A DNA stretch of 64,000 nt. Source: a virus. Both the position numbers and the translations under genes were made by a program. The stretch spans positions 1 to 64,000 of the IMG/VR virus record IMGVR_UViG_3300020442_000011; one strand, written 5' to 3'. The notes under the pieces were generated by a model. It did no database searches. It had not been told where the DNA came from and saw only the letters and a list, made by a program, of their open reading frames with translations. Shown here piece after piece: positions 1-64,000 of this stretch; position 1 is the stretch's first letter; every line of letters begins with the position of its first letter.

Positions 1-1705
1 ATGCGTATGTTGCACAGAGCGGATTGACATCCTCGTTCTTTTCAAATAGTCGAATGCTATTGGGCATTTCGTTATTGGTTTTACCGTAAACCGTAATTGG
101 GTTAAGGCCGATACTTCGAATGTGGCTATCTGCCTTTTCTAATGCATCGACGAAAGACGTAAACACCACGGTCTTTTTAGGTGTAGTTTCGGTTATCCCC
201 TTAAAGTCTATATAAGGAACCATCTCGACATGACAGTCAATACGTTTGCGACCTAAGATACGTCCCAGTGCTTCACCTTGTATCTTAAGGTTAACGTATT
301 TAATTACGGACTTCACGTCTTTGAAACGTTCCACCATGTTCTTTGTCAGTGATGGAATGATTTGGGTTTTCTCGTAACGGTTCACCCATTTAATTTCTTC
401 ACCTGCCTGTCGTGCATCCCCATTGACACGTTGAATGAATTTGACGAAACGTTTATAGTCACTGAAATCGTTTCTCTGCGACGGTGTCTTTATTTTTTGT
501 TCAAAAAGACTAAGGCATTCGTCATAGAAGCGTTGGTCTTCAGGACGTCGTTTTTTGTAGTAATCAAAACGTTCATCAATAAACGCTTTCATTTCTTTAG
601 ATATTTCTTTGAGCGTGTAGCGTTCTCCATTAGGTATCTTAACAGGGAGTGATTTCATCACCGGTTTATCGAGACCTAACTGGCTCTTCTCAACCTTGTA
701 AGACACAATGCCAATACGATGTGATAAAATATCAATACCACGATTACCATCACGCCCGTAGATCTTCTTAAAACGCATCTTAGCGTCGTTGGAAAAGAGA
801 GGGTCAATGAGTGTTAGTAGCGGAATAGATTCGCCGCCTAGCGCCTTAATAGGCGTTCCTGACATCGGTAATACGTCACGTGCTTCTAGCCGCTGACAAA
901 GCTGAATGAAATTCTGCGTCCGAATAGATGTTTCTTCGTTTAGGTTGTGGCATTCATCCAAAATCACCAGGGTGTCTGGAGACGAAAGTTCTTTAACCAT
1001 ATCAAGAGCTTGCTTAAGCGCTTCATAGTGGAAAATGGCGATCCGTTGTCCTTTGTATTTTACACCCTGATCATAGATCCAATAGCTAGGTGGTTTCTTA
1101 TAAAGTGACTGTACACTACTTTCCCAAACACGATATAATGCATTCTTAGGACACACAACGACGATACGTTTAGCATTAAGTATTTCAGCCAGTGTGAGAG
1201 ACGAATAGGTCTTTCCCGAGCCAGCGGCAGCCGCTAAAAGATACCCACGAAGACGATATTGCTGCGTAAGTTTGTCATAGTCTTCGAAGAATTTTTGCTG
1301 GTAATCCTTCGGCCGGAAGACCATGTTGTTTATCTTTGATAAGTCGACACGTCTTTGGGGTTCTTGCTGTGTCGTTATTAACCAAGTGTTTTCAATTAAC
1401 TCTTGACGGATCTTGTTCAATGTCCTGGAGCTAACATTGCGATTACCAAACTGAATCATGTGGTCGATCATGTAACACATATCAACCGCAAAGAAACTTG
1501 GAAACGTAACTGAATTTTTCCCTATTTTAGAAAACATGTTAATATTAATACGGGATGTTTTCCAAATCTTCGAAATGTCCTTCATCATGACATCAGCAGG
1601 GATGCCGTCAATAGTGATTTCGCTGTTTATTTGATATGTCGAAGTCGAACGGACCGTTTCAGTGACTTTTACATTTCCAAGAATGCGTCTAATACCTGCG
1701 AACAT
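1..1705 (-). CDS. SF2 DEAD/DEAH-type helicase, partial (C-terminus beyond window)
   Basis: ATP-dependent nucleic-acid helicase or translocase. The reading frame runs open from an ATG at 1705 to the window edge (568 codons). The start has a good ribosome site, AGGAGG, ten bases upstream. Visible motifs are Walker A AAAAGSGKT near residues 157-165, a DECH box (motif II) at about 250-253 and motif III MSGTP shortly after, in the order of Snf2/RecG-like SF2 enzymes. Roughly the first 130 residues are an N-terminal extension that I do not recognise. A promoter-like motif lies 60 bp upstream. It differs clearly in sequence from the helicase at the right edge. Likely acts in phage replication, recombination or transcription; the exact role is not visible. 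Confidence 0.88.
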   Translation of the reverse strand, partial: MFAGIRRILGNVKVTETVRSTSTYQINSEITIDGIPADVMMKDISKIWKTSRININMFSKIGKNSVTFPSFFAVDMCYMIDHMIQFGNRNVSSRTLNKIRQELIENTWLITTQQEPQRRVDLSKINNMVFRPKDYQQKFFEDYDKLTQQYRLRGYLLAAAAGSGKTYSSLTLAEILNAKRIVVVCPKNALYRVWESSVQSLYKKPPSYWIYDQGVKYKGQRIAIFHYEALKQALDMVKELSSPDTLVILDECHNLNEETSIRTQNFIQLCQRLEARDVLPMSGTPIKALGGESIPLLTLIDPLFSNDAKMRFKKIYGRDGNRGIDILSHRIGIVSYKVEKSQLGLDKPVMKSLPVKIPNGERYTLKEISKEMKAFIDERFDYYKKRRPEDQRFYDECLSLFEQKIKTPSQRNDFSDYKRFVKFIQRVNGDARQAGEEIKWVNRYEKTQIIPSLTKNMVERFKDVKSVIKYVNLKIQGEALGRILGRKRIDCHVEMVPYIDFKGITETTPKKTVVFTSFVDALEKADSHIRSIGLNPITVYGKTNNEMPNSIRLFEKNEDVNPLCATYA

Positions 1706-1760
1706 TTTTACGTTCCTCCTGTCATTTTAATTAATTCTGCTTAAAAGGCTCATAAAATCA

Positions 1761-1776
1761 CCTATGATATAGTTCG
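1761..1776 (-). promoter_or_regulatory. Candidate phage promoter for the left-edge helicase
   Basis: The minus strand reads CGAACTATATCATAGG about 60 bp before the helicase ATG. It shares the core CTATATCAT with the motif found upstream of seven other genes in the window. It lies in the loop and right arm of an imperfect hairpin formed by ATCACCTA and TAGGTGAT. Confidence 0.45.
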
Positions 1777-1826
1777 TAGGTGATCGACATTAATGTCTTT
1801 CGCTCTAAGGAGGTGATCCAGCTGCG

Positions 1827-1889
1827 ATGTTGGTAGGAGGATTAGTTCCGTTAACTACCAGCTGGGGCCAACCATTCACCGTGAGGTGA
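1827..1889 (+). CDS. Possible 20-aa leader peptide behind a perfect Shine-Dalgarno (alternative reading)
   Basis: An ATG lies seven bases after AAGGAGGTGATCC, which is complementary to 13 bases of the 16S 3' end, and opens a 20-codon frame ending in TGA. The peptide resembles nothing I know. All neighbouring genes are on the other strand, so this is offered only as the competing explanation for the 16S-like sequence. Confidence 0.15.
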   Translation: MLVGGLVPLTTSWGQPFTVR

Positions 1890-1923
1890 CACGTATCCCA
1901 TCAGGCTACCTACGAGCAAAAGT

Positions 1924-1942
1924 CCCTCCCCAATGGGGAGGG
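1924..1942. terminator. Intergenic hairpin, CCCTCCCC/GGGGAGGG
   Basis: Eight perfect GC-rich pairs with an AAT loop, 15 bases after the stop of the minus-strand gene 1958-3076. The minus-strand side continues ACTTTTG; the plus-strand side is followed by TTTATG. Confidence 0.6.
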
Positions 1943-1957
1943 CATTTATGCCGCCTT

Positions 1958-3076
1958 CTATGTTCCGTTTTTTACCTGACGGATAGTACCTAAGACATCG
2001 CAATGGAAAAGTTTACGACTAACAGGATTGAAATAAAAACGGCCTCGTTTAATAACTGTGGAAATATCAATAGGAGTTGACTCCCACTGACTGTTAATAT
2101 AGCGGTGTTCAGTTCTATCACGTAGGTCGTAAATTACATCAGAATCTGTAGGTCGCTGTAAGGCTTTCCAATTTACAAGGTCCTGACTCTGCGACATGAA
2201 CCCGTATTGTACCGGTTGTTTAAAACGCGCCAGTTCAGGACGTGAATTTAAATCCAACGTAAGCTTAGACTCTTGGACAAGTGTTTGGCTGTTATACTTA
2301 CTACCAATTACTGTATAAATGTCCCCACGACGTTCAACGCGTATTCGAATACCTTCTGGAGCATTTACCCAAGGATTCACACTCCATGGATTCTTATCGG
2401 GAGGAACAGTCATGCTACCGGTTGCAGGTTCTCCGGTGGCGTAATCAAGTCCGTCGTTCGTTCCTGCAATTGTCGTTATTTCCCCAATGGTTCCGTAATC
2501 CATGGAAATAGAGAAAACAGGTTGTGTGGTTAATCGCCGAAAAACTTCAAGGGTATGGGATGTACCATCAGCGTCTTGAACATAACCGATGATTAGCCCA
2601 ACAGGGTCATTCTGCCATTCACTGATCGATGTGATTTGAACATCGAAATCGAAATCAGTGAAGTAATCGTTTGAAACGAACCCCACCATTGAAAATGTAT
2701 CTATCGTATTCCCAATCATGTCGAGATCAGCGTCGTAGTAGAAACCTGCTGCTTCACTGGGTATTGCTGCATCACTAAAACCGACCTCTTCTTTTGTCGG
2801 TGTCATACTACCATCAGGGAGCTGTCTTGGTGTTCCAGGTACTCCTCGACTAATCTTACGCCATGTGTCAAAAATAAAACGATTTGACTGTAGTGTTGCC
2901 TTTGCATAACCTAGGTCTTCTTCGTTATCGACGACGGTAAGATCGCTCACTATGTCATCATGTTCGAAAACGAAGCGACCATTACTATCATCTATGAAAA
3001 TTGCTTTGTGACGTCGGGAATTAACGCGACGCATAGCGGCTAACAAGGCATTGGTATAACGTTTTATAGAAGTCAT
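1958..3076 (-). CDS. Probable virion adhesin/tail-fibre-like protein with lectin-like fold, paralogue A
   Basis: 372 aa, function inferred. The middle (about residues 85-310) aligns with the 349-aa product at 3487-4536: a shared F.TW..ISR segment, a VGFvS..yF..f.F.v..tSI segment ending in GxIIgY, an EPATGS block and a RPELA.FK..v..G segment. The acidic GxIIgY-type strands recall concanavalin/LamG-like lectin folds such as thrombospondin C-terminal domains. The last 30 residues form a small module also present in both downstream neighbours. Two near-adjacent copies of a carbohydrate-binding-like fold beside virion genes fit a receptor-binding or tail-decoration role. No catalytic motif seen. 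Confidence 0.5.
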   Translation of the reverse strand: MTSIKRYTNALLAAMRRVNSRRHKAIFIDDSNGRFVFEHDDIVSDLTVVDNEEDLGYAKATLQSNRFIFDTWRKISRGVPGTPRQLPDGSMTPTKEEVGFSDAAIPSEAAGFYYDADLDMIGNTIDTFSMVGFVSNDYFTDFDFDVQITSISEWQNDPVGLIIGYVQDADGTSHTLEVFRRLTTQPVFSISMDYGTIGEITTIAGTNDGLDYATGEPATGSMTVPPDKNPWSVNPWVNAPEGIRIRVERRGDIYTVIGSKYNSQTLVQESKLTLDLNSRPELARFKQPVQYGFMSQSQDLVNWKALQRPTDSDVIYDLRDRTEHRYINSQWESTPIDISTVIKRGRFYFNPVSRKLFHCDVLGTIRQVKNGT

Positions 3077-3086
3077 GTTATCACCA

Positions 3087-3479
3087 TTAACGTGGGACTG
3101 ACTCAGTACTCAGATTGACTTTATTCATGACCATATTAGCGGATAGGTAATATAATCGGTTATTAACGGTGGACATTACTAACGTACCTGGTCGACAGAA
3201 ACTGGAATTTCCAACATAAAGTTCCCGGCGCCATGTACCATTCGTTCTAAGGTGTATATAGGGACCGCGTGAGTCAAAGAAGCGATTACGTCCTCCATCC
3301 CTTAGTGCCGCCACTTCATCATCAGTTTCACATACCCACTCATTGGCAACTGGAATGGACGTCAACAGTTCCAGTTCTTTAGCGTTTTCTCCCGATGCAA
3401 CGAGTGCTGTTGCGTTAGTAGGGACACGATTAAAGATTGTTAAGATGCCGTCAAGCATCGATTTGAGTTGCGTACTCAT
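3087..3479 (-). CDS. Small protein with the shared C-terminal module
   Basis: 130 aa, unknown function, between the two lectin-like paralogues and ten bases from the next gene. Its last 35 residues (RPGTLVMST..NRLYYLSAN) match in pattern the C-terminal modules of both flanking proteins (KRGRFYFNPVSRKLFHCD and KRNTMYFNPTTGRYYYTTD). It lacks the lectin-like body, so it could be a cut-down paralogue, a chaperone or a cap for the same structure. The central segment is rich in charged residues and contains GPYIHLRTNGTWRRELYVG, likely beta strands. The start has a typical spacing to the upstream stop. Confidence 0.6.
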   Translation of the reverse strand: MSTQLKSMLDGILTIFNRVPTNATALVASGENAKELELLTSIPVANEWVCETDDEVAALRDGGRNRFFDSRGPYIHLRTNGTWRRELYVGNSSFCRPGTLVMSTVNNRLYYLSANMVMNKVNLSTESVPR

Positions 3480-3486
3480 AAACCAC

Positions 3487-4536
3487 CTATAAGGTTAACA
3501 GAGTAGAATCTGTCGTATAGTAGTAGCGACCTGTTGTGGGGTTGAAGTACATCGTGTTTCTTTTCAAAACACCCGTACTCAAAAGCTGGCTGTAACTACT
3601 CGACGATGATGTCCATGCTTGGTTTTGCCATTGATAGATACGATAGTTGCGCAAATCGATGACTGGTTGTCGAAGACTTGGTTTCGTGATTGTCTTCCAT
3701 GTAGAATGTCGTTGAGAAGCACAACAATATCCGATACGTTGTTGTCCTTTAAAGACGGCTAATTCAGGGTGGTCGTTAAGGGTGAAGGTTGTTTTAGCAC
3801 TTTCTAAGTATTGGTCTTCACCGATATCACTTGTTTCAACAGTAAAGTTATCACCACTTCTGGTGATCCTCAATTTGATAGGTTTTGTTAGACCTGCCCA
3901 ACCACCCCCACCATTGCTAGGACCTGGATAAGAGCCCGTCGCAGGCTCATCGTAGGTTGGCCAGCGTAACCCGCCATAGACGTTGGCGATGGTTAGTTCC
4001 CTGGAACTAAAACTATAACGGTTGTAATCGATGCACATCGGTGCAACGCCGTTTAGACCTCGCATTACAGTGATAATGTGGCTTTGACCTGTTGATGGAT
4101 CAATCGCATAAGCAATAATAACACCAATGAAATCGTCATCACCATCGATAGATGATAGCTCAACCTCGAAGGTGTAATTTTCAAAGAGTTCGGGTGATAT
4201 AAAACCAACAAGGCTTGACGTGTTTTGCGTACATGTAATGACCTGTTGCTCTTCGTCAAACACCCACGCATTTAGTTCACTTGGATTATCGGCGTCAGTA
4301 CTGTTGGGTTGCGCCCGTGAGATTCGACTCCATGTATTAAATACTACAGAGAAATCTTCGTCGGTTCCCAACTGAGCATCTCGCTCAAAATCGCTTGTTA
4401 CAAAACCAATGGGTGCTGCAGCCAGTGTTGACGTAAACTTACCGTCTTCAGATGCTAATAAATGGTAACGACTATTGAGGGGGAGTGTTAGACGTTGTTT
4501 TACAGATGACAAAAAACGAATGGCTTCATTGATCAT
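3487..4536 (-). CDS. Probable virion adhesin/tail-fibre-like protein with lectin-like fold, paralogue B
   Basis: 349 aa, paralogue of the 1958-3076 product. Key segments are FNTWSRISR (near residue 66), LVGFISPELFENYTFEVELS followed by acidic DGDDDFIGVIIAY, EPATGS before a glycine-rich turn, and HPELAVFKGQQRIGY. These look like a beta-sandwich with acidic metal-type loops. The C-terminal 30 residues carry the module common to the three genes. No signal peptide or membrane segment. The gene heads the three-gene group. Role in host-surface binding is inference from fold and context. Confidence 0.5.
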   Translation of the reverse strand: MINEAIRFLSSVKQRLTLPLNSRYHLLASEDGKFTSTLAAAPIGFVTSDFERDAQLGTDEDFSVVFNTWSRISRAQPNSTDADNPSELNAWVFDEEQQVITCTQNTSSLVGFISPELFENYTFEVELSSIDGDDDFIGVIIAYAIDPSTGQSHIITVMRGLNGVAPMCIDYNRYSFSSRELTIANVYGGLRWPTYDEPATGSYPGPSNGGGGWAGLTKPIKLRITRSGDNFTVETSDIGEDQYLESAKTTFTLNDHPELAVFKGQQRIGYCCASQRHSTWKTITKPSLRQPVIDLRNYRIYQWQNQAWTSSSSSYSQLLSTGVLKRNTMYFNPTTGRYYYTTDSTLLTL

Positions 4537-4593
4537 AGGGTGTCTCTCTATTCAAAATTGGTGGTATGCTCATCCATGTTTGACCTCAAGGCG

Positions 4594-4623
4594 ACATAGA
4601 GCAACAGTGGGGTTGCTCTATGT
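4594..4623. terminator. Intergenic hairpin, 12-bp perfect stem
   Basis: ACATAGAGCAAC pairs with GTTGCTCTATGT around an AGTGGG loop, directly after the stop of the 46-aa minus-strand gene. Both arms read TATG outward. Confidence 0.6.
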
Positions 4624-4624
4624 G

Positions 4625-4765
4625 TTAAAATTCCCAGTCGCTATCTTCGGTCGTAAAGAGAAGATAACCCTTAGGTCCTCTTAAAGAATCAGTAAGTTGC
4701 GTGAGTCGATTGTTTTTCGCTTTTGTGTTACTGACAAACCGCCCAAACGTAGTGACTAAAGACAT
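4625..4765 (-). CDS. 46-aa protein with NrdF-like C-terminal tail
   Basis: A complete small gene: ATG at 4765 overlaps the TAA of the upstream gene (TAATG), giving translational coupling, and the stop TAA lies just before a terminator hairpin. The N-terminal 30 residues are basic and polar. The C-terminus ends TTEDSDWEF. This closely matches the tail of class Ib RNR small subunits: the phage NrdF here ends ETSDDDWAF and, from memory, E. coli NrdF ends ETEDEDWNF. In RNRs that tail is the peptide that docks the small subunit to the large one. A role as an RNR-binding peptide is inference; chance resemblance is possible. Confidence 0.6.
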   Translation of the reverse strand: MSLVTTFGRFVSNTKAKNNRLTQLTDSLRGPKGYLLFTTEDSDWEF

Positions 4766-6228
4766 TATAGGATTCTCATATCAGTTAAAAGTTCAGCCAA
4801 CGTACTAGGAATATTTTTTCCAGTCTTTCTTGGAAAATGTTCCAAGAACCCCCATAAGGAGTTGGATTCGCTCACTTCATTTTTAATAAAAGAAAACAGT
4901 TCTGAGGGCGTAGTAATATTGTCAGGTAGTTGGATCTTTCGTATTGTCTGTTGGCTATTGTATTTAAACGGCGTTGTTATTGCGATTTCTAGCGCATATT
5001 CGCCGGGTTGATTCATTGTTGGTGTTCCGGGCCAATTCATGACACCTTTATCCGAAATAGAAATGGACCCGACAGTGGTTCCTTCAAATATGACTTGACC
5101 TGTCAATGTTCCTAATTGTCCCTGGTTATTCACGACGGTCAAATCAAGACCACTGAATATTGTTTGGAATAATCTATCATCTTTGTTGACGCCCACATCA
5201 CTTATCTGTAGAAAATCACTATCTCCGATATAAAAACAGTATCGCTCTGTATCGACACTACCGTCGGTTTTAATGATCAGGAAGTTAACGATATTGACGC
5301 CCGTTTCCGAGACGACTGTGGTCGGTTGATTCGAAGGGTCATAGGTTTGTACTTCAGTTACTACGACTTTAGATTCTGACCCACCTGCCAGGATGTCTTC
5401 ATTATCTGATAACCCACTGTACAACGGGTGATCGCCGTAGTTCTGTCTCAAGAAACCGACATTCACAGGAGAGCGGTTGAAATCCCCTGTGAAATATGCG
5501 CCAAAGTTAACCGCTATCCGATTAGTGAACGTGAAGAAACCCAAATGTGGTTGGCTGGCCTCTTCAATACTCGTCAAATCATCGCCGTGATCAGTAATCA
5601 GTACAATACCACCACCATTACTTCTAAAGGTTACAATGTCTTGTACTGACGCATCGCTGATAATGTTAAAGTTATTAGAGGAATTAGTTCCCATGACGAC
5701 AAGACCAGCGTATTCTTCAAGTTCTGCCAGACGAACATTTATTATACCACCATAGTCATTCGGGTCTTTAATTACAATAGAGAACCCAGCAACATCAGCC
5801 ACATATTCTAACGAATCTTTGAACCCTGATCCAAAACTACTTTTTGCATGGTAGCTACCACCTTGAACCTGGTCATTAATGACCAGGAGCTTTCTCTGCT
5901 TTATTGGGTTAGCAATAAAATTAAAAGCGTTATGTAAAAACTTAAAACTCGGATATAATCCATCAAATCCAGGGCCTGTGTTGTTGGATAAACGGCTATT
6001 ATAAAACTTAGGAAAACCACCGTCATAAACAACATTCCCCTTACCATCTTGAGTAACTGCTATAAAAGGGTTAGCTGGCGTTAAATTGTCATAGGCGATG
6101 TATTTAGAAATCGCGGGCGGGATTCCATTAACAACAGATACCAAAGAATCGACGTCATTATTTACAGACCAGTTAACGTTAACACTATCAGTATATTGGC
6201 CGGGAGAGATATCAGGTAAAACGGACAT
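4765..6228 (-). CDS. Probable virion protein with a Rossmann/GATase-like domain and an Ig-like C-terminal domain
   Basis: 487 aa, unknown function. Residues about 100-260 alternate hydrophobic strands and helices (KLLVINDQ, FSIVIKDPNDYG, EEYAGLVVMGTNSS, DIVTFRSNGGGIVLITDHGDD), a pattern seen in class I glutamine-amidotransferase or ThuA-like flavodoxin folds, though no catalytic Cys-His-Glu set is evident. The region after about residue 360 looks like a bacterial Ig/cadherin-type beta domain (GTLTGQVIFEG, GEYALEIAITTPF). No signal peptide. It sits between adhesin-like genes and a small 109-aa gene, all minus strand, so a tail or baseplate role is plausible. Confidence 0.4.
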   Translation of the reverse strand: MSVLPDISPGQYTDSVNVNWSVNNDVDSLVSVVNGIPPAISKYIAYDNLTPANPFIAVTQDGKGNVVYDGGFPKFYNSRLSNNTGPGFDGLYPSFKFLHNAFNFIANPIKQRKLLVINDQVQGGSYHAKSSFGSGFKDSLEYVADVAGFSIVIKDPNDYGGIINVRLAELEEYAGLVVMGTNSSNNFNIISDASVQDIVTFRSNGGGIVLITDHGDDLTSIEEASQPHLGFFTFTNRIAVNFGAYFTGDFNRSPVNVGFLRQNYGDHPLYSGLSDNEDILAGGSESKVVVTEVQTYDPSNQPTTVVSETGVNIVNFLIIKTDGSVDTERYCFYIGDSDFLQISDVGVNKDDRLFQTIFSGLDLTVVNNQGQLGTLTGQVIFEGTTVGSISISDKGVMNWPGTPTMNQPGEYALEIAITTPFKYNSQQTIRKIQLPDNITTPSELFSFIKNEVSESNSLWGFLEHFPRKTGKNIPSTLAELLTDMRIL

Positions 6229-6231
6229 GAC

Positions 6232-6561
6232 TTATCTCCGATACATAGTCACACGAACATAACAATCCGAAACAGAATCGCTATGGTTACGGATCACTAG
6301 TGAATTCGTTGATTCGTTGATTCCTACCGATATAAAAATTTCGGAATTGACATAGAGACCGTTAGTAGGTGAACCGCTTTGCGTATCTAAAATCTTTACG
6401 TCAGTTGTGGTGGCCAATATATCGAAGTCCGCTATTGTCGTAACTAGCGTCGATAAATCTAAGACTAACGTACTGTTAGCAGCGATTGAATGTTTTTGAC
6501 TATAGACACGTTTACCTAAGAATGTTTTTACAACCTGTAGAAATTCATCAATACCAGACAT
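6232..6561 (-). CDS. Small hypothetical beta-rich protein, possible virion component
   Basis: 109 aa, unrecognised. After a short N-terminal helix (DEFLQVVKTFLGKR) the sequence is mostly beta strands with serine and threonine: STLVLDLSTLV, FISVGINESTNSLVIRN, CYVRVTMYRR. It ends three bases before the start of the 487-aa gene and follows the terminator of the RNR operon, so it is the first gene of the 6561-4625 group. The composition fits a small capsid or tail decoration protein, but nothing decides this. Confidence 0.55.
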   Translation of the reverse strand: MSGIDEFLQVVKTFLGKRVYSQKHSIAANSTLVLDLSTLVTTIADFDILATTTDVKILDTQSGSPTNGLYVNSEIFISVGINESTNSLVIRNHSDSVSDCYVRVTMYRR

Positions 6562-6613
6562 GGTAGTTACCTCGTAGTTGGTGGCATACCATGGTTATAG
6601 ATAAAAGCAGCAT

Positions 6614-6637
6614 AGAGCAGCCCTTTTGGGCTGCTCT
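6614..6637. terminator. Terminator hairpin of the nrdHIEF operon
   Basis: AGAGCAGCCC pairs with GGGCTGCTCT around TTTT, eight bases beyond the nrdF stop. On the minus strand the stem is followed by ATGCTGCTTTTATC. Confidence 0.7.
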
Positions 6638-6644
6638 AATTATT

Positions 6645-7619
<975 letters not shown>

Positions 7620-7634
7620 TTAGGGTAGAAGATA

Positions 7635-7657
7635 CCGCCGGTAAACCTAACCGGCGG
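7635..7657. terminator. Hairpin between nrdE and nrdF
   Basis: CCGCCGGT pairs with ACCGGCGG with a seven-base loop, inside the 58-base nrdE-nrdF gap. It has no T-tract, so it may attenuate or protect transcript ends rather than stop transcription before nrdF. Confidence 0.45.
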
Positions 7658-7665
7658 CTTAGTAG

Positions 7666-9783
7666 TTACAGTGTGCAGGACACACAACCTTCGACTTCAG
7701 TGCCAGCTAACGCATCCTGGCGAATACGGATATAGTAAAGGGTTTTGATTCCTTTACGCCAGGCATGTATCTGTGCCTTGTTGATGTCGCGTGTCGTCGC
7801 TGTATCGTTGAAGAAGAGTGTCAGTGACAATCCCTGATCTACGTGCTGTGTGGCCTCAGCATATGTGTTGATAATTGCTTCTGCGCCGATCTGGTAAGCA
7901 TCCTTATAAAACTTAAAGTTCTCATCAGTGAGATAAGGTGCTGGATAGTAGACACGACCCAATTGACCTTCTTTACGGATTTCGATCGGGGCGGCAACTG
8001 GATGAATCGATGCTGTAGAATGGTTAATGTAACTGATGGAACCGGTTGGGGGAATCGCTTGAAGATTACGGTTATAGAGTCCATGCTCCATGACACGTAA
8101 GCGAAGTTCGTCCCAATGCTCCGACGTCGGAATCTCGAAATCGTATTCTTTCAACAATTCACGAATTCGCTCAGTACGAACCGTTGGTGCGTTATTTACA
8201 TACCGGTCGAAATATTCACCGGTGGCGTACTTCGATTCAGAAAACCCGACAAACGTCTGTCCTTTCTCATAAGCAATGCGGTTTGATGACGAGTAAGCAT
8301 GAAACGCAATTGTTGCGAAATATACGTTGACAAAATCAAGCGCTTCTTCTGAACCGTATTCGATATGATGTCGAGCAAGGAAACCATGTAGGTTCATTTG
8401 ACCCAACCCGATCGCGTGTGATTCGTTATTACCACGGGCGACAGATGGGGTACAGTCTATATTGCTCATCTCAGAGACGGCTGTTAGAGCGCGTATGGCC
8501 ACGTCGACTTCTTGACCGATGCGACGTGATTCCATTGCCTTGGCAATATTCATCGAACCAAGGTTACAGGAGATATCTGTGCCTACTTCACTGAATCCTA
8601 AATCATCATTGAATTCAGAGGGCGTGTTTACCTGAAGGATCTCACTACAGAGGTTGCTCATGTTAATGCGACCCTTAATGGGGTTTGCATTGTTCGCATT
8701 GTCTTCAAACATGACATACGGGTAACCCGACTCGAACTGAAGTTCTGCCAGTGCTGTGAAGAAGTCCCGAGCGTTCATCTTTGTCTTAGTGATTTCGGGA
8801 TTGTCTAGTAATTCATGGTACATCTCAGTAATCGAGATGTCCGACATGGCTTTCCCATAGACGCGTTGAATGTCATAAGGGCAGAACAAGTACATGTCTT
8901 CATTACGCTTTGCGAGTTCGAACGTAATGTCTGGAATTGTTACGCCAGTGGATAGGGTTTTAATACGGATCTTCTCATCGGCGTTTTCACGCTTTGTATC
9001 CAAGAAATCCATGATGTCCGGATGGTGTGCGTTTAGATATACAGCACCGGCACCTGGGCGGGCACCTAACTGGTTGGCGTAAGAAAACGCATCTTCCAGC
9101 ATCTTCATGATGGGGATGATACCCGATGCCTGATTTTCAATTTCCTTGATTGGTGCGCCACGACCGCGCAGGTTCGTCAAGAGAAAAGCAACACCACCAC
9201 CGCGCTTTGATAACTGAAGTGCTGAGTTAATCGCGCGAGCAATTGAGTTCATGTTATCTTCAATACGAAGAAGAAAACAACTAACCAGTTCACCGCGTTG
9301 TTTCTTACTGGCGTTAAGAAACGTTGGTGTGGCTGGTTGGAAAACACCGGCAATCATGCTCTCAGCAAGCGACGCAGCAAGGATACGATCACCGCGCGCT
9401 AGAGCTAGCGCCGTCATGGCAATGCGATCTTCGTAACGCTCAAGGAACCGTTTACCATCACGTGTTTTCAATGTGTAACTGGTGTAGTACTTGTAAGCAC
9501 CCACAAACGAAGGGAAACGGAACTTCTTACTGTAGATAAGTTGGAAAAGCCCTTTGATGAAATCAAAGTCGTATTGATCAAGGACTTCTTTTTCGTAATA
9601 ACGTTCTTCAACCAGGTAGTCGAGTTTCTCTTTGAGTGAGTGGAAGAACACAGTGTTCTTATTCACAACATCCAGGAAATACCGACGAGTAGCTTCACGG
9701 TCTTTATCAAGCTGGAGTTTCCCATCAGCCGTGAATAAATTAAGCATTGCGTTGAGTTCGTAGTGGTTGAGTGCTTGAGACAT
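7666..9783 (-). CDS. nrdE: Class Ib ribonucleotide reductase large (catalytic) subunit
   Basis: Reduces ribonucleoside diphosphates to deoxyribonucleotides with NrdF, NrdI and NrdH. 705 aa, normal for the family. The active-site set is present: C169 and C406 ([10 protein letters not shown]) as the redox pair, and the N377-x-C379-x-E381 trio (SNLCSE) of the thiyl-radical site. The C-terminal redox cysteines are C700 and C703 (GCVSCTL). The short N-terminus lacks an ATP cone, as in class Ib. The start is preceded by AGGA at eight bases. It lies between nrdI (10 bases) and nrdF (58 bases) on the same strand. Confidence 0.97.
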
Positions 9784-9793
9784 TCTAATTATC

Positions 9794-10198
9794 CTAGAGG
9801 GTATCGAAGAGTTTATTAATACAAGCTGTGACGTTTAATACGTCATCGTCAGTCCCTAGTAGTTCGACGCGGGCCAATACAGGGACATGGCATTTCTTAG
9901 CAATAATATCAGCAGCGATAGCAAACGCACTGCCAAAATTAGTGTTTCCTGTTCCAATCACCCCTTTAAGATGATTGCGATTTCGCTCATTGTTTAGGAA
10001 ACGGATAACGGACGGACGCACTGCCTTGTCAACATAACCCCCACCATAAGTGGGGGTCACGAGAATGAAGGGGTCATCAACATTCGTTGGCTCTTTTTCA
10101 TCGAGCTGTATCGATTCAAAACCAAGCTTATCAACAAACCGCTTGGTATTGCCTGATTTGGCTGAATAGAAGACAATGAGCGGTGGTGTTATTGACAT
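9794..10198 (-). CDS. nrdI: Flavodoxin-like RNR activase
   Basis: Small flavoprotein that supplies oxidant for assembling the NrdF metal-radical cofactor. 134 aa, the usual length. Family hallmarks are the N-terminal flavin phosphate loop [11 protein letters not shown], the TPTYGGG loop, and the [21 protein letters not shown] segment followed by [12 protein letters not shown]. It overlaps the end of nrdH by ten bases and ends ten bases before nrdE, so the four genes are tightly coupled. Confidence 0.95.
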
Positions 10199-10416
10199 GC
10201 CGCATCAATATTGGATGGGATGAAACCACCCCAAGGTTCGTTGGAGGGCGTCACAACGACTGGCATACTCTTAATTCCGGTACTCTGAACAAACCCTAAG
10301 GCGTCAGAGTCTTCCATGATGTCGATGACCTTAGGTGTAACGCCATGACGCTCAAAGCGCTTAACTGTTTGGGTACACTGGTAACAACCGGGCTTAGAGT
10401 AAACGATGACAGACAT
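10189..10416 (-). CDS. nrdH: Glutaredoxin-like electron donor for class Ib RNR
   Basis: 75-aa thioredoxin-fold protein with redox motif CYQC at residues 11-14, the cis-proline segment SMPVVV and the C-terminal WGGFIPSNI typical of NrdH. It re-reduces the NrdE C-terminal cysteines. First gene of the nrdHIEF operon; AAGGAAG lies eight bases before the ATG. The upstream 160-bp intergenic region is shared with the divergent gene at 10577 and must hold the operon promoter. Confidence 0.95.
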   Translation of the reverse strand: MSVIVYSKPGCYQCTQTVKRFERHGVTPKVIDIMEDSDALGFVQSTGIKSMPVVVTPSNEPWGGFIPSNIDAACQ

Positions 10417-10576
10417 GGTAACTTCCTTAAATTCTGGTTAGTTTTTTCGAGAAAAATGTAAAATTACTTTTTCTTAAGCATAGGATAGACATGCCAGGGT
10501 AAACTAAAACAAACTGAAGTTTACTGGTCCAATAAACGCTATGTATAAGCCTACTCTACATGTGAGATGATATCTT
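10417..10576. promoter_or_regulatory. Divergent intergenic region upstream of nrdH and the 10577 gene
   Basis: 160 bp, AT-rich, between divergent genes, so it should hold promoters for both. I see no clear copy of the recurrent AAATCTATATCAT motif; a weak variant CTCTACATGTGAG lies about 25 bases before the plus-strand start. Runs such as CTTTTTCTTAAG and AAAAAAC are present. Confidence 0.35.
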
Positions 10577-10963
10577 ATGTTTGCACTAAATATTGGTAAC
10601 GGAACAGTATTCATTAAAGAAATGAATGGTAACACACTGGTTAATTTTGACGATGTGACAACGCCAAGCACTGTGATGGAAGGTGCTTTCAAAGGTGTTG
10701 ATGTACAAAACAAACCCGACATCAACAGTACCTTCTTTACGATTTTCACTCTGACGCCAAAACACCAATTACGACTCACCACCTGGATGAAAAGTGAAGG
10801 TACTAGTCACCATCGATCATTTGAAACTGATGTCGTTGAAACATTAACTGAAGAGATGGGTTCTTTTACTCTTGATCTAGATAGTGAGAAACTTACTCTG
10901 GAAGTTATTTTCCGACCCAAAGGTAAAGACTCCCTATCACTCGCTACTCTTTCACTCCTATAG
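10577..10963 (+). CDS. Hypothetical protein
   Basis: 128 aa, unrecognised. Predicted mostly beta with a charged C-terminal half; no cysteines, signal peptide or membrane segment. First of three plus-strand genes inserted between the RNR operon and the tail tube/sheath genes. It ends 17 bases before the next gene, so the two are probably co-transcribed. The ribosome site is weak (GAGATGAT). The position between nrdH and tail genes does not indicate a role. Confidence 0.7.
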   Translation: MFALNIGNGTVFIKEMNGNTLVNFDDVTTPSTVMEGAFKGVDVQNKPDINSTFFTIFTLTPKHQLRLTTWMKSEGTSHHRSFETDVVETLTEEMGSFTLDLDSEKLTLEVIFRPKGKDSLSLATLSLL

Positions 10964-10980
10964 AAATAGAGACCATAACA

Positions 10981-11913
10981 ATGACAGCAAACGGGAACCC
11001 GAGTCCGGCTATCTTTAACTTCGAATTTATTAACGCGAGCGATCGAAGTATTCGTCGAAGTAATCTGCAGTGTATTTTTAATGACCAAGAAGATGACATC
11101 GATAGTCGTTTAGGGGCTTGGATTATCGAACAGTATTTTGATAAACACAACACCAAGAGCTTTAACACGCATCGTTATTTCGATAACAATACCAGAACAT
11201 CAACGGGATATCTTTTTATCATTAACAGCATGGGCTCCATTGGACGCATGCGCTCTCTGATCGAACGGTCTATTTTTACGGTTCTAGTTAGTAATAACCC
11301 ATTTCACCGGTTATTGATTGAAAAGCTCGCAGATGAATTCCCTGATGATAAGTTCCGTTATATCTACGATGTGAAGTCATCAGTACCTGATCTTGTTAAC
11401 AGACTATTTAAACGCCAAAAGCATTTCCCTTTACTCGACATTCTGGAAACTCGACTAAAAGATCCCATGTTTAGAAAACACTTCGTTACAGGGATGTCCT
11501 CTAAGACAACAGGGTTTTTGACCTTTAAGAGCATGAATAAGAACCCCGATGAGGTTGAGAGGGTTTTTAAATTAGGTAAAGACCTTAACCGACGGGTTAA
11601 AGAAGCGTGGGCTGTTATTGAACCTAACCTAGAAACGAAAACAGGTAGTCTAGAAACGTGTGGGTTAACCATACCTGTGATTGAGACTCCTAAGCCTTAT
11701 CTCAAAAGAGGACTCGCCAAGCGCTTTCTTATAACTTCCAACAAGCCTGTTGTAGGCGTTGTATTTGGAAGCCAAGGAAACACACATGTTTATTTGTTAT
11801 CGTCCGATGGTGGACGCGATATGGAGTCTATAGGAGTATCCTTCGGAGGTACGGGTGATCACAACCATTGCCAGTTCAAAATAGAAGACGTAGACGTCAA
11901 GGAATTCTTTTGA
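10981..11913 (+). CDS. Hypothetical protein, possible degenerate DHH-type phosphoesterase
   Basis: 310 aa. Near residue 36 the sequence DQEDDIDSRLGAWIIEQYF resembles the DxDG/helix motif I of DHH phosphoesterases, with the usual His and Gly changed. Near the end SSDGGRDMESIGVSFGGTGD followed by HNHCQF resembles the DHHA1 substrate-binding signature (D...IA..FGGGGH..AAG). The central DHH triad itself is not visible. Such enzymes cleave short oligonucleotides or cyclic dinucleotides. If the relation is real, this copy may have lost catalysis or be very divergent. The assignment is tentative; a fold search would decide. Confidence 0.35.
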   Translation: MTANGNPSPAIFNFEFINASDRSIRRSNLQCIFNDQEDDIDSRLGAWIIEQYFDKHNTKSFNTHRYFDNNTRTSTGYLFIINSMGSIGRMRSLIERSIFTVLVSNNPFHRLLIEKLADEFPDDKFRYIYDVKSSVPDLVNRLFKRQKHFPLLDILETRLKDPMFRKHFVTGMSSKTTGFLTFKSMNKNPDEVERVFKLGKDLNRRVKEAWAVIEPNLETKTGSLETCGLTIPVIETPKPYLKRGLAKRFLITSNKPVVGVVFGSQGNTHVYLLSSDGGRDMESIGVSFGGTGDHNHCQFKIEDVDVKEFF

Positions 11914-11947
11914 AAGATTGTGGCGATACAATCGATTAAAACAAACT

Positions 11948-11976
11948 ATAGTCCGCCCTAAAATGGGGCGGACTAT
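11948..11976. terminator. Hairpin terminator after the 10981-11913 gene
   Basis: ATAGTCCGCCC pairs with GGGCGGACTAT around a seven-base AT-rich loop, followed by ATATTTTAAC. It stands just before the promoter-like motif of the next gene. Confidence 0.6.
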
Positions 11977-11979
11977 ATA

Positions 11980-11999
11980 TTTTAACATCTATATTACCA
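11980..11999 (+). promoter_or_regulatory. Candidate phage promoter upstream of 12038
   Basis: TTTTAACATCTATATTACCA, about 40 bp before the start codon, is a variant of the recurrent motif (compare TAAATTCACATCTATATCAC before the chimallin gene). Confidence 0.4.
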
Positions 12000-12037
12000 A
12001 CACGTAATACCAAAACCTAATTACTAAGGAGCGTCTC

Positions 12038-12670
12038 ATGTTAAGTGATCTTTTCTACAGTCTGAAAACACTGATCCAACTTTTCTACCTGTGTTGGAAA
12101 AACAAAGTGTCGGGGTTGAAATATCCTCTTGTCAACCACATCGAAGGGGGTTTCTATTTTTACGACACTAAAAAGGAAGTCAACAACCTCCTTTTTAATT
12201 TACTAAAAGAAAATCCCATCTACCAAAAAGTTATAAAACCGCATTTCGGTAATACACCACTCATTGTAGTGGCAAGCATCAAACGAAACAAGGTCTGTAT
12301 CAGTCTATTTCGCCCTGTAAGAAGAGAAATGCAAAATGGGCTAACAACCATAGGGTCTGATTACAACAAGCCTAAAAACGCGTTTGAATTCGTTCTCAGG
12401 GATGGGTTACTGTTAAAGCCTGTTAGTAATACCCCTGAAAGTTGGACACGTAAGATCGGTTATTTCCAAGAAGACCCTGTTGCATCGTTTGAATTTGAAA
12501 TGACGGAACGTAGTCTAAGAGAGGTCGAGCATTTTATCTATATTGACTGGTACGTCCAGGAAGACACCCGTATAGAGGTTGTTCATGAAAACTTCTATGC
12601 GGTAGAGCGCCTATTTATGAATGGCGAGCTGTTCAGCTCAAGAGTAAGACCGTCTATTACTAACTTATAG
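12038..12670 (+). CDS. Hypothetical protein
   Basis: 210 aa, unrecognised. The first 30 residues are hydrophobic and aromatic (LFYSLKTLIQLFYLCWKNK) and could be a membrane-associated or amphipathic helix; the rest is soluble-looking with alternating charged strands. A strong ribosome site (AAGGAG, nine bases before ATG) and its own promoter-like motif suggest independent expression. It is the last plus-strand gene before the convergent tail tube gene, separated by a bidirectional hairpin. Confidence 0.7.
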   Translation: MLSDLFYSLKTLIQLFYLCWKNKVSGLKYPLVNHIEGGFYFYDTKKEVNNLLFNLLKENPIYQKVIKPHFGNTPLIVVASIKRNKVCISLFRPVRREMQNGLTTIGSDYNKPKNAFEFVLRDGLLLKPVSNTPESWTRKIGYFQEDPVASFEFEMTERSLREVEHFIYIDWYVQEDTRIEVVHENFYAVERLFMNGELFSSRVRPSITNL

Positions 12671-12681
12671 ACGACAACATA

Positions 12682-12705
12682 GGTCCTCCCCATTTGGGGA
12701 GGACC
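12682..12705. terminator. Bidirectional terminator hairpin between convergent genes
   Basis: GGTCCTCCCC pairs with GGGGAGGACC around ATTT. TATG faces outward on both sides (ACATAGG on the left, CTTATG on the right). Confidence 0.65.
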
Positions 12706-12731
12706 TTATGCCGTTGCGACTTCTTTTTTTT

Positions 12732-13613
12732 TTACCGTACGATACGGGTAGCGGCGCTACGCTGAACCTGATCCACCAGGCCGTTAGCTTGTTTAGCCAC
12801 GTCCTGACTAACGTTCTCCCACCAGATGGGATTATCGTTCGGATTCATACCGGCCATGTTGATGCGCTGAAGCATCTGACGGGCAAACTGCTCAGTACCT
12901 TCAGATACGTCGGTCATTGCCGTGAACTCGACACTTAGGTCAAGTGTCTGGCCCAACTGGCTTGCATCTTTACTACCTTCATAAGGAGGTGTACCGGTGG
13001 GATACATGTTAGTACACAGCCATGCAGAAACAACCTCACGCATCGTCGGGTCGGGCTCAATGTAAAGAACCGTCGCACCGTAGAACGTTTGGTTGTAGTC
13101 ACGCACCGCATCTTGGGTAAATGAAGGCAGTGTAGTAATTAGCGGTACCTTCGTATTAGCGTCCGCAATACCCCACTCGATCCACCACTTCATCATCTTA
13201 GTAATGGACCGACCCTGAAGTTCCCAGCAACCATGTGTCGGGCTAGATGTAGCACGTGTCACGTTGGTAGCTGTCTGGATACGCTCACCGGAACCACCGA
13301 AAGGTGCTTCACCAGAATCTACCGTCAATGCCTGGTTAAGACCATCGATAGTCCGGGTATGGGTTTCGATAAATGCCTTCAAGCCCGCAACCAAACGATC
13401 GGCTTGCGGGTGATAATTGAAGAACCGTGGCGCTTCAATTAAGAAGGGAATAATGTTACGACGAACATATGGTGAGTTCGACGCAACGTTGGCAAGGTCG
13501 GGTGCGAACACCCGACTTCCTGCTTTGGCCGGATCAACGGCGTTGATAGCGCCGGACCGGTTATACATCGTCTGACCGACGAGGTGATCCTGGTGACGAC
13601 CGCGACTATCCAT
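12732..13613 (-). CDS. Probable tail tube protein (phiKZ gp30-like)
   Basis: 293 aa. In phiKZ the tail sheath (gp29) is followed by the tail tube gene (gp30, close to 300 aa); here a 293-aa gene follows the sheath on the same strand with its ATG overlapping the sheath stop by eight bases, which indicates translational coupling. The protein has no signal peptide or enzymatic motif; strands such as GATVLYIEPDPTM and TLDLSVEFTAMTDVSEGTEQFAR fit a tube fold with a helix. Proposed to polymerise into the inner tube through which DNA passes. Assignment rests on synteny and size. Confidence 0.75.
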   Translation of the reverse strand: MDSRGRHQDHLVGQTMYNRSGAINAVDPAKAGSRVFAPDLANVASNSPYVRRNIIPFLIEAPRFFNYHPQADRLVAGLKAFIETHTRTIDGLNQALTVDSGEAPFGGSGERIQTATNVTRATSSPTHGCWELQGRSITKMMKWWIEWGIADANTKVPLITTLPSFTQDAVRDYNQTFYGATVLYIEPDPTMREVVSAWLCTNMYPTGTPPYEGSKDASQLGQTLDLSVEFTAMTDVSEGTEQFARQMLQRINMAGMNPNDNPIWWENVSQDVAKQANGLVDQVQRSAATRIVR

Positions 13614-15675
13614 TATTCAAATCCTCCATGCGACGCGTTTCAAGTTCAAACGTCATCACGTTGCTTGGGTTGTTACCACCGACAGTCACTTTCGTGTGCC
13701 AGCTATAACCGCGATTTTCATCCGCTGGCGTATGGTACGTTTCCGGACGAATTTCTACACGGCCGCCGTAAAGACCATTCGTTTCACGGGTGATGTGCTC
13801 ATCACACTTCTCGCGCAGCTGTCCAGGAGTAAGACGGGCGTTACCGGAGAAGTGCGCATGTGCTTTAAACACGATACGCATAATGTGACAGCAAATATCA
13901 CGAGTGATCGGAGACAGTAGAACAGACGTGTCTTCGGCGTACACAGAACGAATCGCTGGGTAATAGTTACTGCGACGATCAAACGTCGTGGAGTAAGTAC
14001 CACCATTGTCCCAAATTTCGCTGCGAGTGCGCTCGTTAATGTACGGAGTACTGAGACGGTTAACTACTTCTGTAACGTTGTTCGGGTACTCGTCGATATG
14101 TGCGTCTTCACGCAGAATACCATCGGCAGCACCAGCAAACTTCGCCCACTTGTCCAGATAGTCCAGCAGCTGGGGTACAGGTTTAGAGTAACCACCCTCT
14201 GCGAGACGACCGGTTTGAAGTACGATGTCTGCACGACAAACGGCGGTACCAAACAGGATGGATTCCGGGAACGCGCGTAGACGAACCATGAGAGAGCGAG
14301 TACGAGACACTTCCTCACTCAGGGTCGGTGCACGGTTCTCAGCAGCAATAAACGGCGTAAAGCGAACCACCATATCCGGACGTTTTGCCAGGACTTGCAT
14401 CATGGCATACTTACCATCCATCGTGAGACCTGGATCATAAAGATGACCGAATTGGTAACGATTGATGTCTTCGTACTGGTCGCCCAACTCACCGAAGTTC
14501 AGAACTTGACGTACGAACAGTTGTTCGTAAGTAGCCAGGTCTACCGTGCCGTCTTTACCACCACCTGCGTAGATGACAGTATCGGAACCGAGTTTGACAC
14601 CTCCCATCATCGGACCTTCAAGTTCCAATGCATGGTGTCCGTCACCGTTAATATCCACCGCAGTGAATAGATCGATATGGCCAGGACCTTTTACCGTTTC
14701 GGAAGCCAGTGGGTTAACCGCTACTTCCGCGTCATAGATCAGCTCTTGTAGCGCATCGATGTTTTCTTGGTACACGAAGATCTGACTGAACGGAGAGAAA
14801 CGCGGCTCAAAGCCACTGTCGATACCATCGTCTTCGTAATGGTCAATCAACACGTCAGGTGCGTAATATTCAAGGTCAGACGACTGACTGAAAACACCAG
14901 GTGTGAAACAGATATCGACGTAATCTTCATCACGGATAGTTTTCACAGTCACTGGGGTTGTATCGGTCGTCGTTTTACGCTTAAACATAATACGATATAA
15001 ACGCGTTACGAAGGCGTCAACGGTTTCTTCATCAAACGGAATGTTGTCCGCTGTGGTGACAGGCCACATGGAAAGGCCATTTAGGTTACCACCTTCACCG
15101 AAGAAAGACGCGGGCATTTCGAAAAGCGGGTAAAGCTTCGACTGCGTACCGTCGCGATTAGATGCGAAAGAACCATCCAATACCTTCATGCTGCCGACGG
15201 CGTTCATGTTGTCGTTAACAACCACGATACGTCCACGGTAACCTGCGACTGTTTCGGTTTGTGGAGGAAGCTCGTTACCTTCTTCATCCACGTATTCAAA
15301 ACCGGGGATCTGTTCGATGGTGCGTTCTAGGTCGTCTTCGACAATGTCGATACAGACGGTTACACGAGCTTCGTTACCTGCGTCATCCGGACGAAGACGC
15401 TTGACATAGAAGCCGTTACCGCGAGAAAGAAGACGTTCTGCATACATGGATTGCAGGTTGAAGTATTTACCACGGCGGTTAAGAGACTCAGCACCATAAA
15501 TGGCGGTGAAGTCACTTCCCACGAATGTGGTTTCCTCAGGACCGGTTTCCGTCAGCAAGTAAAGCAGAGGCGTATGCTGAGCGAACGTTTCCGGTAGAGG
15601 AGTATTCTGGCGAGTCGAGAGATCATTGATACCGTTGAAAATGACTCTCGGTGCCGCATTTTTCATATTACTCAT
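13606..15675 (-). CDS. Contractile tail sheath protein (phiKZ gp29-like)
   Basis: 689 aa, near the phiKZ sheath (about 695 aa). The N-terminal segment (PLPETFAQHTPLLYLLTETGPEE then TTFVGSDFTAIYG) resembles sheath proteins, where this part handles inter-subunit strand exchange. The C-terminal 120 residues (RDICCHIMRIVFKAHAHFSG to the ELETRRMEDLNNG end) match the conserved sheath C-terminal layout. Forms the contractile outer tube. The gene leads the sheath-tube pair; a promoter-like motif lies 35 bp upstream, and the 15796 virion gene block diverges from it. Confidence 0.85.
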   Translation of the reverse strand: MSNMKNAAPRVIFNGINDLSTRQNTPLPETFAQHTPLLYLLTETGPEETTFVGSDFTAIYGAESLNRRGKYFNLQSMYAERLLSRGNGFYVKRLRPDDAGNEARVTVCIDIVEDDLERTIEQIPGFEYVDEEGNELPPQTETVAGYRGRIVVVNDNMNAVGSMKVLDGSFASNRDGTQSKLYPLFEMPASFFGEGGNLNGLSMWPVTTADNIPFDEETVDAFVTRLYRIMFKRKTTTDTTPVTVKTIRDEDYVDICFTPGVFSQSSDLEYYAPDVLIDHYEDDGIDSGFEPRFSPFSQIFVYQENIDALQELIYDAEVAVNPLASETVKGPGHIDLFTAVDINGDGHHALELEGPMMGGVKLGSDTVIYAGGGKDGTVDLATYEQLFVRQVLNFGELGDQYEDINRYQFGHLYDPGLTMDGKYAMMQVLAKRPDMVVRFTPFIAAENRAPTLSEEVSRTRSLMVRLRAFPESILFGTAVCRADIVLQTGRLAEGGYSKPVPQLLDYLDKWAKFAGAADGILREDAHIDEYPNNVTEVVNRLSTPYINERTRSEIWDNGGTYSTTFDRRSNYYPAIRSVYAEDTSVLLSPITRDICCHIMRIVFKAHAHFSGNARLTPGQLREKCDEHITRETNGLYGGRVEIRPETYHTPADENRGYSWHTKVTVGGNNPSNVMTFELETRRMEDLNNG

Positions 15676-15709
15676 GCGGTGTTACTCCTGTGACTTTCTT
15701 AGGAAAAGA

Positions 15710-15727
15710 CGATGATATGATTTGAAC
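15710..15727 (-). promoter_or_regulatory. Candidate phage promoter for the tail sheath gene
   Basis: On the minus strand GTTCAAATCATATCATCG, 35 bp before the sheath ATG, matches the recurrent AAATCTATATCATC motif with one base missing. Confidence 0.4.
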
Positions 15728-15795
15728 AAGCGGTTGATACCATAACATTGTTCGGTTGTTATCCCTATGATACATAAAACACTGAGGTACCATAT

Positions 15796-16713
15796 ATGAT
15801 TAATTCAATTTACGACGCTAAAATTTTGCAGGTTTACAACCACAAGCGGATCATGAGTCAGATCCTAAAGCATGCGGTTTATCAACCTTACGAACAAATG
15901 ACCACACCATCTGGACGACGGCTTACAAAGGCGGTGATGGTGGTTCCTTCGGATGAGTATGATACGTTACCTTCTTTTACACAGCCTATCAACATGAATG
16001 AAGGCACCAACAAGGAACCGTTGTGGGTAGTGGATGGACGTCCTTTCCTACGTAACGGTACACCTCCTGTTTACGTAGCTAAGAACGACTGGACGTTCCA
16101 ATGTGTGCGTTTAACCCTCATCCAAGCAATGGAGGATGGCGCAATTCAACCTGTACGTTTAGGTATGTTACCTGCGAAAGTGTTTAGTCGCTGGATTGTC
16201 CAGTCGCTATCACAACGCTTTAATCTCGACATGTCAACCCAGATGACGGTGAGTGTCATTTGCGCACTTTATTATTTCCAGATGATGAGTAAAGAACCAT
16301 TAGCGTTAGAGAACTTCGAATCTTACGCCAGCCATGTGAGTAATATTACCGGGGTTCCTCGTGACAGTGTAGTGACAACGCTGGAAGGTTTAAATAAGCT
16401 TCCTCATAACATCGACACAATGATCGATGCTATTAAGACATCTACGCAAAACGTACGCCTGAAAGATCTCAACTTCACCACATTGTTCATGGTGCTGTCG
16501 ATGTCTTGGATCGGTGTTCATAGTCGAGAGAATATCGGGCTGGCATTAGAGCACGGTCCTACTTTCTTAGCAATGGTTTATTCTGCCGGGGATGATCGTT
16601 CTTATCGTAAAACCGTCATCACGCGCCATGTTGAAAACGCAGGTCGACCTGCTGACGTTGATGCGTTCTTAAAATATGTTTCTCGTCTGGTTATGTCTTA
16701 CTACGCCGATTAA
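15796..16713 (+). CDS. Probable virion structural protein (phiKZ gp28-like by position)
   Basis: 305 aa, unrecognised by motif. Mostly helical after residue 110, with hydrophobic helices that are not long enough to be clear membrane spans (VICALYYFQMMSKEPLAL, LFMVLSMSWIGVHSRENIGL). In phiKZ three virion genes (gp26-gp28) lie between the terminase gp25 and the sheath gp29; this is the sheath-proximal one in the same arrangement. Start supported by GAGGT seven bases upstream. First gene of the 15796-23458 operon. Confidence 0.55.
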   Translation: MINSIYDAKILQVYNHKRIMSQILKHAVYQPYEQMTTPSGRRLTKAVMVVPSDEYDTLPSFTQPINMNEGTNKEPLWVVDGRPFLRNGTPPVYVAKNDWTFQCVRLTLIQAMEDGAIQPVRLGMLPAKVFSRWIVQSLSQRFNLDMSTQMTVSVICALYYFQMMSKEPLALENFESYASHVSNITGVPRDSVVTTLEGLNKLPHNIDTMIDAIKTSTQNVRLKDLNFTTLFMVLSMSWIGVHSRENIGLALEHGPTFLAMVYSAGDDRSYRKTVITRHVENAGRPADVDAFLKYVSRLVMSYYAD

Positions 16714-16722
16714 GGGGACGTT

Positions 16723-19389
16723 ATGAATAACGCGCTTCTTCACCACGCCATCGATAACGTTTGGTGTAGTCCGGGTCAAGACCGTCAATACGTGTGGAAG
16801 TTAGTTAATCTATCACCCACACTCAGTATTCGGAATGTCTACCTGGACTTCTACGAAAGAATTCCGTTACCCACCAAAAACGATTATTACCACATCTACC
16901 AAATTGGGAAGATGCATCCAGGTACGCTGGGTATCCCTAAGCGGACACGCACATGGATGTCTTTATCCTACTTAATGAAAACACATCTTTTGTTTAGTGA
17001 TGTGTACACGTCAAGTGGAATACAATTTCCAAGAGGCGATGCTTGGGTATGGTTCACGCCCACAGGCAATATGCTCGTAGCCGTAAAAGAGAACCGTCGC
17101 ATCCAATCACTGTACGGGCAAGACCTTTTCTTGCGGGTTTACTCCAACGCGTTCTTCGATAGTCCTAGGGCTAATGGACGCCGTGAGATTATCCACAAAC
17201 AAATAACAGTGACGGATCGCGACCAGCTTCTTTTCTTCCAGCGTGAGCTTGCCGACATTGTTGACGAGAAAGGAGGATTTCCTTTTTACTTTGTTAACGG
17301 TCGTTTTGTTAAGAATATTTCTCTGGTCACAGCAGGGGAGAATGACGTTTGTGAATTCATCCTTGATCGTTCTATTAAGAAAATGGTTGAGTTTAATGTT
17401 AACGAACTCCCTGTTTTCCTTAGTAAGAAAGACCGGATGAACAAATACCTTCTCCATTACAACGCTAATGGAGAAGAGGCGGTCATTGACTATGCCGACG
17501 ATATTGACGGGTATTTAATTGACCCTAAAATAGGTGAACGGTTTATGGGAGTACATTACCATAAAAACCGTAAAGAATGGTTGAGGATGTTGACCCATAA
17601 AGACTACAGCATTCCCGTGTCAAGATTGGTCGAATTCGTTAATGTTCACCCAACCGATCCCCGCCACCAGGTAGAACCTGGGCGTTGGCCTGAAGATAAA
17701 TGGTCCGATCCCACCACAAAACGTTTACGCCTATATATCCGTGATAGCGGGTATCACCGCCCTTTAACAACGGTCGCACCACGTATCCAGGAACTTTACC
17801 GTTTGGATGACCAACAGATTGTCAGAGCTATGCTTGAAATTGATGGCACTGTCGATGTGTGGAAGGCAGAAAACCTAGAAATGTCCGATTACGTGACATT
17901 GATGGGGATGAAGCAAGACTTGCTAATCACTGCGGCTTATAACGACCCGGATGTACCAACCACTAAGAAGCAAGAACTTGAAGATCTAGTAGGTAACGCT
18001 TACGGCTATCATGCAGCGGCAAGCATCCTCGCTGACACCCCTACAAAAGTCTATGTTGATTCAGGTGTAAAATACGCAGACCTTGCTTATGAACACCAAA
18101 ACACATCGACGGTTTTCGAGTATGATGTTAATGGCCTACTGATCGATTGGTATTATCACTCATCAGGCACCCGCTGGGAAGTTAAGAACTCATCTTGTGT
18201 TCTGGTGGAGGCTATTGCGGGACACGGTCATTTCAGAGCGAAAACCTACGAAGGAACAGATGATGTCTACATCCCAGAAGGTTTTAATTTCCGTGTCTAT
18301 GTAAAAGACAAAGAATTTAATACGCCGTTGGGAGAATGGAAAGATGTCACATTCACCACTGACGCTACAGATTGGGGATTTCACGATAAAGAGAACAACC
18401 TCTGGCGTTGGAGGAAACCGCCAAGTCAGTTCCTGGGTGCTGTTCGTATTGATAATGAATTCCTTTGCTACGAATTCCCATTAATCAAAAGTGACGGTCA
18501 TCTTAGGTTTACAGTGGAACGTGAGATCCTCAATAATGATGGGTACTGGGGATCTATCACGGTAGACATACCCTACGGTCAGCTTGATCTTTTCCTTAAT
18601 GGTCGTCAGTTAGCTGAGACTATAGATTATCAAGTGCATTGGCCCGAAATCGTCATTAACAATCTGGAATATTTGAAGGAAGAAGATACCCAGACCGTTC
18701 TTGTTCGCCTATCTGGATTTGCGGAATCACCTACAGAAAGACAGTCACTCACCGAAGTTGGATTTATTCGTAGGGGCGTTCTTTCCCGTAACGACTCTTA
18801 CGATATCCATACTAGTAAAGTGAAACGCATTGTAGCCGACGGACGTATGTTCCACCGCGACGATGTTGTGTTTGACGAACAAGTGAGTAACTTCACAATC
18901 GATTCGGTTAAGAATGGAAAACCGTATTTCATCCAAACTCCTTCTGTCGTTTTTAGAGAAGTCTTTGAAAACGATAAGGCTGCTCGTCTGAAGGATGATG
19001 AGATCCACCGGCAGGTGAGTAACTACATGACCGAACATTTTGGTCTTAAGCAGTACGATGATCCCAATATGATCGAAAGAAAATACCAGGTCATCTCTGT
19101 TTTTACCAATAAGTTACTTCATGATCTCAAGATGGGGTGGTTTTACCCTGATGGGATAGAAGGTAACTACGGTCAGCACGATATTCGTCAGTGGTGTAAA
19201 AACTACGAATGGCTTGTAAAATACGATATTGCTAATACGGACTACGACACGTTCCATTTAAACGTTCGTCCTCATTGGCATGAGCGACCTGTCGATATTG
19301 ATTTGTTCAAATATCGTTTCCTACATCGTGCGTTAGAAACCTACCTACGACATCCACCCGACTTATCTATCTACGTCACCATTAGTTAG
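16723..19389 (+). CDS. Large virion structural protein (phiKZ gp27-like by position)
   Basis: 888 aa, unrecognised by motif. The sequence alternates beta-rich segments and tryptophan/tyrosine-rich loops (for example HWPEIVINNLEYLKEEDTQT), as is common in large baseplate or tail proteins. No signal peptide, transmembrane span or catalytic motif seen. It begins ten bases after the preceding stop with an AAGGGGA ribosome site and is followed 12 bases later by another large structural-type gene. Position between sheath and terminase supports a virion role. Confidence 0.55.
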   Translation: MNNALLHHAIDNVWCSPGQDRQYVWKLVNLSPTLSIRNVYLDFYERIPLPTKNDYYHIYQIGKMHPGTLGIPKRTRTWMSLSYLMKTHLLFSDVYTSSGIQFPRGDAWVWFTPTGNMLVAVKENRRIQSLYGQDLFLRVYSNAFFDSPRANGRREIIHKQITVTDRDQLLFFQRELADIVDEKGGFPFYFVNGRFVKNISLVTAGENDVCEFILDRSIKKMVEFNVNELPVFLSKKDRMNKYLLHYNANGEEAVIDYADDIDGYLIDPKIGERFMGVHYHKNRKEWLRMLTHKDYSIPVSRLVEFVNVHPTDPRHQVEPGRWPEDKWSDPTTKRLRLYIRDSGYHRPLTTVAPRIQELYRLDDQQIVRAMLEIDGTVDVWKAENLEMSDYVTLMGMKQDLLITAAYNDPDVPTTKKQELEDLVGNAYGYHAAASILADTPTKVYVDSGVKYADLAYEHQNTSTVFEYDVNGLLIDWYYHSSGTRWEVKNSSCVLVEAIAGHGHFRAKTYEGTDDVYIPEGFNFRVYVKDKEFNTPLGEWKDVTFTTDATDWGFHDKENNLWRWRKPPSQFLGAVRIDNEFLCYEFPLIKSDGHLRFTVEREILNNDGYWGSITVDIPYGQLDLFLNGRQLAETIDYQVHWPEIVINNLEYLKEEDTQTVLVRLSGFAESPTERQSLTEVGFIRRGVLSRNDSYDIHTSKVKRIVADGRMFHRDDVVFDEQVSNFTIDSVKNGKPYFIQTPSVVFREVFENDKAARLKDDEIHRQVSNYMTEHFGLKQYDDPNMIERKYQVISVFTNKLLHDLKMGWFYPDGIEGNYGQHDIRQWCKNYEWLVKYDIANTDYDTFHLNVRPHWHERPVDIDLFKYRFLHRALETYLRHPPDLSIYVTIS

Positions 19390-19401
19390 AGGTAAAGTTA
19401 C

Positions 19402-21126
19402 ATGAGTGATATTAATAACGATACAATCAACGATTTGTATCGCGATCCAGATCGGGGATTTAAAGTCTGGCACCGTGATGAACTCCCCGAATCCACTGTA
19501 GTGAGTGATAACGGCACTCGAGTACCTATTGAAGAAGAACCTCGAACTACTACAGGTAAGCACGTCCCTAATGTCAAAGACCTTGTTATTGACTTCTATC
19601 TCGGATGGCTTATTGTAATCGAAGTGGATTACAGCACTGGTTACAGCGTGCTTATGCCATGGAACCCCGCTAAAGAGATCGAGGTGCCGGACGACGAAGA
19701 TCCATTGATTGCTCTACACCCAGGACCGCCACGGGAATCCTTCCGTATCTTCCTGGATACATCGGTTACGCCGTTTACACTATCAGTGGACTCATCGTTT
19801 ACTTTACCCGGTTCGATGGTAGATTCGTACCGTATCTTTTTAGGTACTGACATCAACCCTGACACAGGTACATGTATCAGTCAGTTTATCGATGGTGGTG
19901 GTAATTTCTTGGGTACGGCCGTACCTTTAGAAAGTGTTAGTGTCCCTGGAGCGACTACGTCTACCATTAAAGTTCCGTTAACCGGTTACACCACCGAACG
20001 AATGGATGATGGAGAAACCGTATCGCTGGCTGCTTACAGCGATGATGGTTCTTTGGTATACCGAACTACGCTTGTAGTGATCAACACAGCTCTCTCACGT
20101 TCGAACGATGTTGCTCGCCGTTATATCAAAGGCATTCAGCTCGAGTCTCCGTTCTTAAGTAGTGCCGATCCACAAACTATTGAGTTCCCGCTCAATGTGG
20201 CTGTGGAGTCGTTACCGATGTATGCAACGGTGCATTATCATAATGGCGACCGTATTCGTTATCCCATCGACGATACGAAATTCTTCTTGTTTGGTCGAAA
20301 AGAATACATTGCCACAACAGTGGGGCAGAAGTTCCCCATGACGCTGGCGTATGTATTAAGTGATGACGAAGTCAGCTACATGGAAGTCCCCACTGCTAAT
20401 CGCCGTATCACTAAGAGCTACCAGGCATTAACAACCACCGTTGATGGTTCTTATGAAGTCAAGCTGTACGTTTATCCCCAATGGGTCAATCCCACCGTGG
20501 GCTATCGTCTTGTCTATTGGCTTTATAATCTCGATCGTCAAACGTACTACGATGTCACTTCGTTGATTGAAATCGGTACTAATTCACCACCGTTTGAACC
20601 ACTACTGTACGGTACAACACAACGTATCACAGTGGCCATCGATCTCAACCGCGTCGATAACATCTTTGCTCCTTATCGTCATGTGCAAACGTTCCAACTT
20701 GCATTGCTTGGACGTGGGGATATGGCTGGGGATATCTGGCAGGTATTCTTCACAAGTGAACAGAGCCAAGGATTCGGTCGAGGTTTATCAGCCACTGTAG
20801 AATATTTGAATACCAATGATTGGAAGTTGTACCTAAGTAATGGTTATCCTGGTATTGGTCCTTGGACGCGCGCGATGTTTGAAGCTATCGAACCGTTGTA
20901 CGACCAACGGAGAGAGGTGGAAGCACCGAAACCAACACACTTCCTTCTGCGATTCAAGAACAACACCTACGAGTTCCCAATCGAATCATGGGGTGATGAT
21001 TTGATTGTTAATAACGATCTCAATGAAGGTGAACTTCTTTATATCCATTGGATTAACAAAGGATATTCTGAAGATCTTCAGTTAGGTGTGACGGCACTAC
21101 CTATTCGTCAAATCACCGCCGTATAG
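19402..21126 (+). CDS. Virion structural protein (phiKZ gp26-like by position)
   Basis: 574 aa, unrecognised by motif. The N-terminal 80 residues are charged; residues about 110-430 look like three or four beta-sandwich domains in series (DTSVTPFTLSVDSSFTLPGS, GTATTSTI-type strands, YEVKLYVYPQWVNPTVGYRL). The C-terminus is mixed. Such tandem beta domains are typical of baseplate or fibre proteins. Ribosome site AGAGGTAAAG precedes the ATG. A perfect 28-bp palindrome after the stop separates it from the terminase gene. Confidence 0.55.
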   Translation: MSDINNDTINDLYRDPDRGFKVWHRDELPESTVVSDNGTRVPIEEEPRTTTGKHVPNVKDLVIDFYLGWLIVIEVDYSTGYSVLMPWNPAKEIEVPDDEDPLIALHPGPPRESFRIFLDTSVTPFTLSVDSSFTLPGSMVDSYRIFLGTDINPDTGTCISQFIDGGGNFLGTAVPLESVSVPGATTSTIKVPLTGYTTERMDDGETVSLAAYSDDGSLVYRTTLVVINTALSRSNDVARRYIKGIQLESPFLSSADPQTIEFPLNVAVESLPMYATVHYHNGDRIRYPIDDTKFFLFGRKEYIATTVGQKFPMTLAYVLSDDEVSYMEVPTANRRITKSYQALTTTVDGSYEVKLYVYPQWVNPTVGYRLVYWLYNLDRQTYYDVTSLIEIGTNSPPFEPLLYGTTQRITVAIDLNRVDNIFAPYRHVQTFQLALLGRGDMAGDIWQVFFTSEQSQGFGRGLSATVEYLNTNDWKLYLSNGYPGIGPWTRAMFEAIEPLYDQRREVEAPKPTHFLLRFKNNTYEFPIESWGDDLIVNNDLNEGELLYIHWINKGYSEDLQLGVTALPIRQITAV

Positions 21127-21133
21127 CGGTTCT

Positions 21134-21161
21134 AAGCACCGTACCTTAAGGTACGGTGCTT
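21134..21161. terminator. Perfect 28-bp palindrome/hairpin upstream of terminase
   Basis: AAGCACCGTACC pairs with GGTACGGTGCTT around TTAA, followed by ATGTCG. It lies eight bases beyond the 574-aa gene. Confidence 0.6.
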
Positions 21162-21214
21162 ATGTCGTTTATTATGCTATGATAACGTATACGTCATTTT
21201 AAGGGCATTTTATC

Positions 21215-23458
21215 ATGGACATTATACTGTTTAAAGAAGACTGGAAGAAATTCCCTTCAGCCATTGTTGATTACAATACATCCAATCAATCGTTCTTAAA
21301 ACTTGTGGACCTATACCACAAGATGGGTGTTGAGAACTGTGAATTCCCACTGGCGCTTTTACAGCCCGAGCTTGTGGGTGTTGATCCTTATAGCCCTGAT
21401 TTAACATCCGATCAAATGAAAATGATTGCCATGGAATGTAAATATAACCCATGGTATTTTTTCAGGGAAGTGTCAAGGATACCTCCTAACTCAGGTAACA
21501 AGCCTGTTCAGTTTATTGCCAACCGTGGTAACATCGCTTTATACTGGTCTTTCTTCAACCACATTGACTTTGGTCTACTACAACCACGTCAGACAGGTAA
21601 GTCGGTGAGTACCGACGTATTGACGGATGGCATCACAGACATTTGGGGTGAGCGAACTACTGTATACCTGATTACAAAAGACCACGCACTTCGTGCTGCT
21701 AACATTCAGCGTCTTAAGAAGATGCGCGCTTTGCTTCCCGAGTATTTGTTTTATAACCGTCGTGAGAATGGCGATAACAGCGAGATGCTGATCAACGCCA
21801 TGTTGGGTAACTACTACAAGACGGCGGTAGGTCGTAGCGATGTTGTTGGTGCTGATAAACTCGGCCGTGGTCTCACCGTACCTATCATCCACTTCGATGA
21901 GCTTGCATATATCTCTCTTGTTGGTATTTCGATTCCTGTTGCACTTGGTGCAGGTTCACGCGCACGTGCGGAAGCAAAAGAGAATGGTCAACCTTACGGT
22001 AATATCTACACCACTACCGCAGGTAGCTTGAATAATCGTGATGGTTTATTCGCGTATAACTTCTTAACCAGTGGTGCGACGTGGACCGAGCATTTCTTTG
22101 ATTGTCGAGACCAGAAACACTTTGCCCGTCTTGTTGAGAAACAATCTACAGCCAATAAGAAAGAAGATAAACGAGCCGTTAGTAAACCACTCATCTACGG
22201 CGCCTTTAATCATCGCCAATTAGGCAAGGACGATTTGTGGTTGTTCTCTATGTTGCGTGAAGTAGCAGCAACCGGCGACATTGCAGACCGTGACTGGATG
22301 AACGTATGGACAACTGGCTCTGAGGGATCACCCCTCACCTTAGATGAGAAGCAGGCAGTTAACCGTTCAGTCCGTGAAGCCGACTATACGGAGATTACTG
22401 AAGAAGAAAGTTACATTCTTAACTGGTACGTCCCGTATAATCAGATCGAACATTACATGGACACCAATACGTGTGTTCTAGCAGTTGACCCAAGTGAGGC
22501 ATTGGGAAGTGATGCGGACGCCACCGGCTTTGTGGTGATCAATACAGTCACTCACGATGTGGTGTGTACTGGACGTTACAATGAAACTAACATCATCATG
22601 TTAGCCAAATTCATTGGTAAGTTTTTGATCAAATACAAGAACGTCACTTTTATTCCAGAGCGTAAGTCAACAGGAACCACCATCATCAACACCCTGTTTC
22701 TTCAATTACCCCAAGCAGGTGAAGATCCGTTCCGCCGTATTTTCAACCGTATTGTGGATGAGCGAGATAACTTCCGTTCCGAGTTTGAGGAAGTACGTAG
22801 TAAACCACTAAGCAGTCGTTCACCCACTTGGTATGAGCGTTTTACTCGCCACTTTGGTTATAATACGGGGAGTAGTGGTCGTCATGCTCGTGATAACCTG
22901 TATGGTGCTGCCTTGAAGTCCATGTTGCGTTTAGGTGCTCACCGTATTTACGATAGTGCATTAGCAAATGAGATTGTCGGTCTCACAACCCGTAACGGTC
23001 GTGTGGACCATAAACAAGGTCAGCACGATGACTTGGTTATCAGTTTGCTACTTGCTCACTGGTTCTGTACCAAAGCTCATAACCTCGATTGGTATGGTAT
23101 TGATGCTCGCCGTGTATTCACCGATGCGGTTGTTAAGGAAAACAAAACACCGCAAGATGAATATAATGCTGAGATTGACCGCCAGTACCGTGAGGAGTTC
23201 CAGGCGATTATGGACGAATTATCCGATATGGATGACCCGGCCATGATTCGTCGCATGGAACTAAAAGTGCGCCGTCTATCTCAACGTATCGATATCAGCG
23301 AACATGACGGTGTCGGTATTGATGCTATGATCAAACAAGCGCAGGATGAGCGGGAACGTAAGATGAAGATCAGTCGTTACCAGGGTCGACAAGCACGTAT
23401 CCAAAATACTCGTCCAGCATATCCCATCAACCGTGGTGGTAACTACCGCCATTTTTAA
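21215..23458 (+). CDS. Terminase large subunit (phiKZ gp25-like)
   Basis: DNA packaging motor: ATPase plus headful nuclease. 747 aa. Walker A variant QPRQTGKS at residues 123-130, Walker B IIHFDE with D228-E229, coupling motif TTTAGS near residue 270, then the RNase H-like nuclease with D425 (LAVDPSEA), E-containing FIPERKSTGTT near 490 and D605-D606 (HDDLVISLL). The C-terminal 60 residues are basic (RQARIQNTRPAYPIN). No intein or intron is evident. It is preceded by structural genes exactly as in phiKZ-like phages and ends the operon at a bidirectional terminator. Confidence 0.95.
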   Translation: MDIILFKEDWKKFPSAIVDYNTSNQSFLKLVDLYHKMGVENCEFPLALLQPELVGVDPYSPDLTSDQMKMIAMECKYNPWYFFREVSRIPPNSGNKPVQFIANRGNIALYWSFFNHIDFGLLQPRQTGKSVSTDVLTDGITDIWGERTTVYLITKDHALRAANIQRLKKMRALLPEYLFYNRRENGDNSEMLINAMLGNYYKTAVGRSDVVGADKLGRGLTVPIIHFDELAYISLVGISIPVALGAGSRARAEAKENGQPYGNIYTTTAGSLNNRDGLFAYNFLTSGATWTEHFFDCRDQKHFARLVEKQSTANKKEDKRAVSKPLIYGAFNHRQLGKDDLWLFSMLREVAATGDIADRDWMNVWTTGSEGSPLTLDEKQAVNRSVREADYTEITEEESYILNWYVPYNQIEHYMDTNTCVLAVDPSEALGSDADATGFVVINTVTHDVVCTGRYNETNIIMLAKFIGKFLIKYKNVTFIPERKSTGTTIINTLFLQLPQAGEDPFRRIFNRIVDERDNFRSEFEEVRSKPLSSRSPTWYERFTRHFGYNTGSSGRHARDNLYGAALKSMLRLGAHRIYDSALANEIVGLTTRNGRVDHKQGQHDDLVISLLLAHWFCTKAHNLDWYGIDARRVFTDAVVKENKTPQDEYNAEIDRQYREEFQAIMDELSDMDDPAMIRRMELKVRRLSQRIDISEHDGVGIDAMIKQAQDERERKMKISRYQGRQARIQNTRPAYPINRGGNYRHF

Positions 23459-23478
23459 GAAGGTGTTAACGACATAAG

Positions 23479-23504
23479 AGACCTCTCCCATTTGGGAGAG
23501 GTCT
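23479..23504. terminator. Bidirectional terminator hairpin between terminase and dcd
   Basis: AGACCTCTCCC pairs with GGGAGAGGTCT around ATTT between convergent genes; CATAAG on the left and CTATG on the right give TATG outward on both strands. Confidence 0.7.
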
Positions 23505-23513
23505 ATGTTTGCT

Positions 23514-24092
23514 TTACACACGCGGTAAGGTAATCTCAGGGTTCTGATTCTGATATTTACCTAGACGGTCGGCATAACTTTTCAAGCATTCCTTATCACC
23601 TGTTAAGAAAACCAATTGAAGAACACCTTCGTTTGCATAGAAACGGTTAGGTAAACTCGTACCGTTGGCAAACTCAAGAGTGATGTACCCTTCCCACTCA
23701 GGTTCCAGAGGTGTGCACAGGCAGTTAATACCTGCTCGAGCAATCGTGCTCTTACCGATACACAATGCCAATACATCACGAGGAATACGAACATACTCAA
23801 CACTACGTGCCAGGATAAATCCATTGGGTGGGATGATAACCTGATCCGCATTAACAGTCTCGAAAAGACTATCGTCGAAGTTCTTGTAATCGAGAACACC
23901 GTTCTGATTTGTGTTCTTAAAAACTTTGAACTCCGGGGCGGCACGAATATCATAACCGTAAGAACTCAAACCAAACGAAGCGATCCGCTCACCGTTGATC
24001 TCTTTAATGGAGTCAGCGACAAATGGTTCGATCATCGGGTGTTGAACGTGTGTACAAAGTTCGGTGATTTTCCTATCAGAAAGTACAGACAT
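23514..24092 (-). CDS. dcd: dCTP deaminase
   Basis: Deaminates dCTP to dUTP, feeding dTTP synthesis. 192 aa, one residue shorter than E. coli Dcd. Signature segments are all present: SSYGYDIRAAPEF near residue 44, IGKSTIARAG (K114-S115-T116, R119), the TPLEPEWEGYITLE block ending in the catalytic Glu140, and YANEGVLQLVF. Single gene on the minus strand between terminators. Works in the same pathway as the RNR operon 14 kb away. No thymidylate synthase or dUTPase is seen in the window. Confidence 0.95.
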   Translation of the reverse strand: MSVLSDRKITELCTHVQHPMIEPFVADSIKEINGERIASFGLSSYGYDIRAAPEFKVFKNTNQNGVLDYKNFDDSLFETVNADQVIIPPNGFILARSVEYVRIPRDVLALCIGKSTIARAGINCLCTPLEPEWEGYITLEFANGTSLPNRFYANEGVLQLVFLTGDKECLKSYADRLGKYQNQNPEITLPRV

Positions 24093-24129
24093 AACAATAA
24101 CTCGCTTTAGTTAAGACTGTACTATTTCT

Positions 24130-24158
24130 GTTGTCGGTATTTTATTAATACCGACAAC
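24130..24158. terminator. Terminator hairpin between dcd and the paralogue cluster
   Basis: GTTGTCGGTATT pairs with AATACCGACAAC around TTATT (12 perfect pairs), in the gap between the minus-strand 24201 stop and the dcd start. Confidence 0.6.
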
Positions 24159-24200
24159 GATTTTAGCTCTCTTTCCGTATGACCAACAGTTATCAAACGC

Positions 24201-25133
24201 TCATTGGTCATTTTTGATTGATTTATAGACATACTCGCCTAATGCGACGCCGATTTGGAAAACTATTTCTTGTAAGGTGTCGATGATACCATAGAAACTG
24301 TCTTCGTCATGAGGTTCGAATAAAACTGATGTATTGATCTTATCTGCGTACCGATCATCTTTCAGAAATTTATTCGCGTATCGACCCCACGGTTGATCGG
24401 TGATATCCATTGCCCCATAACGAAAATCATCAAGATCGAGAAGAGCCATTAGAATATCGGTATTTTTATTGATGATTTTTTGTAACTCACTTAGTTCTTG
24501 CTTTGTGGGTGCCTTTACTGTTAATGGACCTACGTCATCAATAATGAATGTGGTGTCCCACTCATCATCGGGTATAAGGAAAAATGTCGATTCTCCCAGA
24601 AGTGGTTTGCTGAGTTTCGGTGCTTTTTTACTCAAGCGTTCAGGAGCCTCTTTATTTAACTTATCAATCAAGGCCACCAGTTCGTCAAAATGGTCCATTC
24701 CTGGATATTGTCTATCGAACGCTTCTACCTCCTTCTCAGCCTTTTTGATGAATTTACAATAGTTCTTAACACCTGGCTTGACTATCCCAAGGATACGGAT
24801 TAACTGTTGATGGTCTGATTTTATTTCGGCGATAATGTCATTAACCTGTTTTTTATTTCGGGTAAATGTCGCGGAGGATCGCTTAGATAGTTTTATTTCA
24901 TCAGATGGTAATAAGACTATCGAGTCAATTTTCATACGTGCAAACTTAGCTGCAAAACTATCATAGTCAAAAGGGCTCATCCGGTCACCTTCTTCCCTGG
25001 GTGTTTGACCTTTAGACTTTTTATTTTTAAAGGCTTCTTTGATTTTGTCAAAGAAGCCTTCTGTAGACACAGTGATGCGCTTCTCTGTTGTTCCTAATGG
25101 AAAATTTGTTTCAAGTAAGTTACGTAATGACAT
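24201..25133 (-). CDS. Leader-bearing head/internal protein paralogue 1
   Basis: 310 aa, unknown function. The N-terminus MSLRNLLETNFPLGTTE followed by VSTEGFF is shared with the next two genes; STE at residues 23-25 matches the S/A-x-E rule for phiKZ-type prohead protease cleavage. That predicts a mature protein starting at Gly26. The body is helical and lysine-rich (residues 30-220) with an acidic C-terminal third (DDFRYGAMDITDQPWGRYA). I infer a capsid-internal or co-injected protein targeted to the prohead by its leader. No enzymatic motif seen. Confidence 0.5.
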   Translation of the reverse strand: MSLRNLLETNFPLGTTEKRITVSTEGFFDKIKEAFKNKKSKGQTPREEGDRMSPFDYDSFAAKFARMKIDSIVLLPSDEIKLSKRSSATFTRNKKQVNDIIAEIKSDHQQLIRILGIVKPGVKNYCKFIKKAEKEVEAFDRQYPGMDHFDELVALIDKLNKEAPERLSKKAPKLSKPLLGESTFFLIPDDEWDTTFIIDDVGPLTVKAPTKQELSELQKIINKNTDILMALLDLDDFRYGAMDITDQPWGRYANKFLKDDRYADKINTSVLFEPHDEDSFYGIIDTLQEIVFQIGVALGEYVYKSIKNDQ

Positions 25134-25236
25134 TTTGGGTCGTCCTTTTGGTTAGGGTTAACGACGATAAGGTATAAAATACCCTTCTATCAATACTATT
25201 TTGGAACTTTCTATCTACGGCGAGTAAAATTCATAA

Positions 25237-25266
25237 ATAGAGACCGACATTTACGTCGGTCTCTAT
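25237..25266. terminator. Hairpin between paralogues 1 and 2
   Basis: ATAGAGACCGAC pairs with GTCGGTCTCTAT around ATTTAC, right after the stop of paralogue 2; TATG faces outward on both sides (ATTTATG on the minus strand). Confidence 0.6.
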
Positions 25267-25272
25267 GCTAAC

Positions 25273-26217
25273 TTATTTAATCGAACGTTCGATCCACAAG
25301 ACTAATGCGCCAAGAAGTTCTTTGCGATTCCATACACCGAAGTGTATTCCAAAAACAGAACTTAATCGACTAAATCCTAGCATGTCGTAATAACGCCCAG
25401 CATCACCGAACTCTTGATCAACCAATTCGGCAAATTGTGGTTCTCTTTCTTCGTCAATTACGATTTTAACTGCTTTGTCGATAAAATTCTTATCACCAGC
25501 AAACTCACCATCGAGAATAGCAACAGCCATTTTGGCAACCTCTACGATTTCTGAAGCGGTTAGCGGCGGTATGGTATCACCATCGGAAACGGGAATATCT
25601 TTTGTATCGATATCAGGTAAACCGTATTTATCGATGGTCAACTTCGGTTCAATAGATCCTAAAAAAGTTTTAGGTAGGGGCGGAACGTTCCTGAGTGGCT
25701 CCAGGTTCTTCCTTTGATCGGCGATGGCTTTCTCAATAACGTCATGTGGTTTGCCGTCGTACTTGTCTGCTGCTTCTTTAAGATCAACTTTAAACTTACT
25801 GTGCGTCGCCTGCACGTTTTGTTTTACTTTGTTACACGTGCGTAAGTAAGCTTCTAAGAAGGTCTTTAGTCGCTTTTGGCCTTCTTTGACATTATCTAAC
25901 GGGTTGTTTCCAACCCGCCCATCAAGACTGATTGCAGATGCAATACCTGCACCGTTGACTGGATCGGTATGGAGCTTTTGTTTAGCGACCCATGTTGGGT
26001 TACCGTAAAACGTCTTTACTATTTTACGGAACTCTTCGATCGATTTCCTGTTATCTTTGATTCCACCGGTAACGTCTTCGACATCAAATGTCTTAGGGAA
26101 TTTACCCAGTAGTTTCTTAACGCTTTTCACAACATCACTAAAGCCTTCAGTAGATACGGCCATATGTTCAGTTGTTCCGAGCGGGAAGTTAGTTTTTAGC
26201 GTATCGCGTAGTGACAT
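25273..26217 (-). CDS. Leader-bearing head/internal protein paralogue 2
   Basis: 314 aa. Leader MSLRDTLKTNFPLGTTEHMA, then VSTEGF; predicted cleavage after E24. After the leader comes a lysine-rich helical region with several long amphipathic helices (ESKF-type pattern around FLEAYLRTCNKVKQNVQATH), then a mixed C-terminal region with two acidic patches. Sequence similarity to paralogues 1 and 3 outside the leader is weak but the length and helix layout agree. Thirteen bases separate it from paralogue 3. Packaged protein by inference; no homologous function recognised. Confidence 0.5.
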   Translation of the reverse strand: MSLRDTLKTNFPLGTTEHMAVSTEGFSDVVKSVKKLLGKFPKTFDVEDVTGGIKDNRKSIEEFRKIVKTFYGNPTWVAKQKLHTDPVNGAGIASAISLDGRVGNNPLDNVKEGQKRLKTFLEAYLRTCNKVKQNVQATHSKFKVDLKEAADKYDGKPHDVIEKAIADQRKNLEPLRNVPPLPKTFLGSIEPKLTIDKYGLPDIDTKDIPVSDGDTIPPLTASEIVEVAKMAVAILDGEFAGDKNFIDKAVKIVIDEEREPQFAELVDQEFGDAGRYYDMLGFSRLSSVFGIHFGVWNRKELLGALVLWIERSIK

Positions 26218-26229
26218 TTTCGGTATTCC

Positions 26230-27189
26230 TTAAGACTGAATAGACTTTCTGATATAAGAAATGAGCACGTCTTGAAGCTGGCCCAATCTTTCGGATAGCT
26301 GATAAAACAACCCCGTGCTTAGCAATTCGAAGTTAGGCATGGTATACAACATTAAAAGACTCTGGTCTTTATTGCCTACTTCTTTGTAGTAACCACGGAA
26401 AGGCGAGTCGCTAGCATCAACACCAGTACAGCCTTCGTTCTCTGTTATTTGATCGACGACATTACCCAGTGCTATCACCTTCTTAACTAACTCCGCAGCT
26501 TTATCGGCTTCTTCGGGTGTTAAGGTATTGACCTTGGTATCGTTTACCTTGATGGGTTTTGGCTGGGTATCGTCAATATGGAAAAGACCATTTTCAGTAA
26601 ATGACTGTTTACCATAACCAAGGAATTCCACATTAGGTTCTGAAAAACCAGGGCTGATCGGTGAAACGTAACTCTCCCATTTTTTCATGAGCTTGGCGAA
26701 TTCGTCTAACCCTTCAGGGTGTTTATCGCGAGCTTCAAAGGCTTCCGCTTCCTTTTTGATTTTGATAACCTGTTTATTGTTATTAATAGCTTGGGTCTTA
26801 TAACGATTGACGAGGTTCTGATAAACCGCGAGGTCGGATACAACTTCTTTAAGAAGGTCATCGACTTTCTTATTGCCGCGATAGAAGAAGGCTGCGTGTT
26901 TAACCCCTAAGTCAACAGTACCTTCCTTAAAAACATGTTTGGAAGGTTTACCTTTAATAATGTTTTCCTCAGCCCATTTAAAATTACCTTGTACCTCTTC
27001 AGAAGACTGTGTGGTTTTATTAGCGTCAGCGGTACCTTGATCTTTCTTTGATTTGAAAGCACTGAGTCGACGCTTAACAAAATCTTTAAAGCCTTCCTCT
27101 GAGACAACAAGTGTTTTAATCGAATGTTCAGGACCATACTCAGTGGTACCGGTAGGGAAGTTTTTGGTAAGTGTATCGCGAAGTGACAT
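26230..27189 (-). CDS. Leader-bearing head/internal protein paralogue 3
   Basis: 319 aa. The leader is longer than in its sisters: MSLRDTLTKNFPTGTTE, a ten-residue insertion, then VVSEEGF, with predicted cleavage after E32. The mature part starts with a basic stretch (FVKRRLSAFKSKKDQ) like the other two. The middle is helical with many lysines. The C-terminal quarter ends in an amphipathic helix (LGQLQDVLISYIRKSI), also seen at the ends of paralogues 1 and 2 (VALGEYVYKSIK, LGALVLWIERSIK). First of the three genes to be transcribed. Confidence 0.5.
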   Translation of the reverse strand: MSLRDTLTKNFPTGTTEYGPEHSIKTLVVSEEGFKDFVKRRLSAFKSKKDQGTADANKTTQSSEEVQGNFKWAEENIIKGKPSKHVFKEGTVDLGVKHAAFFYRGNKKVDDLLKEVVSDLAVYQNLVNRYKTQAINNNKQVIKIKKEAEAFEARDKHPEGLDEFAKLMKKWESYVSPISPGFSEPNVEFLGYGKQSFTENGLFHIDDTQPKPIKVNDTKVNTLTPEEADKAAELVKKVIALGNVVDQITENEGCTGVDASDSPFRGYYKEVGNKDQSLLMLYTMPNFELLSTGLFYQLSERLGQLQDVLISYIRKSIQS

Positions 27190-27216
27190 TTTGGATTTTC
27201 CTTTTGGTTGGGGTGT

Positions 27217-27372
27217 TTAATGATCAGTAAGCAATTGTTTAATTCCGTAATAGAACATACGGGGGATAAACATCAAGATATCGAAAAAACAACAGCAGGG
27301 ATAGGATACCCAATTCTCAAAAAAGGATGACCAGAATCCTTGCTTCTTTGGTTGTTTCTTTTTACGTCGCAT
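27217..27372 (-). CDS. 51-aa basic/hydrophobic small protein
   Basis: Complete small gene between the 412-aa gene (seven-base gap) and paralogue 3. The N-terminus is strongly basic (MRRKKKQPKKQ), followed by an aromatic, cysteine-rich hydrophobic stretch with CCCFFDILMFIP that could lie in or on a membrane, and a polar end. The pattern resembles small membrane-targeting phage proteins with a positive-inside N-terminus. No strong ribosome site is visible (GTGAGAA), so translation may be coupled to the upstream gene. Function unknown. Confidence 0.6.
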   Translation of the reverse strand: MRRKKKQPKKQGFWSSFFENWVSYPCCCFFDILMFIPRMFYYGIKQLLTDH

Positions 27373-27379
27373 ACGTTTC

Positions 27380-28618
27380 TCACTGACTATAGTAATTTTT
27401 AGTAAGTGTTCTCAAGGCAATATAGAGAAGAACACCCGTCCTTACCGAGGCAGCAATTGATGCGTTGCGAGAACGCACAGACGCGGCTACTAATCTATCC
27501 GCATCCTTACGTAATTTCATCACCGTTGTATCAGTAGAACGAGAAGCCATTAATAAGTTTCTTAGTTTGGCAAGTATGTTAGCAACATCACCACCACGAG
27601 AAAGAAGGATGCGGTTTTCCTGGAGGTAGTTGAAAACATACACAAGCGTTTCTTGGAGTAACTCATCTAGGTATTTCTTTCTAGGGTCGTTATGATGCGT
27701 ACTCATATATTTGAGCGCATCGACCAGTAATTCAGGTGGCATGGTTTTCATTGCCGATGAAATAACACCTACTAATTCATCGCGAATAAAACTGCGTTCA
27801 TTACCTACTACTTCCCGTATATAACGTACGTAAGAAGCATAGTCGCTATGACGATCTCTCAAAATCATTTCGCCATCTGTAGTCATTACCGTGGATGATA
27901 CAGAACGGACGCGTTGTCCTGACTCCTTGGTGTTGATATACTCCTGGTAGATCTTTTTAACTAGCTCGCGTATACGACCTTGGGTATCTGTGACGATACG
28001 TATTACCATGCCGTCAGGTGCAAAGTCACGGATCGCATTACGGTAAATGGAATTCACGCTCACAAGGTCCTCAGAGCGCGCTAGAAGGAGTTTACGCCAT
28101 GAACCATACCTACGGATATCAAAACGTCCAGAAAGCCTCATATACGTCGCCTGGGCGATCTCAGGGTCTGCCGGATAACGGAAGCGTGGAATGAGAAGTG
28201 ATGTCAGGTAACGATAGTGGAGTACCATGAATGCATGCACGCAGGCTTCTTTCTTTAATGACTGGGGAATAGAACTTGCTGACTGAATTCGGTAAGAGAT
28301 GTAATGAGCCGCATAGATAGGCGTGTAGTTAAATACGTCCCCCATGACATTGAACGAATGGTTAACCGAAGTTACTTTCTTAAACGCTGTGGCAAGAAGC
28401 GTTTCATCGATATCTAGAACTTCATCGTACCAGCGTTCACGATCGCTCTCTAGGAAACGAATAGGGTGAACACCCATTGTCACACCACCGAAGAAATTGG
28501 CGTGGTCATCGTTACGTGTCATGAAGTTATTTGAGAACTTGATGATGCGTTGACAAAGTTGTCTATCGAAGCTGACATCTTTAAACTGTTCATCGAAGAC
28601 TTCTTTTAAACTGCTCAT
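27380..28618 (-). CDS. Hypothetical protein, largely helical
   Basis: 412 aa, unrecognised. Mostly alpha-helical, with arginine-rich segments (RDRHSDYASYVRYIREVVGN) and a C-terminal region of repeated small helices (KLRKDADRLVAASVRSRN). The last 25 residues are hydrophobic enough to associate with a membrane (GVLLYIALRTLTKNY). No catalytic motif seen. Start supported by AGGA nine bases upstream. First gene of the minus-strand group ending at 24201, next to presumed head proteins, so a head-assembly or internal-protein role is possible. Confidence 0.65.
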   Translation of the reverse strand: MSSLKEVFDEQFKDVSFDRQLCQRIIKFSNNFMTRNDDHANFFGGVTMGVHPIRFLESDRERWYDEVLDIDETLLATAFKKVTSVNHSFNVMGDVFNYTPIYAAHYISYRIQSASSIPQSLKKEACVHAFMVLHYRYLTSLLIPRFRYPADPEIAQATYMRLSGRFDIRRYGSWRKLLLARSEDLVSVNSIYRNAIRDFAPDGMVIRIVTDTQGRIRELVKKIYQEYINTKESGQRVRSVSSTVMTTDGEMILRDRHSDYASYVRYIREVVGNERSFIRDELVGVISSAMKTMPPELLVDALKYMSTHHNDPRKKYLDELLQETLVYVFNYLQENRILLSRGGDVANILAKLRNLLMASRSTDTTVMKLRKDADRLVAASVRSRNASIAASVRTGVLLYIALRTLTKNYYSQ

Positions 28619-28644
28619 AATGGTATCCTGGAGAATCTAAATGA

Positions 28645-28662
28645 TTTTAAATCTACATCATT
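28645..28662 (+). promoter_or_regulatory. Candidate phage promoter upstream of 28719
   Basis: TTTTAAATCTACATCATT, 57 bp before the start codon, matches the recurrent motif with C for T at one position. Confidence 0.5.
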
Positions 28663-28718
28663 TCAGTGCAAATGACGTCTCTCATAATTCCCATACCTAT
28701 TAATAAAGGAATTTTATC

Positions 28719-29117
28719 ATGCTAAGCATCCTTGAAACACGCGGTGAAGTACTTCTTGATCACAACACTTCCATGTCCAGCAGTGTACTTGCTCGTGTCG
28801 GCAATACCTCAATTGGTAAGCCCACTGAACAACAAACACGCTTAATTAACTATGTGACAGCTGAATTATCTTTCCTTCTTCGTTGTGTTGAAAACGAAGT
28901 GCTTATCCATAACCTGAGTGATGGTGATATTACTGAGTTTGTTATGGGTACTATCGAAACCCTTCCAAGTAAAACACGGGAAGTCCTCGATATCGATACA
29001 AAAGTATTCAATGTCGATGATCACCTGTTTCAGAAGGGCTTCGCGGTTACCCTTAACCGCGAAGGTGAACCCAAGTATCGCGTGTACATCACGCAACGGC
29101 ATTACTTTACCTGTTAA
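28719..29117 (+). CDS. Hypothetical protein
   Basis: 132 aa, unrecognised. It looks soluble: an N-terminal beta part, a central helix (QQTRLINYVTAELSFLLRCVEN) and C-terminal strands (PKYRVYITQRHYF). The pattern strand-helix-strand with a C-terminal tyrosine-rich strand resembles the small proteins encoded at 36.8-39.3 kb, but I cannot show homology by eye. AAAGGAA provides the ribosome site. Preceded by a promoter-like motif and followed 11 bases later by a 59-aa gene. Confidence 0.7.
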   Translation: MLSILETRGEVLLDHNTSMSSSVLARVGNTSIGKPTEQQTRLINYVTAELSFLLRCVENEVLIHNLSDGDITEFVMGTIETLPSKTREVLDIDTKVFNVDDHLFQKGFAVTLNREGEPKYRVYITQRHYFTC

Positions 29118-29128
29118 ACGGAGTTAAC

Positions 29129-29308
29129 ATGAACCACAGTGAAAAAATCAACGCGTATAAGCATATCGAAACACCTTGTCGCACTAAAGGATCGCGCGTT
29201 GATATTAGTGCTGGATCTATCGGATTTGTTGATGGGCGTGAAGTATTTCGAACGAAGTTCGCGAATGCATTGGCTAAAGCTCAAAAGCGTTATCAAACGG
29301 AACGATAG
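29129..29308 (+). CDS. 59-aa hypothetical protein
   Basis: Complete small gene with a good ribosome site (CGGAGTTAAC before ATG) 11 bases after the preceding stop. Basic protein: a central short beta hairpin (RVDISAGSIGFVDGREVF) followed by a basic helix (KFANALAKAQKRYQTER). Such a hairpin-plus-basic-helix could bind nucleic acid, but there is no recognised motif. It is the last gene before the largest non-coding gap of the window. Confidence 0.65.
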   Translation: MNHSEKINAYKHIETPCRTKGSRVDISAGSIGFVDGREVFRTKFANALAKAQKRYQTER

Positions 29309-29355
29309 TTCCCATTAAGAATCCAATCGTCCAATAACCCATTTCGACATATTGA

Positions 29356-29399
29356 CTGATCGATTCGTTTCATAGGCGTAGCCGTTATGAATCGATCAG
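29356..29399. repeat. Long imperfect inverted repeat
   Basis: CTGATCGATT pairs with AATCGATCAG; inside, CATA/TATG and GGC/GCC pairs continue the stem to a GTA loop with small bulges. It begins 48 bases after the 59-aa gene. Confidence 0.6.
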
Positions 29400-29436
29400 C
29401 AGTATGGAGATAGGTTTTTATCTTTTATAAATAAAC

Positions 29437-29460
29437 GGATGGGTGTTTGTTCACCCATCC
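29437..29460 (+). terminator. Terminator-like hairpin
   Basis: GGATGGGTG pairs with CACCCATCC around TTTGTT, followed by TTCCTTATGTTTTATT. Confidence 0.6.
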
Positions 29461-29611
29461 TTCCTTATGTTTTATTGTGATAACAAAAACAATTAAAAAC
29501 AATAAAATACTTGGGTTTATGATAATTTGTAAAAGAGAGTTTCGAGCTGCGCGAGAAACGACAGATTTGGGGGTTTGGGGGTAGGAGGAGTTGGATTCTT
29601 AAGGAAGAGGA

Positions 29612-29634
29612 GGAAGGGGTAAAAATCCCCTTCC
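29612..29634 (+). terminator. Hairpin ending the purine-rich element
   Basis: GGAAGGGG pairs with CCCCTTCC around TAAAAAT. No T-tract follows on the plus strand. Confidence 0.4.
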
Positions 29635-29751
29635 GATATACACGAAAAATACCAAGGAAAAATCACATGAAACATGAACAATCCTATTGCTAATGAGTTG
29701 AATTAAAACTACCTAACGTAATTGTAGTTCTTCTCGATTAAACGGTAAAAT

Positions 29752-29771
29752 AGGGTGCTTTCGAGCACCCT
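29752..29771 (+). terminator. Intrinsic terminator
   Basis: AGGGTGCT pairs with AGCACCCT around a TTCG tetraloop and is followed by TTAATTTTTT: the most canonical intrinsic terminator in the window, 21 bases before the next start codon. Confidence 0.8.
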
Positions 29772-29792
29772 TTAATTTTTTGAAGGTGTCTC

Positions 29793-30455
29793 ATGTTTAA
29801 AGTTCAAAGGCGTGCGTGTCCTGTGCGAATTGATACTTACAGTTCAGCTGTAGCGTCGACATTAGCTTATTGTGCCAATCAAACAATACTTTCATTCTCC
29901 GAAGCCGCGTTTAACGGTCAACGGTCATGGGATGAAATACAAAGCGATATGCAAAACTCAAAAGTGATGCAGCTCGTTTTCAGTCGCCATATTCGACAAA
30001 CGTTCGTATCGTCTGTTCCTGATTTCCATAAAGAATATGGTGATTGGTTGGATAACATCGTTATGTTCCTTGGGAAATATTGGGATGAACTTTATCGTGA
30101 CCCAAGTCGAGAAGAACGTGTAAAGAACATTCTTTATGGGCAAACCAACCTCAATATGTTCCATTTCGAATTTGTCCGTAAGGACGGCAATCCAATTCCG
30201 ACCCATGTAAATGTAAGACTTCGAGATAACGACGGTACTCTTTTGGATGTCCAACCAGTTGAATTCGAAATTGGTACATCCGAAATAGTTGACTTTATGG
30301 ATATTCCCGACTATCCGGTGTTTGGCGAAATAAAGACAACCGATAATTTCCTCACCAAAAAGCCAAAAGTAATCAGCATTATCTATACTCGCATGGATGT
30401 GGACTTCCCAACCTTCCCCAGTGAACATTTTACTCAGCTGCGTTATGATACGTAA
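29793..30455 (+). CDS. Hypothetical protein
   Basis: 220 aa, unrecognised. The first two thirds are helical with many aromatic residues (EYGDWLDNIVMFLGKYWDELY); the C-terminal third is beta-rich (MFHFEFVRKDG, HVNVRLRDNDGTLL, PKVISIIYTRMDVDFPTFP). The strand-turn ending (IIYTRMDV.FPTFPSEHF) is similar in feel to C-termini of neighbouring unknown genes. GAAGGTG is the ribosome site. It directly follows an intrinsic terminator, so it starts a new transcription unit. Confidence 0.7.
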   Translation: MFKVQRRACPVRIDTYSSAVASTLAYCANQTILSFSEAAFNGQRSWDEIQSDMQNSKVMQLVFSRHIRQTFVSSVPDFHKEYGDWLDNIVMFLGKYWDELYRDPSREERVKNILYGQTNLNMFHFEFVRKDGNPIPTHVNVRLRDNDGTLLDVQPVEFEIGTSEIVDFMDIPDYPVFGEIKTTDNFLTKKPKVISIIYTRMDVDFPTFPSEHFTQLRYDT

Positions 30456-30461
30456 CTAAGC

Positions 30462-30575
30462 ATGTTACTTGGCATAGTGAGTCCCTGTGATATCCTCGAA
30501 CACTATTTGATGAGAGTCGTGTTCACATCCCTTCCTCTGAGGAATCTCATCTCGGTTGTTAGCCCGACCATATAG
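30462..30575 (+). CDS. Possible 37-aa small protein
   Basis: ATG six bases after the preceding stop, ending in TAG that touches the next hairpin. The peptide is hydrophobic (MLLGIVSPCDILEHYLMRVV then FTSLPLRNLISVV). The ribosome site is weak (CTAAGC). The close spacing and the stop placed exactly at the hairpin support it, but it may be a chance frame. Confidence 0.3.
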   Translation: MLLGIVSPCDILEHYLMRVVFTSLPLRNLISVVSPTI

Positions 30576-30599
30576 ACCCCTCCCATTTGGGAGGGGTCT
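30574..30599. terminator. Intergenic hairpin, 11-bp perfect stem
   Basis: AGACCCCTCCC pairs with GGGAGGGGTCT around ATTT; CATAT on the left and TTATG on the right read TATG outward on both strands. Confidence 0.6.
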
Positions 30600-30621
30600 T
30601 ATGCATCTAAAGAGGTATGTG

Positions 30622-31749
30622 ATGAAACTTGTTAAAGTTCGACCTATCGACAATTCTTTTAAACTTAACATGTTGCTGGGTATTACAGAGAACGATAATA
30701 TTAGAGTTCCAAACGATCAACGTTTCCTTCTTCGATTTGTTTTCCTTTCCAATCGAAATAAATTCCAACATCTTCTTTCGGAATGTTTTCCCGATATAGA
30801 TACGGCAGGTACTATATTCTTGGGTATGGGTAAGATCGACATAGAAGAGGAGATACAGACGCTTTATTCGTCTGAGGTAGGGATTGTAAAATATACGGTG
30901 GACACCACTGGTCACCGTAGTCTTCGAGAGGTTAACCAGTTACCATTTATTGTTCTTAAAGGTGCTGTGTACATTGTGATCATGGAATTGGGAGAGACCC
31001 CTGTTTCTAATCTACCCGTTAGACCTAAACTCTACGACGACGAACTTTTAACCATCGAGGGGCATACCGATCAATATTGGGGCTCTATCCTTAAGTTACA
31101 TGAAGTCGATAAATTCTTCAATGGTTATTGGCACGATGACTATAATCGTTTCTACAACGTCATCACGAATCATTGGTCCTTAGGTGCGTGGTGGATCACC
31201 AATTGTTATTTGTTTAATCCAATTGCTCGTAAACTATTCGACCACCCGACCTTTGTAAATGAACTTAGACCTTCCGCAAGAGTTATTAGTGATAACCTAG
31301 AACCTGTCAATATCCACACGTTTAATCTCTTTGTAAGGTTAATGGGACTTAACCATCTTCGATACGAAAACATATTGCCGACGGAGTTCCCTTGCTGTTT
31401 TCCAACATATTACTTTGCGATCAGTTTCTTCACCAGTAGTGTAATCCGCCAGCTAGCCGAGGATACTTTAACGCCCGAACAAATCCCGCTTGTTTTAGAA
31501 TACGTGTTCAGAGCAATAGGGGAAATGCTGTTGGGAAGGTACCATGACCTCTTAGGTAAAAGCGACATTCCTTTTGCCGAGATAAGTTTTCATTATCCAG
31601 TCGAATCCCAGATAACCCGCCTTGACCGTCCTTCTTTCCTAGAAACGTCTCCGCTTCTCTATGATCGTTTTGAAACATACAAGAAATTGATTAAAGAGAT
31701 ACCCGTTGAGGAGTATTTCCATGTCTTACCCTACCCTGAAAATGAATGA
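30622..31749 (+). CDS. Hypothetical protein
   Basis: 375 aa from the chosen start, unrecognised. A longer frame begins at 30556, but its first residues are the translation of the hairpin at 30574-30599, and AGAGG stands seven bases before the ATG at 30622. The protein has a beta-rich N-terminal half and a helical C-terminal half with hydrophobic patches (LVLEYVFRAIGEMLLGRYHD). Its end overlaps the start of the next gene by 29 bases, so the pair is translationally coupled. It belongs to the operon that leads into phuZ. Confidence 0.65.
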   Translation: MKLVKVRPIDNSFKLNMLLGITENDNIRVPNDQRFLLRFVFLSNRNKFQHLLSECFPDIDTAGTIFLGMGKIDIEEEIQTLYSSEVGIVKYTVDTTGHRSLREVNQLPFIVLKGAVYIVIMELGETPVSNLPVRPKLYDDELLTIEGHTDQYWGSILKLHEVDKFFNGYWHDDYNRFYNVITNHWSLGAWWITNCYLFNPIARKLFDHPTFVNELRPSARVISDNLEPVNIHTFNLFVRLMGLNHLRYENILPTEFPCCFPTYYFAISFFTSSVIRQLAEDTLTPEQIPLVLEYVFRAIGEMLLGRYHDLLGKSDIPFAEISFHYPVESQITRLDRPSFLETSPLLYDRFETYKKLIKEIPVEEYFHVLPYPENE

Positions 31750-32389
31750 CGACTTAGTCCTGTATTTCCCAGATGAAACACTTAAGTCGTTATCAGCGAA
31801 AGATATGAAAGCGTATGTTGAGTTTATCCTTAATCGAAATAAATTCAACTGCGTAGGACCTGGTGAAATGCCGTGTGGGGTCGCACTCGAACTTATGGAA
31901 AAAGAACTCGCCTATGTAGAATTTTACAAGGGTGATTTTCTTTCTGTTGATGTTGTTGACAAGCACAGGGTGGCTATTCGTCGTTTGAGTAACCACCCGT
32001 CTGATAAACGCAAAAAAATGTGCGTTGTAGTCGACTATTGCCATCTCAATGACGTGATGGATGAGTTGTTACGCCCAGTCATTGAAATCTTAAACGATGA
32101 CGTCTTTTCTGGTAACACCGGTCCCGCAGAGTTTTTGATAAGATACGTCATGGGTAGACTATATAGGAAAACCACAGGTTTATGGCCTAACCATGCGGCG
32201 GTTTTAAACGATTATCTTGAACGAACTTATTCTGCACGTAACGAACACAGTCGTCTCTATCGACTTGTTGTAGAACTGGAAGATCTCTTCTGGTTCGATA
32301 TTGACCCTAGTCGTTTAACGGTTTATATTCATGAACCTAAAACGAAGAGTGTCACTTTATACTTTAACGTTAATGGAGTTTTATCATGA
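31721..32389 (+). CDS. Hypothetical protein encoded immediately before phuZ
   Basis: 222 aa, unrecognised. The ATG at 31721 has GAGGAG eight bases upstream, inside the end of the preceding gene. N-terminal beta-alpha region (DLVLYFPDETLKSLSAKDMK), a central basic segment (SNHPSDKRKKMCVVVDY) and a C-terminal strand pair (SRLTVYIHEPKTKSVTLYFN). Its stop overlaps the phuZ start by four bases (ATGA), so expression is tied to PhuZ. A role with the spindle is only suggested by this coupling. Confidence 0.65.
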   Translation: MSYPTLKMNDDLVLYFPDETLKSLSAKDMKAYVEFILNRNKFNCVGPGEMPCGVALELMEKELAYVEFYKGDFLSVDVVDKHRVAIRRLSNHPSDKRKKMCVVVDYCHLNDVMDELLRPVIEILNDDVFSGNTGPAEFLIRYVMGRLYRKTTGLWPNHAAVLNDYLERTYSARNEHSRLYRLVVELEDLFWFDIDPSRLTVYIHEPKTKSVTLYFNVNGVLS

Positions 32390-33327
32390 AAAAAGTAAAA
32401 GTCTATGCATGTGGTGGCCTTGGCATGAATATCGGTTCGTCGCTGACATCTGATCTTTACGATGTTGCGTATATCGATTCGTCCAAATCTAACGTCAACC
32501 AGAGTGTTGACTCTGAGAAAGTAACCTACGTCAACGGTATTAAAGGTACCGGTGGATCGGGGGGCCATCGTGTTAACAATTACAAACCGATCTCTGAGAT
32601 GATCCCCTCGTTTATTTCAGCGAACCAACCTGCTGACTTGAACATCGTGGTGTTCTCACTCTCAGGCGGTACTGGTTCTGTTGCCGGTCCATTAACCGTA
32701 GGTGAGTTACTGCGTAATGGTCATCCGACTGCATGTGTGGTGTTGGGCGATCCGACTTCTCAGAAATTCCTAGATAACACGATCGCTACTCTGAAATCAC
32801 TGGAAGGGATCAGTGCTGCCCGTGGTCTCCCGGTTGTCATGAACTATCATGAGAATGGCCCTCAATCATGGGGAGATGTTGACGACATGATGCGCTATGC
32901 CATCAATGCTATCGCGGAGTTGGGTTCACAACAGAATTCACATATGGATCTGATGGACGTCTCCAACTTCTTCCAGTACACCAAAGTCACCGATGCCTTC
33001 GCGCAGCTGGCTTGCTTGGATATCTTCGACACACGCTCTGGTGCTAGCAAATCTATCGAACCGGTAGCGATTGCGTCTCTCTACACCAATCGTGATGAGT
33101 ATAAGAACTTCGGTGATGCCAAGTACAGTATCCATGGTTTCCCTGATAAACCGATCATGGGCGGTGATCAACTCCATTTCTTGATTAATCATTCTGGAGT
33201 TGCTCCAATTGTCACTGACCTTCAGAGTCATCGCGATGAGCTGGCTCGTAAGTACAGTGCTCAAAAGCAGCGTCAATCACTGGTGGATCGTGATGACAAT
33301 GTTGATGACAACGGCATGGTGATCTAA
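32386..33327 (+). CDS. phuZ: Phage tubulin/FtsZ-like GTPase, spindle protein
   Basis: Forms the dynamic filaments that centre the phage nucleus and move capsids in nucleus-forming jumbo phages. 313 aa, the family size. The tubulin signature is present as SLSGGTGSVAG with GGTGS at 94-98, the N-terminal glycine loop ACGGLGMNIGSS binds nucleotide, and the T7-type region is around NYHENGPQSW. The C-terminal tail is acidic (DRDDNVDDNGMVI), as expected for the PhuZ tail that makes longitudinal contacts. Coupled to the upstream gene by ATGA overlap. Orthologue of phiKZ gp39. Confidence 0.93.
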   Translation: MKKVKVYACGGLGMNIGSSLTSDLYDVAYIDSSKSNVNQSVDSEKVTYVNGIKGTGGSGGHRVNNYKPISEMIPSFISANQPADLNIVVFSLSGGTGSVAGPLTVGELLRNGHPTACVVLGDPTSQKFLDNTIATLKSLEGISAARGLPVVMNYHENGPQSWGDVDDMMRYAINAIAELGSQQNSHMDLMDVSNFFQYTKVTDAFAQLACLDIFDTRSGASKSIEPVAIASLYTNRDEYKNFGDAKYSIHGFPDKPIMGGDQLHFLINHSGVAPIVTDLQSHRDELARKYSAQKQRQSLVDRDDNVDDNGMVI

Positions 33328-33386
33328 ACCTTACGATAGTAGGGGATCGTATGAAAAGGTCTCCTACTTTATCTCGAGGTTCACAT

Positions 33387-33896
33387 ATGTTACATCGTCT
33401 TCTAGCTGATCATTCTGATGAGTTCGTAACCGTTGCTTATGAGCAAGGTTCTTGGGTTCACCCACAGCTAAAATACATGGTTGTTACACCCAAGCGCATC
33501 GATTTTCATTTACAGGATGATCGCACAGTCACGTTAACTGTAACAGGTGATGGGGAGCTAACATTGGTGGTTCCACCCCCTGTCCAACAGCAATATCGAC
33601 AGCTTTATAATGTCAATGTGGTCGATGCAGACGTGTTTATCACGTTAAATAAAATCGTCCATGTTCAATTTCAAAAAGACGGTGTTCCGGTTACCGATGC
33701 CCAGTGGGTGTTATCGACAGACGATGACCCCCGTTTACGGAAAGCATTAACCAACCGCTTTTTGAAAGATGGTCGCCAATGGATGGACCCTATCGACATA
33801 AACACATTTTCTATCTGGAGGCAGTATGATACAACTACCACCTTCATTACAGAAGAAACTAGCGAAGAACCCACACCACCGGAAACGGCAAGCTGA
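33387..33896 (+). CDS. Hypothetical protein downstream of phuZ
   Basis: 169 aa, unrecognised. An upstream ATG at 33351 sits inside a GTAGGGGA/TCTCCTAC hairpin, whereas the ATG at 33387 has GAGG seven bases before it and is preferred. The protein is beta-rich (KYMVVTPKRIDFHL, RTVTLTVTGDGELTLVV, KIVHVQFQKDG) with a short helical C-terminal part and a Thr/Glu-rich tail. Its last 71 bases overlap a second small gene in another frame. No known domain is evident. Confidence 0.6.
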   Translation: MLHRLLADHSDEFVTVAYEQGSWVHPQLKYMVVTPKRIDFHLQDDRTVTLTVTGDGELTLVVPPPVQQQYRQLYNVNVVDADVFITLNKIVHVQFQKDGVPVTDAQWVLSTDDDPRLRKALTNRFLKDGRQWMDPIDINTFSIWRQYDTTTTFITEETSEEPTPPETAS

Positions 33897-33975
33897 ACGA
33901 CATGCCGCACGTAAAAAAGGGAAAACCATTTCCCCTAAAATCGATCCGACTACCGGTAAGGAGTTTGGAAAATGA
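33826..33975 (+). CDS. 49-aa basic protein overlapping its neighbours out of frame
   Basis: ATG preceded by GGAGG five bases upstream, the best ribosome site nearby. It overlaps the 3' end of the preceding gene by 71 bases in a different frame and its stop overlaps the next start (ATGA). The product is highly basic (lysine, arginine and histidine are over a third of the residues, e.g. KNPHHRKRQAERHAARKKGK). It ends PTTGKEFGK. It could bind nucleic acid or the ribosome; no known family recognised. Ribosome site plus double overlap make it a convincing gene. Confidence 0.7.
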   Translation: MIQLPPSLQKKLAKNPHHRKRQAERHAARKKGKTISPKIDPTTGKEFGK

Positions 33976-34223
33976 AAGAAGATATTCGATATCCAGATGA
34001 AGAGAATAAAACACCACCAGCAAGTGATCTTCGTCGCGAACATGTTGTACAAAGTGTCGCCCAAGCATTTGGTAGTCACGATATTTTCGACGAACGTCCA
34101 CGGTCGAAGAGACGAGTGTCGGACTATGTTCAGCAACGTTTGATTAATCAGGCCGAAGAACGCCGTGAGAAGCGTCGCTTAAAGCGACTAAAGCAAGAAT
34201 TCCGCAACAGTAGAATGGGGTAA
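33972..34223 (+). CDS. 83-aa charged protein
   Basis: Starts at the ATGA overlap with the basic 49-aa gene. The N-terminal half is acidic and polar (MKEDIRYPDEENKTPPASD); the C-terminal half is one long basic helix (INQAEERREKRRLKRLKQEF), likely a coiled coil or nucleic-acid-binding helix. No hydrophobic core to speak of, so it is probably disordered until bound. With the preceding basic gene it forms a pair of small charged proteins after phuZ. Function unknown. Confidence 0.65.
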   Translation: MKEDIRYPDEENKTPPASDLRREHVVQSVAQAFGSHDIFDERPRSKRRVSDYVQQRLINQAEERREKRRLKRLKQEFRNSRMG

Positions 34224-34225
34224 CT

Positions 34226-34726
34226 ATTATCGCTAAGTCATCTAACTATGCGATCGACTTAGCGTTGGTTTCTGAAACACAGCGTGAATTATCACCGTTT
34301 ACTTTAAAATTGGATCATCTCGTTGAGATCAATCCGCAGTCAGGAGGATTCTATTTTGCGTTCATTGATAACGGACAAGTTGTTTATGATTATTTGTCTA
34401 TTACTAACAATATCAATGGTCGTCGTCTTAAGCCGGGCAGGTTCTTCTTATCCGCCACTATGGCCCAACGACTTCGAGATAAACATTATAAACGGTGGTA
34501 CTATGCTGACAGGGATTATGTCTACCCCCTGAAAAAGGAAACATACCAACGCTTTATTGATCGCTTCATGTGTATCGAAACGAACGATGATCTCTCTCAC
34601 CAACAAAAGGTCGCTATCGAAATACCTACCATGAATCTGCGTAAGAAACCTCTGCTAGAAAATCGACCTGATAAAATTGCTTGGTGTGATCGTCCTGCTA
34701 AAAAAGAATGTCCGGAAACGGCATAG
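34226..34726 (+). CDS. Hypothetical protein with non-ATG start
   Basis: About 153-166 aa. No ATG opens this frame in front of the conserved-looking part. The candidates are ATT at 34226 (GGGG six to nine bases upstream, two bases after the preceding stop) and TTG at 34265 (no ribosome site); I list the ATT start. The protein contains strands and loops such as LDHLVEINPQSGGFYFAFID and a tyrosine/arginine-rich middle (KHYKRWYYADRDYVYPL). The stop touches a strong bidirectional terminator. Function unknown. Confidence 0.5.
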   Translation: MIAKSSNYAIDLALVSETQRELSPFTLKLDHLVEINPQSGGFYFAFIDNGQVVYDYLSITNNINGRRLKPGRFFLSATMAQRLRDKHYKRWYYADRDYVYPLKKETYQRFIDRFMCIETNDDLSHQQKVAIEIPTMNLRKKPLLENRPDKIAWCDRPAKKECPETA

Positions 34727-34751
34727 AGCATCGCCTATTAGGCGATGCTCT
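34725..34751. terminator. Bidirectional intrinsic terminator
   Basis: AGAGCATCGCC pairs with GGCGATGCTCT around TATTA; TATTTTTTG follows on the plus strand. It separates the convergent genes ending at 34726 and 34763. Confidence 0.75.
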
Positions 34752-34762
34752 TATTTTTTGTC

Positions 34763-35569
34763 TTACGGGGCACCCACAATCGTTCTTGCCCAGCTACGGC
34801 GGCGTTCAGGATCATTCAGAATAGAGATCTTCTTGAAGCGGTTCAATTCATCGCGATACATCTCGTCAGCGTCTGCATAGCCCATGACGATGTCCAAGAA
34901 TGAACCTAGTGTTTGGCCGCCAGAAAGAAACCCTTCATCGATTTGGATACGAAGCTTATTATAAACATAAGCTTTTGTAGCCAGTACGCAAAGATTAGCA
35001 AAAGCGTGGTATGCTTGGTGTCGGATGTGACTCAATGCATCATCGTTACCCAGTCGAACATGAATATAAGAACTGACATTGGGCGCGTGTACATAACGGG
35101 CCATAATGGTGTTATGTGCAATGATGTTCAAATAAGAAGTCCGTACAGGTGTCGATTGCTGAGCTGAATCTAACACACGCTGCAAATTGCCCGACATGGC
35201 TGATTGAGCGTGGTGTGTGAACAATCCTGCGTTTTGATAGCCTAGAACACCAAAGTGGATACCGTATACCTGGACAATAGGTCGACCTTGAGTAAGTTCA
35301 TCAGGTATGGTGTAGATAACAGTGAATGGGTCTTTAGGGTCTACATTGACCCCGTTTTGAAGGGGGAAGTACGCATCGGTACCACCGGTAATATCAATAT
35401 CAGTAAACACCCGTGGTTCAAGGATAGCTTCTCGAATGCGGGTATCAAGCGACACTAGGTTTTGTGGTAGATTGGGTTCTCTACGGATGAAGGCTTCTTC
35501 AAGAATTTCTCTAGGGATTCTGAATCGAATCTCATCTGTGGCCTTTTGGATAGGACTCATACTCATCAT
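34763..35569 (-). CDS. Hypothetical protein
   Basis: 268 aa, unrecognised. N-terminal helix with EIRFRIPREILEEAF, a beta-rich middle (DPFTVIYTIPDELTQ, PIVQVYGIHFGVLGYQ) and helical C-terminal half. The middle carries a His/Ala-rich stretch (FTHHAQSAMSGN) without clear catalytic layout. A lone minus-strand gene between two plus-strand blocks, with AAGGAG upstream of three clustered ATGs (35569, 35566 and 35560). A virion or assembly role is possible from its single-gene arrangement, but the sequence does not show it. Confidence 0.65.
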   Translation of the reverse strand: MMSMSPIQKATDEIRFRIPREILEEAFIRREPNLPQNLVSLDTRIREAILEPRVFTDIDITGGTDAYFPLQNGVNVDPKDPFTVIYTIPDELTQGRPIVQVYGIHFGVLGYQNAGLFTHHAQSAMSGNLQRVLDSAQQSTPVRTSYLNIIAHNTIMARYVHAPNVSSYIHVRLGNDDALSHIRHQAYHAFANLCVLATKAYVYNKLRIQIDEGFLSGGQTLGSFLDIVMGYADADEMYRDELNRFKKISILNDPERRRSWARTIVGAP

Positions 35570-35667
35570 AAACTCCTTATTAGCTTCTGTGAGCGTTTTT
35601 AAAGGTAGATACTATACTACCCACCCCTATCATATAGGGAGGGCCTTAGAAAGCTTCCTACGGCTTT

Positions 35668-35684
35668 TTAAGTCTACATCATAA
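35668..35684 (+). promoter_or_regulatory. Candidate phage promoter upstream of 35722
   Basis: TTTTAAGTCTACATCATAA, about 40 bp before the first gene of the small-gene cassette, matches the recurrent motif. Confidence 0.5.
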
Positions 35685-35721
35685 AGGTAGTAATACACGT
35701 AATCATAGGGCGTCAATTAAA

Positions 35722-36729
35722 ATGTCAAATAATCATGTTCTTTATGCATTAGATGTCAATGCAGTTATCCATTCCGTTAAGAAAGGGCTAAGTCGACTCA
35801 ACGAGCCTTTTCGAACGAAACAGATTGTCACATATAAAGAAGTCACATGTCCAACGGAAATTGATTGTGGTGTAAATGAATTCGGACGTCGTGTTGTTGG
35901 CGTTTCTTACAAGAAGGTATATGAGCCCGTTGAAGAGATCGTTGATCTCCAGCTAAATATCAACGTAACAGACGCACTTGCGTCACGTGTTTTTAGCCAT
36001 CTTCTTTATGAACAATATACACAGCTTTGTGCCTACCTAACAGTTGAAAACCAGGAAGTCACCATTGCTGAAGATATCTTCGATGGGGATGCAAACGCCA
36101 ATCACCTTCTCATTCTCGAATATCTTTTCCAAACAAAAGAAATGCAAAACGTTGAGGTGGAAATCAATCATCTACTAAGAATGATTGTGTCTGAGCCATG
36201 GCGTGAATGGAAACTCATTTATAATAGAGGTACGTTCCTAATTTATGGTACAAGAGATCATCGTATCTTAGAATGGGAACAGATGACGGGTAATACACCC
36301 GATGAAGAAAATGAATTCACAGTTAATGTAGGTCATATTCTTTCTTACCTAACCTCTCAGCTGGATAAGAAAAGTACTTTCCTACGACCAGTGGTCGATA
36401 CATTGTTTATGCGAGCATTGCGCTGTGAGATGCGGGATGTCATCGTAACAGTACCTAAATACCCAGTTGATCGCCCACCTTACGAAGAGTTCGCTTTATT
36501 CATGGGTCGTGTGTTACCTATCGCAACCGCGTTCATTGAAGGTACGGTAGAAAAAACATTACCGAAGCGTCCTGGATGCAATACCCTTTGCCGACTAGAA
36601 GGTGATCGTCTAGTTTTTAGCTATCAGACGGATAGTCAGAAATTCAACGAAGAACGTGAAGAACTTTTACGTTCTATGGAATACCAAGATTATGTACCAG
36701 CTAGACTACGAAAACAGTACGCCTTGTAG
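35722..36729 (+). CDS. Hypothetical protein, first gene of the small-gene cassette
   Basis: 335 aa, unrecognised. Alternates helices and strands; residues about 220-310 (VNVGHILSYLTSQLDKKST then FLRPVVDTLFM, and FIEGTVEKTLPK) resemble in layout the shorter proteins that follow in the cassette, so it may be a two-unit relative. No metal-binding or nucleotide-binding motif. Preceded by a promoter-like motif. Ends in KQYAL; a hairpin stands 40 bases beyond the stop. Confidence 0.6.
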   Translation: MSNNHVLYALDVNAVIHSVKKGLSRLNEPFRTKQIVTYKEVTCPTEIDCGVNEFGRRVVGVSYKKVYEPVEEIVDLQLNINVTDALASRVFSHLLYEQYTQLCAYLTVENQEVTIAEDIFDGDANANHLLILEYLFQTKEMQNVEVEINHLLRMIVSEPWREWKLIYNRGTFLIYGTRDHRILEWEQMTGNTPDEENEFTVNVGHILSYLTSQLDKKSTFLRPVVDTLFMRALRCEMRDVIVTVPKYPVDRPPYEEFALFMGRVLPIATAFIEGTVEKTLPKRPGCNTLCRLEGDRLVFSYQTDSQKFNEEREELLRSMEYQDYVPARLRKQYAL

Positions 36730-36768
36730 GGTAGCCGTTATCATTGATCTGGTTGAGTTTTTACGAGA

Positions 36769-36794
36769 CGCTCCAGGCTTTTTTGCCTGGAGCG
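36769..36794 (+). terminator. Hairpin with T-loop between the first two cassette genes
   Basis: CGCTCCAGGC pairs with GCCTGGAGCG around TTTTTT and is followed by ATATATTG. Its perfect stem and position just after a stop match the other intergenic hairpins. Confidence 0.5.
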
Positions 36795-36799
36795 ATATA

Positions 36800-37129
36800 T
36801 TGTCATTACCTCGATCAGAAATAATGAAGGTGGTATGTCATATTGCTGATGTCATACCAATTGGCTTCCAGCCGAATAGCGTCGATTATTATCCCATTAT
36901 GGATAGCTTTCGACAATCGATTTATTACATCTTTGATGACAACCCTACAGTAATACCAAGACCTATATTCGTGGATGAAGAATACCAGAATAAGGTGAGT
37001 CGGTTTGAAGATGAAGTTATCGATTTGGCTTTTCAGTTGCGCAATCGTCTTCCTGCGTCTGTGGTCTTCATCCGTTTCGTTGCGTTCATTCCCGGTAACG
37101 CATTCATGATTGAGGTGGAATACCAATGA
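36800..37129 (+). CDS. Small cassette protein A (start uncertain)
   Basis: About 109 aa from the TTG at 36800, which has GGAG seven bases upstream in the hairpin arm. The frame is open further upstream (ATG 36692), but that would translate through the hairpin; an ATG at 36824 is another option. The product ends with a strand-turn-strand (ASVVFIRFVAFIPGNAFMIE) and has a central aromatic/acidic segment (FRQSIYYIFDDNP). It overlaps the next gene by four bases (ATGA). No known domain; similar in size and layout to its neighbours. Confidence 0.5.
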   Translation: MSLPRSEIMKVVCHIADVIPIGFQPNSVDYYPIMDSFRQSIYYIFDDNPTVIPRPIFVDEEYQNKVSRFEDEVIDLAFQLRNRLPASVVFIRFVAFIPGNAFMIEVEYQ

Positions 37130-37680
37130 CTTTCGTCACACACCCAGAAAAAATAAAACGATCTCAAGACACTAAAACCATAATGGTGGTAATCGAACCT
37201 GAAACATCCGCACTAACAAACCTTTTCTCAATATCTCAGAACCTCTATCAGAAAGGTAAGTACACACATGAAACTATTCGTTTAGCGTGGCATGTGTCGT
37301 TAGAAATCATATTGGATGAAGTGGTCCAACGTCTAATAGGTCATCCCATTTCGACTGATTCACCCGAAGAAATAATTAGACGCATTAGGTCGCTCGAGCA
37401 ATATTACATTGATCGAGGACACACCGCAGGTCAAACATGGACTATCGACCGACGTGGTGTCTTGATTGATGGCCCTAACGAAGATTTCATTGAACTGTGC
37501 TTAGCATTGATTTTCCATTTTTCAGGAAATAGCCAGGTACATCAAATTTTTACTGATATTGCTAAACATTATAGTGACGCACTACCATCCCTCTCAACCA
37601 CGTCTATCAACTTTCTAGAAAATGGTAGATACCTTGTTTATATAACGGTGAATATAAATGCAATTGGTGCCAATCCCTAA
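37126..37680 (+). CDS. Small cassette protein B
   Basis: 184 aa, unrecognised. Begins at an ATGA overlap with gene A. After a basic N-terminal segment comes a strand (TIMVVIEPETSA), several helices (ETIRLAWHVSLEIILDEVVQ, IELCLALIFHFSG) and a C-terminal strand (GRYLVYITVNINAIG). The strand-helices-strand layout recurs across the cassette. Its 3' end overlaps gene C by 23 bases. Function unknown. Confidence 0.6.
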   Translation: MTFVTHPEKIKRSQDTKTIMVVIEPETSALTNLFSISQNLYQKGKYTHETIRLAWHVSLEIILDEVVQRLIGHPISTDSPEEIIRRIRSLEQYYIDRGHTAGQTWTIDRRGVLIDGPNEDFIELCLALIFHFSGNSQVHQIFTDIAKHYSDALPSLSTTSINFLENGRYLVYITVNINAIGANP

Positions 37681-38143
37681 CCGTCACATGACGGTTTTCT
37701 TTGACCGCCTTTATATCGAGAACACATTTCTTCGCCCTATCGTCATGTGGTTGGACGTTCGAGTTATAGACCCACTTACGCATGATTCGATGGACCGTAC
37801 ATCTTACATTACAAATAATGTCTATGAGGCATTAGCGTTGTTCTTATATGGTGCCAGCACTAATGTGCTTGATCGTTACTTTGAGGAGATTATTTCTAAT
37901 CACTTCCAGTTTAACTATACTGTTGATCGACACAACGTGAATCAGTTTTTAGCAGAAAAAGTCTACCCTAACTTTGAAAGTATTTTCCGCTTATTGTCAG
38001 GGGGTTGTCTGCAAGCAATCAGAGATGCGGCTAATATGGGATTAGAACCCGATAATTTCTTTTTCCATTTCCCTAGCCGTGCTGAAGGAGTACTCGTAAT
38101 AAACCTACAATCTTTTAGTGAGTCTGAATGTAATGAGACATAG
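37658..38143 (+). CDS. Small cassette protein C
   Basis: 161 aa, unrecognised. The ATG at 37658 has GGTG seven bases upstream; a later ATG at 37688 has none. Layout: strand (MTVFFDRLYIEN), loop, helices (VYEALALFLYGASTNVLDRY), C-terminal strand (NFFFHFPSRAEGVLVINLQ). Overlaps B by 23 and D by 11 bases, so translation is coupled on both sides. Function unknown. Confidence 0.6.
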   Translation: MQLVPIPNRHMTVFFDRLYIENTFLRPIVMWLDVRVIDPLTHDSMDRTSYITNNVYEALALFLYGASTNVLDRYFEEIISNHFQFNYTVDRHNVNQFLAEKVYPNFESIFRLLSGGCLQAIRDAANMGLEPDNFFFHFPSRAEGVLVINLQSFSESECNET

Positions 38144-38621
38144 CGATGAAGTGACTGTAGATGCTCATATGGACGTTAGGCATTACTCTGTTATTATGCC
38201 AACTGACAATATAGTGATGGCTATGGTAGATGTATTTAACAGTACACTAATTAATTATGACGACGACAGCCAGATATGGGACGCCTTGGTCAATTACGTG
38301 TTTGTTAAATATTTCAAAGAGCCATGTGGTATCAATATGTCGGACATTAACGAAGTAGCAACCCAGTTAATGTCCCACTTCATTGGTGATATCTTCTACA
38401 TTGAACAATTTAAATTCGGCTTAATCGAGTTTGAACAGGAATTCTTTACATGTATCTCCCCACTCAAACGGGAATTGGCATCCAAAGACCTAGAGGTACT
38501 GAGAATGTACCCCATCAACGACATCGAGAATTACCAGACCATCACCATCATCGTGGACGCAATCAAACGGGATATGATGATCGCCCCATCCTTAACCGTC
38601 CAGGACGATCTTTTCGGTTAA
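38133..38621 (+). CDS. Small cassette protein D
   Basis: 162 aa, unrecognised. ATG at 38133 overlaps the end of gene C; a GTG 15 bases earlier is possible. Layout: strand (RHYSVIMPTDNIVMAMVD), acidic loop, helices (WDALVNYVFVKYFKEP), long C-terminal region ending in a strand (YQTITIIVDAIKRDMM). Rich in Asp, Asn and Met. The fold may be shared with the other cassette proteins. Function unknown. Confidence 0.6.
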   Translation: MRHSDEVTVDAHMDVRHYSVIMPTDNIVMAMVDVFNSTLINYDDDSQIWDALVNYVFVKYFKEPCGINMSDINEVATQLMSHFIGDIFYIEQFKFGLIEFEQEFFTCISPLKRELASKDLEVLRMYPINDIENYQTITIIVDAIKRDMMIAPSLTVQDDLFG

Positions 38622-38641
38622 CAGTTCTGGATGAGGAGTTC

Positions 38642-38926
38642 TTGACGACGAATGTTTCAGACCTCGTCGATTTTAACTTCCTATCCATACTTTCAGGTCT
38701 TTTACCCGATGCGTATCGTTTCCTACAGAGTGGTAATCGCGAGTGTGATTTGTTCGCTGCTGTAGAATGGTACGTAACGTTTGTTTTTCCAGACGATGAT
38801 AAAGACCATATTTTGATTCGTTCGATTGTCAATGCGATCGAATACCTCGAAAAACATTTCCCTAATATTGTACATGTGATGATTCCACCCACCGAATTAC
38901 TGCTGTACATCTATGAACTAGAGTGA
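38642..38926 (+). CDS. Small cassette protein E (start uncertain)
   Basis: About 94 aa. The frame extends upstream to an ATG at 38450, but that part lies inside gene D in another frame and looks non-coding. The TTG at 38642 has GAGG five bases upstream; CTG at 38627 is another option and would add five residues (LDEEF). Layout: strand, helix (LLPDAYRFLQSGN), VEWYVTFVFPDDD strand, helix and C-terminal strand (PPTELLLYIYELE). Resembles gene A in length and in the YxxFxFxDD pattern. Function unknown. Confidence 0.5.
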   Translation: MTTNVSDLVDFNFLSILSGLLPDAYRFLQSGNRECDLFAAVEWYVTFVFPDDDKDHILIRSIVNAIEYLEKHFPNIVHVMIPPTELLLYIYELE

Positions 38927-38945
38927 CCCTTATTGGAGTGTCTTT

Positions 38946-39302
38946 GTGTACACAGCCGTTATTATACCAATAAAGGGGGTTAAGTCCCTCATTGATCTTC
39001 TGGTCGTGAATTACTATTTGGACGGTGACACTGATGGATGTGTAGATGAAGACACCGTGGATTTCCGTTCCATTCACATGTTTTCATCCTTGTTGCTTAC
39101 GGATTTCTTTGAGGGTGAATATGATGATAATGATGGTGAAATGCATCCAGGTATCGAAATGATACTGGGAGATATCGCCGATCAGATTGTCGAGTGGTTT
39201 GAAGGACATCCCGTTAAACTATCCTCACTTAAGCACATCGTCACCTTGCCTGATGATACCGACCATATTGGTTTATTCCTAAAAGGAGTTTCTAAGTCAT
39301 GA
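38946..39302 (+). CDS. Small cassette protein F (GTG start)
   Basis: 118 aa. GTG at 38946 with GGAG seven bases upstream. N-terminal strand YTAVIIPIKGVKSL, a strongly acidic middle (GDTDGCVDEDTVDF, GEYDDNDGEMHPG) and helix plus strand at the end. The net charge is very negative. Stop overlaps the next start (ATGA). Layout again matches the cassette pattern of strand, helices and strand. Function unknown. Confidence 0.6.
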   Translation: MYTAVIIPIKGVKSLIDLLVVNYYLDGDTDGCVDEDTVDFRSIHMFSSLLLTDFFEGEYDDNDGEMHPGIEMILGDIADQIVEWFEGHPVKLSSLKHIVTLPDDTDHIGLFLKGVSKS

Positions 39303-39721
39303 GTTCTGAATTGACAATTTACGACATCCGCCCAAAACAAAAGTTTTCCTTTGAGGTCTATCCCACCGCGATCCTAGGTAACAATTTCCAGAATGTCCAA
39401 CTGTTGGCTATCAATGATGCCGAAACAGCTAGACGACTTGGATGGGATGTGGATTCTTTACACGCCACTATCTATCCAACACTCCCGTCAGGCGTTGTGG
39501 AGGATGATCCGGATAGTTACCCGTATGTTGAAATAAAAACAATTTCTGGTCAACGGCATATTGTCGGCGTTGAGTGGATAAAACCAGGCACTATCGAAAC
39601 CATCGTTTCGGGTCGAGTAACGATGATATTTGAAAACCGCAACCCTGCGGATATTGACCGAATTCTGGAGTCCTTATCGGCCATCGGACAATCCCCTTCA
39701 AATATTCGAAGAGAATCTTAA
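39299..39721 (+). CDS. Hypothetical beta-rich protein at the end of the cassette
   Basis: 140 aa, unrecognised; unlike A-F it is nearly all beta in its first 110 residues (KFSFEVYPTAILGNNFQNVQ, YVEIKTISGQRHIVGVEWIK, GRVTMIFENRNPAD), suggesting a small beta barrel or SH3-like fold, followed by a short helix (IDRILESLSAIG). Begins at an ATGA overlap with gene F. Last gene before a 180-bp gap and the DNA polymerase gene. Confidence 0.6.
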   Translation: MSSELTIYDIRPKQKFSFEVYPTAILGNNFQNVQLLAINDAETARRLGWDVDSLHATIYPTLPSGVVEDDPDSYPYVEIKTISGQRHIVGVEWIKPGTIETIVSGRVTMIFENRNPADIDRILESLSAIGQSPSNIRRES

Positions 39722-39813
39722 AATACTTAGGTATAACAATTATATGTTAGTGCTAAGCTGCTAGCCGCTCCTTACCCTTCAGTATCCGATGGTGTGAGTG
39801 AAATGAGACATTA

Positions 39814-39834
39814 CCCCTCCCAAATGGGAGGGGC
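39814..39834. terminator. Intergenic hairpin before the polymerase gene
   Basis: CCCCTCCC pairs with GGGAGGGG around AAAT, followed by CCTTTTATG and soon by TATTTTTTTTTTTACG. Confidence 0.6.
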
Positions 39835-39902
39835 CTTTTATGTCATTACCTATTTTTTTTTTTACGTCTACCTGTTATCATGTAGAGGAAAAGGAGGGTA
39901 TC

Positions 39903-42035
39903 ATGGAAAATGTTTTTCTACGTGACGACACAAGTTACAAACGTGATTTTGGTTTCATTGACGCTATTTATAACGATACAGCAAAGTATATTCAGCTCCA
40001 AACAGGTGCTCCGTTTGAGAAGTGCTTGGAGTTTGCAAAACGTCGTCTTAATCCTAAAAACCCCAAGGGATTCAAAGACCCTAAAGCACTGGTGCTTAAA
40101 AAGGACAAAGTGGGCGATCGCTTTCCCGCTACAACGACTTTTATGTCGTTTATTAAAGACGTCGAAAGAGATAACTTTTTATTGTCGCCAAGTATGGCGG
40201 CTTATATGCGTGAAGAGCAAGAATATTCTCGTCATGCACGTTACATTGAAGAGGGTGTAAAGAACCGTAAGCGTGTTAAGAAAGAAATGATGGTCGCTAA
40301 ACAAAACAATAATTTTGAATTGGCGGCTGTTAAGAATGGTGAACAGCAAAACTTTAAACTTAACAACAACGCTTACTCCGGTGCCACAGTATCGACCGCC
40401 ACCATTCTTTATTATAAGTCGACGCATAGTTCTCTGACGTCCACATGTCGTACGGCAACGTCATACGCTAACGCAGCCAATGAAAAGTTTTTGATTGGTA
40501 ATCGTCATTACTATACGCCTGAGATTACTAAAGCTAATCTTGTTAGCCTTATCAATCTGAGTAATGTCGAAGAGATTGACAAGGTATGTAAACAGTTCAA
40601 CTTGCACTACCCGACACCAGAAGAAACATGCGAAGTAATTAACTACTCGACGAAACCTTATTGGGGTAGTGTTAACCATAACAATCTTATTTTTAATATG
40701 GTTAACAACATGACACCCGCTGAGCGTGCAACGGTGTGTTATGTAGCTGATATGTACCACCTCCATAAGTTCAACAAGGTGTTTGTTGAAACGTTCCTTC
40801 TTGAGTTGGGCTCTATCGGTGATGAAACACTTTACCCAACGACAGATAAAGAATTCGACGGTTATGACGATGACATTCAGCTTCTGGCGAACTTCCTCTG
40901 TTATGGTGAGGTAAAAGGCCGTAAGATCGACGATCTTAAAAAGGAAGGCGATGTTGCATGGGAAAAAATTAAAGCGACGGGTAAGAAGGCTCTCCACACC
41001 CTAAAGAAATATGGGACGCTAATTCATTATGTTTGGTTGGCGGATGTTGTGCCGTCTTCTATTCATGCTTTCCCTTCAGCTTACCGTCGTGTGGCTGTGG
41101 TGAGTGATACCGACTCGACCATGTTCACCATGCAGTATTGGGTTGAACAAATTTTTGGCTATACTAGTTTTTCCCTTAAAGCAAAGCAAATTGTCTTCGC
41201 CATCGTCTTTTTAGTTAGTGAGATGATGATGCATATCCTGGCGATCCAGAGTGCGAACATGGGTGTGTCAATTAGCAAACTTCGGCTATTGGCAATGAAA
41301 AACGAATATTACTTTTCGGTGCTTTCTATGACGATGCGTTCTAAACACTATTATGCGTCACGTGATGCTCAGGAAGGTGTTATGTTTGCCGAAGCCCAAC
41401 TTGAAGTTAAAGGGGTTGGGTTAAGGGATTCTAAGGTACCCAAGAAAATCAACGATCGTGCAAAACAAATGATGAAAGATATCATGAACACGATTAAAGA
41501 CGAACAACTTGTAGACATGCGTCAGATTCTCACTGATATTGCGGATATCGAACGCGAGATTATCCAGAGTATCAAAGAAGGTGACTACGAGTATCTGACT
41601 ACAGGCCAGATCAAATCGGCAACGTCCTACAAACAAAAAGAAGAGTCACCTGCTTTTAAACAATACCTTCTATGGAAAGAGGTATTTGCTGACTCCTTGG
41701 GTTCTGTAGGTGAACCACCGTATTCCGTTGTTAAGTGCTCTTTGCGTGCGGGTAACCGGACAGAACTAGAGGAATGGTGTGCGTCAATGAAAGACCAGAA
41801 GATGGCTGATCGACTACGTCTGTATTTAAAGCGTAACGATAAATCTGACATGTCGACGTTACAAATTCCTGCAGTTATTGTTGAATCTGGTGGTATACCC
41901 GACGATATTGTCAGTGGTATTGACATCCGTAAAATGGTCTTTAACACAATGGGTGTTTTCTACCTCATGTTAGAAGCTCTCGGTGTGTTCTTACAAGATA
42001 AACGCATCACGCGTCTAGTGTCCGATTTCCATTGA
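39903..42035 (+). CDS. Family-B-like DNA polymerase, C-terminal part of a split enzyme
   Basis: Palm/thumb portion of the phage replicative polymerase. 710 aa from the ATG at 39903, chosen for its strong AAGGAGGG ribosome site; an in-frame ATG at 39840 lies next to the hairpin. Motif B appears as NNNAYSGA near residues 154-161 and motif C as SDTDST with the two catalytic Asp at 402 and 404. Motif A (DxxSLYPS) and the 3'-5' exonuclease motifs are absent, so they must be on another gene, as in other phiKZ-like phages with split polymerases. The long C-terminal third (600-710) has no recognised motif. Confidence 0.8.
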   Translation: MENVFLRDDTSYKRDFGFIDAIYNDTAKYIQLQTGAPFEKCLEFAKRRLNPKNPKGFKDPKALVLKKDKVGDRFPATTTFMSFIKDVERDNFLLSPSMAAYMREEQEYSRHARYIEEGVKNRKRVKKEMMVAKQNNNFELAAVKNGEQQNFKLNNNAYSGATVSTATILYYKSTHSSLTSTCRTATSYANAANEKFLIGNRHYYTPEITKANLVSLINLSNVEEIDKVCKQFNLHYPTPEETCEVINYSTKPYWGSVNHNNLIFNMVNNMTPAERATVCYVADMYHLHKFNKVFVETFLLELGSIGDETLYPTTDKEFDGYDDDIQLLANFLCYGEVKGRKIDDLKKEGDVAWEKIKATGKKALHTLKKYGTLIHYVWLADVVPSSIHAFPSAYRRVAVVSDTDSTMFTMQYWVEQIFGYTSFSLKAKQIVFAIVFLVSEMMMHILAIQSANMGVSISKLRLLAMKNEYYFSVLSMTMRSKHYYASRDAQEGVMFAEAQLEVKGVGLRDSKVPKKINDRAKQMMKDIMNTIKDEQLVDMRQILTDIADIEREIIQSIKEGDYEYLTTGQIKSATSYKQKEESPAFKQYLLWKEVFADSLGSVGEPPYSVVKCSLRAGNRTELEEWCASMKDQKMADRLRLYLKRNDKSDMSTLQIPAVIVESGGIPDDIVSGIDIRKMVFNTMGVFYLMLEALGVFLQDKRITRLVSDFH

Positions 42036-42042
42036 GGTCAAT

Positions 42043-42366
42043 ATGTCCGAACATCCCCAGCAAAGTGAGCGCGTATCGGTTGTCATCAAAGTCGATAAAC
42101 ACGAAACGCCTAGTACTACCTACGTCCATAATCAACGACAGAGTGATGAAACCACCGCTGAGTTTCTTGAACGTATTACAAAGAAATACCCGGTACTAAG
42201 GGACTTCTTAAACATTGCTACCTATGAAATCGCATCAACATTCAAAAATGGTCGTGAGTGTGATTGGTCTCATTGTCTCACGTTTGACACCGTCCGAACT
42301 CATTGTCTTATCCAACCTGGTTCGGTCATCGACATTACTCAAAACCACATCACCTTGCATTTATAA
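42043..42366 (+). CDS. Hypothetical protein downstream of the polymerase
   Basis: 107 aa, unrecognised. Beta strand at the N-terminus (RVSVVIKVDKHETP), a helix (ETTAEFLERITKKYPVLRDF), then two strands (HCLTFDTVRTHC, PGSVIDITQNHITLHL): a ubiquitin-like or small alpha/beta fold is possible. Seven bases separate it from the polymerase and nine from the next gene; GAGGTCA is the ribosome site. Possibly a polymerase accessory factor by context only. Confidence 0.6.
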   Translation: MSEHPQQSERVSVVIKVDKHETPSTTYVHNQRQSDETTAEFLERITKKYPVLRDFLNIATYEIASTFKNGRECDWSHCLTFDTVRTHCLIQPGSVIDITQNHITLHL

Positions 42367-42375
42367 GGATCCCCC

Positions 42376-43032
42376 ATGATTAACATTAAAGTCGGTAAGA
42401 AGCTCTCCATTAAAGAGACCACTGGGTATGTCGACGTTGAATATTTACGTACGGCCATTAACTTCTTACAGGATACACTGACAAAGATCGAGGAACATCA
42501 AGATTCTTTGATTTTTGAAGACGATGTCGCCACAAAAGAAGAAGCAACACGCGGTGTTGACACACACAGATTCACCACACCGAAACACATGTGTGAAATG
42601 TTGGATCAAATCTATCTAAAAACCAACGATCGCGTAAAACTTGGAGAACCAATACCGTCGTTTAACGATCCGAATGCCTCAGTGCGCGACATGTTTCTTA
42701 AAGATGAGGAAAACCCGCACGATTTAAAAGAAGACGTGGTTACCGATACTCCTAAACCGCGTCCGTTGGTATTCCACCATTACATTACCGATTTTAGCAA
42801 CATAGACGTAAATAACGCATTGAATGAAGTCGTTAACGGTAACGAAGTACCTGTGGATACGGGTTGTTTCAAATTACCCACCCAAGACTTTGTTGAAAAA
42901 TATAGGAGTGAACTAGCTCCTATCTGGTGGGTGTGTATTATTCTTCAACACAGCAAAGGTATCAAGATTATCGCACCTGGTGAAAAGTTTGAGTACACTG
43001 TGAATAACGCAGGTCAGATTGTTTTGACATAA
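42376..43032 (+). CDS. Hypothetical protein
   Basis: 218 aa, unrecognised. N-terminal helical part (VEYLRTAINFLQDTLTKIEE), an acidic, probably flexible centre (SVRDMFLKDEENPHDLKEDV) and a C-terminal domain with strands (IWWVCIILQHSKG, GEKFEYTVNNAGQIVLT). The ribosome site is AAGGATC. Third gene of the polymerase operon, ending at a bidirectional hairpin before a convergent gene. It could be a structural or accessory protein; nothing specific is visible. Confidence 0.6.
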   Translation: MINIKVGKKLSIKETTGYVDVEYLRTAINFLQDTLTKIEEHQDSLIFEDDVATKEEATRGVDTHRFTTPKHMCEMLDQIYLKTNDRVKLGEPIPSFNDPNASVRDMFLKDEENPHDLKEDVVTDTPKPRPLVFHHYITDFSNIDVNNALNEVVNGNEVPVDTGCFKLPTQDFVEKYRSELAPIWWVCIILQHSKGIKIIAPGEKFEYTVNNAGQIVLT

Positions 43033-43042
43033 CGCCATACGG

Positions 43043-43063
43043 TCCCTCCCCATTGGGGAGGGA
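43043..43063. terminator. Bidirectional hairpin between convergent genes
   Basis: TCCCTCCCC pairs with GGGGAGGGA around ATT; the minus-strand side continues CCGTATGG. Confidence 0.6.
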
Positions 43064-43067
43064 ACTA

Positions 43068-44180
43068 TTACCATCCATGACCTTTACTTTCAATGACTTC
43101 TTTTAGTCGCTGTAAACGCGCCTTGAAACCCATGATGACTTTCGATGAACCGATCCCTGTAAAGACACGATCGGTCATAGATTCCATGGTAGTTTCGTAA
43201 AGATCGTTTATTTTCCCTCTATCTCCTTGACTAGCAACAATACCGTGGTCGACGATATATTCAAGATAAGGAAGACGGGCTGCAATAATTGCCCATTCAT
43301 TATTGTGGGTGATAGGCTGTATCGGTAAACGCTGCATGAGTGTAAAGAGACTTGTCTCAGTGATGAGCGGTGTACTGTGGACAAAGGTCTCGATATCGTT
43401 AATGCGCTTATCGTTATTTTCAAGGATTTTATTGCAGTAGTTATCAACCCTAGAAGAATGGTCAATTAAATAGAATGGATGAGTGGATGGATAGCGCCGC
43501 AAAGGCTTGTTGTTCGCCATGCGAGTTATCCGGTTGAAGATAGCAATATCCAGATAAGACTTAACGGTATTTGGTAATAGATAACCACCAACGAAACGGA
43601 ATACCGCCTCTTTCTGGTCAGCTTGTCTTTCTTTCTGGAAAGTTAGCCAACGTCGATATTGCAGTGCCATTAACGGGATATCAATGGCGGCGACAACTGT
43701 ACCTTGAATGTTATCTCGACTGTTAGGGACGGGTAACAAAAGATCATATCGGGTGTGATGCAAATACCGATAAGGTTCCCAAAAGCGCCAAGCTCCCTGG
43801 ACATTCAAGTCTTCCGGAATACCTTGATGGTGATCAATAACAATCTCATCTGTCATACGTCCCATCGTTACGCCGTCTTCATATACACGCCCACGGTAGG
43901 TAGGACTAACAAAATTGAAGTTACGACTAATAGGCTCACTGATATCGTCGATGTATTGAAGATAACGACGGTCGTCCAAATCCCAACGTCTGGGGAGTAG
44001 TGTCAATATCCGACATAAGACATGTTCGCTTTCCACCCGTTTAGGGTAATGGTGGTAATGCTGCATGACGTCGAGGAGCGCGTCATTAAACATACGGATT
44101 AGATATGGACGTTCAGGTGGAAATAGATTACCAATGTTCCTTGGAGATTGTGTGTTTCTAAAGAGCGAGTACATGTCCAC
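43068..44180 (-). CDS. Hypothetical protein
   Basis: 370 aa, unrecognised. Arginine- and tyrosine-rich, largely helical (QYRRWLTFQKERQADQKEAV, LDIAIFNRITRMANNKPLRR), with a beta-like segment around residues 90-160. The start has GAGGTGG upstream. Single minus-strand gene convergent with the polymerase operon and divergent from the plus-strand gene at 44269, just before the chimallin gene. The basic, helical nature would fit a virion or DNA-associated protein, but no motif confirms this. Confidence 0.65.
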   Translation of the reverse strand: MDMYSLFRNTQSPRNIGNLFPPERPYLIRMFNDALLDVMQHYHHYPKRVESEHVLCRILTLLPRRWDLDDRRYLQYIDDISEPISRNFNFVSPTYRGRVYEDGVTMGRMTDEIVIDHHQGIPEDLNVQGAWRFWEPYRYLHHTRYDLLLPVPNSRDNIQGTVVAAIDIPLMALQYRRWLTFQKERQADQKEAVFRFVGGYLLPNTVKSYLDIAIFNRITRMANNKPLRRYPSTHPFYLIDHSSRVDNYCNKILENNDKRINDIETFVHSTPLITETSLFTLMQRLPIQPITHNNEWAIIAARLPYLEYIVDHGIVASQGDRGKINDLYETTMESMTDRVFTGIGSSKVIMGFKARLQRLKEVIESKGHGW

Positions 44181-44197
44181 CTCAGGCGTGGTAAGAT

Positions 44198-44216
44198 ATT
44201 TAAAGTCTATATCATC
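44198..44216 (+). promoter_or_regulatory. Candidate phage promoter upstream of 44269
   Basis: ATTTAAAGTCTATATCATC, 53 bp before the start codon, is a full match to the recurrent motif. Confidence 0.5.
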
Positions 44217-44268
44217 GTGTTGGTAACCACACAGGGTTACTTTTCCATTCGTCTATAAGGAACGTCTC

Positions 44269-44493
44269 ATGAGTAATGAAGCTACAACAAACCAGGTTGA
44301 ACATTACCGTACTAAACAACGTCAGGCGGTAATCACACTGAATGAAGAAATCAGTGCTGTAGAAGAGCACCTGAAAAAACTTACTGCTCTTCGTGATAAT
44401 TTGCAGGAAGAGTCCGCACAAGAAAACTATGAAGTTCCCGTCAATGAAAGTTACCATAAGGCGGGTTACCCCCATACTACAGACAAAGAATAA
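44269..44493 (+). CDS. 74-aa coiled-coil protein
   Basis: 74 aa with a central predicted coiled coil (QAVITLNEEISAVEEHLKKL to the TALRDNLQEES end, about residues 20-52) and polar ends. No cysteines. The upstream promoter-like motif and AAGGAACG ribosome site support expression as its own unit. It lies directly before the chimallin gene. A small dimerising adaptor is possible; function unknown. Confidence 0.65.
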   Translation: MSNEATTNQVEHYRTKQRQAVITLNEEISAVEEHLKKLTALRDNLQEESAQENYEVPVNESYHKAGYPHTTDKE

Positions 44494-44521
44494 TAAAACA
44501 TACTTGCATGTAGTATAGTAT

Positions 44522-44564
44522 AGAGGAATTACTCCCTGACATCGAAAGGTGTCAGGTTACCTCT
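44522..44564. terminator. Two-part hairpin between the coiled-coil gene and chimallin
   Basis: Outer AGAGG/CCTCT and inner CCTGACA/TGTCAGG stems are separated by internal loops; TTATG follows. Confidence 0.5.
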
Positions 44565-44590
44565 TATGCGTGGTATGTCGTGATGCTAGA

Positions 44591-44610
44591 TAAATTCACA
44601 TCTATATCAC
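44591..44610 (+). promoter_or_regulatory. Candidate phage promoter of the chimallin gene
   Basis: TAAATTCACATCTATATCAC, about 70 bp before the start codon, matches the recurrent motif. Confidence 0.5.
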
Positions 44611-44637
44611 AGTAGTGTAGGAAACCCTACTAAAAAG

Positions 44638-44653
44638 AGCTTTGCGCAAAGCT
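44638..44653. repeat. Perfect 16-bp palindrome in the chimallin leader
   Basis: AGCTTTGCGCAAAGCT lies 25 bases before the start codon, downstream of the promoter-like motif. It could be an operator or an mRNA hairpin close to the ribosome site. Confidence 0.55.
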
Positions 44654-44677
44654 TATTAAACTTAAGGAAGTATCGTA

Positions 44678-46678
44678 ATGATCGAACGTACTGGTAACAA
44701 CCAAGACAAACCTCAACAGCCGAACAATGGTGTTGGTCAAACACAAGCGGGTCAAGGTCCGAATGTCGATATGCATCCTGCCGGTGATGCGACCTTTCGT
44801 CCGGATTCACAGCAGGGACAGCATCGTCCTGGTTTCCGTCGCCTGAACGACAAACTCCGGCGTAGTGCTACCTCTGAGCGTTCTGAAGCTCGTGTTGCTG
44901 AAGCCCTCAAGCAGATGAACCGCGCTAAAGAAAGTGCTATCGAATCTCAAGTCATGAAGATCGAGCCGTTCTTCTTCCGCTTCGATCGTCAGACACAAAA
45001 CACGCTGATGTCAGCGATCATCGCTGCATTCACCTACAAGGTAGGTAACGTCACCACCATCGCCGTGCGTCCGCTTCTGCTGGAAACGCAAGACTCTCCG
45101 CTTCCGAAGCGTCAGCGCCAATACGGTCAGATGCGTGAAGAATTCCAGATGCGCGCTCAAGACGTTTACGATCGCGATTACTGGCAGAAAGTCGTGGCTT
45201 TCATCAAAGACCAGCTGAAGCTTCCTGAAGCCAATGTGGTTGACGCAGGTGTTCTACTGATCCCTGATGCGTACAAGATGAAAGATCAAGTCGTTGGTTT
45301 CGACTTCGAAAATGAGGCATCTGTTAAAGAACTGGTTGTTCAGACATCTAACCGTTTGGAAGATGCGTTGGCCCAGGTTTCTAACGAACCGCCTCTGAAC
45401 CTGACTGATCTGATGAGTGACAATGATCGTCTGCGTGTTAAGGTTGAAACAGACCTCGACATGGTGGAAGTCGACAGCGTAGGTAACCCCATTCGCTCCG
45501 ACATGCGTATCGTCATGAAGGTGGCTGGTGGTAACAACCAGCCGAACAACCTGCATGGCGATAGCCTGGTGACCGAAACTGAACTGAACAGCGTATGCGC
45601 ATACGTTGACTTCGAGTATCAGCGTCCTCCCCAGCATGTCAACCCACAGCACATGGGGCCGAACTACGTTCCGCCGAAGCCGTTCATTCCGGTGATTGTG
45701 GCAACAGCCGTCCGTAACGCATCATGGATTCAAGCCAACACCATCGAACTGTACCTGTTGGGTCTTTCCAACCTGTACCGTTGCATGAATGGCATGGCAT
45801 GGGCTCAAACACGCAACCCGAAGTTCACCGGCCAAGATCCGAAAGGTAAGTCCGTGAACATGCGTGATATTGCTGCTCTGGCCTACCTGACATCCAACCC
45901 GCCGTCTAAGCCGAACCTGTTGAGTTCTGACGCCAGCGATCAAGACTTCGTTGACTTCATGTACTTGACAGTAGAACAGAACCCCGCGTTCGCGTTCGAC
46001 TTCGATCCGGTTGGTGAGAACGTTGCAATCGAGTCAACATTTGCATTGTCTGCCAGCAACTCAGAGCATCGTCAGAAAGCGAAGGATGCTATCATCCGCG
46101 CTTGCGATAACCTGACCAACGGCAACTTCTCGCGGTTCTTCAATGCGAGCAGTGACATTGTAGTGGCGACTGGTACTGAAATCCACCTGGGTCGTTATCC
46201 GGATGCACATGGCGATATCCGTGATCCTCGTGATCTGGATACCGTTGCTGCGTTGAACCTGTCCAAAGGCAACATCAACGAATTTGTTGCCTGGTACAAA
46301 ACGCGCCTCGCTCCGGAACAGAACGGTGAAACGTTTGAAGGTGTCATGCGTAAGCGTGAGTCCATTGAGCGTAACTACCTGTCTCAGGGCATGACCATCA
46401 CTCGCCGCGCCCCACGCTACCTGTTCACCCAGCAATTCTTGGATGCGCTGGATGAAGCCATGGCAGCGGCAGGTGCTCGTGTTGAGATGAATGAAGTGCT
46501 TGGCATGTCTGGAGAGCAGTTCCTGGGTAACACCATGATCTCCCAGTACACTGTAAACACCGCACCCCGTACCGCTGGTATGGGTGGCCCTGGTGGTCAC
46601 GGTGGTGGTTACAGCTACGGCCATCCCGGTATGGGCGGTTGGGAAAGCCCGCATGGCGGTGGCGGCGGTCGTTACTAA
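44678..46678 (+). CDS. chmA: Chimallin, phage nuclear shell protein (phiKZ gp54-like)
   Basis: Self-assembles into the flexible protein lattice that encloses phage DNA in the cell. 666 aa, close to known chimallins (about 600-630 aa) but with extended ends. The N-terminal about 60 residues are a Gln/Asn/Gly-rich flexible arm, residues 90-600 form the body, and the C-terminus is a Gly/His/Tyr/Met-rich tail from about residue 635; flexible terminal segments link neighbouring subunits in known lattices. Followed at 88 bases by the RNAP beta-prime gene, the same order as phiKZ gp54-gp55. Codon choice (CTG, CGT, GGT) is that of a highly expressed gene, as expected. A strong terminator follows. Confidence 0.88.
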   Translation: MIERTGNNQDKPQQPNNGVGQTQAGQGPNVDMHPAGDATFRPDSQQGQHRPGFRRLNDKLRRSATSERSEARVAEALKQMNRAKESAIESQVMKIEPFFFRFDRQTQNTLMSAIIAAFTYKVGNVTTIAVRPLLLETQDSPLPKRQRQYGQMREEFQMRAQDVYDRDYWQKVVAFIKDQLKLPEANVVDAGVLLIPDAYKMKDQVVGFDFENEASVKELVVQTSNRLEDALAQVSNEPPLNLTDLMSDNDRLRVKVETDLDMVEVDSVGNPIRSDMRIVMKVAGGNNQPNNLHGDSLVTETELNSVCAYVDFEYQRPPQHVNPQHMGPNYVPPKPFIPVIVATAVRNASWIQANTIELYLLGLSNLYRCMNGMAWAQTRNPKFTGQDPKGKSVNMRDIAALAYLTSNPPSKPNLLSSDASDQDFVDFMYLTVEQNPAFAFDFDPVGENVAIESTFALSASNSEHRQKAKDAIIRACDNLTNGNFSRFFNASSDIVVATGTEIHLGRYPDAHGDIRDPRDLDTVAALNLSKGNINEFVAWYKTRLAPEQNGETFEGVMRKRESIERNYLSQGMTITRRAPRYLFTQQFLDALDEAMAAAGARVEMNEVLGMSGEQFLGNTMISQYTVNTAPRTAGMGGPGGHGGGYSYGHPGMGGWESPHGGGGGRY

Positions 46679-46711
46679 GCAATAGTGTTTAGTTAACGAT
46701 TGATCGTGTGA

Positions 46712-46738
46712 AGAGGACCCCTTACGGGGGTCCTCTTT
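46712..46738 (+). terminator. Strong intrinsic terminator after chimallin
   Basis: AAGAGGACCCC pairs with GGGGTCCTCTT around TTACG and is followed by TTTTTTG. Confidence 0.8.
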
Positions 46739-46766
46739 TTTTGTCGCTTATGGAGTATTAAGGTCT

Positions 46767-48632
46767 ATGGGTATCTATGCTACCATGGTGGATTTCGAAG
46801 ATGAGTTTAATCGTCTTGAACGCCCGCCTAAGTTTGCTAACGATTATGATGTCTCACGTCCAGAAGAGCGCCAGGCTCTGGACATGCATCTTTATACTCA
46901 TTACAAGAACACAGACGTCATCGAAACATCAGCGTCGTGCCATTGTGGGTATTACACGTCGGCTCACCGCATTGGTTACATATGCGATAAGTGTCATACT
47001 GAAATCGCCAGCACAGTCGACAGAGCGATTGAATCGTCGTTATGGTTGAGGGCACCAGAAGGAACATTGGGTTTTATCCATCCTGAGTTCTGGTCGATCA
47101 TCGAGCAGCGTCTAGGTACGAGATCGTTTGACTTCCTTCGGTACATGGTCAATACGAACTATAACTTCGACTACACTAAGATCACCTCTAAGGATGCTCA
47201 ACGTACCGTCGATAAATTCCTCGCGTTTGATCCACCTCGTGGGCTTAACAACTTCATCAAACATTTCGACCGTATCATGGAAGGGTTGTTTGAACGGAAT
47301 ATCGTCAGCGGTAGCAAGGCAGAAAAAGAAGAGCTTAAAATGATTATCCAGAATAATCGTTCTTTGCTATTCCCCAAATATCTACCTGTACCATCTCGAC
47401 TTTGTTTCGTTGTTGAGACCACGACGTCGAGTACGTATATCGACGCCCCATTGCGCGATGCAATGAACGCTATCAATGCCATCACCTCCATCCGTGCCGC
47501 TCAAGAACCGATGAGTGATAAGATGGTTCAAAACGTCACCTTTGTGGCGGGTGAATCATTGGCGAAGTTTTACGACAACTACATCACACACCGCATATCT
47601 AAGAAACCAGGATTGGCACGCCGTCACATCTTCGGTAATCGTTTGCATATGAGTGCTCGTGGTGTAATTGACTCAATCAACGACCCTCATTATTTCAGCG
47701 AAATTCACATCCCTTGGGGAATGGCCTTACAGCTATTCAAGTATCACATCTTGAATAAACTTAATCATCGGGGCTTTACTGCTCGCGAAGGGATGGATCT
47801 TATCTATCGGTCTGTTCTTTGTTATAACGAAACGATTGATGAAATCCTCAATGAGTTGATTGCTGAATCACCTCAGATTGATCCTGAGTTCACTGATAAG
47901 CGAGGCATTCCTGTTTCGCTCCAACGTAACCCGACCTTGCAACGTGGATCAACCCAACTTTTCTTCATCACAAAAGTCAAAACCAAGACACGTAATAACA
48001 CCATCAGTATGTCACCTATTTGTTTGCGCGCACCTAACGCGGATACAGTGTACATAACACAGTTAGTGTGTTATGTGTAAGTCCCCTTTGTCAGTAATGG
48101 CAATTGAAACACTTCTCTAATTGCTGGAATCCACTAAAGCTGTCTCACCACAATGTTACCTGAAAAGGTCAGTTAAAAAGCATGAAGGTTTAAAAACGAG
48201 ACAGATGAGATCTACGGATCGAAATGGGTAATCAGCAGCGAAGCTCCTAAGGCGACAGCTATGGAGTGTGTCCAACGACTATCCCCGGCGGGGGAGTAGG
48301 GTCCAAGTGGACTCGAAATGGGAAGGGTCCTTAGGAGTCATCTTAAGGATCGTAATATAGTCTCGACGTCTGGGGAAAGCCCAGAGCAGTGCTTAAGTGC
48401 ACGGGTAGGACTAACGACCCTACTGAAGATCTCGTTCGATGGTGATATGTTGAATATGATTCTTATTCCGGATAATTATCTACGTGATGCGTTTGAGCGT
48501 ATCTCACCCCATCTTTGGGTGTGGTCACTTGACAAACCACATGAAATATCCAACAACCTGACACTTCAAGGTCCTGTCATCGATACAGCGGTTAACTTCG
48601 CGTCAATGACACAACCTGATATTGTCCACTAA
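46767..48632 (+). CDS. RNA polymerase beta-prime N-terminal part, interrupted by a group I intron (exons 46767-48044 and 48435-48632)
   Basis: Catalytic subunit of the phage non-virion RNA polymerase, matching phiKZ gp55. The zinc-binding site is C58, C60, C73 and C76 (CHCGYYT...CDKC). The conserved NRLHMSARGVID..NDPHYFSEIHIPWGMALQLFK region aligns with beta-prime active-site approaches. Joining exon 1 (426 codons) directly to exon 2 (65 codons plus stop) restores NADFDGD at residues 424-430, with catalytic Asp 426, 428 and 430; either exon alone lacks it. Unspliced RNA would read into a TAA at 48078. Spliced product 491 aa. The partner subunits lie at 58926 and 61038; the beta N-terminal part is outside the window. 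Confidence 0.92.
48045..48434 (+). ncRNA. Self-splicing group I intron, 390 nt, no ORF
   Basis: The 5' exon ends in GGAT and pairs with GTCC at 48081-48084, with the U-G wobble at the splice site (P1); the intron ends in G before TTC GAT. Core elements: AATCAGCAGCGAAGC (P4 region), CAACGACTA with GACTA at 48277-48281 and TATAGTC with TAGTC at 48358-48362, forming P7. An additional ten-pair hairpin (ACATAACACA/TGTGTTATGT) fills the P1-P2 interval. P8-like GTCC/GGAC and P9-like CTGGG/CCCAG stems follow. There is no homing endonuclease gene. Confidence 0.9.
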
Positions 48633-48641
48633 GAGGTTTCT

Positions 48642-49256
48642 ATGGCACGACAAGTAATGGGGGGTGCTGACCTCCTCGATGTAGCGGGTGGAGGATTTAT
48701 ATCGAGGGGTGTGGAGTCTTTCCTGGACAGTGCCTCGAACATGATACGTAGTGCAATGCCACAGCAGGGGTTGGAATTCATCGACAATTGGCGTAATTCG
48801 TATAAGACGCTGGATATCGATGGTGCCCTCTCCCTGATGGATAACCTGAAGCGTAAATCTGATACGTCTTGGGACACGCTGTCTATCCAGACATTGGATG
48901 ACATACAGGCTACCCAAACAGCCGGTCCTGTTATGCAGCGGTGGATCATGGCTCAAGAAGAAATACGTCGTCGGTATCTGGGTAACTCGTTATCGGGTTA
49001 TGAAGAGACGTATGTCAACTATCATGGGGATGATGTGGGGGTTGACCATAAAGACTGGCGTATAGTAATGGACGGTGTTGGTCAGCTTGAGGAAGGCAAG
49101 TATAACAAACATCGTTACGGTGAGCTTTACGTGGAAGGCGATGCAGAATTGAGAGCGTCACAAAAGATGTCTATCATGGCGACTTGGGACTTCCTGAGTA
49201 AATGTCTTGAAGACGGTGATGAAGATCCTACCTGTCCATACGGTAGTCCTCTCTAA
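48642..49256 (+). CDS. Hypothetical protein downstream of the RNAP gene
   Basis: 204 aa, unrecognised. N-terminal glycine-rich segment (GGADLLDVAGGGFISRG), then helices (WRNSYKTLDIDGALSLMDNL) and an acidic C-terminal part (EDGDEDPTCPYGSPL). A tail-like segment YEETYVNYHGDDVGVDHKDW may be beta. AAGAGG is the ribosome site, nine bases after the RNAP stop, so it shares the transcript. Could be a virion component; nothing specific visible. Confidence 0.6.
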   Translation: MARQVMGGADLLDVAGGGFISRGVESFLDSASNMIRSAMPQQGLEFIDNWRNSYKTLDIDGALSLMDNLKRKSDTSWDTLSIQTLDDIQATQTAGPVMQRWIMAQEEIRRRYLGNSLSGYEETYVNYHGDDVGVDHKDWRIVMDGVGQLEEGKYNKHRYGELYVEGDAELRASQKMSIMATWDFLSKCLEDGDEDPTCPYGSPL

Positions 49257-49262
49257 CCACAT

Positions 49263-49286
49263 ATGCGACCCCAAATGGGGTCGCAT
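49263..49286. terminator. Intergenic hairpin, 10-bp perfect stem
   Basis: ATGCGACCCC pairs with GGGGTCGCAT around AAAT; TTATTCC follows. On the minus strand the stem is followed by ATGTGG, giving TATG. Confidence 0.6.
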
Positions 49287-49367
49287 TTATTCCTACCCGT
49301 ACTTTATTTTTTTGTTAATTTACGCACTTCCTGGATGTTATGCACCATAGCTTAATTGGATAATTCC

Positions 49368-49748
49368 ATGAAAATCCCAACGTTGAACGCTTGGGTGGAT
49401 ACACCTGACGAACAGGCGGATTATTTGTTAGGCTGTTTCTACACTAGTGAGAACCTACAGTCAACACTGAGTTATGGTAACATCCAATCGTTACCTTATC
49501 TCATCCAGCGTTATGGGAAAGAACCACTTACGTTACAGACGAATGCAACTGAGCAATTAGAACAGTTGTTGTCAACGGTATTTGAGGTTAATCTTCTCGA
49601 TCTCAAAGTTACCGCTGATGAAAGCGAGCCTAATTCGCTCGCTATTCGCCTTAACTGCGTTGTTTCCATTGACGGTAAAGAAGTATCCCTAGGACACCTT
49701 CTACGCTACGTAGACGGTCGTCTCTCCAACATCCAAAAGAAACTGTAA
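49368..49748 (+). CDS. Hypothetical protein
   Basis: 126 aa from the first ATG, unrecognised. Helical first half (DEQADYLLGCFYTSENLQST, TEQLEQLLSTVFEVNL) and a beta second half (NSLAIRLNCVVSIDGKEVSL). Ends 13 bases before the next gene. The strongly amphipathic strands near the end suggest a small assembly or DNA-packaging accessory. It begins a run of closely spaced genes (49368-52831) between RNAP and SSB. Function unknown. Confidence 0.6.
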   Translation: MKIPTLNAWVDTPDEQADYLLGCFYTSENLQSTLSYGNIQSLPYLIQRYGKEPLTLQTNATEQLEQLLSTVFEVNLLDLKVTADESEPNSLAIRLNCVVSIDGKEVSLGHLLRYVDGRLSNIQKKL

Positions 49749-49761
49749 AAGAGACTTACGA

Positions 49762-50226
49762 ATGACCACTAAAGCAAAAGCAACCCCGTCAGCTAAACCC
49801 AAGACTACCAAGTCATTAACGGCTGATCAGAAACGTATCATCGCATTGGAAGCGCGCATCATCGCACTCGAAGATCGTCTCGATACTCAGAATAAAGAAA
49901 ATATCTCTTTGTTCGGTCAAATCCTCAGTGGTATCGGAATGACGCTGGGTCGTCAGGGTCAAGCGCTTCATGAAAAAGTCTTTCCGCCGACTTACAGTCT
50001 TTCTCTTGTAACAAAGGAGGAAGATGAGAACGAACAGACCGCAACATTGATCGTTGAGAACGACGGGTCGTTCTCGTTGCTTTCTCGAAATGCGGAAGGT
50101 AATCGTGTCCCCTTCCCTAAGCAAGAAGTTGATCTTTTCCCAGTTGCCGAGTTCATCAAGAAAAATAAACTCGTTGCTGGTAAAGTGTATTCTGTCAACA
50201 TTTTCCGAGAAGAAGGAACCAAGTAA
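49762..50226 (+). CDS. Hypothetical protein with N-terminal coiled coil
   Basis: 154 aa. Lysine/threonine/alanine-rich N-terminus (TTKAKATPSAKPKTTKS), then a predicted coiled coil (DQKRIIALEARIIALEDRLD, about residues 22-42) and a C-terminal beta domain (YSLSLVTKEEDENEQTATLI, GKVYSVNIFREEG). The layout suggests an oligomeric beta-domain protein with a flexible basic arm. The stop overlaps the next start (TAATG). Confidence 0.6.
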   Translation: MTTKAKATPSAKPKTTKSLTADQKRIIALEARIIALEDRLDTQNKENISLFGQILSGIGMTLGRQGQALHEKVFPPTYSLSLVTKEEDENEQTATLIVENDGSFSLLSRNAEGNRVPFPKQEVDLFPVAEFIKKNKLVAGKVYSVNIFREEGTK

Positions 50227-50801
50227 TGCCTGAACTCGAACCGACGGTAGGGAGTTGGCTCGAGGAGATCAATGACGAGGCTATCCGTCAGGAGCCTCGT
50301 ATCTCCGAATACCAATTCCAACGCGAAGTACTTACCCTACTCGAAAACCCGTTTGATGCTAATCACATTGATCGGTATAGTCGTTATGTAGGTGAGTTGA
50401 CAAAACCACTCAATGTCATGAGTAACGATAACCAAGGTGTTATCCTGTTTACGGTACCACCGCTTGTTTTCCCACCACGTCCAACGATTGCTGCAACCGG
50501 CGGTGTGACTGCTGAGAACTTGTTCTACCATCTTGAACGTTCCAAAGAGATCGGTGCGCGCGATATCAACGATCGGGTGACAGAATTCATGTTATCCATC
50601 ACTGGGTTCGGTAATCTCGTTAACGACGTTATCATGCCCATTCGCGAAATTCTTGCAAAATACGGTCGTAAGATGGTATCGATCCCTGGAATTGATACAC
50701 CACTACCCAACGGCGAACAAGTAAGCCCTACAGTGAGTGGTTCTACCGAAACCCCGGTTGCCAATAACCAGAGTAGTTTTACTGATGACTACGATGATTA
50801 G
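50226..50801 (+). CDS. Hypothetical protein
   Basis: 191 aa, unrecognised. Helical N-terminus (EPTVGSWLEEINDEAIRQE), a proline-rich strand (ILFTVPPLVFPPRPTIAATG), helices in the middle and a disordered C-terminal tail that ends in acidic FTDDYDD. The tail resembles acidic C-terminal tips of SSB-like proteins that recruit partners, but this is only a pattern. Its start overlaps the preceding stop and its end overlaps the phosphoesterase gene by 17 bases. Function unknown. Confidence 0.6.
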   Translation: MPELEPTVGSWLEEINDEAIRQEPRISEYQFQREVLTLLENPFDANHIDRYSRYVGELTKPLNVMSNDNQGVILFTVPPLVFPPRPTIAATGGVTAENLFYHLERSKEIGARDINDRVTEFMLSITGFGNLVNDVIMPIREILAKYGRKMVSIPGIDTPLPNGEQVSPTVSGSTETPVANNQSSFTDDYDD

Positions 50802-51987
50802 TCCTGAAGTAAAAACAGACGGTCCACGGTCTAGCCTTTTTACAGAGGGTAAGATTGCGGGCCGTTTTCGTTTTGTGAGCGTGGGTGATATTCATCTTAA
50901 ACACCCACGCACTCCGACATCCCTCGTTCTTAACAATTTAACTAAGTATTGTGTTAACGATGCGGTGTTTAAAAACCTGGATATTTTTTTCATTACGGGC
51001 GATCTCTTCGACTCCTTGTTAATGAATAACGATCCACGTTTATATGAAATCCATCGATGGCTAACATATCTTCTTTACAAATGCGCTGAACACGATGTTC
51101 TTTTAAGGATCGTTGAGGGGACACCATCTCACGACCGAGAGCAATCAGTCTTCTTAACAGAACAAGCTGTTAACGCCAAGATCCCTGTTGATGTTCATTA
51201 CGCCACCACGTTGTCAATTGAATACGTGGAACGCTTTGGTATTCATATTCTTTATGTTCCAGACAAATGGCGAACAGAGACAACAGAAACATTAGGAGAA
51301 GTTAAACTCCTTTTAAAAGAAAAAGGTATCGATCAGGTTGACTTTGCTGTGATGCACGGCGCTTTCGAGTATCAACTTCCAGAAATCGTCCCTGAGCCAT
51401 CCCACGATAGTGAGGAATACCATCGCCTAGTAAAATGTTTTATTCTCATTGGACACGTTCATAAGGCATCTCAGAAGGGACGTATCTTAGCGGCGGGCAG
51501 TTTCGACCGTGACGGACATGGTAACGAAGAACCCAAAGGTTATTATGATGTCACTATATTCAGCAATGATGATTATCAGATAACATTTGTTGAGAATAAA
51601 GACGCTAAGAAATATGTAGGTGTTGATTGCGTCGGTCTTGATAGTCGTGAATCACTTATCAAGATTTCCAATCTAGTCTCTACACTGCCAAAAGGTAGTG
51701 CTGTAAAAATAAAGTGTTACGCAACAGATCCTATTTTTAAAGAATACAAGGATCTTCTTGAAGCATTCCCCTATATTGAATTTACCACCGACCGTCTTCG
51801 TGATACACGTGAAGAAGCCAAGGTCATGGAAGAACTCATGACGCTGGATTTCGATGTATTTAAAGACATCACACCTGAATCACTTCCAACGCTATTGATG
51901 GAAGAAGTCAACTCACTCACGTCGGACGAAAACCAACGTCGTCGATGTCTTGAGCTAATCGAGTCGGTGAACACATCAAACGCTTGA
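50785..51987 (+). CDS. Calcineurin-like metallophosphoesterase, SbcD/Mre11-like nuclease
   Basis: Probable dinuclear-metal nuclease for DNA processing. 400 aa from ATG 50785 (ATG 50794 also possible). Motifs in order: GDIH (D35, H37), GDLFD (D73), a GTPSHD element where most relatives have GNHD (H116, D117), MHG (H191) and GHVH (223-226). The order and spacing match SbcD/Mre11-type enzymes; the Asn to Ser change in the third motif may alter metal ligation. No SbcC-like ATPase gene is seen in the window. The C-terminal 140 residues are a capping region. Similar genes are common in large phages for end processing and recombination. Confidence 0.8.
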   Translation: MTTMISPEVKTDGPRSSLFTEGKIAGRFRFVSVGDIHLKHPRTPTSLVLNNLTKYCVNDAVFKNLDIFFITGDLFDSLLMNNDPRLYEIHRWLTYLLYKCAEHDVLLRIVEGTPSHDREQSVFLTEQAVNAKIPVDVHYATTLSIEYVERFGIHILYVPDKWRTETTETLGEVKLLLKEKGIDQVDFAVMHGAFEYQLPEIVPEPSHDSEEYHRLVKCFILIGHVHKASQKGRILAAGSFDRDGHGNEEPKGYYDVTIFSNDDYQITFVENKDAKKYVGVDCVGLDSRESLIKISNLVSTLPKGSAVKIKCYATDPIFKEYKDLLEAFPYIEFTTDRLRDTREEAKVMEELMTLDFDVFKDITPESLPTLLMEEVNSLTSDENQRRRCLELIESVNTSNA

Positions 51988-51994
51988 GGTAGAC

Positions 51995-52831
51995 ATGACC
52001 GCTTACGTTCGTACATTGGGTGAGTATCCTATTTCAGTGGGTACGTCATTAGCTTTAGAAGGGTTCTTTAGAAAAGAACCTAATATTCGTCAGGAACGAA
52101 TCCGTACTGCTATCACCAAGTTGTGGGTAAACCTGGAAACAGTGGTTCGTAACGCAATTGAGGCGTATCCTTCTGATGACCTCAAGACACTGCCTTTAAA
52201 TGACGTTGTGGATTCAGTGTTTGAAGATGTGGAAGCCATTCAAACAACCATCCGCGACCAGTCGGAAGGTTCAGTAGCGTTGGTTCTGTTTTATGAAGAC
52301 CCTGAAGAACGTAAATGGTTATTCCCTCATGCCCAGTGGCGCGTCCCCACAACCGAACGTAAAAAACGTATTTCTCTTTTACATGACCTAGCAACACGTC
52401 AGGTATCGGGTATGATGCTTGAGAAGAAAATGCCGTTGAACATTATCAAACGGCGCCCACCTGTATCTCACGACCATGTAGCCATACTTACTCACCATAT
52501 CCATAATTTGTTCTGGGAACGATCCTTTGGTTATTTGGTCCTTCTAGAATCCTATACAGGTGCGTTAAAGGATGCCAACTTATGGTCAGGTAAAATGAAG
52601 GGCGTTGACGTTAGAGATCAGATGCCTTTTAATCCATTAACTCTTCAAATTTTAGGTGATGGTTCTTTATTCGCCGGTGAATCACGTGTCATTCAACGTG
52701 AGTTAAAAGTTCTTGCTAGAAACGCCAACTGGACGAAGGTTACTACAAGAGAACGCATATTGAATGACATTAGTCGTCAAGGTACGCCTGTTCTAAAAGA
52801 AGCGTACAACAAACTGATGAGTCGTCATTGA
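51995..52831 (+). CDS. Hypothetical protein
   Basis: 278 aa, unrecognised. Mostly helical with an acidic central part (DDLKTLPLNDVVDSVFEDVE) and a basic C-terminal part (ESRVIQRELKVLARNANWTK). GAGGTAG gives a ribosome site eight bases after the phosphoesterase stop, so the two may be co-expressed. The position between phosphoesterase and SSB suggests a recombination or replication accessory; there is no motif to support it. Confidence 0.6.
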   Translation: MTAYVRTLGEYPISVGTSLALEGFFRKEPNIRQERIRTAITKLWVNLETVVRNAIEAYPSDDLKTLPLNDVVDSVFEDVEAIQTTIRDQSEGSVALVLFYEDPEERKWLFPHAQWRVPTTERKKRISLLHDLATRQVSGMMLEKKMPLNIIKRRPPVSHDHVAILTHHIHNLFWERSFGYLVLLESYTGALKDANLWSGKMKGVDVRDQMPFNPLTLQILGDGSLFAGESRVIQRELKVLARNANWTKVTTRERILNDISRQGTPVLKEAYNKLMSRH

Positions 52832-52902
52832 GATAAATTACGCTCAACAGTAATGCTGTAGAAAGCCAATGGTCTTCCAATCCGTTTTATAAGGGTCTTA
52901 TT

Positions 52903-53643
52903 ATGAGTAATTTCAACCGGCAAGGCAACAACGCTAACCGGAAACCAATTCCGCTAACCCAGTTTGATGTTTTTAGTAACTGGCTTTATGCTGATGCTCC
53001 TGTCGCCGGTGCACAGAAACCGGGCAACTTCCGTCTTAAAGTAATTGCTAACGTCCCACGCTTTATCGTTAAGACAAACGTCCCTGATGACAAGGACAAT
53101 GGACGTATCGAATTCCAGACGGATATTCCCACGTTCATGGCTGTGATTAAACTGGTTGAGGATCTAGCTGAAGGGCGCGAAGAAGGGTCGTTCACATTGG
53201 AATATAACGACCATGTCTTCGGCGCTGGTGGACAACGCAGTGAGAAGCCAGTTACTAAGGCATCCATCAAGATCGGTAAGGACAAAGAGAGCGGCCGTAT
53301 CTATATTGCCGTGCTCGGATACAATCGCCCGAAAATCCAGTTCTTCTTCGGACCGGCTAAGCGTCACGATCTTAAAGGTGGTGATGGTTCTGTTTTGGAT
53401 GCAGGCTTTGTAAGTCGTACCTATGCACGTGCCTGTGTTAAATCGTGGTCTGAGATGGCACTCAAGCTACTCAACGATAACTTCGATAAAGATGCGAAGA
53501 ACGTTGCTAAACCACCTGCACCCCCGCAAGGTCAAGGTGGTGGCAATGGCTATCAAGGCGGTGGTAACAACCAACGTCAACAAGCTGCATCCGCACCAGC
53601 GAACGTTGAGAGTTTCGACGATTTCGGTGATGACGCGTGGTAA
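52903..53643 (+). CDS. Probable single-stranded DNA-binding protein
   Basis: 246 aa. N-terminal about 190 residues are beta-rich (NFRLKVIANVPRFIVKTNVP, GRIEFQTDIPTFMAVIKLVE), consistent with an OB-type fold, followed by a Gly/Gln/Asn-rich linker (GQGGGNGYQGGGNNQRQQAA) and an acidic tip ESFDDFGDDAW. This fold-linker-acidic-aromatic-tip design is that of bacterial and phage SSBs, where the tip recruits partners. Codon use is biased like chimallin. Located between nuclease and RNAP genes, as expected for a replication protein. A strong hairpin follows the stop. Confidence 0.7.
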   Translation: MSNFNRQGNNANRKPIPLTQFDVFSNWLYADAPVAGAQKPGNFRLKVIANVPRFIVKTNVPDDKDNGRIEFQTDIPTFMAVIKLVEDLAEGREEGSFTLEYNDHVFGAGGQRSEKPVTKASIKIGKDKESGRIYIAVLGYNRPKIQFFFGPAKRHDLKGGDGSVLDAGFVSRTYARACVKSWSEMALKLLNDNFDKDAKNVAKPPAPPQGQGGGNGYQGGGNNQRQQAASAPANVESFDDFGDDAW

Positions 53644-53659
53644 AAGAATAAACAACATA

Positions 53660-53690
53660 CAGTCGCTGTCCTTTGTCGGGACAGCGACTG
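53660..53690. terminator. Hairpin abutting the next start codon
   Basis: CAGTCGCTGTCC pairs with GGACAGCGACTG around TTTGTCG, ending only four bases before the ATG at 53695 (GTTTATG). Confidence 0.6.
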
Positions 53691-53694
53691 GTTT

Positions 53695-55335
53695 ATGAGT
53701 GCTAACAAAAATAAAACCTACATCATTGACGTGTGTCCCACACCAAATGGAGTTTCACCGCAGATGCGTTTTCTCATTTCTTCTCAGTCGGGTACTGGTT
53801 TTACTGAGGTTACAACCGAACATAACGGGCGTTCTCTCACCTGGGTGGTTAAGTTTTACACTAAGGTTCAGTTGACCGATCCTTCTGAAGTGTTCATGGG
53901 GATCAACCAATACCTGGAGACATTACCTGACGAAGTTCTCGATGCAATTTTTGAAATATATGTCGAGATGAAAGAAATCCTCGAGGAAACATATGAGGGT
54001 TCTGAAATGGTTATCCCTCTCCAAACATGCATCAAGCAGCTTTATTCGATGGTGCCGATGGAGAGCATCCGGAAGTGGATTATCTTTAACTATCCGGTTT
54101 ACATCCCCGAAATTCCAGATACTTTAACAGACCGTTACATGAATCGTGATGAGACCTATATCAAAGCAGATTACTTTGATCTGGTGGTGTTCTCTTTAGC
54201 GACACGTTTCATGATCCCGGTGTGGGGTGAGTACATCACACGAGGTGGTGCTGGAAATGGTGGGGAACTTTATAAAGAATTGGATGCACTGTCGCTCGTA
54301 AGCGGCACTGAAATGATGAAGTGGCCATTGGATAATGGTACACCTGGATCTCTACCTGCTCGCGATAAACTCATGCGTTATATCGAGATCAAAGCAGAAC
54401 GTAACACAACGTCCCTGGCGGATCTCTTTGGTGGGATGAGTTGTTTTGATATTCCAGCACGGCTATTGGCGACTGTAATCTTGCGTCGTTTAACGATAGT
54501 TCCTTTAACGCCCCAAGGGTCTGATGGGGAAGGAAAGAACATCGTTGCTAACCTTCACCACTATGTCGACCAACGTTTACGTCCCAATGATAAACGTGCG
54601 GGTTCTGTTAACCCTAAGATGAAAGACAGTGAAGGTGCTGATCCTGATGATAAAACATCAGTGGCTGAACAATATAAAATTCGCCAGAAGGTCTCTGATG
54701 GTGATATCATGGCGTTTCAAGTAGAAGCGCAAAGACAGCTTCTACTAGCAACCAAAGTAGATCCCTCTTTCGATCCAGTAATCTTGGATAAAGTCAATGA
54801 ATATCGACACGAATTTGACAATATCCACCTAAGCAATCATCAGCTGACACTGGCCCAGTGGGCCTTGGCAAAAGCATATCCACCCCGTGCATTTGAAGAT
54901 GTGGATATGAAAGCTATCAATAACCTGGTGGCAACTGCTCAGGCGTTATACTGGCATTGGGGACTATATGACATTGCCATCCTGATGACGGTGGAGAAGG
55001 TTCGATTCTCAGATGAGGATAGTCCAGGCTTATCACCTCTTGCAAAACCAACTTCAAGATTTAAAAATGAAATCCTTGAAGACTTCATGCAAGCATTCCC
55101 CCACTTCTTCCCGCAGTCGGGTAAGGATGCTAAGGATGTAAAAGGTAACGTTGCTTTCATCGGCGTATCTACCGTCCTGCAGGAAATGTTCGAAGCTAGC
55201 TGGTATTATCGGGGTAACCCTGAACTTTATGCGTTATCTTCGCAGAACCCAGATAGCCGTACGATCATCGTACAAACAACAATAAGACAGACGCTACATG
55301 CAGCTGTCATGAAAATCGTCTCATTGAACCAGTAA
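53695..55335 (+). CDS. Probable non-homologous RNAP subunit (phiKZ gp68-like by position)
   Basis: 546 aa. phiKZ nvRNAP includes gp68, a subunit without a bacterial homologue, encoded a few genes before gp71-73. The same position here and a similar length (about 520-550 aa) point to this gene. The sequence has no enzymatic motif; helices dominate (EVLDAIFEIYVEMKEILEET, TCIKQLYSMVPMESIRKW). In phiKZ this subunit acts in promoter recognition and elongation. The start lies four bases after a hairpin, so no ribosome site is visible. Assigned by synteny; moderate certainty. Confidence 0.55.
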   Translation: MSANKNKTYIIDVCPTPNGVSPQMRFLISSQSGTGFTEVTTEHNGRSLTWVVKFYTKVQLTDPSEVFMGINQYLETLPDEVLDAIFEIYVEMKEILEETYEGSEMVIPLQTCIKQLYSMVPMESIRKWIIFNYPVYIPEIPDTLTDRYMNRDETYIKADYFDLVVFSLATRFMIPVWGEYITRGGAGNGGELYKELDALSLVSGTEMMKWPLDNGTPGSLPARDKLMRYIEIKAERNTTSLADLFGGMSCFDIPARLLATVILRRLTIVPLTPQGSDGEGKNIVANLHHYVDQRLRPNDKRAGSVNPKMKDSEGADPDDKTSVAEQYKIRQKVSDGDIMAFQVEAQRQLLLATKVDPSFDPVILDKVNEYRHEFDNIHLSNHQLTLAQWALAKAYPPRAFEDVDMKAINNLVATAQALYWHWGLYDIAILMTVEKVRFSDEDSPGLSPLAKPTSRFKNEILEDFMQAFPHFFPQSGKDAKDVKGNVAFIGVSTVLQEMFEASWYYRGNPELYALSSQNPDSRTIIVQTTIRQTLHAAVMKIVSLNQ

Positions 55336-55349
55336 TTCGGAGTATTGAC

Positions 55350-56990
55350 ATGGGTATGTTAGGACAACAGCAGCAGCCTGAAATTGAAATCGTTGAGTTT
55401 GTACTCATCGAAATGGGTACGTATCAGAATCAATATTATCGTCCATTTGAAATCAACGCTGACTACAACAACATCAACGCACTGGGTGAGGCTACCAATG
55501 GTGGTCAGGTGCTTGATATCACTAATGTCGAGCAGGTTGCTTCAAACATCATCTCACCTCAATCAAAGACTAACGGCATGAGCCAAATCCCCAATGGTTG
55601 GGCAACACGCCGGTTCTCATTTGTTATGCGGGTTATCGAGAAACCACGTTTCAGTCAGACCTCAACAGTTGAACGCATTTTCTATGGTTATACAGATGTG
55701 GCCGATCTGTCATTCGGTAAGAATGACCTTGACCCCAACATGCGTCTCTACTTCAACAGTGAGATGACAATTAACACCGACGTTCGTCCGGGGCCACAGG
55801 GTGTCATGATCCCCATGTCTCGGGTAATGAGCTCTACTCAGATCGTCTCCCCGATGGATATGGCGGGCGGTAATGCCGGTCTGTTTGGCGATTCTATTTA
55901 CCTCATTCGCCCGGAAGATGTCTTCCTCCATAACCACGATGTGTCCCAGTCGCAGATCCTACAACAAACAGGTGTGTTGGATGGCTCTGTAGAGCGGTTC
56001 TATGACACACGTGGAATGTCGACAAAAGGAGGACATTACAAACTAAACCGTCGCCAAGATAACTCCCCCTCACGTTACCTTCAGCGTTTCCTCTCTGGAT
56101 ATGACCACGGTATCCGTGAGTCTCGGGAATCTTACGATGGTGGTATTGTTGGTGACTCAATTCTGACGAGCGCGGCACAGAAAGTTAAGAACCCCGAGCT
56201 TCACCAGTTGGACTTCTTCGAAATCCTAAAAATGGACTGTGGGTATCTGGAACAAGGCTTTGTTCGTTATGGGGATCTCTGTAACGTTTTCCCAACGTTG
56301 AACAACGTCGCTGAGTTCACCATCAATGATGGGCGTTCTGTTCGTCGTCTATCTGAAGCAACTGATAGTGCTTATTGGAATGGTGGTAATTACACCTCCA
56401 TTGCGGTGTCCATGTTGGCACAGGTGGTCCCCAGTGTCATGATGGAGAACTTTATCCGTCAGATCAATTTCACGGTGACGTCTGGTAACGGGTATGGTGA
56501 ATACTTCATCGATGTGGATAAGAACTCTCTGCGGATGATGTCATCTAACTTACCTGATCAGGTTGTCCAAAGAAGCATCAGTGAATTCAAGCGTCGCATT
56601 TCCCTTGACGTTCTGAACTATGTCACCCGCTACAATCAGCTCTTCTGTCAGATCGGTATGGTGACTAACCTACAGTCTGAGAGTGTTATCGATATTGCAT
56701 TGGATAGCCACAATGTCGAGCGGTATGTTGCACCGACATTCAGTGATGGTCTCTTTACACCTGTGGCAACGAACGAAGTGGATCGTCGTAATCTCATGTG
56801 TGAATCACTTGGTTACTTGGTACGTGAAACATTCGATCATTCAGTCCAACAACCTACAATGGATTACGCGCCACAACAGAGCTTCTCGAATCCGACGCTT
56901 ACGCGAGACCATGTTGCTAACCCCTATGGGCAACAGCAACCGCAATCCAGTGGCTCCGCCTTCGCGGGTCTTCCAGACGACATCATTTAA
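55350..56990 (+). CDS. Candidate nuclear protein-import factor (phiKZ gp69/PicA-like by position)
   Basis: 546 aa. The gene follows the gp68-like gene and comes before the RNAP beta gene, as does phiKZ gp69 (known as PicA or Imp1), which takes part in selecting proteins for import into the phage nucleus. I see no diagnostic motif, so this rests on gene order. The sequence is beta-rich with Asn/Gln-rich ends; the tail runs QQQPQSSGSAFAGLPDDII. Ribosome site GGAG eight bases before ATG. A ten-pair hairpin separates it from the PQ-rich gene. Confidence 0.45.
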   Translation: MGMLGQQQQPEIEIVEFVLIEMGTYQNQYYRPFEINADYNNINALGEATNGGQVLDITNVEQVASNIISPQSKTNGMSQIPNGWATRRFSFVMRVIEKPRFSQTSTVERIFYGYTDVADLSFGKNDLDPNMRLYFNSEMTINTDVRPGPQGVMIPMSRVMSSTQIVSPMDMAGGNAGLFGDSIYLIRPEDVFLHNHDVSQSQILQQTGVLDGSVERFYDTRGMSTKGGHYKLNRRQDNSPSRYLQRFLSGYDHGIRESRESYDGGIVGDSILTSAAQKVKNPELHQLDFFEILKMDCGYLEQGFVRYGDLCNVFPTLNNVAEFTINDGRSVRRLSEATDSAYWNGGNYTSIAVSMLAQVVPSVMMENFIRQINFTVTSGNGYGEYFIDVDKNSLRMMSSNLPDQVVQRSISEFKRRISLDVLNYVTRYNQLFCQIGMVTNLQSESVIDIALDSHNVERYVAPTFSDGLFTPVATNEVDRRNLMCESLGYLVRETFDHSVQQPTMDYAPQQSFSNPTLTRDHVANPYGQQQPQSSGSAFAGLPDDII

Positions 56991-56997
56991 GTGATAG

Positions 56998-57023
56998 GAG
57001 GGACACCTTTTAGGGTGTCCCTC
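56998..57023. terminator. Hairpin between 55350 and 57038 genes
   Basis: GAGGGACACC pairs with GGTGTCCCTC around TTTTAG. It lies between the stop and the GGAG ribosome site of the next gene. Confidence 0.55.
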
Positions 57024-57037
57024 TACTTGGAGTTTAC

Positions 57038-58441
57038 ATGAAAAACCAGCAAAAAGAAGTTATCGAGTTTTACAAGGATGTATTAGGTACGCTCAGGGTC
57101 ACGACGGATAAAGATGGTCGTGCCCATGTAGTGAATCCAGATGGCAGTCAGAACCCAGCTGTGCTTGATGACAAACCGTTGTATCTTCCTTTGGAGCGCA
57201 CGCTCGAAGGCGACATGATGGAGACAGTCCAACATTTCCATCCACTGTGCGAAGCACTCCCACGTAAGACCCCATCTCCTGTTATCACTTATATGACACG
57301 CCTTGCTCGTATGAACATTGGTGTGTACCTTAAAGTGATCCTTGAGCGGTTGATGGAGGTGGCAGCTGACCCAACACTGCATGATGAGTTACCCCCAGAA
57401 ACTACGGACTACTTCAAGAAACTTCAACATGTTGATGAGAAAGTTTACAAGAAACTTGTAAAACTCATCAATGCGGCGATCAAGAAGAATTCGTTGGTGA
57501 CTGTTTACTGTAAGCCTGGCGGTAAGTATCAGGGGGAAACAGTCACACGACTTTGTACTATTCGTTTCCCGATTATCGGGATGATCGAAGCAAACGACAC
57601 GAAGATACTGAAGTTCAGTTTCTCTTCTGAGCGGGAACGTAAGACAATCCTCGCGTTGTTCAACTACGTTCTTCCAGGTGGTTATGATCACGAAACATAC
57701 AGTGCGCCTAGTGAGTCTAAGGTGGCACCTTTCTTTGATTCGTTCATGTTGGCGTACGAGAAGGTAGTCCTCCAACTCAACGCTATCATCGACCGTCATG
57801 GTAAGTCCATGGAGTTCGGATTAGATCCGTTCCCCACAAAAGTATTCAAGAAGCTCGATCGTCTTCCTGAGTATTACAATAATTCACGTATCCCGACCTT
57901 GCCTGGTAATGAAGGCGGTAAGCGTGAAATGGAAGAGATCAAGAAGACGAACCATGCCAAGACACAGGCGCCCAATCCAAACCAAGCGCAGAGTGCACCA
58001 CCTTGGAACGATTCAGCTCCAACATCGCCTCAACAACCCCAGCAAGCTGCACCACCCGCTAACACGAGTGGTAATATCTCGATGGACGAATATCGCCGTC
58101 GGATGAGCGGGCAACAGCCTCAGCCGAACAATTGGCAACAGCCTCAGCAGCCCCAACCACACTGGCAGGCCCCGGCATATCCTCAACAGATGCCTTACCA
58201 GCAACCTCAACAGCCTCAGCAACCTCATAACCCGTTTAGTGTATTGATGCCTGGACATCACCCACAACAAATGGGTTATCCGCAATACCAGCAGCCACAA
58301 ACGCCTTTTGAAGCAGCAATGAATAATCAAATGGGTGGTTATCCCCAACAAGGGGCTGGTTATCAACCTCAGCAACCGGGTGCAGGGTATCAACAACCCC
58401 ATCCACAGAATGGTTATAACGGTGGTGGCGACATCATCTAA
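57038..58441 (+). CDS. Hypothetical protein with long PQ-rich disordered tail (phiKZ gp70-like by position)
   Basis: 467 aa. The first about 300 residues form a folded, charged, mostly helical domain with a beta segment (TVYCKPGGKYQGETVTRLCT). From about residue 320 the sequence is almost only Pro, Gln, Asn, Gly, Ala and Tyr (many QQPQQPQ and YPQQ units), a prion-like low-complexity region, ending in NGGGDII. The tail end resembles that of the preceding protein (PDDII). Such tails often drive condensate formation or multivalent binding. Expressed with the surrounding RNAP block; function unknown. Confidence 0.55.
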   Translation: MKNQQKEVIEFYKDVLGTLRVTTDKDGRAHVVNPDGSQNPAVLDDKPLYLPLERTLEGDMMETVQHFHPLCEALPRKTPSPVITYMTRLARMNIGVYLKVILERLMEVAADPTLHDELPPETTDYFKKLQHVDEKVYKKLVKLINAAIKKNSLVTVYCKPGGKYQGETVTRLCTIRFPIIGMIEANDTKILKFSFSSERERKTILALFNYVLPGGYDHETYSAPSESKVAPFFDSFMLAYEKVVLQLNAIIDRHGKSMEFGLDPFPTKVFKKLDRLPEYYNNSRIPTLPGNEGGKREMEEIKKTNHAKTQAPNPNQAQSAPPWNDSAPTSPQQPQQAAPPANTSGNISMDEYRRRMSGQQPQPNNWQQPQQPQPHWQAPAYPQQMPYQQPQQPQQPHNPFSVLMPGHHPQQMGYPQYQQPQTPFEAAMNNQMGGYPQQGAGYQPQQPGAGYQQPHPQNGYNGGGDII

Positions 58442-58449
58442 AACGACAT

Positions 58450-58478
58450 AAGTAGATACCCAGCAAGGGTATCTACTT
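58450..58478. terminator. Bidirectional hairpin, 12-bp perfect stem
   Basis: AAGTAGATACCC pairs with GGGTATCTACTT around AGCAA; CATAAG on the left and TTATG on the right read TATG outward on both strands. Confidence 0.65.
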
Positions 58479-58487
58479 TATGTTCCT

Positions 58488-58853
58488 TTAACTTCTTTTT
58501 GTCAGGTATTGTTTCTTAATCTGTTCTACCAGTAATTCGGGAGGTATCATTAACGATACTTGGTGAATACCCGAATATTCGTCGTGGAGTTCTTTACCGA
58601 AGTGTGAAGGACTATCGTAGTGATTAAGACGCATGATCAACCAGTGTTGACTTACAGGGTGTCCCAGCTTATGTAATAATCCATAGAGATCCCCTTCAAA
58701 CCGATAAAGGTCATCTGCCGACACTGCGGTTACCTGGGTGTCTGGACTCTGTCTGAGTAAAGGGAGATGTTGTTCTAATGTGACCCGGAAAAGAGGATCA
58801 AAAAAGACATTACTGCCTGGTCGCCGTATCGTTGTTTGAACGGTGAGTGCCAT
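58488..58853 (-). CDS. Hypothetical minus-strand protein between RNAP-block genes
   Basis: 121 aa. The ATG at 58853 (GAGG seven bases upstream) is preferred over an open frame extending to 58907. The protein is alpha/beta (VTAVSADDLYRFEGDLYGLL, HWLIMRLNHYDSPSHFGKEL) and soluble. It is the only minus-strand gene between 44.3 and 63 kb and converges on a hairpin at 58450. An inserted accessory gene is likely. No recognised family. Confidence 0.6.
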   Translation of the reverse strand: MALTVQTTIRRPGSNVFFDPLFRVTLEQHLPLLRQSPDTQVTAVSADDLYRFEGDLYGLLHKLGHPVSQHWLIMRLNHYDSPSHFGKELHDEYSGIHQVSLMIPPELLVEQIKKQYLTKRS

Positions 58854-58867
58854 GTTAAAACCTCGAG

Positions 58868-58888
58868 TTATTAAATCTATATCATCAA
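58868..58888 (+). promoter_or_regulatory. Candidate phage promoter of the RNAP beta gene
   Basis: TTATTAAATCTATATCATCA, about 40 bp before the start codon, is a full match to the recurrent motif. Confidence 0.5.
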
Positions 58889-58925
58889 CAGGTAAGAACC
58901 AAAACACATTAAGGAGTAGGGAAAG

Positions 58926-61034
58926 ATGGGTATCAACAAATCGCGCGAGTTACGCCCTGAACTCCTAGGGATCAACGTACTCGATCCATATTTCTCAACA
59001 TCCACTGCTGCCCGTAAAGCCATGATGGCTACCCATTTAGGTCAGGCACCAGTAGTAGAGGGATCAGAACCTAGAAAAATCTTCTCAGGGGCTGAGTTCC
59101 ACGCAGCTGAAGACGTGTTTGATATTCGGTTCCCGTGTCATGCGTCCATTATCGCAGTTGTTCGTAAATACCAGTCGGGTGGTATGGGTTACGGCGCAAT
59201 TCCAGAGAACCCAGTTACAACGATCATCTACAAAGATTATTACAGTAAAAACATCCGTGTCGGTGTTATCCATGTACCGAAGTATTTGAGTTTCCACCAG
59301 GATTTCGGTTATCCTCTGAAACTCAACCGAGAGGTTTGGGATCGGCTTGCACCCAAACAATTATTCGAAAAAGATACGGTGATCGCCACATCGCCCGCAG
59401 TTAAAGAAGATGGCTCTTATGGTCTAGGTGTTAATGCACCGACGATCTTCTTAACTGATCCAGGTACCATCGAAGATGGCATCGTCATGTCTGAATCGAT
59501 GTGTAAGAAAATGAGTCCTCGTGGTTATGGAACACTTGTCGGTAGTTGGGGCAAGAAAACATTCCCTCTAAACCTACATGGTGATTCTACCCATTACAAG
59601 CCCTTCCCTGACATTGGTGATATCATCCCGGCAGACGGTTTAGTGATGGCGTTTCGTGACATCGATCAGCGTCTGGGTGTGGCTGACATGACACCGCGTG
59701 CGACACGCACGGTGGATCACTCATATGACAAGCCTCTATGGGGGCGTCCTGGCGCAAGGGTGGTTGATGTTAAGGTTTATCATGACGATCGGCTAAACCC
59801 ATCTTTTACCCCGGTAGGTATGGATACGCACGCACGTAAGTATTATGACGGTCTTGCAACCTACTACCGTACGATTATGAAAATCTACCTCGACTTACAA
59901 AGAAGTTGGGGTAAGCATAAGCTGGAACTCACACCTGAGTTCGGTAGTCTCCTAGTAGAGGCCCAGACTCACTTACCTGTATCTCCCAGCGAGCGTAAGC
60001 TCACACGCATGAACCGTCTAGAGACTTTAGATGAATGGCGTGTCGAGATAACCTACGAATGGGTAATGCCTTTCAACGAAGGCTACAAACTGACGGACCT
60101 CTTTGGGGGCAAAGGAGTTAATTGTAAAACTCGTCCCGACCACGAAATGCCAAAAGACAAAAATGGTAATCGTGCAGATATTGTCATTTACGGTATTTCT
60201 ACAATCAACCGTACTAACCTAGGTCGTTGGTTTGAACAGTTTACCAACGCAGCGTTCCGTGATCTTGTTCAACGCATGCGGCGTGAGTGTGGCCTCGATC
60301 ACTTACGTACACCTACGTCTATTGAAGCGCAACGTGCCGTCAGTAACAAAGAATGGGTATCCATGGCGTTTAATCGCTTGCTCAAATTCTATTACATGAC
60401 AGTGCCGCTAATGGCCAAATCGATGGAGGAACATCCAAGTCCAGCTTGTCACCTTAAACACATCTTGATTGAAGGTGGTTTTCTCCATCACATGGCAGAT
60501 AACCCAATCAGCGAGATGGACCAGGTGAGAAACATCATGAAGAGTGAGTTCAAACCTCATTATGATAAAATCACCTTTTACAACAATTTTGGTGAGGAAG
60601 TCGAATCGGAACTCCCTGCACTGATCGGTGATATCTATTTCATCGCCCTCGAAAAGAATGGCGAGGATTATTCAGCAGCTGCTTCAGTTAAAGTTCAGCA
60701 CTTTGGTGTTCCTGCCAAACTAAGTCAGAACGACCGCAACACAACACCCGCACGTCAAACGTCAGTGCGGGGTATCGGTGAATCAGAAAGCCGTTCTCTA
60801 TGTTCCACCATTGGTCCAGAACCTACTATCGAAATCATGGACCAATCCAATAACCCCGAAGCACACCGTTTCGGTATCATGAATATCTTAACCCACCCAA
60901 CGCCTACTAACATCGAAAGACTTGTTGATCGTAACAAAGTTCCTTTCGGTGGTTCTCGACCAGTAAACCTGTTTAAACATATCCTTGCCTCGCGCGGTCT
61001 AAGATTTTTCTATAAACCGAATCAGGAAGATTGA
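58926..61034 (+). CDS. RNA polymerase beta C-terminal part (phiKZ gp71-73-like)
   Basis: Second-largest subunit core of the phage non-virion RNA polymerase. 702 aa. Conserved beta elements: IEDGIVMSESM near residue 180, the FGGKGVN element with K396 followed by EMPKDKNGNRADIVIYGIS (bacterial GHGNKGVIS..EDMPY region), RTNLGRWFEQ, and RQTSVRGIGESESRSL near the end, which aligns with the FGE-type segment of bacterial beta. The bacterial N-terminal lobes are absent, as expected for a split beta whose N part is elsewhere. Its stop lies three bases before the beta-prime C part. AAGGAG is the ribosome site. Confidence 0.93.
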   Translation: MGINKSRELRPELLGINVLDPYFSTSTAARKAMMATHLGQAPVVEGSEPRKIFSGAEFHAAEDVFDIRFPCHASIIAVVRKYQSGGMGYGAIPENPVTTIIYKDYYSKNIRVGVIHVPKYLSFHQDFGYPLKLNREVWDRLAPKQLFEKDTVIATSPAVKEDGSYGLGVNAPTIFLTDPGTIEDGIVMSESMCKKMSPRGYGTLVGSWGKKTFPLNLHGDSTHYKPFPDIGDIIPADGLVMAFRDIDQRLGVADMTPRATRTVDHSYDKPLWGRPGARVVDVKVYHDDRLNPSFTPVGMDTHARKYYDGLATYYRTIMKIYLDLQRSWGKHKLELTPEFGSLLVEAQTHLPVSPSERKLTRMNRLETLDEWRVEITYEWVMPFNEGYKLTDLFGGKGVNCKTRPDHEMPKDKNGNRADIVIYGISTINRTNLGRWFEQFTNAAFRDLVQRMRRECGLDHLRTPTSIEAQRAVSNKEWVSMAFNRLLKFYYMTVPLMAKSMEEHPSPACHLKHILIEGGFLHHMADNPISEMDQVRNIMKSEFKPHYDKITFYNNFGEEVESELPALIGDIYFIALEKNGEDYSAAASVKVQHFGVPAKLSQNDRNTTPARQTSVRGIGESESRSLCSTIGPEPTIEIMDQSNNPEAHRFGIMNILTHPTPTNIERLVDRNKVPFGGSRPVNLFKHILASRGLRFFYKPNQED

Positions 61035-61037
61035 TCG

Positions 61038-63032
61038 ATGATGTCACGTTACACCATGCGAGACTTGATCCACTTGTCTCCACAACAACTCTACCGCGAG
61101 TTACCCAAGGAAAAAGAAATCACCGTTGAGTTTGACGACGGTGAATTAATCACTCACACCAACATAACCATACTCAGCACATACATGTGCTTCCCACTCA
61201 CAAAGTTCCCCGATGTTCCTATTCTAAAAGAATATCATCTTGGGAATAACGTCCCGACAGGCGGGCTCATCAATAAGCGCCTGAATAGTGTTTTATGGGG
61301 TATCCATAAACATTCGGGGGAACAAGTCGACCCTGAATATCTCAGTAAGTTGGCGATTGTTTCAGTCAATAAACTATTCAATGACATCACGACATATGGC
61401 GCACCCAGTTTCTCGTCGATGTCGATGTTCGACCTTTATGAAATAATGGAACTTCCTGAGTTACAGGAAGCGCTCAGTGGGGTGGAACCCACTGAATTTT
61501 CGATCAACAAGAAAGTTTATCCTGTTGTTCAGAAAATCCTTAAAGACCCGGCAATCCTGCCGCATAACGCTATCATGAAATCGTCCCTGGCGGGCACATC
61601 TAAGAATGGTCAACTTTTACAAGTGTTTGGCCCCTTAGGTTTCCGTACAGATATCAACAAAGAGCTCTTCCGCTATCCAATAGTTAACCCGCTTGCTGAG
61701 GGCGTCGGAGATTATGAAGGTGCTCTAAAGGAATCGCGTACCGGTACAATCGCACTCCTTAACAATAAGGATCTGTTGCGTAAGACTGAATATTTCAATC
61801 GACAAACGCAATTGATTGCACAATACGTGATGAATCTACATCACTTTACTGATTGTGGTACTGACATCCGTCTTCCTTATCTGGTAACGGAAGATAACCT
61901 CGAGACGCTCAAGGGTAAATATTACCGTGTTGAACAAAATGGTGAAGACACATGGTTGAAGGGCGATGAAAAACATCTTATCAATCAAGTGATCTTCATC
62001 CGTTCTGTGTTGGGGTGTAAACATTCCGACCCGCAAGGTGTTTGCGGTATGTGTTATGGACGAATGCAGTTCTCCATTCCTTATCGCACTAACATCGGTA
62101 ATGTCAGTGCCGTAGTGGTGGGTGACAAAATAACATCGAGCGTATTGTCAACAAAACACCATGTGGCATCCTCACAGGTAGAACACTTTCATCTTGGTCC
62201 GCGTGAACTCGAGTTTATGCGGTATGGGGAACAAGAAGAAACGTTGTACCTCAGCTACAAAGTAGCTAAAGCGGATCGGGTGTATATGACGGTGTATGCT
62301 GACCAGGTACCTAACTTGGCCAACATTCTGATGGTACCGTCGTTAGATGAATTCCCAACCACATCGGTATCACAGCTCACCCAAGCTGCGTTTCAATACG
62401 AAAACAAGGAGGGCTTCCTTGTGGGTGACGTTGTTCAGACATCCCTGTACAACCGTCATGCGAGTTTCTCTAAGGAACTCTTGGCTCATATTCGAGAATA
62501 CAAATGGGAGATTGATGATGATGGTAATGTTCGCGTTGACCTCACTAATTTCGCACGTGATCGACCGCTACTTACGCTACCGTTTAAGAACGTCGACATG
62601 TATGATGTGATGGTAAAGATAAAATCTTTCCTTCACTCCGGCTCTGACGGTCAGAACAAAAAGTTAGCAGGGTATTCTAAGAATAAACGGGGTGAACAGA
62701 ACTTCCTGAAAAATTATGATAATCCTGTTGATGCACTCACTGTGTTCGCCAACATGCTAAATGAGAAGCTTTATGTGAACTTAGTTCACGTGGAAATTCT
62801 ATTATATGCAATGATGGTGCGTAAACGCGGTGAAGACTATCGTTTACCTAAACCAGGTGTTACTGGGCAATTTGACAAATATAACATCATCATGGCAAAG
62901 CGGTCTCTATCAGCCGCTATGGCATTCGAGAAGCAAGATAAGATCCTTTCTTCCGCAGATGTTCTGAGTCTATCGCCTCGTATCGACCATCCCTATGATA
63001 TTGTCGTCATGGGAGGTGACTACGCTAATTAG
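61038..63032 (+). CDS. RNA polymerase beta-prime C-terminal part (phiKZ gp74-like)
   Basis: Completes the phage RNAP active centre with the 46767 and 58926 products. 664 aa. Features: a bridge-helix-like SLAGTSKNGQLLQVFGPLGF, a trigger-loop region after GVGDYEGALKESRTG, and a second zinc-type cluster C327, C336, C339 (CKHSDPQGVCGMCYG) that aligns with bacterial beta-prime CES..GVCAKCYGRD. Two ATGs in a row (61038, 61041) could start it. Co-transcribed with the beta gene, four bases apart. A GC-rich hairpin follows. Confidence 0.92.
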   Translation: MMSRYTMRDLIHLSPQQLYRELPKEKEITVEFDDGELITHTNITILSTYMCFPLTKFPDVPILKEYHLGNNVPTGGLINKRLNSVLWGIHKHSGEQVDPEYLSKLAIVSVNKLFNDITTYGAPSFSSMSMFDLYEIMELPELQEALSGVEPTEFSINKKVYPVVQKILKDPAILPHNAIMKSSLAGTSKNGQLLQVFGPLGFRTDINKELFRYPIVNPLAEGVGDYEGALKESRTGTIALLNNKDLLRKTEYFNRQTQLIAQYVMNLHHFTDCGTDIRLPYLVTEDNLETLKGKYYRVEQNGEDTWLKGDEKHLINQVIFIRSVLGCKHSDPQGVCGMCYGRMQFSIPYRTNIGNVSAVVVGDKITSSVLSTKHHVASSQVEHFHLGPRELEFMRYGEQEETLYLSYKVAKADRVYMTVYADQVPNLANILMVPSLDEFPTTSVSQLTQAAFQYENKEGFLVGDVVQTSLYNRHASFSKELLAHIREYKWEIDDDGNVRVDLTNFARDRPLLTLPFKNVDMYDVMVKIKSFLHSGSDGQNKKLAGYSKNKRGEQNFLKNYDNPVDALTVFANMLNEKLYVNLVHVEILLYAMMVRKRGEDYRLPKPGVTGQFDKYNIIMAKRSLSAAMAFEKQDKILSSADVLSLSPRIDHPYDIVVMGGDYAN

Positions 63033-63042
63033 GGAAACGGAG

Positions 63043-63064
63043 TGCGGGGGATACGTCCCCCGCA
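63043..63064. terminator. GC-rich hairpin in front of the right-edge helicase
   Basis: TGCGGGGG pairs with CCCCCGCA around ATACGT. It stands nine bases before the next ATG and after a CGGAG sequence, so it may also hide or position the ribosome site. Confidence 0.55.
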
Positions 63065-63073
63065 GTATTAACC

Positions 63074-64000
63074 ATGAACAATTTAAAGTTGGATGTTTAC
63101 TCACACGGGGTACGCCTACATGGCTACACCCGTAACCTCTTTGGTGAGATCGTTCATTTTTTGAGTCGTTTGGAACTAAAAGAGGATAAACGACTACCTC
63201 GTCACCAAGGTGGTGGTATGGTGACCGTGGTGAGAAAGAAGTTTTTTGGTATTTTGAATTCTAAGCGTGAGATATACATCCATCGACATCACCTAGAAGC
63301 ACTATTGACGTTTCTAAAGGGATGTGGTTTAACCGAACAAAATTTTATCATTGAATACATTGACCCACCTAAGGGTCAGCGTATAGAAGGTGTGGAAATA
63401 TTTGATCACTTTGTTGAGAGGGACTATCAAGGTATCCTGATACCCGAACTTGCTGAAGATGTACAACGATCACGTAAAGTGGATTTGGCCACGGGTTTGG
63501 GTAAAACGTTCTGTTCATTAAAAGCGTGTCTTCTTAGAGGTGAACGTTTCTCTGTAATGCTTGCCCCTAAATATTTCGGTCTATGGATCGGAGCATTAAA
63601 TGATACGTTCAAGACCTTTAAAGATGTACCAGGACAATACATCACTGTGTCTGGTGGTAATGAATTGCGTATGGTGATGCAGCAAGCACTGGACGGAACA
63701 CTCGAAGCAAAAGCCATTATCATTTCAAACACAACGTACCGTAACTATATCGAAGCCTATGAGCAATTCGGTGAGAATATCGTTGACCATGGTTATCTGG
63801 TTCCACCTCAGCGATTCCATGAGCTTCTGGGTATAGGTACGCAGATCAACGATGAATTTCATGAGGATTTAGGTTTAACCTTCAGGATAGACTGTTTTAC
63901 GAATATCAAGAAACAGCTCTATTTGTCCGCTACGCCGTTTAATGGTGATCGGTATGTCACAGATATGGTGGATGTCATGTTGCCTCCTGAGACGTACTGT
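63074..64000 (+). CDS. SF2 helicase, partial (C-terminus beyond window)
   Basis: ATP-dependent helicase or translocase. 309 codons to the window edge. Walker A is ATGLGKT at about residues 140-146, motif II reads DEFH near 259-262, and motif III LSATPF near 290. An N-terminal region of about 120 residues (SRKVDLATG is preceded by a charged domain) precedes the motor, as in UvsW-like and other phage helicases. It follows beta-prime C, the same position as a helicase after gp74 in phiKZ-like phages. No ribosome site is visible next to the start; a hairpin occupies that place. Confidence 0.85.
   Translation, partial: MNNLKLDVYSHGVRLHGYTRNLFGEIVHFLSRLELKEDKRLPRHQGGGMVTVVRKKFFGILNSKREIYIHRHHLEALLTFLKGCGLTEQNFIIEYIDPPKGQRIEGVEIFDHFVERDYQGILIPELAEDVQRSRKVDLATGLGKTFCSLKACLLRGERFSVMLAPKYFGLWIGALNDTFKTFKDVPGQYITVSGGNELRMVMQQALDGTLEAKAIIISNTTYRNYIEAYEQFGENIVDHGYLVPPQRFHELLGIGTQINDEFHEDLGLTFRIDCFTNIKKQLYLSATPFNGDRYVTDMVDVMLPPETYC

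Follow-up and report, generated by a model that had tools for sequence, protein, structure and literature searches.

phiKZ seizes host translation within minutes, and the phage factors acting on ribosomes that we found described are proteins such as gp014. The latter and other ribosome-targeting phiKZ proteins (PMC10914614, PMC11849849) are comparable to the element analyzed here in being phage factors on the host ribosome, yet they are proteins, whereas the present element is an RNA. The text of PMC10914614 does not mention non-coding RNA, 16S or the anti-Shine-Dalgarno. Two non-coding RNAs of phiKZ have been described by Grad-seq, one from the 3' UTR of PHIKZ298 (~100 nt) and one from the 5' UTR of p40 (~180 nt) (PMC8545117). 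Like the present element they are non-coding, structured and small, and come from the same phage group, but they originate from mRNA UTRs at other loci, and the element between PHIKZ203 and PHIKZ204 is not mentioned there. These were the only phiKZ non-coding RNAs found in the open literature; differential RNA-seq work available by subscription may hold a record of the transcript. No phage RNA that pairs with the 16S tail was found in the open-access literature, and to our knowledge there is no natural antisense RNA family that targets the rRNA anti-Shine-Dalgarno.

Two further groups of pairing sequences are worth comparing. Ordinary and extended Shine-Dalgarno sequences of mRNAs also pair with the 16S 3' tail, but they do so over 4-8 pairs, whereas the element offers 14-18 pairs, lacks a reading frame and carries its core between the helices of a structured RNA that is conserved and has a promoter motif and a terminator of its own. 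The trans-acting antisense sRNAs of bacteria and phages are similar in that the element, too, would act via a single-stranded pairing segment, except that its proposed target is the rRNA anti-Shine-Dalgarno and not an mRNA. Judged by comparative sequence evidence, phiKZ-like jumbo phages carry a conserved gene for a structured RNA that had not been described before, and the element is one copy of it.

The window, i.e. the whole analyzed stretch of 64,000 nucleotides, derives from a virus record of 112 kb. The element is located, as initially annotated, in an intergenic region, between a helicase gene of the phiKZ-gp203 type (minus strand, ATG at 1705) and a structural gene (minus strand, 1958-3076). 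The helicase, P0002, shares ~40-50% identity with its counterparts in phiKZ-like Pseudomonas phages, including phiKZ gp203, and the window phage is therefore taken to be a phiKZ-like jumbo phage that presumably forms a nucleus. The observation that had drawn attention to the locus, an exact match to the 3' end of 16S rRNA, proved real: the minus strand at 1806-1822 reads GCTGGATCACCTCCTTA, with 0 mismatches to the 16S 3' end, and constitutes the only site at up to 3 mismatches in the whole 64-kb window. An exact 17-mer is expected ~7e-6 times in the window by length, and shuffles gave an expectation of 0.10 even when 3 mismatches were allowed. The Pseudomonas-type 16S end containing GCTGGATCACCTCCTTA was verified across many Pseudomonas genomes. 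The other reported components were recovered as well: AGGTAGCC (minus strand, 1911-1904), a second CCTCC (minus strand, ~1841-1835), inverted repeats and a 20-aa open reading frame on the plus strand (1827-1889). At the gathering threshold of Rfam 15 no family was found over the element in the window, and relaxing the threshold in the relatives yielded only chance-level matches, none of which overlapped the element. Elsewhere in the window, at 48046-48386 (plus strand), a group I intron scored 50.7 bits, just above the Rfam gathering score.

The element is often found upstream of the gp203-type helicase. More specifically, the same core precedes the homologous helicase in phiKZ, Noxifer, phiHQ, D6, RVTF4, Psa21 and, inverted, PhiPA3, whereas in 201phi2-1, Viktualia and Phabio it lies some hundreds of bases to 1.6 kb from the homologous place. 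The named carriers are phiKZ, Noxifer, PhiPA3, 201phi2-1, Phabio, Psa21, D6, RVTF4 and phiHQ, to which ~25 metagenomic contigs can be added. The initial annotation had named absence from close relatives as a finding that would count against it; the relatives were searched and the close ones contain the element. In phiKZ it is situated between PHIKZ203 and PHIKZ204, where the reference genome has no annotation. With the phiKZ copy as query 59 Pseudomonas phage records were matched, and among the matches listed nearly all lack an annotation at that position. In HPP-Temi (L108:1912-2007) a short hypothetical protein, possibly spurious, is annotated on the opposite strand beside or overlapping the element.

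The IMG/VR members were identified by a scan with a helicase profile and a scan with the core motif, and comprise L019, L020, L021, L025, L028-L031, L041, L043, L082, L087, L250, L304, L305, L308, L311, L312, L325, L327, L341, L349, L357, L365 and L368. A further copy, with an extra A inserted inside the core, is present in L382, a close relative of the window phage, and L248 looks like a diverged copy (17-19 bits only). The members that were added later via the core motif score 34-56 bits with the covariance model R2, while none of them is among its seeds; L250 scores 29 bits, and matches with little beyond the core reach ~15-28 bits. Whole-genome scans indicated that there is normally one copy per genome; Viktualia has a second motif match, which does not resemble the element. 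A direct blastn search with the window element gave nothing significant.

No model match was obtained in the tested jumbo phages of Erwinia, Klebsiella, Serratia, Vibrio, E. coli (Goslar), Xanthomonas and Stenotrophomonas, nor in Pseudomonas EL, and the single weak match in OBP falls inside annotated genes. The lack of matches in the tested enteric, Vibrio and other distant jumbo phages suggests that the element is a trait of the phiKZ-like clade. The enteric-type core AAGGAGGTGATCCAAC occurs in 40 IMG/VR stretches, none of which matched R1 at E <= 0.5, and with R2 these stretches score at most ~21 bits, which is the level of chance matches to ribosome-binding sites. Goslar (L242, MK327938 87150-87650) has an intergenic core 12-mer, AGGAGGTGATCC, followed by a hairpin with TTTATGCC; it has no model match and was not accepted as a member, and it may represent a diverged relative or chance. 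Within L015, a 12.9-kb IMG/VR contig whose genes are not obviously phiKZ-like, an exact 17-mer complement of 16S is found at 3700-3830 (minus strand), enclosed by the helix GTACTGGG...CCCAGTAC. A terminator-like hairpin comes next, and the whole possibly constitutes an independent RNA of the same kind. The IMG/VR 17-mer matches in L017 and L018 look like coincidences of coding for ..AGSPP-stop. Such minus-strand coding was rejected for the window locus, which is intergenic and displays RNA covariation.

The members are built alike: P1 is the closing helix, P2 a hairpin, and the core is followed by a helix P3 that bears the apical hairpin P3b. All of these are present in the window copy, the structured body of which spans 1772..1917 (plus strand), from the 5' arm to the 3' arm of P1. 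The P1 5' arm (GTTCGTAGGT, 1772..1781) pairs with the 3' arm (ACCTACGAGC, 1908..1917) and includes one G.U; P2 (GACA-TTAA-TGTC) lies at 1786..1797 and covaries across the family; the core (TAAGGAGGTGATCCAGCT), complementary to the 3' end of host 16S, lies at 1806..1823; P3 (CTG GGG / CCC AT CAG) spans 1862..1904, covaries and encloses P3b (TCACC-GTGA-GGTGA, 1876-1889), which also covaries and has a GNRA loop. One extra hairpin (TGGTAG...CTACCA, 1831..1860), containing AGGAGGATTAGTTCCG, is inserted between the core and P3. It is restricted to the window and its closest relatives L019 and L382, and holds a conserved AGGAGGATNAGTTCCG, a second Shine-Dalgarno-like motif. The model R2, which includes the window copy among its 23 seeds, matches 1775-1914 (plus strand) with 40 bits (E 2.7e-9); R1, made without the window copy, gave it 12.2 bits (E 0.6).

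An alignment of all members by MAFFT followed by RNAalifold misaligned the helices and showed little structure on either strand, and a covariance model based on hand-defined helices was used in its place. In the resulting alignment of 23 members 92% of the paired cells can form a pair, a figure that leans towards structure because the alignment was fitted to it; sliding the partner by 1-3 columns reduced the pairing to 29-44%. Of the modelled pairs 19 out of 20 have changed on both sides (7 out of 7 in P1), and the observed covariation values were reached by none of 500 shuffles. The compensations are visible by eye, as in GACAAGG/CCTTGTC, GTACAGGC/GCCTGTAC, GTGTTGG/CCAACAC and, for the window, GTTCGTAGGT/ACCTACGAGC.

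Conservation and covariation bear out part of the initial annotation, namely a functional structured element related to the ribosome. Its leading interpretation, an RNA from the minus strand that mimics the anti-Shine-Dalgarno and binds mRNA leaders or initiation factors, is not supported. Also in a wider form, in which the mimicry takes in the helix-45 region of 16S and tail binders of the Era/bS21 type are captured as well, it is in our judgement highly improbable. The order of 16S is kept on that strand (CAAGG..CCGTAG - hairpin - CTGGATCACCTCCTTA), P3 standing where helix 45 would be, and the minus strand folds as well as the plus: both are better than shuffles (z -2.8 and -3.7, respectively), and neither folding energies nor z-scores discriminate between the strands. 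Nevertheless, the strand-specific signals all point to the plus strand. A GNRA-capped hairpin follows the core on the plus strand in 32 of the 36 members (GAGA, GGGA, GUGA or GCGA, with five-base loops instead in phiKZ and Phabio), against any GNRA hairpin on the minus strand in 2 of 36. The hairpin 3' of P1 has a UUCG loop on the plus strand in 11 out of 30. T makes up 45% of the nine bases that come next, compared to 23% on the matching side of the minus strand; L248, for instance, ends in GAGGAGGGC-GAAA-GCCCTCCTC-TTTTTT. Directly before P1 one finds TATAG (19/36) or TATG (12/36), together 31 of the 36 members, the G of the motif being the first base of P1; the five members with neither belong to one clade. 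The late promoter of phiKZ is TATG with the G at +1 (PMC7598289), and TATAG may play a similar promoter role. The core gives a further pointer to this strand, since its base changes preserve the match to 16S as G.U pairs of a plus-strand RNA. G.U versus A.C counts (20 versus 9) lean weakly to the plus strand as well. Moreover, a minus-strand RNA of phiKZ and many others (24/36 members) would read CCCCC and not CCUCC, a poorer partner for GGAGG, and the upstream minus-strand gene in the window probably terminates just before the element.

The RNA would then be made from the plus strand, at 1772-1942 of the window, and the initial annotation probably chose the wrong strand. In the window copy the presumed promoter and start TATGATATAG is found at 1763..1772, and P1 begins with its final G (1772). 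The presumed terminator consists of the hairpin CCCTCCCCAATGGGGAGGG followed by CATTTATGCC (1924..1952, plus strand), with the T-rich 3' side that is seen family-wide. Read on the minus strand, with ACTTTTG, the same hairpin is terminator-like and probably ends the structural gene (1958-3076) ahead of the element. The terminator-like hairpin CCCTCCCCATTGGGGAGGG (1923-1942) recurs at 43044-43063 as an exact 20-base repeat.

A third proposal was an extreme Shine-Dalgarno for a 20-aa peptide, a reading that can be widened to the loading of ribosomes for a gene further downstream. Its strand is the one favoured here, and in the window the 20-aa reading frame indeed begins at 1827, 13 nt past GGAGG. 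The peptide did not hold up: only 1 of the 36 members, the window itself, has an ATG in the 12 nt that follow the core, and there is no conserved start codon. In addition, a terminator hairpin follows, and the downstream gene differs among the phages. Since the neighbouring gene and its relative orientation vary, the element is not the leader of one gene. The helicase likely has its own late promoter, a TATG at 1751..1754 (minus strand) that conforms to the motif of PMC7598289; the element lies outside the mRNA that would start there. We consider a leader function scarcely credible.

The plus strand is complementary to the anti-Shine-Dalgarno, and its linker UAAGGRGGUGAUCCAG can pair with 16S 1527-1542. 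The window core (1806..1823) can form 17 contiguous Watson-Crick pairs and one wobble with 16S 1525-1542 (-34.2 kcal/mol), and across the members the energies of the duplex range from -26.6 to -36.5 kcal/mol, versus -6.0 to -13.1 kcal/mol for ordinary Shine-Dalgarno strings. The core was compared with the sequence complementary to the Pseudomonas 16S end (TAAGGAGGTGATCCAGCC), a genus-level choice that may not represent the host of each contig. Within core positions 3-15 changes occur only at 6 (A to G, 24/36) and 15 (A to G, 1/36), and in both cases the pairing is kept as a G.U wobble of the plus-strand RNA. Position 17 has changed from C to T in 9 members, and non-pairing changes among the 36 members are confined to positions 1, 2 and 16-18. 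The free tail of 16S comprises 1530-1542, helix 45 ending near 1529, so that the conserved stretch of the core covers the free tail. The core is outside all modelled helices, but its predicted exposure is modest, with an unpaired probability of 0.44 versus 0.38 elsewhere. At the level of sequence, then, the gene, its structure, its strand bias and its complementarity are established. That the core in fact pairs with other RNAs resembling the anti-Shine-Dalgarno, or is a protein-binding site for which the fit to 16S is secondary, is conceivable because 16S binding is deduced and closely related phages may keep a sequence for many reasons; yet the conserved stretch coincides with the free tail and nearly all variants maintain the pairing, which makes such a target distinctly unlikely.

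The complementarity may extend further. Behind P3, the linker together with the P1 3' arm (AACTACGGTGCCTTG in phiKZ, GGCTACCTACGAG in the window) resembles the antisense of 16S 1497-1517; in the window copy, the 3' arm together with GGCTACCT (1904-1911) suggests a similarity to the antisense of 16S 1503-1518. For 30 members the stretch 16S 1488-1522, the collinear place for a second segment, has a summed score of 515, compared to a maximum of 517 among 1495 stretches (mean 342, SD 35), a result that is only suggestive in view of the kinship among the members and of the arm's second function in P1. The segment could be a second contact with 16S or a trace of descent from 16S antisense. The idea of a captured rRNA fragment survives in altered form only: what the plus strand follows in order is the antisense of the 16S 3' end.

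From these features we infer transcription, binding to 16S or the 30S subunit and an effect on translation. The reading we prefer, with modest confidence, is that the phage makes a stand-alone plus-strand RNA which attaches to the 16S tail and blocks the initiation of translation or biases it. The RNA gene (1772-1942, plus strand), bounded by a promoter motif of its own on the 5' side and by a terminator hairpin on the other, would present the linker UAAGGRGGUGAUCCAG flanked by P1, P2 and the branched arm of P3 and the GNRA-capped P3b. The linker would pair with the free tail of host 16S (1530-1542, and up to ~1526 if helix 45 frays) over 14-18 bp. It would in this way occupy the anti-Shine-Dalgarno and the site of tail-reading factors, and initiation on Shine-Dalgarno-led mRNAs may be blocked or biased during infection. 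The phage's own genes have Shine-Dalgarno sites (mean -6.8 versus -4.4 kcal/mol at random places), so a blunt block of translation would also hurt the phage, and such a shut-off could work only if the RNA were suitably timed, localised or limited in dose. The A inserted into the core of L382 speaks against this reading as well.

The same sequence evidence would also suit a plus-strand RNA whose pairing with 16S is a means of docking on ribosomes or pre-30S particles and serves another end: delivery of a bound phage protein, an effect on 30S maturation, late parking of ribosomes or retention of the RNA in the cytoplasm. The late-promoter motif TATG fits a late role better than an early shut-off, and 16S 1497-1517 is buried in the mature 30S, so that the possible second antisense match would suit immature 16S. 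That match is, however, only suggestive, the arm is part of P1 as well, and no protein partner is known; we regard this alternative as rather unlikely. Returning to the block or bias of initiation, a fuller version is that the RNA of nucleus-forming phages docks by 14-18 bp on the 16S tail, possibly with a second contact at 1497-1517, as a natural ribosome inhibitor or re-programmer that has evolved from or converged on an antisense of the 16S end. Our confidence in this version falls slightly short of even.

What is found is an RNA gene that has been kept across divergent phiKZ-like genera, normally in a single copy, with a core that fits the free 16S tail. If the proposed function is true, the element would be a natural structured ligand of the anti-Shine-Dalgarno and would represent a new viral way of acting on ribosomes, and the takeover of translation by phiKZ-like phages would become directly testable in these terms.
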